DNA of 36,050 nt from Deltaproteobacteria bacterium (lineage in GTDB: Bacteria; UBA10199; GCA-002796325; JACPFF01): the NCBI GenBank assembly GCA_016183125.1, contig JACPFG010000038.1:1-36050 (forward strand), in the 5' to 3' direction. Below, in pieces: positions 1 through 36,050 of the stretch (position 1 is its first letter; each line of letters begins with the position of its first letter). The notes beneath the pieces are model-generated. The model had not been told where the DNA came from and did not search any database. It worked only from the letters and a program-made list of their open reading frames with translations. Both the position numbers and the translations under genes were made by a program.

Positions 1-6
1 GAATTT

Positions 7-708
7 TCACTGCCGCTCCCCGAAGATCCCGGTCCCCACGCGCACGATGGTTGCCCCTTCTTCTATAGCAACTTCGAAGTCGTTTGTCATGCCCATTGAG
101 AGCTCTGTCAGCGGTGAGGGATAAACTTTTGCCATGTTAATCTCGGCTAGCAGGCCGGCAAGCCGGCGAAAATGAGGGCGACTGGCCTCTGGATCTGCGC
201 AAAACGGAGGGATGCACATAAGACCGCGCAACTTTAGCAGCGGCAGCTCGGCTACCGCGCTAACCAATATGCGGACAGCTTCTGGTCTCACCCCTCTCTT
301 GGCGGCATCATTGCCTATGTTGACCTCGATGCAACAGTTTATCGGCCGGCCGGCCTTCGCCTGGACTGCCTCGGCTAGCCTCAGCGAGTCGACCGTTTCT
401 ATCCACGTCACGAGCGGAACGACCTCTTTTACCTTGTTGCGCTGCAGATGGCCGGTAAAGCGCCATTCAACGACAGGGCTGTGGGCCTGGGAAATAAGGT
501 CTAGGGAGTGACGCTTCGCGCTGAGTTCTTGGACGTAGTTTTCGCCGAAGATCGTCTGGCCGGCCGCTATCGCCTCCCCGATCTTTGCTGCAGGCTGGCC
601 CTTGCTCACCGCCAGAAGCGTAATTCCATGCGGATCTCTTCCGCAGCGCCCTGCCGCCCCCTTGATCGCCGCACGGACAGTTGCCAATCGCTCTGCTACG
701 GTTTCCAT
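7..708 (-). CDS. yggS: YggS/PROSC family pyridoxal-phosphate homeostasis protein
   Basis: 233 aa ORF with family motifs [58 protein letters not shown]. Confidence 0.95.
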
Positions 709-748
709 CGCCGAAGGAGTCTCCCAGGGTCATAACTCCTTGTCAATC

Positions 749-1300
749 ATGGGCATTTCTTCTATAGTCGCCCGCGTGCGTATCTCCCGAACGATCGCTC
801 TGTCGCTTCTGTTGCTATTTACCTCTTGCCTCTTCGGTCCGAATGCTGGTCCGCGCGTACTAGGTTATCGCCAGGGGAGGGTCTATTTGACGCGCGACGG
901 GTCGTACCAGGTCGGCCTACTCCCTGACGGATGGCGACGTATGCGTACCGGAGGAAAGGCGATCACGTTCCATCACGCGGCAACCGGCGCAACCATCATG
1001 ACGGGCGCCTTATGCGGAGCGGCATTTGAAGATCAGCCGTTGCCCAGATTGCTCGGCCAGCTATTCGGCGGGTTTCCGATCCAGCGCACGATCCGTACGG
1101 AACGGTTGGTCCTGGACGGTAGGGAGGCCCTGCGGGAACTGAGTCTGCGCACGCTGGACGGCGTGCCGATTCAGTTCGACGCCGTCGTGCTAAAGAAGCA
1201 TGGCTGTTCGTTCGATCTTATCTGCATGGCGCCGCCTGAACGATATGCGGAGGTGGCGCCGGCCTTCGATGCCTTTTTTAGGGTCTTTGCCTTCGAGTAG
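749..1300 (+). CDS. Putative lipoprotein of unknown function preceding the Mla-type genes
   Basis: In-frame ATG at 749 within ORF 602..1300; hydrophobic signal peptide with lipobox-like LLLLFTSC; ends 4 nt before mlaE. Confidence 0.7.
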   Translation: MGISSIVARVRISRTIALSLLLLFTSCLFGPNAGPRVLGYRQGRVYLTRDGSYQVGLLPDGWRRMRTGGKAITFHHAATGATIMTGALCGAAFEDQPLPRLLGQLFGGFPIQRTIRTERLVLDGREALRELSLRTLDGVPIQFDAVVLKKHGCSFDLICMAPPERYAEVAPAFDAFFRVFAFE

Positions 1301-1303
1301 CCT

Positions 1304-2116
1304 ATGCCGCCATCCGTTGCCGTGCAAAAACCGTTCCGCATGAGCCAGGCGCTGGCCCTCTTCGGCGCGCAGGCGATCCACTTCGTCTATCACACGGGAG
1401 GCATCGCGCGGCTGGTGACCAGGACTGCGCGGGTCATCTTCAGGTCGCGTTGGGACCACCGGGAGATCGTCCGCCAGTGTTTCGTCATCGGTAATCGGTC
1501 GCTCGCAATTGTGGCCTTAACGGGACTATTCACAGGGATGGTCCTTGCCCTCCAGTTCACCATAGGGCTAGGCCGATTCGGTCTCAAGCTCTATACCGCC
1601 CAAGTAGTAGGATTGGCTCTCACCCGCGAGTTGGCCCCGGTGCTTACCTCGCTGATGGTTGCGGCGAGGGTCGGCTCCGGGATCGCGGCGGAGTTGGGCT
1701 CGATGATGGTCACCGAGCAGGTGCTTGCCATCGAGGCGATGGGTGCCGATCCGATCCAGCGGTTGGTAGCGCCCCGTCTGATCGCCACGATGATTACTAC
1801 TCCGCTGCTCACCGTATTTGCCAACGCGATCGGGGTCTTCGGTGGGATGGTCATCACCGTAGGGGAGGCAGGGGTAACGCCGACATTTTATATGCAGCAG
1901 ATCTGGCGGACCGTCGTGACGGAGGATTTCGTCCACGGCCTGGCGAAGACCGTCTTCTTTGCCGGGTGCATCGCCTCGATTGCCTGCTACCAGGGGCTGA
2001 CTACCTATGGGGGGACCGAGGGGGTCGGCCGCTCCACGACGCGGGCGGTTGTATATGCGTCGATCGTGATCTTCATAGCGGACTTTTTCTTAACGAAGCT
2101 GTTTATTCTGTTGTGA
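1304..2116 (+). CDS. mlaE: MlaE-family ABC transporter permease
   Basis: 270 aa membrane protein with MlaE motifs FTGMVLALQ, ALTRELAPVLTSLMVAARVGSGIAAELGSMMVTEQ. Confidence 0.93.
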   Translation: MPPSVAVQKPFRMSQALALFGAQAIHFVYHTGGIARLVTRTARVIFRSRWDHREIVRQCFVIGNRSLAIVALTGLFTGMVLALQFTIGLGRFGLKLYTAQVVGLALTRELAPVLTSLMVAARVGSGIAAELGSMMVTEQVLAIEAMGADPIQRLVAPRLIATMITTPLLTVFANAIGVFGGMVITVGEAGVTPTFYMQQIWRTVVTEDFVHGLAKTVFFAGCIASIACYQGLTTYGGTEGVGRSTTRAVVYASIVIFIADFFLTKLFILL

Positions 2117-2132
2117 GGACCTAGAGGACCCA

Positions 2133-2873
2133 ATGGATGCCCTGATCGTGCTCGATAACGTGGCCAAACGATTCGATGGCCATGCCGTGCTCGACGGTCT
2201 ATCTCTGGAGATTAGGCCCGGCGAGACGATGACGATTATCGGGGGCTCCGGCACCGGCAAGAGCGTGACACTCAAGTTGATCCTAGGACTAATGCGGCCC
2301 GACCGGGGGCGAATATATTTTCGGGGCTCGGATGTCACGCGGATGACCGAGGGGAGTCTGGTAGCGATGCGCCGCGAGATGGGGATGCTCTTTCAGGGCG
2401 GGGCCCTCTTCGATTCTCTCACGGTGGGGGAGAACATCGCCTATCCGCTTCGCGAGCACTTTCGGGAGATGACGGATGGTGAGCGAGAGGGGCGGGTGGC
2501 CAGTTCACTTTCTCTAGTCGGCCTTCCGGAGACCGAGGCGATGATGCCGGCAGACCTTTCGGGCGGAATGAAGAAGAGGGTGGCGCTTGCTCGGGCGATC
2601 GCCACGAATCCTGCGGTGATCCTATACGACGAGCCGACCACTGGGCTAGATCCGGCAAACTGCCAGCGGATCAATCGCCTTATCCGGGAATGCCAACGCA
2701 AGCTCCGAGTCACCAGTGTGATAGTAACCCACGATCTGGAGAGCGCATTTCTCGTGACGGACCGAATAGCCTTGTTGTATAACCGGCGGATAGAATTTGT
2801 CGGCACGGTGGCAGAGGCGAAGGCCTCCGCTAATGCCGTAGTAGGCAACTTTATAGAAGGGAATTTGGAATAA
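2133..2873 (+). CDS. mlaF: MlaF-family ABC transporter ATP-binding protein
   Basis: Walker A GGSGTGKS, signature LSGGMKKRVALARA, Walker B VILYDEPTTGLDP, H-loop THD. Confidence 0.95.
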   Translation: MDALIVLDNVAKRFDGHAVLDGLSLEIRPGETMTIIGGSGTGKSVTLKLILGLMRPDRGRIYFRGSDVTRMTEGSLVAMRREMGMLFQGGALFDSLTVGENIAYPLREHFREMTDGEREGRVASSLSLVGLPETEAMMPADLSGGMKKRVALARAIATNPAVILYDEPTTGLDPANCQRINRLIRECQRKLRVTSVIVTHDLESAFLVTDRIALLYNRRIEFVGTVAEAKASANAVVGNFIEGNLE

Positions 2874-2877
2874 TGCG

Positions 2878-3705
2878 ATGAGAGAGGAACGCGCGATCCA
2901 GATCAGGGTTGGGTTGTTCGTGCTGGCCGGATTGATCCTGTCGGCTATTATCATCTTCATGCTCGGAAGCGAGCGGGCCTGGTTTCAGCGCAAGTATGAG
3001 TTGCGCTGCCGGTTCGAGGATACCGCCGGGTTGCTGGTGGGGGCCTCCGTCCACCTGGCAGGGGTCAAGGTGGGCGCCGTAGAGGCGATCCACCTCCCTA
3101 CGGATCCGACCGATCGGCAGATCGATGTTGTATTGAAGATCGGCCGGGCCAATCAGGAGCAGATCCGCGCCGATTCGGAGGCAGCCATTTATACCCAGGG
3201 GCTGCTTGGCGATAAATATATCCATATCACGCTGGGGAGCCCGTCCGAAGCGGCGCTCGCCCCCGGGGCGTACCTCCGCACCGGACGGATAGTGGGCCTT
3301 GCGGCAGTAGCGGAGCGGGGAGGGGCGGTTCTGGCGGAGATCGAGAAGGCGGCAACGGAGGTTCGCGAATTTCTCGAAGACCGGTCCAGGGAGAGCCTAA
3401 TCCATGTCCTCTTCTATGACCCTCGGGGCAAGGAGATCTTCAGCGACCTAGTGGCGGGGATGCGCTCCTTCAGTGGGGCGAACCTGGGGAAAATCGGCGC
3501 CGACCTGCAAAAGGCAGCCGACGATATCCACGTGATTACGCAGCAGATTCGGCGCGGGGAGGGGACGTTGGGGGGGCTTCTGACCGATCCGGCCATCTAT
3601 AACGATCTGCGCACCCTTTTCGGCCGCGCGAATCGCAATTTGCTTCTCCGGTCGATCGTTCGCGCGACGCTGCGCGCCAACGAACGGCAGGCAGTTGAAC
3701 GATAA
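2878..3705 (+). CDS. mlaD: MlaD/MCE-family substrate-binding protein
   Basis: N-terminal TM helix followed by MCE domain (FEDTAGLLVGASVHLAGVKVGAVEAIHL), C-terminal RRGEGTLGGLLTDPAIYNDL. Confidence 0.9.
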   Translation: MREERAIQIRVGLFVLAGLILSAIIIFMLGSERAWFQRKYELRCRFEDTAGLLVGASVHLAGVKVGAVEAIHLPTDPTDRQIDVVLKIGRANQEQIRADSEAAIYTQGLLGDKYIHITLGSPSEAALAPGAYLRTGRIVGLAAVAERGGAVLAEIEKAATEVREFLEDRSRESLIHVLFYDPRGKEIFSDLVAGMRSFSGANLGKIGADLQKAADDIHVITQQIRRGEGTLGGLLTDPAIYNDLRTLFGRANRNLLLRSIVRATLRANERQAVER

Positions 3706-3730
3706 TCGTTCCTTAAGACCCTTTCCCCCC

Positions 3731-3759
3731 TTGCCAGCTGTGAACGCACGGTGTAAAAT
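3731..3759 (+). promoter_or_regulatory. Putative sigma70-type promoter upstream of prkA
   Basis: TTGCCA - 17 nt - TAAAAT, followed by AGGAGG about 7 nt before ATG 3792. Confidence 0.5.
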
Positions 3760-3791
3760 GTTAATGAACTCGCCTACCAAGGAGGCTGCGC

Positions 3792-4972
<1,181 letters not shown>

Positions 4973-4973
<1 letters not shown>

Positions 4974-5779
4974 TGCAGAAACTCAAACTGTACGACGGCA
5001 AATCGCTTCCCGGATTCACCGAGGACAACGTGAAAGAACTGCGCAAGGAGGCGGTGCGCGAGGGGATGGAGGGGATTAGTCCGCGCTACATTCAGGACAA
5101 GATCTCCAATGCCCTTGTAGGCGACCTTGGCGGGGCGTGCGTCAATCCGTTCATGGTGCTCAACGAGCTGGAGAGCGGCTTGAAACACCACGCGCTACTA
5201 AAGACGGAAGAGCAGCGCAAGCGGTTTTTGGAGCAATTGACCACGGTGAAGGAGGATTACGAGGACCTGGTGAAAAACGAGGTGCAGCGTGCCATATCGG
5301 CCGACGAAGAGGCGATCTCAAGGCTCTGCGCCAATTACATCGACAATGTGAAGGCGTGTACGCAGAAGGAGCGGGTTCGTAACAAGTATACCGGGCAGGA
5401 CGAGGAGCCGGATGAGCGCCTGATGCGGTCGATTGAGGAAAAGATCAATATCCCCGAGAGCCGCAAGGAGGATTTCCGGCGTGAGGTCATGAATTACATC
5501 GGCGCCCTTTCCCTGGAGGGGAAGCAGTTCAACTATAAGACGAACGAGCGCCTACGCAAGGCCTTGGAACTGAAGCTATTCGAAGATCAGAAGGATACTA
5601 TAAAGCTCACCAGTCTCGTGACGAGCGTCGTAGACCGCGAAACCCAGGAGAAGATCGACGTGGTGAAGTCGCGCCTCATCAAGAATTACGGTTACTGCGA
5701 CGTATGCGCCACGGACGTGCTCAACTACGTTGCATCGATCTTCGCCAGGGGTGATATTCGCGAGCGCGCGTCGGCGTGA
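4973..5779 (+). CDS. prkA: PrkA C-terminal part (split gene)
   Basis: Begins [50 protein letters not shown], matching the PrkA C-terminal region; TAATG overlap with the upstream ORF, different reading frame. Confidence 0.88.
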
Positions 5780-5782
5780 CGT

Positions 5783-5941
5783 ATGATCCTGAAGATCGAA
5801 CAAGATGTCGCCAGGTTCCGGCAGATTGTCCGCGGCCGGGTAAAGCAGGACCTCACTGCGGCGGGGAGTGGGTCAAGGCGAGGGGGAGGTCGGCACACCT
5901 ATCGGCAAGGGGGAGGGGGAGGGATCCAGCAAGGCCGGTAA
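5783..5941 (+). pseudogene. N-terminal fragment of DUF444 (YeaH/YhbH) protein, runs out of frame
   Basis: ATG 5783 encodes [24 protein letters not shown], the typical DUF444 N-terminus, then enters a different frame and stops at TAA 5939-5941. Confidence 0.7.
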
Positions 5942-6782
5942 TATGCCGGGCGAGCACATCCTCGAGGTGGAAATCCCCTTCGAGGATCTGGCGGAGATCG
6001 TAGGAGAGGCGCTTGAGTTGCCACGCATTCAGCCGAAGGGCCAGGACGAGATTCAGAGCCAGAAGACGCGCTATACCAGCATTGCGCTTGCCGGGCCCGA
6101 ATCGCTGCGGCATTTCAAGCGGACCTATCGGCAGGCGCTTAGGCGCCAGCTGATGTCTGGGCAATACGATCCGGAGCGGCCGGTGATAGTTCCGGTGCGC
6201 GAGGACCGCCGTTACCGTATGTGGAGGGTGAAGCCTCAGCCTGAGAGCAAGGCGGTGATACTCTTCATGCTGGACGTCTCAGGCTCCATGGGTACCGAGC
6301 AGAAGGAGATAGTCCGCATGGAGACCTTTTGGATCGACACCTGGTTGCGCGCCCAGTATCGGCACCTGGAGATCTGCTATCTTGTGCACGACGCGGTGGC
6401 CCGCGAGGTGGATCGCGAGACCTTCTTTCATACGCGGGAGAGCGGCGGCACGATCATCTCCTCTGCCTACAAGCTCTGCCTCAAGATGATAGAGGAGCGC
6501 TACGATCCGGGCAGCTGGAATATATATCCGTTCCATTTTTCCGACGGAGACAACTGGTCCGGCAACGACACGGAGGAATGCCTGAAACTGCTGGAGGTGT
6601 CGTTGCTGCCGATCTCGAATGTCTTCTGTTATGGGCAGGTGGAGAGCGAGTACGGAAGCGGACAATTCTATCGTGATCTGAACGAGCGATTGGCGGGTCA
6701 CGAGAAGCTGATCACCTCTAAGGTCGAGAACAAGGAGGCGATCATCCGATCGATCAAGGACTTCTTGGGGAAAGGGAAGTGA
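5868..6782 (+). CDS. DUF444 (YeaH/YhbH) family protein, main portion; N-terminus disrupted
   Basis: [93 protein letters not shown]. Frame differs from the upstream N-terminal fragment. Confidence 0.85.
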
Positions 6783-6786
6783 GCCG

Positions 6787-8277
6787 ATGCGTCGAAATCC
6801 GGTGACATTGCCGATCGAGTTGCGTCGGATCCAACAGACGATCGAGGAGTACGCCCGGGGCTACGAGCTCGATTTTTTCGACGTGCTCTTTGAGGTGATC
6901 GATTGGCGACAGATGAACGAGATCGCTGCGCTCGGCGGCTTTCCGAATCGCTACCCCCATTGGCGGTTCGGGATGGAGTACGAGCGGCTTTCGAAGTCTT
7001 ATGCCTATGGACTATCCAAGATCTACGAGATGGTCATAAACAACGACCCTTGCTACGCCTATCTCCTCCACAGCAACCATCTTATAGATCAGAAGCTCGT
7101 CATGGCGCATGTCTATGCGCACTGCGATTTCTTCAAAAACAACGCGTTCTTCGCGCGGACGAACCGGAAGATGATGGACGAGATGGCAAATCATCGCACC
7201 CGCGTGCTGCGCTATATCGACCGGTGCGGCATCGATCGGGTGGAGGCGGTGATAGATGCCGCACTCTCGATCGATAATCTGATAGATTACCACGGGCCGA
7301 TGCGCCAGCGCGCCCCTACGCGAGCGACCGAACGCGAGGACGAAGAGGAGTCGCGTCTGGTCGTGCGAAAGATCCCGGGCAAGCCGTACATGGAGCGGTT
7401 CATCAATCCACCGGAGTTCATCGAGGCAGAACGGCGAAAACTGGAAGACGAGATCAAGCGGGCCAAACAGTTTCCGGAGAGACCGGAGCGGGATGTAATG
7501 GGGTTCCTCCTGGAGTATGCCCCGCTGGAGGGTTGGGAGAGGGACCTTATCTCCATCGTGCGGGAAGAGGCATACTATTTCTCCCCACAGGGGCAGACTA
7601 AGGTGCTCAACGAGGGCTGGGCCTCGTACTGGCACAGCAAGATGATGACGCAGAAGATCCTCACCGATGCCGATGTGATCGATTACGCCGATCACCATTC
7701 GGGCACTGTGGCCATGCATCCGGGGCAGATCAACCCTTACAAGATCGGCCTGGAGCTCTTTCGCGACATCGAGGACCGATGGAACAGGGGGAGATTCGGC
7801 AAGGAGTACGACGAGTGCGAAGACATGGTGAAGAGGGCGAAGTGGGATACCGATGCCGGGATCGGACGTCAAAAGATATTCGAGGTACGCAAACTCTATA
7901 ACGACGTCATGTTCATCGACGAATACCTGACGCCTGAATTTTGCCGCGCCCACAAACTCTTTGTTTATGCCTATAACGCGGCCGCCGACCAGTACGAGAT
8001 ACAGGACCGGGCCTTCGACAAGATTAAGCGCCAGATGCTCTTCGAGTTGACCAACTTCGGCTATCCGATCATAGTGGTCTCGGATGCCAACTACGGCAAC
8101 CGAGGGGAACTCCTCCTTAAGCACGAGCATGAAGGGGTCGACCTGCGGGAGGATTACGCCAGGGAGACATTGAAGGGACTGGTCAAGCTCTGGCGGCGGC
8201 CGGTCGGGATCGAGACGCTGGTGGATGGCGCTCCCAAGGTCCTCCTCTACGACGGCGAACAGTATCAGACAAAATAA
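6787..8277 (+). CDS. spoVR: SpoVR family protein
   Basis: 496 aa, full-length; LDFFDVLFEVIDWRQMNEIAALGGFPNRYPHWRFGMEYERLSKSY, LNEGWASYWHSKMM, HPGQINPYKIGLELFRDIEDRWNRGRFG. Confidence 0.95.
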   Translation: MRRNPVTLPIELRRIQQTIEEYARGYELDFFDVLFEVIDWRQMNEIAALGGFPNRYPHWRFGMEYERLSKSYAYGLSKIYEMVINNDPCYAYLLHSNHLIDQKLVMAHVYAHCDFFKNNAFFARTNRKMMDEMANHRTRVLRYIDRCGIDRVEAVIDAALSIDNLIDYHGPMRQRAPTRATEREDEEESRLVVRKIPGKPYMERFINPPEFIEAERRKLEDEIKRAKQFPERPERDVMGFLLEYAPLEGWERDLISIVREEAYYFSPQGQTKVLNEGWASYWHSKMMTQKILTDADVIDYADHHSGTVAMHPGQINPYKIGLELFRDIEDRWNRGRFGKEYDECEDMVKRAKWDTDAGIGRQKIFEVRKLYNDVMFIDEYLTPEFCRAHKLFVYAYNAAADQYEIQDRAFDKIKRQMLFELTNFGYPIIVVSDANYGNRGELLLKHEHEGVDLREDYARETLKGLVKLWRRPVGIETLVDGAPKVLLYDGEQYQTK

Positions 8278-8407
8278 TAAAGAGGCCGATCAAGGCAACC
8301 CATCCAAGAGAGGCAAGCCCAAGGCGCCACTGGCCGATGGCGAATGTGATGACTATGTTGAAGGCGGCGATGGCGGTATAGAAGAGGGCGCCTAGAAGTT
8401 CCAAACG

Positions 8408-8544
8408 GCCGCGGTGGGACGAAGGTTCGGGCCGGGTCGGCTTCGGCTTACGGGCCTCCGCCGCCCTTAGCCTCGCGCCCGGCGGCATCATCACCATAGA
8501 TGCCGCGCGCTCCGGATATCCCTCACCTTCCGCCCCACCGCGGC
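8408..8544. repeat. Palindromic dispersed element, copy A
   Basis: Perfect 11-bp terminal arms GCCGCGGTGGG / CCCACCGCGGC, inner stem GCGGCATC / GATGCCGC; shares TCGGCTTACGGGCCTC, TTCGGGCCG and ATATCCCTCA blocks with copy B at ~35831-35975. Confidence 0.75.
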
Positions 8545-8852
8545 ATAGTCGCTCCCGGATTTTCCATATTATCTGATTTGCTTTAATGACTAAGAGGGGG
8601 ACGAGGAACCAGCCAGCGAAGTTGGAGAGGGGAACGCCGAAGTAGGGGCCGCCGTGCGGATAGTAATAGATCCGGCCGAGGAACCACCGGTCGCCGCGGA
8701 CGGTGAGCGGATCTATAATAATATCGAGGATCATGGTGAGGAGGGCCCCCGCCAATGCCGACTGCCATCCCCCGCTTCCGGGGCGGTGCCGTAGCGGGGC
8801 CTGGGGTGGGGGAGCCCGCCAGAGGCGGGGGGGCGCGAGGTGGAGCCGGTCG

Positions 8853-8873
8853 CCAGTGGCGACCGGAAGCACC
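8853..8873. repeat. Perfect inverted repeat / hairpin
   Basis: CCGGTCGCC-AGT-GGCGACCGG (9-bp arms, 3-nt loop) in the spacer between the DUF422 remnant and hemN; coordinates approximate by a few nt. Confidence 0.7.
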
Positions 8874-8979
8874 GAACGCTGATGAACGATCTGTCCAAGC
8901 TTGCTGGGCGGAGCCCCCTCCCGAGGTCGAGACCCGCGGAGGGAGCCGCCCGGCAGCGAGGTTTTGCTATATATTACCA

Positions 8980-10377
8980 TTAGATGGTCCGGGAGTAGAG
9001 CGGACGGCCGTTGGACGTCGCGGAGAGATACCGATCGAATACCATGGCGATGTTCCGCGCGAAGAGGCGCCCGAGCACGGTCACCTTGATTGTGGCCTCC
9101 GTGCAGGTCACCAGGCCGTCGTCTGAGAGCGGGCGCAAGGCCTCAAGTTCCGTCCTAAAATATTCGGCAAAATCGATGCCGAAGGCGGCATTGCAATCGG
9201 CCACAGCCAGATAATTATTGCAGAGAAGCTCCCTTATCACCACACGGCGGAGCAGATCGTCCTGCGTCAGCTTGCAGCCACGCTCAATCGGCATCTCCCC
9301 CGCCGCCAGCGCCCGACGGTAAGCCGCCAGCGTCTTGACATTCTGAGCGTAGCGACCCGCCACATCGCCGATCCCGGTGATCCCGAAGGCGATAAGATCG
9401 GTCCCTGCCTTAGTCGTATAGCCCTGAAAGTTTCGCCATAGCGTGCGCACGGCGCGCGCGCGGGCGAGCTCGTCGGTCGGCCGGGCAAAGTGATCCATCC
9501 CGATATATGCATAGCCGGCAGTTCCGAAGGCATCGATCCCATGCAGCAAAAGTGCGAGCTTAGTAGCTGGCGCAGGCAAGGTGGACGGATCGATCCTTCG
9601 TTGTTGGGCCTTAAGCCACGGGACAAAGGCAAAGTTATATAGCGCGATCCGATCCGGCTTTAGCCCTATAACCGCGTCCAGAGTAGCGGCGAAACGCTCA
9701 AGTGTCTGGTGCGGCAGGCCGTAGATCAGATCGACATTAATGCTGGCGAAACGGGCCGCGCGACACGCGTCGATCAGCATCGAGGTCATCTCGACCGGCT
9801 GGATGCGATTTATCGCCTCCTGCACGGCGGGGTGAAAATCCTGGATCCCCATGCTGATCCGGTTGAAACCGAGTTCTCTTAGTACGGCCACCTGCTCATT
9901 TGTAGTGACGCGAGGGTCGACCTCAACACCTATCTCGGCATCATTTGCCAGGGCGAAATGCCTGCGAAGGATCGCCATCAGTCGGCTAAGCTGCGCCGGC
10001 GAAAGATATGTCGGCGTCCCGCCTCCCCAGTGGAGTTGGACCACCGGCCGACCGCGATCCACGCCCCCTGCAACGATGGCAATCTCCCGTTCTAGGTCGC
10101 TTAGGTACTCGTCGGCCAAGGCCTTTTTCTTGGTAATGATCACATTGCAGCCGCAAAACGTGCAGTGGGCCTCGCAGAACGGCAGGTGGACGTAGAGCGA
10201 TAAAGGCCGCGCGGTAGTGTTGCTCTCCTTAAGCGCCTGCGCATAGTCCGCGGCATCAAACGGCGCTTGCCAGGCCGGCGCCGTGGGATAACTGGTATAG
10301 CGCGGTCCAGGCCGGTCGTATTTGGCGATCAGCGCCGCCGGCAATTCTATGCGCTGGTTGTCGATGCGGCATTCCAT
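8980..10377 (-). CDS. hemN: Oxygen-independent coproporphyrinogen III oxidase/dehydrogenase (radical SAM)
   Basis: GPRYTSYPTAP, CEAHCTFCGC radical-SAM motif, HWGGGTPTYL, GMDHFARP, NFQGYTT. Confidence 0.95.
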   Translation of the reverse strand: MECRIDNQRIELPAALIAKYDRPGPRYTSYPTAPAWQAPFDAADYAQALKESNTTARPLSLYVHLPFCEAHCTFCGCNVIITKKKALADEYLSDLEREIAIVAGGVDRGRPVVQLHWGGGTPTYLSPAQLSRLMAILRRHFALANDAEIGVEVDPRVTTNEQVAVLRELGFNRISMGIQDFHPAVQEAINRIQPVEMTSMLIDACRAARFASINVDLIYGLPHQTLERFAATLDAVIGLKPDRIALYNFAFVPWLKAQQRRIDPSTLPAPATKLALLLHGIDAFGTAGYAYIGMDHFARPTDELARARAVRTLWRNFQGYTTKAGTDLIAFGITGIGDVAGRYAQNVKTLAAYRRALAAGEMPIERGCKLTQDDLLRRVVIRELLCNNYLAVADCNAAFGIDFAEYFRTELEALRPLSDDGLVTCTEATIKVTVLGRLFARNIAMVFDRYLSATSNGRPLYSRTI

Positions 10378-11399
10378 TTCTGAACGGTCTCCACGAAGGC
10401 CGCGACGTTTGCAACAGGGGTCTGTTTAAGCACGCCGTGACCGAGGTTTGCGATGTAGCCGGTGTCGCCCCCTTCCACACACATTACTTGTGTGGCCTTG
10501 CGCACCTCCGGTTCCGATTTAAGCAGCAACTCAGGCGGCAGGTTCCCCTGAAGGGAGACACCTGCCGGCAGCCGAAGGCGGGCCTCTGTAAGCGTCAGCC
10601 GCCAATCGACGCTGACGACATCGGCCCCGCTGGATCCTAGCTGCTCGACCAGATGGCGGCACTCGCCACAGTATATGACGATCGGGACCTTAGTACCGAC
10701 GGCCTTGCGCACGTCCGCAATTACCTCGCTTAAGACCGGCAGGACCACATTATCAAACTCGATGGGGGATAGGAGCCCCGCCCATGTCTCGAAGATCTGT
10801 AGGACATGTGCGCCGGCCTTGGCCTGGGCCGTTAGATACGGCACCAGCATGGCGCGTAACTTGGCGAACAGCGCGGCGCGAAACCGCGCATCGTCGAGCA
10901 AGAGGGCCGTGCAACGCTCGCGGCTGGTCATTCCCCCACCCGTAACCATGTAGGTGGCAAGCGTCCAGGGACCGCCGGCAAACCCGATAACGGCCGCCTT
11001 GCCGTTGACCGCCTCTCGCACAGAGGCCAGCGTGGAGAGTAAAAAGGGGACCTGTTGCTCCGGGTCCGGAACGGATAATCTTTCGACATCGGCCAGCGTC
11101 ACGATGGGCGGATCGAGTCGCGGTCCTGCATCTTCCACCGTAAGTGGCATCCCCATCGCAGCAATCGGGATCAGGATGTCGCAAAATACGACCACGCCGT
11201 CCATCCCGAATCGCCGCCACGGCTGAAGCGTAATTTCGGTGGCCAGCTCCGGCGTCCGGCAGCAGGTCAGGAAGTCGTGCCTCTTTCTTAGCGCCTGATA
11301 TTCCGGAAGATAGCGCCCCGCCTGGCGCATCAGCCATACCGGGGGACGATCGACCGTCTGACCGCGCGCCGCCGTTAGAAATCTGGTGACCGGATCCAT
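10347..11399 (-). CDS. hemE: Uroporphyrinogen decarboxylase
   Basis: PPVWLMRQAGRYLPEY, VVFCDILIPIAAMG, GFAGGPWTLATYM, GNLPPELLL, ANLGHGVLKQTP. Confidence 0.96.
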   Translation of the reverse strand: MDPVTRFLTAARGQTVDRPPVWLMRQAGRYLPEYQALRKRHDFLTCCRTPELATEITLQPWRRFGMDGVVVFCDILIPIAAMGMPLTVEDAGPRLDPPIVTLADVERLSVPDPEQQVPFLLSTLASVREAVNGKAAVIGFAGGPWTLATYMVTGGGMTSRERCTALLLDDARFRAALFAKLRAMLVPYLTAQAKAGAHVLQIFETWAGLLSPIEFDNVVLPVLSEVIADVRKAVGTKVPIVIYCGECRHLVEQLGSSGADVVSVDWRLTLTEARLRLPAGVSLQGNLPPELLLKSEPEVRKATQVMCVEGGDTGYIANLGHGVLKQTPVANVAAFVETVQKWNAASTTSA

Positions 11400-11453
11400 A
11401 GCCGGTCATCGTAGGCCGACAAGATACGCATTGTAAAGCACATGAGAGTTTCC

Positions 11454-12746
11454 CTAATCCGCCTGCTTCCTTAGAAAAGTTGGTATATCATATTCATCTT
11501 CTCGCTGGTCCGGCAGGCCGATCTCGGCCATGATTTCGCGAAGATCGATGGGACTGCCGAATGGTCGTCCAGCCTGCTCCTTCGTCCAGCTCCCACCCAC
11601 CGTCGTCGGCCGCTCCTCCCCTACGGATAGACGCAGCGCCGCCTCCGGACGCTCAACCGGTGGGGTCGGATAGACGAGGGGTCGCGCGACCGGCTGAGTT
11701 CCGTCGCCGGGCGCATCCTCGTTTGGAGCCCTTTCGGTCCACGACCCCGGCTTGATCCCGACCGCTCGCGACCGTACTGCCCCTCTAACTGACCGATTGA
11801 ACCCGGTAGCTATTACCGTGACCCTTAGTTCGTCTGTAAGCGATTCGTCGATCACAGCGCCGAAGATGATGTTGGCATCCTCATGGGCCTCCTCCTGGAT
11901 CAGCTTAGAGGCCTCGTGGACCTCGTGCAGCGTCATGTTAGGCCCGCCGGTGATGTTTATAAGAAGCCCGGTCGCCCCGCGAATGGATACGTTCTCCAGC
12001 AAAGGACTGGAGATCGCCTTGGTAGCCGCATCGATCGCCCGGTTCTCTCCGGTCCCGATCCCGGTCCCCATGAGGGCCATCCCCATCTCGTTCATTACGG
12101 TCCGTACGTCGGCAAAGTCGAGGTTGATAAGCCCCTGCACCGTGATCAGATCGGAGATCCCCTTCACCGCGTGGAGCAGGACCTCGTCTGCCATCTTGAA
12201 GGTCGCAAGCACCGTCGTCTCCTTCCCCGCGATGCCGACCAGCTTCTCGTTCGGTATCGTGATCAATGTGTCGACGGCCTCGCGGAGTTGTGCGATCCCC
12301 TCCTCGGCCAACCGCGCGCGCCGCTTCCCTTCGAAGGCGAACGGTTTGGTGACGACCGCCACGGAAAGGGCCCCGCATTCCTTGGCGATCTTTGCGACGA
12401 CAGGCGCCGCGCCTGTCCCGGTCCCGCCACCCATCCCCGCCGTGATAAAGACCATGTCTGCCCCCATCAGGGAATCGGCAATGGCCCGCTGGTCTTCAAG
12501 CGCCGCCTGCTTGCCGATCTCCGGATTGGCCCCGGCCCCTAAGCCCTTCGTCAACTCACGGCCGAGTTGGATCTTCTGCGGGGAGCCATTTGTCTTGAGC
12601 GCCTGCAGATCGGTATTCGCCGCTATGAAATCGACCCCCTCCAACCGGTCTCTAATCATCGTGTTGATCGCGTTTCCACCTGCGCCGCCCACGCCGATCA
12701 CCTTGATCTTCGCCCCCTGGCGGACCTGCTCCACCAATTCGAACAT
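11454..12746 (-). CDS. ftsZ: Cell division protein FtsZ
   Basis: KVIGVGGAGGNAINTM, GGGTGTGAAPVVA, C-terminal EDEYDIPTFLRKQAD. Start placed at ATG 12744-12746 preceded by GGAGGAAC, shorter than the maximal ORF to 13001. Confidence 0.96.
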   Translation of the reverse strand: MFELVEQVRQGAKIKVIGVGGAGGNAINTMIRDRLEGVDFIAANTDLQALKTNGSPQKIQLGRELTKGLGAGANPEIGKQAALEDQRAIADSLMGADMVFITAGMGGGTGTGAAPVVAKIAKECGALSVAVVTKPFAFEGKRRARLAEEGIAQLREAVDTLITIPNEKLVGIAGKETTVLATFKMADEVLLHAVKGISDLITVQGLINLDFADVRTVMNEMGMALMGTGIGTGENRAIDAATKAISSPLLENVSIRGATGLLINITGGPNMTLHEVHEASKLIQEEAHEDANIIFGAVIDESLTDELRVTVIATGFNRSVRGAVRSRAVGIKPGSWTERAPNEDAPGDGTQPVARPLVYPTPPVERPEAALRLSVGEERPTTVGGSWTKEQAGRPFGSPIDLREIMAEIGLPDQREDEYDIPTFLRKQAD

Positions 12747-13010
12747 AAGTTCCTCCCGTGACGTCTCAGTTGATGTTTGTGCACTCACCGCCTCGGCAGA
12801 CAGCGGTAGACTTCCATGGCGGGTGACTTCGGTCGGGGGACCCCCATAGCCGCCGGCAGCCGTTTTGCGGCGACGCCGGATGCGAGGGTGACCTCCTCCA
12901 TAAGACCTGGCGGATCCGCCACGCAGTGTGGCGGAGGCGGCAGGACCCGCCATTCTTCGTCTCGTTAGCTGTGCTCTGCGCCGCGCCTGTCGCTTTGGCA
13001 TACATCCTCC
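12747..13010. other. Unusually long GC-rich ftsA-ftsZ spacer with hairpins
   Basis: Contains TCCGCCAC-GCAGT-GTGGCGGA hairpin, GGCGGATCCGCC palindrome and GGGGGACCCCC; overlapping ORF extension of ftsZ looks non-coding (low-complexity basic). Confidence 0.55.
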
Positions 13011-14240
13011 TCAAAAGAGTTCGTTAAACCATTCCTTGACCCGCCCTTTAAACTTTCCATACGTAGTCTTATCGGCCGGCTGCGTCCGTTCATCGCCCCG
13101 CAGTGTCTTTCCGCCAAGCATCACCAGGCCGACCCCCGCGCCGTACATAGGACTGCGCACCACGTCTACCAGGCCACCCACGTTCTTTGGCAGCCCCCGC
13201 CGAACCGGCAGGTTGAAGACCTGTTCGGCCAGTTCCGGCATCCCCTCCAGCACTGCGCAACCCCCGGTGAGAACGACGCCGGCCGCCAGCCGATCTTCAA
13301 ACCCGGACCGGACGATCTCCTGCCGCGTCAATTGGAAGAGTTCCTCGACTCGCGGCTCCAGCACCTCGGCAAGGATCTGGCGGGAGAGTATCCGCGGGCT
13401 CCGTCCGCCGACACTCGGCACCTCGATCGTCTCGTCTTTCTGCACCATCGAACTAAGCACGCATCCGTACTTCTGCTTGATCTTATCCGCTTCGTGAGCG
13501 GGCGTGCGCAGTCCCACCGCCACATCGTTAGTAAGATGATTGCCACCCACCGGCAGCACGCTTGAATACATGACGCTGCCGTTGCAAAAGATCGCCAGAT
13601 CGGTGGTGCCGCCTCCCACGTCGATCAGCACGACGCCCAGCTCCCGTTCGTCTTGGCCGAGAACCGCCTCCGCGCCGGCCAACTGCTCTAGGATCATCTC
13701 GTGCACCGTGAGTCCTGCGCGATTACAACATTTGATTACGTTCTGCGCCGCCGAGGCTGCAGCGGTTACAATGTGCACCTTCGCCTCCAGGCGGACACCG
13801 CTCATGCCGATCGGGTCCTTCACCCCGTCCTGGTCGTCGATGATGTATTCCTGCGGGATGACGTGGATCACCTCCCGATCGACCGGGATAGCCACCGCCT
13901 GCGCCGCGTCGATCACCCGTTTGACGTCTGTGGCGCGCGCCTCCTTCTCCTTGATTGCGACGATACCGCGGCTGTTTATCCCCTTGATATGCGCGCCGCC
14001 TATACCGACATAGACGCCGGTTATATCGCAGCCTGCCATCAGCTCCGCCTCCTCGACCGCCTTGCGGATCGACTCGACGGTGCTTTCTATGTTGACCACC
14101 ATCCCCTTGCGCAGTCCTCGCGACGGATGTGTGCCGATGCCGATGATGTTGACCCCCTCCTCGGTCACCTCGCCCACGATTGCGCAGGTCTTCGTCGTCC
14201 CTATATCCAGGCCTACGACGAGTTCTTCATGCTTGCCCAT
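13011..14240 (-). CDS. ftsA: Cell division protein FtsA
   Basis: VVGLDIGTTKTCAIVGE, HVIPQEYIIDDQDGVKDPIGMSGVRLEA, IDVGGGTTDLAIF, VVLTGGCAVLEGMPELAEQVF. Confidence 0.96.
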   Translation of the reverse strand: MGKHEELVVGLDIGTTKTCAIVGEVTEEGVNIIGIGTHPSRGLRKGMVVNIESTVESIRKAVEEAELMAGCDITGVYVGIGGAHIKGINSRGIVAIKEKEARATDVKRVIDAAQAVAIPVDREVIHVIPQEYIIDDQDGVKDPIGMSGVRLEAKVHIVTAAASAAQNVIKCCNRAGLTVHEMILEQLAGAEAVLGQDERELGVVLIDVGGGTTDLAIFCNGSVMYSSVLPVGGNHLTNDVAVGLRTPAHEADKIKQKYGCVLSSMVQKDETIEVPSVGGRSPRILSRQILAEVLEPRVEELFQLTRQEIVRSGFEDRLAAGVVLTGGCAVLEGMPELAEQVFNLPVRRGLPKNVGGLVDVVRSPMYGAGVGLVMLGGKTLRGDERTQPADKTTYGKFKGRVKEWFNELF

Positions 14241-14268
14241 AGCTGCCTCCTCCTTGTCGGACTGCCGT

Positions 14269-15063
14269 TTACCTCACCACGATCCGTCGGTCGACCCGCA
14301 GATCGACCACAGCGACATTTCGTCCCCCCGGCAAGACGGGCAGCATATTATGCAATCGTCGCAACTGCCCGTCCGCCATCCGCTCGCCGATCCGCAACAC
14401 CAACGTCGGTCGTTCGGTCACCACCGTCAACCTCCCGTACCTATCCCTCGCCACCTCCGCCAAACCGACCGCCTCCCCCACGGCCGTTCGCTCGAACACC
14501 TCCTTCGCCTCCAAAAGTTCGCGCATCTGTCCCGAATGCCCTAACCCGTCATTATCCACTTGAACCTCCGTCACGCCTGAAAGGATCGGCAGGTCGGCAG
14601 GGTCACCGGCCTGCCACTGCTTGAAGATCACACCCGCCTCGTCGACGAGATACAATCCCTCCACGTTTAGAAGAGCGGCCGGTCGCCGTTCACCTATATA
14701 GATCCAGACGGTGCACGGCAGCTTGCGCCGAACCGCCACCTCGGCGACCCACGGATCGCCGCGCAACCGTTCCTGCACGGCAGTCAAGGGGACCCGAAAT
14801 ATATTCGTGCCGATGGCGACACTTGCGCGCTCGCGTACCGCCTCGGCCGCGAGGAAACGGAGGTCTCCCTGCACTACCACTTCGTCCACCGCGAAGAGGG
14901 GGAGCATGGTGACGGCCATGTACCCACCGAACAACACCCCCATCCCCACGCACCAGGCCAACACAATTACCGCGATCCGCTCGATCCGCCGGCGCCAACG
15001 CCGCCAGGCCTTGCGGCGGCGCTCGCGTAAGCGAACAACCTGCTGTTCCAAAAAGAAGCTCAT
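14269..15063 (-). CDS. ftsQ: Cell division protein FtsQ (POTRA domain)
   Basis: Position between ddl and ftsA; single TM, FAVDEVVVQGDLRFLAAEAV, NIFRVPLTAVQERLRGDPWVAEVAVRRKLPCTVWIYIGERRPAAL; start placed at ATG overlapping ddl stop. Confidence 0.88.
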   Translation of the reverse strand: MSFFLEQQVVRLRERRRKAWRRWRRRIERIAVIVLAWCVGMGVLFGGYMAVTMLPLFAVDEVVVQGDLRFLAAEAVRERASVAIGTNIFRVPLTAVQERLRGDPWVAEVAVRRKLPCTVWIYIGERRPAALLNVEGLYLVDEAGVIFKQWQAGDPADLPILSGVTEVQVDNDGLGHSGQMRELLEAKEVFERTAVGEAVGLAEVARDRYGRLTVVTERPTLVLRIGERMADGQLRRLHNMLPVLPGGRNVAVVDLRVDRRIVVR

Positions 15064-15917
15064 GCCGATATCTCCACCCGCGCGTCCTCCAATATCAGTT
15101 CGCAAAGCGACCCGAATCCGATCCCGGCCTGAGCGGCCGCCTTCGGAATCAGCGAGGTCGCCGTCATCCCGGGGATGGTGTTCAGTTCCAAAAAGACCGC
15201 GCTGCCGTCCGGTCGCACGATGTAATCCGCTCTAGCGAAGCCCCTGCACTCAAGAGTCTGCCAGAGCCGCGAGGTCCACTCGCCCAGCAGCTGGTCGGTT
15301 GCCGGCGCTATCCGCGCCGGACAAATATATTCGGTCATCCCCTTGGTGTATTTAGCGGTGTAGTCGTAAAAACCGCCCTTCGGGACGATCTCGATCGTGG
15401 GGAGCAGGCGCCCAGCCACCATCCCAACAGTGACCTCCGTGCCGGCAACAAATTCCTCGACCACAATCTTCGGATCGGAACTCGCGGCCAGTTGCAGTGC
15501 GCCGGGCAGTTCCTCTTCCTTGCGCACGATAGTCATTCCGACTGTGGACCCTTCGCGCACAGGTTTCACGACTAACGGGCATCCCAGCGCCAACCGTTCG
15601 ACGAAATGCCCGATCGGCTCGGTCGTTGCGTAATATAGCTGTCCGTTGGCCACCGGGATCTCCAACTCGTGCGCCAGCTGCTTGCAAACCGACTTGTCCA
15701 TGGCTACCGCCGAGGCAAGCACACCGCTCCCCGTATACGGAATCCGGAGAGACTCGAGTAATCCCTGGATCGTCCCGTCCTCGCCGAATCGGCCATGCAG
15801 CGCAACGAAGGCGACATCGATTGGCGTCTTAAGCAGCTCGCCCACCGGGTCCGAACCGATGTCGATCTCCATCACCTCATAGCCGGCATCCCGCAGCGAA
15901 CCCAATCCGTTTGCCAT
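15060..15917 (-). CDS. ddl: D-alanine--D-alanine ligase, N-terminally truncated
   Basis: FVALHGRFGEDGTIQGLLE, PYTGSGVLASAVAMDK, VVKPVREGSTVGM, FLELNTIPGMTATSLIP; lacks the usual N-terminal VAVLxGGxSxEREVSLxSG segment. Confidence 0.88.
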   Translation of the reverse strand: MANGLGSLRDAGYEVMEIDIGSDPVGELLKTPIDVAFVALHGRFGEDGTIQGLLESLRIPYTGSGVLASAVAMDKSVCKQLAHELEIPVANGQLYYATTEPIGHFVERLALGCPLVVKPVREGSTVGMTIVRKEEELPGALQLAASSDPKIVVEEFVAGTEVTVGMVAGRLLPTIEIVPKGGFYDYTAKYTKGMTEYICPARIAPATDQLLGEWTSRLWQTLECRGFARADYIVRPDGSAVFLELNTIPGMTATSLIPKAAAQAGIGFGSLCELILEDARVEISA

Positions 15918-15926
15918 GCCACTTTT

Positions 15927-16859
15927 TCACTGTAGCTCTTCCCCCATCATCACGATCTCCGGTTCCAAAAGGATCCCTGACGACTCTTTCACTCTCTCGC
16001 GAATCAGTCGGATCAGCACCTCGACATCCTTGGCGGTAGCGCCACCTTCATTGACGATCCAATTACCGTGCTGATTAGCCACGCGGGCCCCGCCGACCCG
16101 CACCCCTTTGAGTCCGGCCTCCTCGATCAATTGCCACGCCGACTTCCCCCCCGGATTTTTGAAGATAGATCCCAGGCTAGGCTGATGACCCGGCTGCGCG
16201 GCCTGCCGATTGGCGCGGAGCGTCTCAAGCCTAGCTCGCACCGCATCCGGGGAGCTCCGACTGACGCTCAGACGCGCGGCGACTATTACTGCCTGGCGTG
16301 GCACCTTGGCGCGCCGGTAGCCAAACTCCATCGCCTCCCGGCTGCGTGTCACTAATTTTCCGGTTCGGTCGCACCAGATGACTTCAAGGACTGCATCACC
16401 GATACAACCGGCCGGGGTCCCTGCATTCATCACAAGAGCGCCACCGACGGTCCCCGGAATTCCTTCCAATCCCTCCAGGCCGGCAAGCCCCTCCTCCGCG
16501 CATAAACCGAGCAACCTTTTTAGCTTGGCGCCCCCCTCGGCGTAGAGGACTGCTGCCGATTGCGACTGCCCCTCCTCGATCCGCACGCTGCAGAGCGCCC
16601 CTATATGTACGGCCAGCCCCCTAATGCCGCCGTCCCGTATCAGCAGATTGCTCCCGCGCCCTATGTTGCACCATGGGATCCCCTCCGCCGTCGCCCACCG
16701 GAGCAGCGCCGCCAGCTCCTCCCCATCCGCCGGTTCTACCCACGCATCAGCCGGGCCGCCCACCTGGATCGTAGTATGCTGGCGCATCGGCTCGCCTAAT
16801 CGAACCGTGCCGCGCACCATTCGTGACAACTGTTCCTGTTGGATTGTCGTCAATCCCAT
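15927..16859 (-). CDS. murB: UDP-N-acetylenolpyruvoylglucosamine reductase MurB
   Basis: TTIQVGGPADAWVEP, GRGSNLLIRDGGIRG, GLEGIPGTVGGALVMNAG, PSLGSIFKNP, LLEPEIVMMGEE. Start placed at ATG 16857-16859. Confidence 0.95.
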   Translation of the reverse strand: MGLTTIQQEQLSRMVRGTVRLGEPMRQHTTIQVGGPADAWVEPADGEELAALLRWATAEGIPWCNIGRGSNLLIRDGGIRGLAVHIGALCSVRIEEGQSQSAAVLYAEGGAKLKRLLGLCAEEGLAGLEGLEGIPGTVGGALVMNAGTPAGCIGDAVLEVIWCDRTGKLVTRSREAMEFGYRRAKVPRQAVIVAARLSVSRSSPDAVRARLETLRANRQAAQPGHQPSLGSIFKNPGGKSAWQLIEEAGLKGVRVGGARVANQHGNWIVNEGGATAKDVEVLIRLIRERVKESSGILLEPEIVMMGEELQ

Positions 16860-18235
16860 CGTCTCACCGCCGCTTCTTTTGCGTATGCCTTGGCCACCTT
16901 CCAGACATCCCCTGCTCCAGCAAAGCAGACCAGCGTCTCCGGTGTGGTCAGCCGCCGCACGATCTCCAGGATCTTTTCCGGCGTCTCCGCGTACGACACA
17001 GGTTTGGTCGGATGTCTCCTGCGCAGGGCCCCCCACAATCGCCGTGCGGAGACACCTGGCAGCGGCTGCTCGCCGGCCGCGTAGAGCCGCATCAGGATGC
17101 AGGCATCCGCCTGCCCGAGCACACGGACGAACTCGTTAAAGAGTGCGCGCAACCGAGTAAACCGATGCGGCTGATGCACCATAACCACTCGCCTCCCCGG
17201 CCAACCGTCGCGAGCCGCCTCGATGACCGCGGCCAGTTCGGTCGGATGATGGGCATAATCGCTCACGACGATAGGCCCACGCCGCGAAAGGATCTCAAAG
17301 CGACGATCGATCCCCCCGAAGCCGGCCAAGGCCGACGTCCATCTGGCAACGGGGACTTCGAGTTCGGTGGCAACCGCAATTGCAGCTAAGGCATTGGCGA
17401 CGTTGTGCCGCCCCACCAGGCGGAGTCGCGCGCGACCGACCTCCCGTCCATGATGGCACACCGTGAAGGTCAGCCTATCCCCTATCTGAGCGATTTCGCG
17501 GGCGCTGAAGTCGGCTGTGGACGTCAGACCGTATGTGATCACACGGCGGGAAAGCCGTTTGGCCAGCGTCGCCACGACCGGGTGATCCACGCAGCAGACC
17601 GCCGCGCCGTAGAACGGCACCTTGGCGGCGAACTCGGCGAAGGCCTGGTGTAGGTGTGCGACACCGCGGTAATTTTCCAGGTGCTCCGGATCTATATTGG
17701 TGATGACGGCAATCGTCGGCGTCAGATGAAGAAAGGAGCGGTCGCTCTCGTCCGCCTCTGCGACGAGAAAGTCTCCCTTCCCGAGGCGGGCATTTGAGCG
17801 CCAGGTCTTGACCCGACCGCCGATCACGATCGTCGGATCGAGACCTGACTTTGCAAGCACGTGAGCTATGAGCGATGTGGTCGTAGTCTTTCCGTGCGTG
17901 CCGGCCACAGCGATCCCGTATTTAAGCCGCATCAGCTCGGCGAGCATCTCCGCCCGCGGCACTACCGGAATGCCGCACCGCCGCGCCTCGACAATCTCCG
18001 GATTTGAACCATTAACCGCCGAGGAGACGACTACCACCTGGGCCCCAACCACGTTGCCGGCCCTGTGTCCATAGTTGATCCGGGCCCCGCGTGACCTCAG
18101 ACGACGGGTCAGCGCGCTCGCCTTAAGATCCGACCCGCTCACATGATACCCCAGATTCATTACCACCTCCGCGATCCCGCTCATTCCGATCCCGCCTATC
18201 CCTACAAAATGGATGTGCCGGTACTTCTTAAACAT
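16850..18235 (-). CDS. murC: UDP-N-acetylmuramate--L-alanine ligase MurC
   Basis: HFVGIGGIGMSGIAEVV, AGTHGKTTTTSL, EADESDRSFLHL, DYAHHPTELAAV, HQPHRFTR. Confidence 0.96.
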   Translation of the reverse strand: MFKKYRHIHFVGIGGIGMSGIAEVVMNLGYHVSGSDLKASALTRRLRSRGARINYGHRAGNVVGAQVVVVSSAVNGSNPEIVEARRCGIPVVPRAEMLAELMRLKYGIAVAGTHGKTTTTSLIAHVLAKSGLDPTIVIGGRVKTWRSNARLGKGDFLVAEADESDRSFLHLTPTIAVITNIDPEHLENYRGVAHLHQAFAEFAAKVPFYGAAVCCVDHPVVATLAKRLSRRVITYGLTSTADFSAREIAQIGDRLTFTVCHHGREVGRARLRLVGRHNVANALAAIAVATELEVPVARWTSALAGFGGIDRRFEILSRRGPIVVSDYAHHPTELAAVIEAARDGWPGRRVVMVHQPHRFTRLRALFNEFVRVLGQADACILMRLYAAGEQPLPGVSARRLWGALRRRHPTKPVSYAETPEKILEIVRRLTTPETLVCFAGAGDVWKVAKAYAKEAAVRRWD

Positions 18236-19325
18236 CGCGCCCCCGGACCAGATGCGCGCAAACCGCTGCGATCTGCGCCGCCGCGTCTGGGCGCGCCAGG
18301 CCCTTCATCGCCTCGACCATCCGCCCCAGTCTGCCCGGCTGGTTAAGCAGCAGGGTCACCGTCGCTGCCAATCGCGCGCCGGTAAGCTCCCGTTCCGGGA
18401 TGACCATCGCCGCGCCGGCGTCCGAAAAATATCTCGCATTCCAGGCCTGATGATCGTCCGCCGCGACCGGGTATGGGATCAGGATTGCGGGCCTGCCGGT
18501 GCATGAAAGCTCCGCCAGGCTAGACGAACCGGACCGGCAGATGACCAGATCCGCCTCTCGATAAACTTCCCCCATCTTATCTATGAATGGCTGCACCGTG
18601 GCCCTGACACCCGCAGCGACGTAGCTGCGGCGTAGCCGTTCGGCATCGCTCCCACGTCCATGCTGATGGATGATTCGTATGCGGGGGGCCAATGATCCCA
18701 AGTGCGGCAGCATGTCGCAGACGGCCGTGTCGATAGCGCGCGCCCCCTGTGACCCACCGAAGACCAACAGCACTACATCGGCATCGGTGCGAGCGGGTGT
18801 CGCGGCGAACTCGTTAAGGACCCGCTTACGTATCGGATTACCTGTGCAGACCGCCTTGCCGGCCGGGAAAAACCGATCGGAATCGGGATAGGTCACGCAG
18901 ATCTGCCGCGCCACCCGGCCCAACCACCTATTCGTAAGTCCCGGTATCCTGTTCTGCTCCAAGATCACAGTTGGGCAACCGCGAAGTGCCGCCATCAGCG
19001 TGAGCGGACCTGCAACGAAACCACCTACACCGACGACCAGATCGGGCCGCCAGGATCTAAGCAGCCCCCACGACCGCCAACACGCGCGTGCCGCCTGCGC
19101 CAGCGCCGTCGCCCTGGCGGTCATACGACGTCCTTTCAGCGGTTGGACCGGCAAGACCGTGAGTGGATAGCCCAAGGCCGGGCCCATTCGTCCTTCCAAT
19201 CCATGCGCGGTGCCGACCCAGCGAATAGACGCCCCCGGAAGCCGTTGGCCGATAGCCTCCGCCACCGCTAATCCGGGAAAGACATGTCCGCCTGTTCCGC
19301 CACCTGCGATCATCACACGCATCAC
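18228..19325 (-). CDS. murG: UDP-GlcNAc transferase MurG
   Basis: IAGGGTGGHVFPGLAVAE, GVGGFVAGPLTLMAAL, LEQNRIPGLTNRWL, CRSGSSSLAELSCTGRPAILIPYP. Confidence 0.95.
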   Translation of the reverse strand: MMRVMIAGGGTGGHVFPGLAVAEAIGQRLPGASIRWVGTAHGLEGRMGPALGYPLTVLPVQPLKGRRMTARATALAQAARACWRSWGLLRSWRPDLVVGVGGFVAGPLTLMAALRGCPTVILEQNRIPGLTNRWLGRVARQICVTYPDSDRFFPAGKAVCTGNPIRKRVLNEFAATPARTDADVVLLVFGGSQGARAIDTAVCDMLPHLGSLAPRIRIIHQHGRGSDAERLRRSYVAAGVRATVQPFIDKMGEVYREADLVICRSGSSSLAELSCTGRPAILIPYPVAADDHQAWNARYFSDAGAAMVIPERELTGARLAATVTLLLNQPGRLGRMVEAMKGLARPDAAAQIAAVCAHLVRGRDV

Positions 19326-19326
19326 C

Positions 19327-20439
19327 CTACACCTTCCGATAAGAACTGATATTCAACATGATCCCCACTGCCACCAACGAGACCAATAGTGAGGACCCCC
19401 CATAGCTGACGAACGGCAATACCATCCCCTTGGTAGGGAGAAGGCCCATCACGACCCCCAGATTGCACACCGCCTGCCAGGAGAGGAGCACTGTGATCCC
19501 AAAGGCGAGGTAGCGCCCAAAGCTGTCTGGTGCCCGCCAGGCCGTCATAAACCCGCGCAGGCAGAAGAATCCGTACAACGCGAGCAGACAGAGCATCCCT
19601 ATCAGGCCCAATTCTTCGCCGATCACCGAGGCGATGAAATCGGTGTGGGCCTCCGGGAGATAAAACAGTTTCTGTTGACCCTCTCCCAACCCTCGGCCGA
19701 GCAGCCCCCCCTCCTTAAATGCTATAAGCGACTGAATGATCTGGAAGCCGGACCCGTAGCGATCGCTCCATGGATTGAGGAATGCCAGGATTCGCTTGCG
19801 CCGATAGTCGACGGAGGCCACTGCAAAATAGAGGAGAGGGAGCGCCGCTATGACCATGGCCCCTAGATACGTCAAACGACTTCCACCGACCAACAACATG
19901 CAGAAGAGGATGGAGGCGACCAGAAAGGCGGAGCCGAAATCTCGCTGCCCCAAGATCAGCACGATCATAATTCCACCTATCACCATGTGGGGGAATAACC
20001 CGACGGCAAAGCTCTTCATCCTGGCCGCCTTCTTCTCCAGCGAGTAGGCAAGAAATATTACGATGGTCAGCTTGGCCAGCTCTGACGGCTGGAAACGCAC
20101 CGGGCCCAGATGGATCCACCGGGACGCCCCGCCGACGGTGGACCTAATGCCCGGTATATAGGCACAGCCGAGGAGGAGCGCCGAGAGCGCCAGGAGCCCG
20201 TAGACCACCCGACGCCAGACAGGGTAGGGACACCGGGCCGCGGCGGTCATCCCCGCCAGTCCCAGCAGCACGAAACAACTCTCCCGCTTTAGAAAATAGG
20301 CTGGGTCGCCGTACCGTTCGCCGGCCAAGACGGCGCTTGCGCTATAAACCATCACCACCCCTAGTCCGACCAGTAGCAGGGTGCAAAGGAGCAACCAGTA
20401 ATCAAACGGCACGCGCCGTGTAGTCCCTTCGTCGTTCAT
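19327..20439 (-). CDS. ftsW: SEDS glycosyltransferase FtsW
   Basis: RFQPSELAKLTIVIFLAY, QRDFGSAFL, GRGLGEGQQKLFYLPEAHTDFIASVIGEELG, LLPTKGMVLPFVSYGGSSLL. Confidence 0.95.
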   Translation of the reverse strand: MNDEGTTRRVPFDYWLLLCTLLLVGLGVVMVYSASAVLAGERYGDPAYFLKRESCFVLLGLAGMTAAARCPYPVWRRVVYGLLALSALLLGCAYIPGIRSTVGGASRWIHLGPVRFQPSELAKLTIVIFLAYSLEKKAARMKSFAVGLFPHMVIGGIMIVLILGQRDFGSAFLVASILFCMLLVGGSRLTYLGAMVIAALPLLYFAVASVDYRRKRILAFLNPWSDRYGSGFQIIQSLIAFKEGGLLGRGLGEGQQKLFYLPEAHTDFIASVIGEELGLIGMLCLLALYGFFCLRGFMTAWRAPDSFGRYLAFGITVLLSWQAVCNLGVVMGLLPTKGMVLPFVSYGGSSLLVSLVAVGIMLNISSYRKV

Positions 20440-21810
20440 TCATAGCTCCATCACGCAGCGGATGAAGTCATCGCCGCGCTCGGCATAGTTCCGGTACATG
20501 TCGAAACTGGCGCAGGCCGGGGATAATAGGACCACATCGCCTGGACGGGCATGCGCCGCCGCCATCCGTACCGCCTCGGACATCGTAGCGGCCAGCGCCG
20601 TTTCGGTGACATCTGCCATGGCCGCCTTCATCTGCTCTCGCGCCTGCCCAAGCAGCACGGCACACCTAACCTTCTCCCGCGCCACCGGCAGCAGCGCCGA
20701 GTAACCGGTCCCCTTGTCGAGCCCCCCTGCGATCAGCACCACCTGCTCCGCAAATCCCTGAAGAGATTTGACCACGGCACCGACATTGGTCCCCTTCGAG
20801 TCATCGAAGAACCGAACGCCGCGCCACTCACGCACAAGTCTGCATCGATGCGGCAGGCCGGAAAACTCCCGCGCGCTGCCGGCGATAATCGTTGCTGGTG
20901 CCCCTGCGATGGCGGCCGCCAAGCCGGCGGCCAACATATTTTCCCGGTTGTGGGTCCCGATAAGTGCGGTCCGCCGCCAATCCCATTCATGCACCATGTG
21001 GCTAGGTATCACCGCGCGGACTCGCCCGTCATTCCAGCAGGCCCCGTATCCCTCGCGATCACAGATTTCCTTAGGCGTGCCGGTGCTCCAGAAGGGGACC
21101 GGTACCGCTGCGCAGGAGCTCGCCAGGCAGGCGGCCACGGGGTCCTCCGCGTTCCATATAAGGGCATCGGCCGGGGTAAGATGGGCGAGCAAGCGGGCCT
21201 TGGCCTCCACATAGCCCTGAAAATTCGGATACCGATCTAGGTGATCCGGAGTAACATTCAGCAGCACCGCAATCGCCGGATGGATGCTGGGAGTAATCTC
21301 TAACTGAAAACTGCTCACCTCGATAACCCAATAGCGTGCGGAGGCCGCTTCGGTGAGCAGGTCGCACATAGGGGTCCCCAGATTGCCGCCGACGGCGACC
21401 GGGATCCCTGCGGCACCGCAGATCGCGCCGATAAGACTGGTGGTGGTCGACTTTCCGTTCGTCCCCGTCACAGCTATTACAGGACGGGGAGCCTCATGCA
21501 GGGCCAATTCCATCTCGCTGATAACAGGAACGCCTACGTCCCGCGCGGCTTTAAGTCCCGTATGTGCGGGCGGAATTCCCGGGCTAGCAACTACCAGGTC
21601 GGTTTCGGTGAACCATTCGACAGGTGTGGCCCCGAACCGATATTGTACCGGCCAGTCCGCAAACTCACGCACCGCCTCGGCGAATGTCTCCGTCGGTGCG
21701 TCATCGCATACTCGCACCCTAGCCCCACTACGGGCACAATAGCGGGCGGCAGCACGGCCGGAGGCGCCGAAACCGGCAATGAGCACTTTGGTATGGCGCA
21801 GCTCTCCCAT
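20440..21810 (-). CDS. murD: UDP-N-acetylmuramoylalanine--D-glutamate ligase MurD
   Basis: VTGTNGKSTTTSLIG, SSFQLE, NVTPDHLDRYPNF, FFDDSKGTNVGAVVKSLQGF, LLSPACASFDMYRNYAERGDDF. Start placed at ATG 21808-21810. Confidence 0.95.
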   Translation of the reverse strand: MGELRHTKVLIAGFGASGRAAARYCARSGARVRVCDDAPTETFAEAVREFADWPVQYRFGATPVEWFTETDLVVASPGIPPAHTGLKAARDVGVPVISEMELALHEAPRPVIAVTGTNGKSTTTSLIGAICGAAGIPVAVGGNLGTPMCDLLTEAASARYWVIEVSSFQLEITPSIHPAIAVLLNVTPDHLDRYPNFQGYVEAKARLLAHLTPADALIWNAEDPVAACLASSCAAVPVPFWSTGTPKEICDREGYGACWNDGRVRAVIPSHMVHEWDWRRTALIGTHNRENMLAAGLAAAIAGAPATIIAGSAREFSGLPHRCRLVREWRGVRFFDDSKGTNVGAVVKSLQGFAEQVVLIAGGLDKGTGYSALLPVAREKVRCAVLLGQAREQMKAAMADVTETALAATMSEAVRMAAAHARPGDVVLLSPACASFDMYRNYAERGDDFIRCVMEL

Positions 21811-21815
21811 AGTCC

Positions 21816-22925
21816 TTACCGCAGCTTCAATGTCGTTAAACTGAGCAATGCCAATACAAGCGCGATAATCCAAAAACGGACGATCACCTTAGACTCCGGC
21901 CATCCCTTCAGCTCGTAATGATGGTGCAGCGGGGCCATCCTAAATACGCGCTTGCCGGTGCACTTAAACGAAATGACCTGCACTATGACCGAGACCGTCT
22001 CGAGCACGAAGATCCCGCCGACGACAAGGAGGAGCAGTTCGTGCTTGGTCATCACCGCCATTATTCCCAGTGCCGCCCCCAACGGCAGAGAACCGACATC
22101 CCCCATGAAGATCTCCGCCGGATGGGCATTAAACCATAGGAACCCTATCAACCCGCCTACTACGGCCCCACCGACGACGGTCAATTCGCCGATTCCCGGA
22201 ATGAAGGGGATCTGAAGATAGCCGGCGATCATGGCGTGTCCAGCCAGATATGCAAAGACCGCGTAGGTCAGATACGCCATGATGCCTGGACCGGCCACCA
22301 GTCCGTCCAGACCGTCCGTTAGATTCACTGCATTCGACGCGCCCACTACCACCAAGCTGCCGAACAAAAGGTACCACCAGCCGATAGAGGGAAAGAGGGT
22401 CTTGGCGAATGGAAACGCCAGGTGTCGGTCAAAGCCCAAGGCATCGAATAGGATCAACATCCCGACCCCTGCAACCGCCAGTTGTAGCGGAAATTTGTAC
22501 CGCGCCCGCAGCCCATGATGATCGCGCAGGATCACCTTGCGATAGTCGTCGAAGAATCCGATCAATCCGAAACCGAACGTTACGCCTACAAGCAGGATCA
22601 CATACCAGTTGTCCCACCTGGCCCAGAGCGCCAGCGCAATCCCGATAGAGAGCCAGAGGAGAAGTCCACCCATTGTCGGCGTCCCCTCTTTCTTAAGATG
22701 CGTAATCGGTCCGTCGTCCCGAACCGCCTGCCAGAACTGCCTACGGCGCAGCCAACGCACCATCCGTTTTCCGATGCAGGAATAGATAAGGAGCGCAGTG
22801 AAGAGCGCCATAAAGGTACGAAAGGTGATGTACCGGACCACATTAAGGCCCCCTCGCTCCCACCCTAGGGCATGGACTATAGGCGCAAACCAGTCCGGAA
22901 ATTTGTATAACAAATGGTAGAGCAT
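21816..22925 (-). CDS. mraY: Phospho-N-acetylmuramoyl-pentapeptide transferase MraY
   Basis: KKEGTPTMGGLL, GLIGFFDDYRKV, NAVNLTDGLDGLVAGP, MGDVGSLPLGAALG, APLHHHYELKGWPESKVIVRFWI. Confidence 0.97.
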   Translation of the reverse strand: MLYHLLYKFPDWFAPIVHALGWERGGLNVVRYITFRTFMALFTALLIYSCIGKRMVRWLRRRQFWQAVRDDGPITHLKKEGTPTMGGLLLWLSIGIALALWARWDNWYVILLVGVTFGFGLIGFFDDYRKVILRDHHGLRARYKFPLQLAVAGVGMLILFDALGFDRHLAFPFAKTLFPSIGWWYLLFGSLVVVGASNAVNLTDGLDGLVAGPGIMAYLTYAVFAYLAGHAMIAGYLQIPFIPGIGELTVVGGAVVGGLIGFLWFNAHPAEIFMGDVGSLPLGAALGIMAVMTKHELLLLVVGGIFVLETVSVIVQVISFKCTGKRVFRMAPLHHHYELKGWPESKVIVRFWIIALVLALLSLTTLKLR

Positions 22926-22929
22926 CGCT

Positions 22930-24327
22930 TTATCCGGTCCCGAACTCCGTCTTCAAAAAATCCACCACCCTCTCCATCCGCATCCCGCGCGATCCCTTCA
23001 CCAGAATGACGTCCCCGGTATGCAGGCCGCAAGCAACCGCCCTCTGCAGGTCGTCCATCGAAGCCACTACAGCGATCCTGTCCGCCGCCATGCCGGCCGC
23101 GCGGGCGCCCGCTCCTACCGCCGCCCCGTGATCGCCGGTAACGAAGAGTTGCTGGACGCCTGCGGCGTGCGCAGCAGCCCCCAACTCACGATGCGCCTGC
23201 TCTGTAGCCGACCCCAGTTCCAGCATGTCGCCCAGCACGACGATGAATCTACCAGCGCGCTTCACCGCACCGACCGTCCGAAGCGCCGCCGCCATCGAAT
23301 CGGGATTGGCGTTGTAGGAATCGTTTACCACTTGCACCCCATTGGCCAGCTGCACCCGCTCCATCCGCATCCGCATCGGCTGGAAATGCGGCAAGCGCTC
23401 GCAGATCGTTGCCGCCGGCAGTCCGATGGCTAGGCCCACGGCCATCGCGGCCAGCGCGTTCATCACATTGTGTATGCCGGGCACGGCCAGTCGCAGACGC
23501 TTCTCCTCCCCACGCAGGTAGACCGTCAGTTCCGTGCCTGCCAATCCCTCGGCACGCATCCGCCCGAACTGGACATCGCAGCCGTTTTGCATCCCATAGG
23601 TAATCTGCGTCCCCGGGTACCGAGTCCCCAACTCGCGTGTGTGCGGATCCTCCATATTGACGCATACCGTCCCATCGCGACGCATCGTTGCAAACAACTC
23701 CCCCTTGGCCGTTGCGACATTTTCCACCGTCTGTAATTGTTCCAGATGCGCTGCCGTCACATTGGTGATAAGCGCAACATCCGGCGCTAATATATCGGTT
23801 AGCCGCGCGATCTCCCCGACCCCGCTCATTCCCAGTTCGCAAACGGCTGTGCGGTGCTCATGGCCCCATCTATAGACGGTCAGCGGCAGGCCGATGAGGT
23901 TGTTAAAATTTCCTTCGGTTTTGAGCACCGGCCCACGAGCCTCGGCTATAGATGCGGCCATCTCCTTCGTGGTCGACTTGCCGTTACTCCCAGTGATCGC
24001 CACACACGGCACGCCCGTGAAACGCCGACGCCAGCACCGCGCGATCGCGCCCAGCGCAGTCACAGTGTCGGTCACCTGCAGGCACCACCGATCTGGCGCA
24101 TTGGGCCCCCCGACCGCCCGGTCCACAATGCACCCGGCAGCGCCCTGCCGGAACGCTGCAGGGACAAAGTCATGTCCGTCAAAGTGCGGCCCATTTATGG
24201 CGACAAACCAGTCGCCCAGTTGCAACGTGCGGCTATCCGTGGAGATCGTGCACACCTGTGTTTTAGGTCCGCGCGACAAGACGTCTGCCCCAGTCGCTCC
24301 GATTATGTCATCCACCCCTAGGTCCAT
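22930..24327 (-). CDS. murF: UDP-N-acetylmuramoyl-tripeptide--D-alanyl-D-alanine ligase MurF
   Basis: DSRTLQLGDWFVAINGPHFDGHDFV, ITGSNGKSTTKEM, GNFNNLIGLPLT, NDSYNANPDSMAAAL, LGDMLELG. Start placed at ATG 24325-24327. Confidence 0.94.
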   Translation of the reverse strand: MDLGVDDIIGATGADVLSRGPKTQVCTISTDSRTLQLGDWFVAINGPHFDGHDFVPAAFRQGAAGCIVDRAVGGPNAPDRWCLQVTDTVTALGAIARCWRRRFTGVPCVAITGSNGKSTTKEMAASIAEARGPVLKTEGNFNNLIGLPLTVYRWGHEHRTAVCELGMSGVGEIARLTDILAPDVALITNVTAAHLEQLQTVENVATAKGELFATMRRDGTVCVNMEDPHTRELGTRYPGTQITYGMQNGCDVQFGRMRAEGLAGTELTVYLRGEEKRLRLAVPGIHNVMNALAAMAVGLAIGLPAATICERLPHFQPMRMRMERVQLANGVQVVNDSYNANPDSMAAALRTVGAVKRAGRFIVVLGDMLELGSATEQAHRELGAAAHAAGVQQLFVTGDHGAAVGAGARAAGMAADRIAVVASMDDLQRAVACGLHTGDVILVKGSRGMRMERVVDFLKTEFGTG

Positions 24328-25783
24328 CGGCAAAATACTCCCTAACGACCTCCCGGTCGTCAAAATGGCGCTTTTCCCTCCCCACTATTTGATAGTCCTC
24401 GTGTCCCTTCCCTGCGACCAGCACGCAATCGCCGGAACAGGCCGCACGCAACGCTGCATGAATAGCGGCGCGTCGATCGGGAATCACCGCGTAACTGTTG
24501 CGTCCTTTGCCTGCCGTCTCTTGCCATCCCTCGGACGTCAATCCCGGCAGGATCTGCCGAATGATCTCCAGCGGATCCTCCATGCGCGGATTGTCGGAGG
24601 TAACGATCGCCAGGTCGCTGCCCCGGGCGACTGCCGTCCCCATCAGAGGCCGCTTTCCTGGATCCCGATCCCCCCCGCAACCGAACACTGTCACGATCCG
24701 CTTAGGCCCAAGCTCGCGCACCGCCCGCAAGACATTGCACAAGGCATCCGGTGTATGGGCATAATCGACCAACACATGGATCCCTGCGGTGTTCGTCACT
24801 CGCTCGCACCTGCCCGGGACGACCGCCACAGACTGAATGCCGCGCTGGATGGCTGGCACCGACAGGCCCATTGCGAAGGCTGCCGTAGCCGCTGCCAGGA
24901 TGTTGCCGGCATTAAATCGGCCGCACAGACTCGACGTAACGCCGTAGCGCCCCATCGGCGTGGCGATCTGGAGCTGGATGCCGTCGAGCGTGCAACGGCA
25001 CTCTTCCACCACGCAATCGGCATGGGTCTCGGCGACCATCGACTCTGAGGCCTGGTCATCGACGTTGATGACGGCCCACGGCCGGGGCTTGCAACTTACG
25101 GGCAGTTGCTCGGTAAACAGCCGGCGCTTGGCGGCGGCATATGACGCCATGTCACCATGGTAGTCTAAGTGGTCCTGCGTCAGATTGGTGAAGATCGCTC
25201 CATCGAAATGGCAGCCGGTCACGCGCTCTTGATCCAGCGCGTGGGAAGAGACCTCCATAACCACGTCTTGCACACCTCCGGCCAACATCGCCCGCAATAA
25301 TGCCTGTAGGTCGAGCGATTCGGGCGTAGTAGTCGGCGCTGGATCTGTTTTTCCCCCGTAGCGTACATTAATAGTTCCGACAACCCCAGGGCTCCGAGCC
25401 GCAGCCTGCCAGATTGCCTCCAATAGATATGTGATCGTGCTCTTGCCGTTCGTTCCTGTCACACCGACCAGTCGAAGAGTGCGCGACGGCTCGCCATACC
25501 ACCGCGCCGCCAGCGTGGCCAAGGCCCGGCGAGTATCGGCCACGACCACGTTGGTGACGTTAGATGGAACCGCCACCTGCCGCGCACTCGCCACGGCGAT
25601 GGCCCCCGCGGCGATCGCCTCAGACACGAAGTCGTGCCCGTCGGCCGCCGTCCCGCGGATGGCAACGAAGATAAATCCCGGCTGGACCTGCCTGGTATGG
25701 TAGGCAATGCCGGAGATGTCTGATGCCATAGAGCCGGTCACACCATTAGTCTCTGTCCCACCGAATAATTCATCCAATCGCAT
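24308..25783 (-). CDS. murE: UDP-N-acetylmuramoyl-tripeptide synthetase MurE (meso-DAP type)
   Basis: VTGTNGKSTITYLLE, EVSSHALDQERV, NLTQDHLDYHG, VDYAHTPDAL, TSDNPRMEDP (DNPR motif of DAP-adding enzymes). Confidence 0.95.
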   Translation of the reverse strand: MRLDELFGGTETNGVTGSMASDISGIAYHTRQVQPGFIFVAIRGTAADGHDFVSEAIAAGAIAVASARQVAVPSNVTNVVVADTRRALATLAARWYGEPSRTLRLVGVTGTNGKSTITYLLEAIWQAAARSPGVVGTINVRYGGKTDPAPTTTPESLDLQALLRAMLAGGVQDVVMEVSSHALDQERVTGCHFDGAIFTNLTQDHLDYHGDMASYAAAKRRLFTEQLPVSCKPRPWAVINVDDQASESMVAETHADCVVEECRCTLDGIQLQIATPMGRYGVTSSLCGRFNAGNILAAATAAFAMGLSVPAIQRGIQSVAVVPGRCERVTNTAGIHVLVDYAHTPDALCNVLRAVRELGPKRIVTVFGCGGDRDPGKRPLMGTAVARGSDLAIVTSDNPRMEDPLEIIRQILPGLTSEGWQETAGKGRNSYAVIPDRRAAIHAALRAACSGDCVLVAGKGHEDYQIVGREKRHFDDREVVREYFADGPRGG

Positions 25784-25789
25784 TGTCAG

Positions 25790-27823
25790 TCACTCCGGAA
25801 ATGCACACCGAACCGCCAATGTCCTCCCGGGCACGAGCAGGGTCCCGGCAGCCGGTTGCTGCTCCACCACTAGACCGGTCCCCTCTAAACGGACCGCCAC
25901 CCCCGCCTCACCCGTCCGACGCATTACCTCACGTACCGGCATGCCGTGGAAATCGGGCACCAAAAAGCGCCCTTCATCCGGACGCGCCGCACTATCACTT
26001 GCCGGTTCAGATGCGGCCACCTTCTGCTCGGCCGAAATCGCCCTGTCCGATATCTGGCGGACCCGTTCAGTCTCCTGGGGCCGCTTCATCACTATGACCG
26101 AGGCATTACGTGTCGGCTCGCCTAAGTAGGTCAGAGTGGCCTCGACAATCTCCTTGAATACCGGCGCAGCCACTACACCGCCGAAATATGGCCCTCGCGG
26201 CTCGTCTATCCCCACATAGACTGCGATTCGCGGGAGCTGAGCCGGGGCAAAACCGATGAATGAGGCGTAATATTTCCCGGCTGCGTAGCGGCCTGTTCCC
26301 TCCACTACTTTCTGTGCGGTGCCGGTCTTTCCGGCGACCGCGTAGGCCGCCGAGGCCGCCTTAGTGCCGGTTCCGCCCGGCTCCACCACTTGTATCAACA
26401 GCTCCGTTAACCTCTGCGCGGTTTCCGGTCGGATCGGCGCGCCGACAAGGGTCGGTGCAGCCTCGTGCATCACCACCCCGTCGTCCCTACGGATCCGTTC
26501 CACCAGATAGGGGCGCATCAATCGACCGCCATTAGCGATTGCGGCGAAGGCCATCGTCATCTGCAGCGGTGTAGCCGTTATCCCCTGCCCGAAGGCGATA
26601 GTCGCCATCTCCACAGGCTGCCACCCCCGCGGATCGCGAAGGATGCCTGCCACCTCTCCGGGAAAATCGATCCCTGTTGGAACGCCGATCCGGAATGCCT
26701 GTAGTATGGCACCGAAGCGGTCACGGCCCACCGCCTGTGCCACCTTTAAGGCCCCGATGTTGCTCGAGACCTTCACGATCTCGCGTAGACTCAAGATCCC
26801 ATACGGGTCGTGATCGTGCACTACCGCATGTCCAATTCGAAGCTGCCCCCTCTCGCAATCGAATCGCCGCTCCGGATCCATCCCGTCCTCCAAGGCGACC
26901 GCGGCAATGAAGACCTTGAAGGTGGAGCCCGGCTCATACGTGTCGGTAATTGCCCTATTGCGCCAGCGCGATTGCTCGTAACGCGCATAATCGTTCGGAT
27001 CGTAACTGGGCATGCTCGCCATCGCCAGCACTCGGCCCGTCGCCACCTCCCCAACGATCGCTACCCCGCCGCGTGCCTGAGCGGATGCCACTGCGGTTGC
27101 CAGGGAAATCTCCGTCTGATGTTGGATCACCTTGTCTAGAGTCAGCTCTACGTTGGCCAGCGGTGGACGCTCCCCCGCACTTTGCGTGTAAAATACTCGC
27201 CCACGCGCATCGCGTTGATAGACCAACTGGCCGCGCTGGCTCCCTAGTTCGTCCTGGTAGGCCAACTCTATTCCAGCCAAAGGTTCTGCATCCAATCCTA
27301 CTGCCCCGAGGAGCTGACTGGCCAGCGCCCCATTCGGATAAAATCGCCGCGTCTCTTCCACAGTATGGATTCCGGGCCTCTTGAGCGCCCGCACTCGGTC
27401 CGCGACATCCTGCTCAACGCGTCGCCTGATCCAAACGAATTTCCCCCCCTGAGCCAGACGGCGGCGGATCGTCGCCGCCTCTCCACCTAGCGGCAGGACC
27501 GTCTGGAGCGCCGAGAGGACCGCCTCATGGTCCCTGATCTGGCGCGGATCGGCGTATATAGACTGGACCGGCACGTCGATCGCCAGTTCTCTTCCCTTTG
27601 CGTCGAGGATCTTTCCCCGCCGCGGGGCAGTTGGGATCACGGCCCGGTACTGCTTGGCCGCCACCCATTTGAGCGACTGCTGCTCTCCCAAATGCAACTG
27701 CATTGCGCGTCCTCCGATGCCGATTAATCCAATAAATAGCAGGGCCAGCACGACGGCCATGCGTGCCCGAATCCACTGTTCGCGGCGCCTCTCCGCCTGC
27801 CCGACCGATCCGGGGGTGATCAC
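25790..27823 (-). CDS. ftsI: Peptidoglycan transpeptidase FtsI/PBP3 with C-terminal PASTA domain
   Basis: STFK (SxxK), SSN, KTGTAQK motifs; C-terminal VPDFHGMPVREVMRRTGEAGVAVRLEG PASTA repeat; GTG start overlapping ftsL TGA (GTGA). Confidence 0.94.
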   Translation of the reverse strand: MITPGSVGQAERRREQWIRARMAVVLALLFIGLIGIGGRAMQLHLGEQQSLKWVAAKQYRAVIPTAPRRGKILDAKGRELAIDVPVQSIYADPRQIRDHEAVLSALQTVLPLGGEAATIRRRLAQGGKFVWIRRRVEQDVADRVRALKRPGIHTVEETRRFYPNGALASQLLGAVGLDAEPLAGIELAYQDELGSQRGQLVYQRDARGRVFYTQSAGERPPLANVELTLDKVIQHQTEISLATAVASAQARGGVAIVGEVATGRVLAMASMPSYDPNDYARYEQSRWRNRAITDTYEPGSTFKVFIAAVALEDGMDPERRFDCERGQLRIGHAVVHDHDPYGILSLREIVKVSSNIGALKVAQAVGRDRFGAILQAFRIGVPTGIDFPGEVAGILRDPRGWQPVEMATIAFGQGITATPLQMTMAFAAIANGGRLMRPYLVERIRRDDGVVMHEAAPTLVGAPIRPETAQRLTELLIQVVEPGGTGTKAASAAYAVAGKTGTAQKVVEGTGRYAAGKYYASFIGFAPAQLPRIAVYVGIDEPRGPYFGGVVAAPVFKEIVEATLTYLGEPTRNASVIVMKRPQETERVRQISDRAISAEQKVAASEPASDSAARPDEGRFLVPDFHGMPVREVMRRTGEAGVAVRLEGTGLVVEQQPAAGTLLVPGRTLAVRCAFPE

Positions 27824-28185
27824 GGCGCGGCACTACCTTCCTGCACGATCACCACCTGACCGGGCAGCGGTAGCTGAAGGCCAAGAACCGTCTTGGCTAC
27901 CTGCTCCAAGCGATCCGGGGCCAACTGCGCCGCCGCCTGCAACTCCAACCTATTCACCTGTTGGCGCAATTGTTCTACACGGGCCTGCGCACCGGTGAGT
28001 CGATACCTAAGGGTCAAGACCTGCATACGCGACCAGACATGGATCATGCCGAGTCCGACTACGAGGGCCAGCAGGCCGAGTACGCGCCGCAACATCCTAT
28101 TGCGCAGCCCGCGCGCCCGCCCGCCTACCCCTTGTTGCACAAGCACCCGCCGCATCGCCGGCACTGCCAGTAGCGTTTCCATCAT
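27820..28185 (-). CDS. ftsL: FtsL-like cell division protein
   Basis: Short single-TM protein with coiled-coil region (LRYRLTGAQARVEQLRQQVNRLELQAA) between rsmH and ftsI. Confidence 0.75.
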   Translation of the reverse strand: MMETLLAVPAMRRVLVQQGVGGRARGLRNRMLRRVLGLLALVVGLGMIHVWSRMQVLTLRYRLTGAQARVEQLRQQVNRLELQAAAQLAPDRLEQVAKTVLGLQLPLPGQVVIVQEGSAAP

Positions 28186-29069
28186 GGCTCCCGTATAAGC
28201 ACCCTCAGTTTTGCGCTGCGCGCGCGCCGGTTCCGTTTGACCTCCCCCGCCGACGGCACGAGCGGCTTCTTTGTAACGAGCGCGAAGACCGGTGTGGCCG
28301 CTAGTTCCCGAAAACGTCCCTTAACCAAGCGATCCTCCAACGAATGATAACTCAAGACCGCCAACCGCCCCTCCGGCTTCAAACAGTGCGGCGCGACGCC
28401 CAACAACCGTTCTATATTGATCAGCTCGCCGTTCACCACGATTCGCAGGGCCTGAAAGATGCGAGTGGCCGGGTCGATCGACCGCCGCCTATACTTTGCG
28501 GGGATGGCCGCGCGCGCCACTTCGGCCAACTCCACCGTATCCATGAATGGGGCCACGGCCCGCCGCTGCACGATCGCTCGGGCCACCCGCGTGGAAAACC
28601 GTTCCTCTCCATAGCGGTGCAACCATGCAGCCAACTCCTGCTCGGTCGCCTCGTTAACCAGCTGTGCGGCCGTGGTAGGCTGATTGCGGTCCATCCGCAT
28701 GTCTAGCGGGCCACGCTTGGCGAAACTAAACCCGCGCTCCGCCGTGTCTACCTGCAGGCTAGACATCCCCAGATCGGACAGTATTCCATCCACCATCGAG
28801 CAGCCTTGAGACCTGACGATGCCGCCCATATCGGCAAAGTTGCCCTGAATCAGCGTGCACCGCGCACGATATGGCCGCAGCCGTTCTTCCGCCACGGTCA
28901 AGGCCGCATCGTCGCGGTCGATCCCGATCACGCGGCCTGTCGGCGCGGTCGCCTTCAAGATCGCCTCGGCGTGTCCCCCGGTGCCGACCGTCGCATCTAC
29001 GTAGATGCCGCCGGGGTGAACCGCCAGGGCCTGCAGAATCTCTGTCACCATAACCGGAACATGGCGCAT
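28182..29069 (-). CDS. rsmH: 16S rRNA m4C1402 methyltransferase RsmH (MraW)
   Basis: HVPVMVTEILQAL, YVDATVGTGGHAEAIL, GIDRDDAALTVAEERL, GILSDLGMSSLQVDTAERGFSF, SYHSLEDRLVK. Confidence 0.97.
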   Translation of the reverse strand: MRHVPVMVTEILQALAVHPGGIYVDATVGTGGHAEAILKATAPTGRVIGIDRDDAALTVAEERLRPYRARCTLIQGNFADMGGIVRSQGCSMVDGILSDLGMSSLQVDTAERGFSFAKRGPLDMRMDRNQPTTAAQLVNEATEQELAAWLHRYGEERFSTRVARAIVQRRAVAPFMDTVELAEVARAAIPAKYRRRSIDPATRIFQALRIVVNGELINIERLLGVAPHCLKPEGRLAVLSYHSLEDRLVKGRFRELAATPVFALVTKKPLVPSAGEVKRNRRARSAKLRVLIREP

Positions 29070-29073
29070 CGAA

Positions 29074-29514
29074 TTACAATCCCAATCCAGCTAATCGTTC
29101 GCCCATATCATTTAAGGCCGATTGCGCCCCGTTGAAGACGACAACCCATCGCTCGCGCGCCCACAACTCTATCCGCCGGGTTGCCCCCACAAGCGTCACC
29201 TCTCGCAAAATTCCCGCATAGTCGCGCAATGCCGGCGGCAGAAGGATCCGCCCCGCCTTATCGAGCGGACACTCGGCTGCACCGGAGACGAAGACTCGCT
29301 GCAGGGCCTTCACCTCCTCTTTGAATTGTGGGAGCTGCGCGATCTTCTGCTCAATCTCCATCCACTCCGCCATCGGATAGGCCCAGAGACACCCGTCGAA
29401 GTTCGTAACGATCAGTCTCTCATCATAATGTGTAGCCAGCAGCTCACGGAAATAGACAGGGACAGAGAGCCGCCCCTTCGCATCTAGCGCGTGTTCGAAA
29501 CGTCCTCTAAACAT
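29074..29514 (-). CDS. mraZ: Transcriptional regulator MraZ
   Basis: MFRGRFEHALDAKGRLSVPVYFRELL, DKAGRILLPPALRDYAGI. Confidence 0.95.
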   Translation of the reverse strand: MFRGRFEHALDAKGRLSVPVYFRELLATHYDERLIVTNFDGCLWAYPMAEWMEIEQKIAQLPQFKEEVKALQRVFVSGAAECPLDKAGRILLPPALRDYAGILREVTLVGATRRIELWARERWVVVFNGAQSALNDMGERLAGLGL

Positions 29515-29541
29515 ATATATATTTCAATAAGTTATATAAAT

Positions 29542-29556
29542 TCCCACTTTCTCCCA
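29542..29556 (-). promoter_or_regulatory. Candidate MraZ-binding boxes upstream of mraZ
   Basis: Minus strand TGGGA-GAAAG-TGGGA: two TGGGN direct repeats at 10-nt period, about 30 nt before mraZ ATG. Confidence 0.65.
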
Positions 29557-29761
29557 CTTTAGGCGAAGATAATGGAAGGGCCGGTGCCAGGTCAAGACAA
29601 ATCCGGTCTAATCCATTGAAAAAACGCTATTTTTTGCCAATTTCGGAGCCACGAATGAGCAAAAAATTTGTCCTATGATAACAGATAATTACCGAGCATT
29701 GAGAATGTAAAATATAATAAATTGATATAACTATTTGAATTAAATGAATGTAAATTATGCT

Positions 29762-30940
29762 CTATGAGAGGGCCGTTCTGATCCCACGGACGGCCTGGCG
29801 AATGCGTGACTCGTTTTCGACCAGTGCAAACCTGATCGCACCCTCGCCTCCAGGTCCAAATCCTATTCCAGGGGAGACTGCGACACCGCCCTTATCGAGC
29901 AGGCGCTCGGCAAAGGCAACCGAGCCTTCCGCACGAAACGGTTCCGGGATCTTCGCCCAGACAAACATCGTAGCGCGCGGCGGTTCAACAGACCAACCGA
30001 TTCGGTTAAGTCCGTCGCAGAGGACATCGCGGCGGCCTCGATAAACGGCTGCGATCTTTTGCACCACGCCGTCCCCTTCTCGCAGCGCAACAGCGGCCGC
30101 GACTTGCACCGGCTGGAATATGCCATAGTCGAGATAGCTCTTGATCCGGGTCAGCGCACGCAACATCTCCCTGTTGCCAACGCAGAACGCAACCCGCCAT
30201 CCGGGCATCGAGAAGCTCTTAGACAAGGTATAGAATTCCACGGCTATCTCCTTAGCGCCCGGCACTTGCAAGATGCTTGGCGCCCTGTAGCCGTCGAAGA
30301 CCAGATCGGCATATGCAAGATCGTGTATCAACGGGAGCTTATAGTGCCTGGCGATTGCCACGGCCTCTGTAAAGAAATCGAGGTCAACCGTCTGTGTCGT
30401 CGGATTCGCCGGAAACGATAGGATTGCCAGTCGCGCACGCGCCCCAGCCTTTTCGATCGCCTCTTTCCAGACGGCCAAAAAGGGGGCCTCGCCGCATAGC
30501 GGCACGCGGCAGACCTCGGCGCCGGCGATAACAGCAGCCGCCGTGTGGATCGGATACGCGGGATCAGGCGTGATAACTGCGTCGCCCGGTTGAGCCATCG
30601 CCAGAAATAGGTGCGCAAGCCCCTCCTTTGAACCCATGGTGACAACCGCTTCGGTCTCCGGATCGATGGTGACACTGTAATGACGCGCATACCAGTCGGC
30701 AACGGCCTGGCGAAGGCCACGGATCCCCTTGGAGAGCGAATAGCGATGATTGCGTGGATTTCGGGCGGCCTCGATCAGCTTATCGACGATAAAATCTGGT
30801 GTGGGGAGATCAGGATTACCCATCCCCAGGTTGACGATGTCCGATCCCTTGCGCCGCGCCTCCAACATCCGCTCTACGATCTGGGCCAAGACATACGGCG
30901 GCAGTTGATCAACGCGCGGAAACTTCATAGAGCTTGTCAT
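29762..30940 (-). CDS. Pyridoxal-phosphate aminotransferase class I/II (AlaA/AlaC or LL-DAP aminotransferase-like)
   Basis: NLGMGNPDLPTPDFIVDKL, SKGIRGLRQAVADWY, TPDPAYPIH, FPANPTTQTVDLDFF, YTLSKSFSMPGWRVAFCVG. Confidence 0.9.
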   Translation of the reverse strand: MTSSMKFPRVDQLPPYVLAQIVERMLEARRKGSDIVNLGMGNPDLPTPDFIVDKLIEAARNPRNHRYSLSKGIRGLRQAVADWYARHYSVTIDPETEAVVTMGSKEGLAHLFLAMAQPGDAVITPDPAYPIHTAAAVIAGAEVCRVPLCGEAPFLAVWKEAIEKAGARARLAILSFPANPTTQTVDLDFFTEAVAIARHYKLPLIHDLAYADLVFDGYRAPSILQVPGAKEIAVEFYTLSKSFSMPGWRVAFCVGNREMLRALTRIKSYLDYGIFQPVQVAAAVALREGDGVVQKIAAVYRGRRDVLCDGLNRIGWSVEPPRATMFVWAKIPEPFRAEGSVAFAERLLDKGGVAVSPGIGFGPGGEGAIRFALVENESRIRQAVRGIRTALS

Positions 30941-30987
30941 ACAAACGGATTTACCCTCCTCCTGTCCAGCGATTTCTTGGAGGCGCC

Positions 30988-31881
30988 TTGACAGACGTCC
31001 GTTCGTTCACTACTCCCCTCGCCATGCAGATCGGTCCTTATACCATTACCGCGATTGAGGCAGGCGAATTCGCCCTCGATGGAGGGGCGATGTTTGGGAT
31101 CGTGCCGAAGCCGCTCTGGGAGAAAAAGATCGGCGTAGACGCTCGCAACCGGATCGACATGCGGCTTCGCTGCCTCCTGATCCGGGGAGAGATCGGCGGC
31201 AAAAAACGGACGATACTTGTCGATACCGGAATGGGGACGAAGTGGGATGCGAAGGGGATCGACATCTACCGAATCGATTATTCCCGATATGATCTGCTCC
31301 GGTCCCTTGCGGGCGCAGGGATCCAACCGACCGACGTGACAGATGTTATTCTCACCCATTGTCACTTCGATCATGCCGGTGGCGCCACGACGGCGGCTGG
31401 GGAGGGACAGATCGCTCCGTCCTTTCCGAAGGCCACCTACTATGTCCAGCAAGCGCATTGGGAGTGGGCGCAACACCCTTCCGATAAGGATTGGGGGAGC
31501 TTTATGGCCCATGATTTTCTCCCGCTCATGGAGGCCAAGCAACTTACGCTCCTTGCGGGCACCGACGAGATCTTCCCCGGCATCGGATTCCGACTGACCA
31601 ATGGGCACACCGCCGCCCTGCAACATCCGCTCATCACTGATGGGACGACGACGCTTTTCTACTGCGCCGATCTGCTCCCCACCTCTCTGCACGTCGGCAT
31701 CCCGTGGATAATGGCCTACGACATCCGCCCGCTGGAGACGCTTGCCGAAAAGAAGGCTGTATTGGCAGACGCGGCGAGGAATCGGTGGATCTTGGCGTTT
31801 GAACATTGTCCACTAGTGGCTGCTGCGCGGGTGGAACCGACTGAAAAGGGATACCGGATTGCCGACGTGGTCGCACTTTAA
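30988..31881 (+). CDS. MBL-fold metallo-hydrolase
   Basis: LVDTGMGTKWD, VILTHCHFDHAGGAT motif; proposed TTG start 30988 with GGAGG 5 nt upstream (maximal ORF starts 30934). Confidence 0.88.
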   Translation: MTDVRSFTTPLAMQIGPYTITAIEAGEFALDGGAMFGIVPKPLWEKKIGVDARNRIDMRLRCLLIRGEIGGKKRTILVDTGMGTKWDAKGIDIYRIDYSRYDLLRSLAGAGIQPTDVTDVILTHCHFDHAGGATTAAGEGQIAPSFPKATYYVQQAHWEWAQHPSDKDWGSFMAHDFLPLMEAKQLTLLAGTDEIFPGIGFRLTNGHTAALQHPLITDGTTTLFYCADLLPTSLHVGIPWIMAYDIRPLETLAEKKAVLADAARNRWILAFEHCPLVAAARVEPTEKGYRIADVVAL

Positions 31882-32383
31882 GACACTCCTTGGCTGGCTG
31901 CTCCCCTGGGGATGGCCGAGTTGGCCGATCCTTGGCGCCGCAGCGGGGATGTCCCTTCTTGTGGCCATGGCGACCGACTACGGAGTCGCCTGGTTGCAGT
32001 ATCTGGTGCCGGCAGCGGAAGGTTATGAACTGTGGCTCATCGATCTGGTCGCGGTGCGCTCACCAACGGAGGCCGTGGCAAAATTCGGCCTGCTATGTCT
32101 ACTGCCGGCATTTCTGGAGGAGAGCCTCTTTCGAGGGATCTGCCAAACCTTACTCGAATGCGCGTGTGGAAAATGGATAGGCCTCGTGCTGGCGGCGTGT
32201 CTCTTTGCGGCGGCCCATGCCAACTGGCGGTATTTCCCGCTCTACACGCTTCTCGGCATCTTCCTTGGCGCCCTCTACCAATGGCGCCGCACCTTATGGC
32301 TGCCGGCCATCGCGCATCTGGTCAATAATACGTGGACATATGCGACGAAGGCCGCCGGCTGGTCGTTACCCGGACTTGGTTAA
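31859..32383 (+). CDS. CPBP-family intramembrane glutamic protease
   Basis: Multi-TM protein with EESLFRG, FAAAHANW and HLVNNTW motifs. Confidence 0.85.
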   Translation: MPTWSHFKTLLGWLLPWGWPSWPILGAAAGMSLLVAMATDYGVAWLQYLVPAAEGYELWLIDLVAVRSPTEAVAKFGLLCLLPAFLEESLFRGICQTLLECACGKWIGLVLAACLFAAAHANWRYFPLYTLLGIFLGALYQWRRTLWLPAIAHLVNNTWTYATKAAGWSLPGLG

Positions 32384-32435
32384 CCAAAACACTTCCTATG
32401 GTTCTATTACAGCGGATTGCACTGCACGATCGCAT

Positions 32436-33632
32436 TCACTCCTCCGTCTCCTGCGTCGCGGCTTTATTGGCTATTTTTTCGAGATTCACTTCCCCCATGG
32501 AAAGCACGCTCCCCTCGCCGCCCGGCCACCAGTTGCCAAGGCACCCGCCTTTTACGCCGGCCTTTTGCATCTTGAAAGCAGAACCGGCCCAGGTGAATTG
32601 GAGCGATCCGCTGCAACTCCTATTGCCTGCGGCGGTCAGATCGGCGCGCACGATACCATCCGGCGTGGGCGCGGCAAGCGTCCAGAGGATCTTCTCTCCC
32701 CCCTCTTTACCGAAATCAAATCCCCAGACCTTGCGAAAGGAGCCCTTCTCGAAGCGGTAGGCATCCACCCGGTGGACTGCGCCGAATTCGGCGGCCGATC
32801 TCTCGCGGAGCCAGCTGCGCGATAAAAATAGATACTCCTGACCGCCCGGCAGGCCGTAGAGCCTTACCCCGCCTGCCGTCAATGAGCCTCCCTCCGTCCC
32901 ACCATAGAGGACTATTCCGCGCCCGTTACCACCAGCCGTCCGATCTACCCGCCCGAAGTGCTGATACCCGCGCAACACCCCGCTAGATTCTTGGACAGCC
33001 ACTTCCAGGTCTTCCAAGGCCAATCCCGGCTTCGGCGCGCACTTTTTTTCATCAACTGAGGCAAATGTCCGGGTATCGGTGTTCCGTTGTGTCTGAAAGA
33101 CGCGCACTGTAATCTCCCTGCCGTAGAGTGTAGCCGTCTCATGCCGTTTGGCACTCGTCTCAGGGCACCCCTCCGGATCACCGGGGTAATCCCCCTCCAT
33201 GGCGATGTCGGTCACGTGCGTTATCTGCCACCCCATGGGTCCACCCGGACGCAAGCTAAGCCACGACTCCCATTCGCGCACCGTCCCCTCTTCTACAATC
33301 TGACTTACGATCCCGACGACCGTCCCGTCCGGAAGCGTACGCACCTTGAGAACGCTCGCCTCGGCCGGCTGTGTGAACCGCGCAGGTGCCGCTCCCCTAT
33401 CCCATCGTTTCAACTTTCCCGGCCCGACCAGATCGAGCCGATGGTATCCGGCACCCTGCGCCATGATTTGTTGCAATCGGCCGCGGTCCCCTTGCTGCAA
33501 TGCCGCCGTCCAGGCCTGCACTACTCCTGCCGCCCCTTGGGTAGATTCTCCCCTGCCCGCAGCGATCCCATTAGATCCAGAGAGGCCGATCGCCGTTACC
33601 ATCGCGATGCCAACACTCGCCATTCGCCACAT
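32436..33632 (-). CDS. Exported protein of unknown function
   Basis: Start proposed at ATG 33630-33632 (MWRMASVGIAMVTAIGLSGSNGIAAG signal peptide); about 398 aa; no recognised family. Confidence 0.6.
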   Translation of the reverse strand: MWRMASVGIAMVTAIGLSGSNGIAAGRGESTQGAAGVVQAWTAALQQGDRGRLQQIMAQGAGYHRLDLVGPGKLKRWDRGAAPARFTQPAEASVLKVRTLPDGTVVGIVSQIVEEGTVREWESWLSLRPGGPMGWQITHVTDIAMEGDYPGDPEGCPETSAKRHETATLYGREITVRVFQTQRNTDTRTFASVDEKKCAPKPGLALEDLEVAVQESSGVLRGYQHFGRVDRTAGGNGRGIVLYGGTEGGSLTAGGVRLYGLPGGQEYLFLSRSWLRERSAAEFGAVHRVDAYRFEKGSFRKVWGFDFGKEGGEKILWTLAAPTPDGIVRADLTAAGNRSCSGSLQFTWAGSAFKMQKAGVKGGCLGNWWPGGEGSVLSMGEVNLEKIANKAATQETEE

Positions 33633-33702
33633 ACGCACCCCCTGCAAACCATCTACCCAGAGTGATTGCCATTCGCAACGCCTTTCCATATAGTGCGTCG
33701 CC

Positions 33703-34626
33703 ATGTCGCAATGGTTAAAACCGAAGGCGCTCCGTCCTGGCGACTGCATCGGCATAGCCGCCCCGGCATCGTGCTTCGACGAGGACTCCTTTCAGGCCGC
33801 CGTGCAGTCTGTGGAGAAAGCCGGCTTCCGGATCAGCATGCGGGACGACATCCGCGCGCGACATCGGTATCTCGCGGGTCCGGATGCCAGGCGCGCCGAG
33901 GAGTTAAACGCCCTCCTGGCCGATCCGGAGATCTGCGCCATTTTTTTTGCTCGCGGCGGGTACGGCACCCAGCGGATCCTACCGCTGTTAGATGTCAGCC
34001 CGACCAAGACACACCCGAAGATCGTGGTAGGATCGAGCGATCTCACCGTCCTCCATGCGTATCTGCACCATCACTGCCGATGGGTTACGTTTTACGGGCC
34101 GATGCTGAGCACGCATCTGGGGCCTAAGGCGCCGCCGGTTAACTGGGAATGGCTGTTGAAGATCTGTGGGGAGCGCAAGCCAATTGGGACACTGCCGGCG
34201 CCCGGACTTATCGTGATAAAGCCGGGCAGGGCCGATGGACCGTTGCTTGGCGGTTGTGTCGCGCTGATTCAAGCCGGGATAAAAACAATCTATGAATGGC
34301 CCACAGCCGGCGGGATCCTCTTTCTTGAGGACCGCGGGATAAAATTATACGCGCTCGATAGGATGCTCACACATCTGAAACATGCCGGCCTCTTTCGCGG
34401 TGTGAAGGGGATTGCACTGGGCTCCATGGTCCTCTCGGCCGACGAACCGAGACCGGACGATCTGGTGCCGATGCTGACGGAATTTTTCCACGACTTTCCC
34501 GGCCCAGTGTTGTGCGGTCTGCCAGCCGGTCACTGCGATCCATTCCTCACCTTACCGCTGGGAGTGCGGGTCACGTTGACCACCGACCCTCCCTGTGTCA
34601 CTATAAACGAGTCGGCCGTGGCGTGA
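33703..34626 (+). CDS. S66-family LD-carboxypeptidase (LdcA/MccF-like)
   Basis: LRPGDCIGIAAPAS, FFARGGYGTQRILPLLD, VVGSSDLTVLHAYLHHH, TFYGPML, LLGGCVALI, GILFLEDRG. Confidence 0.92.
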   Translation: MSQWLKPKALRPGDCIGIAAPASCFDEDSFQAAVQSVEKAGFRISMRDDIRARHRYLAGPDARRAEELNALLADPEICAIFFARGGYGTQRILPLLDVSPTKTHPKIVVGSSDLTVLHAYLHHHCRWVTFYGPMLSTHLGPKAPPVNWEWLLKICGERKPIGTLPAPGLIVIKPGRADGPLLGGCVALIQAGIKTIYEWPTAGGILFLEDRGIKLYALDRMLTHLKHAGLFRGVKGIALGSMVLSADEPRPDDLVPMLTEFFHDFPGPVLCGLPAGHCDPFLTLPLGVRVTLTTDPPCVTINESAVA

Positions 34627-34647
34627 TTTGCCGCTGAGCAATTCTTT

Positions 34648-35742
34648 ATGCATCCCGTTGATGTCGCCATGAAGCAGGCCGTCGATTCCGGGGTCTTCCC
34701 GGCGGCGGAATTGCTCGTCTGTCGGGGAGGGGCAATTGTGCATCATCGCCATTACGGGCAGTCCCGCGAGGGGACGCTGTACGACATCGCCTCCCTCACA
34801 AAGGTGATCTCCACCACAACATTGGCGATGCAATGGATCGCCGAGGGGAGGCTTAAGCTGACCGATCGTATGGCGGATCACCTCCCCGAACTGCCGCATG
34901 ACACCCATGGCGCCATCACGATCGAACAGATATTGCAGCACTGCGCCGGCTATCCACGATGGCAGCCGTATTACCAGGAGGTGCCGATTCGAGCGATCGG
35001 CACACCGGAGGGGCGCAGGATAATATTGGAGAGCGCCTTGCGCGAACCTCTGGTCTACCCGCCCGGCACTAACTGCATATACAGCGATATCGGCTATATC
35101 CTACTGGGCGAGCTGCTGGAGCGGATCGGCGGCAACGGGCTTGAACACCTTTTCGTGGAGCGGATTGCGGAGCCGCTCGATCTCTTGAATACAGGATATT
35201 GCCCGCTCCCCTCATCAGAACGCATGATCCCCCGGCCTGCCGACTACGCCATCGATCGCCGATACGCCCCCACGGAGGATTGTCCCTGGCGTCGAAAGGT
35301 CCTGCACGGCGAGGTACACGATCAAAACTGCTACGCCATGGGCGGGGTGGCCGGGCACGCCGGTCTATTTTCAACTGCCGAGGACCTGCACGCCTTCGTC
35401 CATCAGTTCGCCGCGTGCGACCGAGGCCATAGCGAATGGATCCCTTCGGCTGTCGTTCGCCGGTTCCTCAGGTTTTCCGACCGCCTGCCGGCGGCCGATG
35501 CCACCTGGGTGCTTGGTTGGGATACCCCGGCTCACCCCAACTCCCAGGCCGGGAGGCACTTCTCCCGTCATTCGGTAGGGCACTTAGGTTACACCGGCTG
35601 CTCGCTTTGGATAGATCTGGAAAATGATTGTTGGGTGATTCTACTTACCAACCGAATCCATCCGTCAACCACCAACGAAAAGATCCGGGCCTTCCGCCCG
35701 GCGCTGCACGATTTGATTTATGAGGAGTTACTTAGCGGCTAG
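34648..35742 (+). CDS. Beta-lactamase-fold serine hydrolase
   Basis: YDIASLTKVISTTT (SxxK), YSDIGYILLGELLERIGG, GGVAGHAGLFSTAEDLHAFV, HLGYTGCSLWIDL. Confidence 0.9.
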   Translation: MHPVDVAMKQAVDSGVFPAAELLVCRGGAIVHHRHYGQSREGTLYDIASLTKVISTTTLAMQWIAEGRLKLTDRMADHLPELPHDTHGAITIEQILQHCAGYPRWQPYYQEVPIRAIGTPEGRRIILESALREPLVYPPGTNCIYSDIGYILLGELLERIGGNGLEHLFVERIAEPLDLLNTGYCPLPSSERMIPRPADYAIDRRYAPTEDCPWRRKVLHGEVHDQNCYAMGGVAGHAGLFSTAEDLHAFVHQFAACDRGHSEWIPSAVVRRFLRFSDRLPAADATWVLGWDTPAHPNSQAGRHFSRHSVGHLGYTGCSLWIDLENDCWVILLTNRIHPSTTNEKIRAFRPALHDLIYEELLSG

Positions 35743-35830
35743 ACCATGGTAACGAGTTTTACCGCACGCGCAAACTTTCTGTAATTTGCAGAGCAACATA
35801 ATTGCCCCCGTGCGACTCACACATCGGATG

Positions 35831-35975
35831 CGGCCTCGGCCGGGGACGGTGGATTCGGGCCGCCGTCTCCTCGGCTTACGGGCCTCGTCGCGGCTTATCC
35901 TCGCTCGCCGCAACATCAGACACCATCGATGCGGCTCGCTGCGCATATCCCTCATCCCCCGCCCCGGCCTCGCCG
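35831..35975. repeat. Palindromic dispersed element, copy B
   Basis: Arms GGCCGGGG (35838-35845) / CCCCGGCC (35962-35969), inner stem CCG..CATC / GATGCGG; shares TTCGGGCCG, TCGGCTTACGGGCCTC, CTTA.CCTCGC, ACCAT.GATGC and ATATCCCTCA with copy A. Confidence 0.75.
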
Positions 35976-36050
35976 CTTTCCGAAAGCACGTTATAACAGT
36001 TACCTCTCTGCCCCACGCATCAAGTGGATAAAGATACTCCAAGTCTCCCC

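Follow-up and report, generated by a model that had tools for sequence, protein, structure and literature searches.

A dispersed palindromic repeat family with a strand-specific fold and site-specific arms across a class of uncultured bacteria

The stretch of DNA analysed here (the window; 36,050 nucleotides) belongs to a draft genome of 1.77 Mb in 142 contigs (G000) and carries two copies of a palindromic element, copy A and copy B (Table 1). A sequence-only reading had paired the two loci as one dispersed palindrome, and both loci and all the sequence blocks quoted for them were verified at the noted positions and in identical orientation. The outer arms of copy A, GCCGCGGTGGGACG (8408-8421) and CGCCCCACCGCGGC (8531-8544), pair at 13 of 14 positions, and their sequence resembles no other copy's arm; those of copy B are GGCCGGGG (35838-35845) and CCCCGGCC (35962-35969). 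That the outermost arms are unlike between copies and self-complementary within each is correct and general, but the outer stem (P1) of copy B is itself imperfect: its arm score is 10, against 26-35 in fresh copies from the genome of a sister genus (G001). Copy B is a member of an intergenic subfamily with decayed arms. The repeat shared by this subfamily reaches past 35831-35975; its left end (~35776) is approximate, and its right end is cut off by the contig end.

Table 1 Features of the window and related sites in its genome.
Feature	Position	Strand	Basis or remark
Copy A host ORF, CruF/Caroten_synth-like, 265 aa	8183..8980	-	Pfam PF04240, E 4e-12
Copy A, entire palindrome including outer stem P1	8408..8544	-	arms ~18-19 nt, one bulge
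Copy A conserved core, three-way junction P2 + P3, loop CCGTAA	8423..8527	-	covariance model match
f2, second unrelated palindromic family, in copy A's host ORF	8780..8957	-	matches given in text
Longer repeat common to subfamily B copies	35776..36050	.	flank multiple alignment, ~30 copies
Copy B, intergenic-subfamily palindrome, P1 imperfect	35830..35976	-	arm score
Copy B conserved core, P2 loop one base longer	35851..35956	-	covariance model match
TCCGCCA...TGGCGGA hairpin sites, G000	C77:5189-5350, C16:13715, C57:10491, C105:68, C25:16233, C136:5432		

The conserved cores match a covariance model at 100 bits (E 2e-23; copy A was in the training set) and 97 bits (E 1e-22), respectively. Both copies fold more stably than dinucleotide shuffles, with the minus strand the better one (z of -4.3 minus and -4.0 plus for copy A, -4.9 minus and -2.7 plus for copy B). 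The ORF around copy A has 24 class orthologues without the insert, and homology picks up in frame past the element. Its usual N-terminal part is gone, with a copy of f2 in its place (matching G000:C71:7853-8018 at 92% and C30:9428-9606 at 87%), and the gene may be damaged.

As a DNA query against G000, copy A found 32 places, with E-values down to 7e-80 and copy B at 2.9e-16. The 16-mer core occurs there 26 times exactly and at 35 sites with two mismatches or fewer, against 2 for the reversed control: the two palindromes are therefore not chance matches. Several G000 contigs start or stop at an element copy, as expected where repeats break assembly. Scanning 85,462 species genomes for the exact pattern returned no match because the primary sequence diverges beyond the genus, and a DNA search of 98 relatives gave two short weak matches and nothing more, so a structure-based search was needed. 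A covariance model of stems P2 and P3 trained on G000 and G001 (R1) returned 33 places in G000, 47 in G001 and zero in the third genus of the bacterial family. It also matches eight further class genomes outside its training genera, with best E-values of 5e-14 to 3e-8 in G046, G012, G041, G025, G008, G003 and G010 and a weak match in G018. A second, broadened model (R2) detected the element in 15 of the 47 class genomes and in 1 of 338 from outside the class, its counts being lower bounds since ten candidates were scored per genome. The one positive outside the class (G223) has at least six copies; these may have been acquired horizontally, or the family may be distributed more widely than the sampling shows.

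The element family spans the whole class, whose named members are uncultured genomes mostly labelled Deltaproteobacteria in GenBank. A lack of additional copies or of covariation would have refuted the sequence-only reading; neither was the case, and the family is wider and more structured than that reading supposed. Neither its class-wide range nor the in-frame position of copy A was visible from the two copies. It had recognised no named family, and we found no credible Rfam match: in Rfam 15 nothing in the window reaches a gathering threshold, and E-value mode gives matches far below gathering scores. The family is new and previously unnamed. A third subfamily in G001 (L139:390-494, L213:1786-1891) has the same architecture with the loop TCGAT in place of CCGTAA, and a short hairpin, TCCGCCA...TGGCGGA (Table 1), is nested in several element copies or substitutes for their P2.

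It is the minus strand of the window that is informative; along it a copy reads P1 left arm, P2, P3 with the loop CCGTAA, P1 right arm. This layout describes a three-way junction: a long outer P1, made of the arms first noticed, a variable P2, and a P3 capped by the near-invariant CCGTAA. For one subfamily, the RNAalifold structure of 13 copies contains 52 pairs, and compensatory double changes are present at 25 of these; the internal loops are mainly tandem G-A steps. Mismatches in the P1 arms of 85 copies, counted on the model strand, include 152 A-G and 16 C-T. Because an A-G mismatch becomes C-T when read on the complement, this excess assigns the structure to the model (minus) strand, as RNA or single-stranded DNA. 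In thermodynamic folding, too, it was the model strand that had the greater stability, in 17/17, 18/18 and 6/8 copies.

The fold is conserved and strand-specific, with very strong covariation. P2 and P3 have 96.6% standard pairs in an alignment of 60 copies, with 320 double-change cells against 85 when shuffled and at most 77 when slid, although this alignment was fitted to the model and so leans towards it. A MAFFT alignment of 18 copies (A4), the one behind the first model and with a structure proposed by RNAalifold, has 47 such cells against 19 shuffled and at most 14 slid. Covariation in the family, first suspected from copies A and B, is far above both controls. The further claim, selection on a fold rather than neutral duplication, suits the inner stems P2 and P3; the outermost arms do not by themselves prove it, because inverted copying or template-switch correction predicts the same arm covariation. 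Two copies 1.3 kb apart in G012:C9 (L316 1501-1607, 2846-2951) have near-identical arms and a P2 that differs by compensated changes.

The P1 arms are specific to the site. Arm scores are 20.0 within a copy and 6.2 between copies for 53 copies of other genomes, and 23.6 and 5.9, respectively, for 11 diverse copies. In G001, the P1 arms of the copies on C21, C24, C38, C4 and C9 are 26-33 bp long, with one mismatch or none, and are mutually largely unrelated. In subfamily S of the same genome, the share of 26 positions that pair is 93% within a copy and 67% between copies (0 of 5000 permutations). In this subfamily, as in G010, G025 and G223, different copies have related arms, so P1 is there at least partly inherited.

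We looked for the P1 arms elsewhere in G001 and found none, and on this ground we rejected the idea that the arms derive from another repeat in which the element is nested. It is also unlikely that the element inserted into palindromes already present in the host, as perfect stems of 26-33 bp would have to have stood beforehand in metH and other genes. The bias of G-T over A-C in the arms is 16 to 1 in subfamily S and merely 61 to 37 over all copies; given its weakness across all copies, it was not used as main evidence. Counting against a strict inverted duplication, frame arithmetic requires 1-2 chance bases for it at the majority of in-gene sites, and this arithmetic gave no answer on which arm is host-derived. 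Either the P1 arms are written at insertion, or they co-evolve by templated copying or selection.

Genic copies that stay in frame occur in the two genera represented by G000 and G001; of 53 copies checked in ~11 other genomes, nearly all are intergenic. In G000, one lies in the second half of Der and one in a Fas1/MaoC/acyltransferase (fatty-acid-synthase) ORF on C132. G001 has one in methionine synthase (MetH), between the B12-binding and activation domains, and others in a PMT_2 membrane protein (glycosyltransferase) and a TonB_C protein. The host is a long open ORF in the C132, MetH, PMT_2 and TonB_C cases, and relatives have no insert in the MetH linker (G003) or the Der linker. The G000 der gene also has an upstream deletion with a frameshift, and since it and the CruF-like gene both look damaged, in-frame status may mean little in these two hosts. 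The element is GC-rich with 2-4 open frames, and searching via long ORFs favours in-frame cases; we therefore read in-frame insertion as survivorship, not targeting.

We interpret the element as a non-autonomous mobile palindromic repeat of ~140-190 bp, of which one folded strand is active and which acts like a Rickettsia palindromic element (RPE), with a probability of roughly 0.6. The resemblance to RPEs is probably due to convergence.

The copies could instead be structured cis-acting RNAs that serve mRNA processing, stability or attenuation, held by selection on the fold and mobile only incidentally, a reading that we consider doubtful. It would account for the strand-specific covariation, the conserved loop and the tandem G-A motifs, and for the intergenic position of most class copies, such as those in the trpE-trpG gap of G010 and at the gspI/J and gspJ/K junctions of G008; ERIC sets a precedent as a mobile repeat affecting mRNA stability (PMC2229807). 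However, copy number ranges from 0 to 47 across related genomes, some copies lie within coding regions, and copies stand in either orientation relative to genes with no neighbouring gene in common.

Strand specificity would also fit an element of REP/BIME type or IS200/IS605 descent that is mobilised by a Y1 (RAYT) transposase acting on a single-stranded hairpin, and Y1_Tnp genes are present in both G000 (3) and G001 (4). This origin is improbable: the elements measure 140-190 bp rather than 20-40, no core copy lies close to the Y1 genes examined, many non-carriers have several Y1_Tnp matches, and four carriers have none (G017, 98% complete; G035, 95%; and the less complete G041 and G046). These four carriers make the Y1 transposase a poor candidate for the mobiliser, and no mobilising gene or linked transposase was identified. 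Ordinary decayed MITE or IS fragments, neutral duplicates that are palindromic merely through paired terminal repeats, would be dispersed, repeated and found at contig ends, and subfamily B does belong to a longer repeat, but this explanation is likewise improbable because inherited terminal repeats should match between copies while these arms differ, and because the inner stems covary, which only an alignment artefact could reconcile with it; nor was direct target duplication seen by eye at the arm ends inspected, within their uncertainty of a few bases.

If the element is a mobile palindromic repeat as we propose, its active form would be one strand folded as a three-way junction, with P1 as the closing stem. 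This strand, whether RNA or single-stranded DNA, would be recognised through its P2/P3 head by a putative enzyme and inserted without a fixed target. P1 would not simply be inherited from the donor: it may be finished at the new site by inverted copying of the flank or, alternatively, its complementarity may be maintained afterwards through template switching. Insertions would persist mostly between genes and, within genes, only where the peptide that they add is in frame, free of stops and tolerated.

The best single hint for inverted copying is an indirect one from a different family, f2, which occurs in frame in TrmFO (65 aa), a PD40/BamA-like ORF of 1034 aa and PgeF (G000:C71, C30 and C62). 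The insert in TrmFO is exactly 65 residues long, the positions flanking it are adjacent in the solved structure 3g5q, and class orthologues hold a fixed K-xxx-G spacing at this site. The ends of the insertion are CATTTCAAAACCCT and AGGGTTTTGAAATG. Should the left end belong to the host (HFKTL, then N-G), deletion of core and right end together would bring back the spacing with nothing further assumed, and the right end would then be an inverted copy of host DNA. In the sister genus, the same TrmFO loop holds a different in-frame palindrome of ~90 nt (L187, G001:C6:27405-27494); two different palindromes in one loop point to a repeated target or an unusually tolerant site. Another f2 copy follows a partial duplicate of a neighbouring tRNA gene with, by eye, a CAT anticodon (L099, G000:C77:4440-4760).

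A bolder version of the mobile-repeat reading, which we regard as unlikely, makes the family a new class of mobile element that would travel as a folded single strand with a conserved P2/P3 head and write an inverted copy of 15-35 flanking host bases at each landing site. Were it true, each insertion would close on itself as a hairpin specific to its site, and the target would be duplicated in inverted instead of direct form. The family combines several dozen copies and a defined fold with subfamilies of differing age, and its many fresh copies, whose arms vary by site, make the mechanism testable by strain comparison. Rickettsia, Wolbachia and one archaeon are known to have in-frame mobile palindromes, and the way in which such elements move becomes testable here. 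The covariance model serves as a query for any metagenome, and structured single-strand elements may account for part of the palindromic repeats in genomes.

MITEs are defined by shared terminal repeats, often with TA ends and target duplications. The present element is like them in size and placement, but lacks the shared terminal repeats: its arms are partly shared only inside genome-specific subfamilies, and no direct target duplication was seen by eye at the arm ends inspected, whose exact limits may be off by a few bases. Bacterial MITEs such as ERIC/IRU are 100-200 bp long and mostly intergenic, their transcripts are predicted to be highly base-paired, and some of them carry open frames (PMC2229807). 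With REP/BIME/REPIN sequences and their RAYT, the element has in common that both are dispersed hairpins, possibly handled as single strands; its size and architecture differ, and G017, G035, G041 and G046 carry it without Y1_Tnp. PARCELs are likewise palindromic coding sequence spread over genomes (PMC2996958), but they form amphipathic domains in tandem, chiefly in membrane proteins, whereas this element is found as single insertions of ~140 bp.

RPEs are palindromes of ~105-146 bp that form a stem-loop, occur in several families per genome, and are intergenic or fused in frame into conserved genes; in-frame palindromes have also been reported in Wolbachia and Methanocaldococcus jannaschii (PMC2229807, PMC10969869, PMC2996958). 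The likeness in concept to RPEs that the first reading had suggested is borne out in G000 and G001, where a palindrome dispersed within one genome is found in frame within unrelated genes, and the element shares with RPEs its size class, palindromic form, dispersal and in-frame genic copies. By description, the two differ: the element belongs to a different lineage and, among the genomes searched, is confined to its class and one genome outside it. Its three-way junction is conserved class-wide together with a near-invariant loop, and its P1 arms vary with the site and reach 36 bp of perfect pairing.
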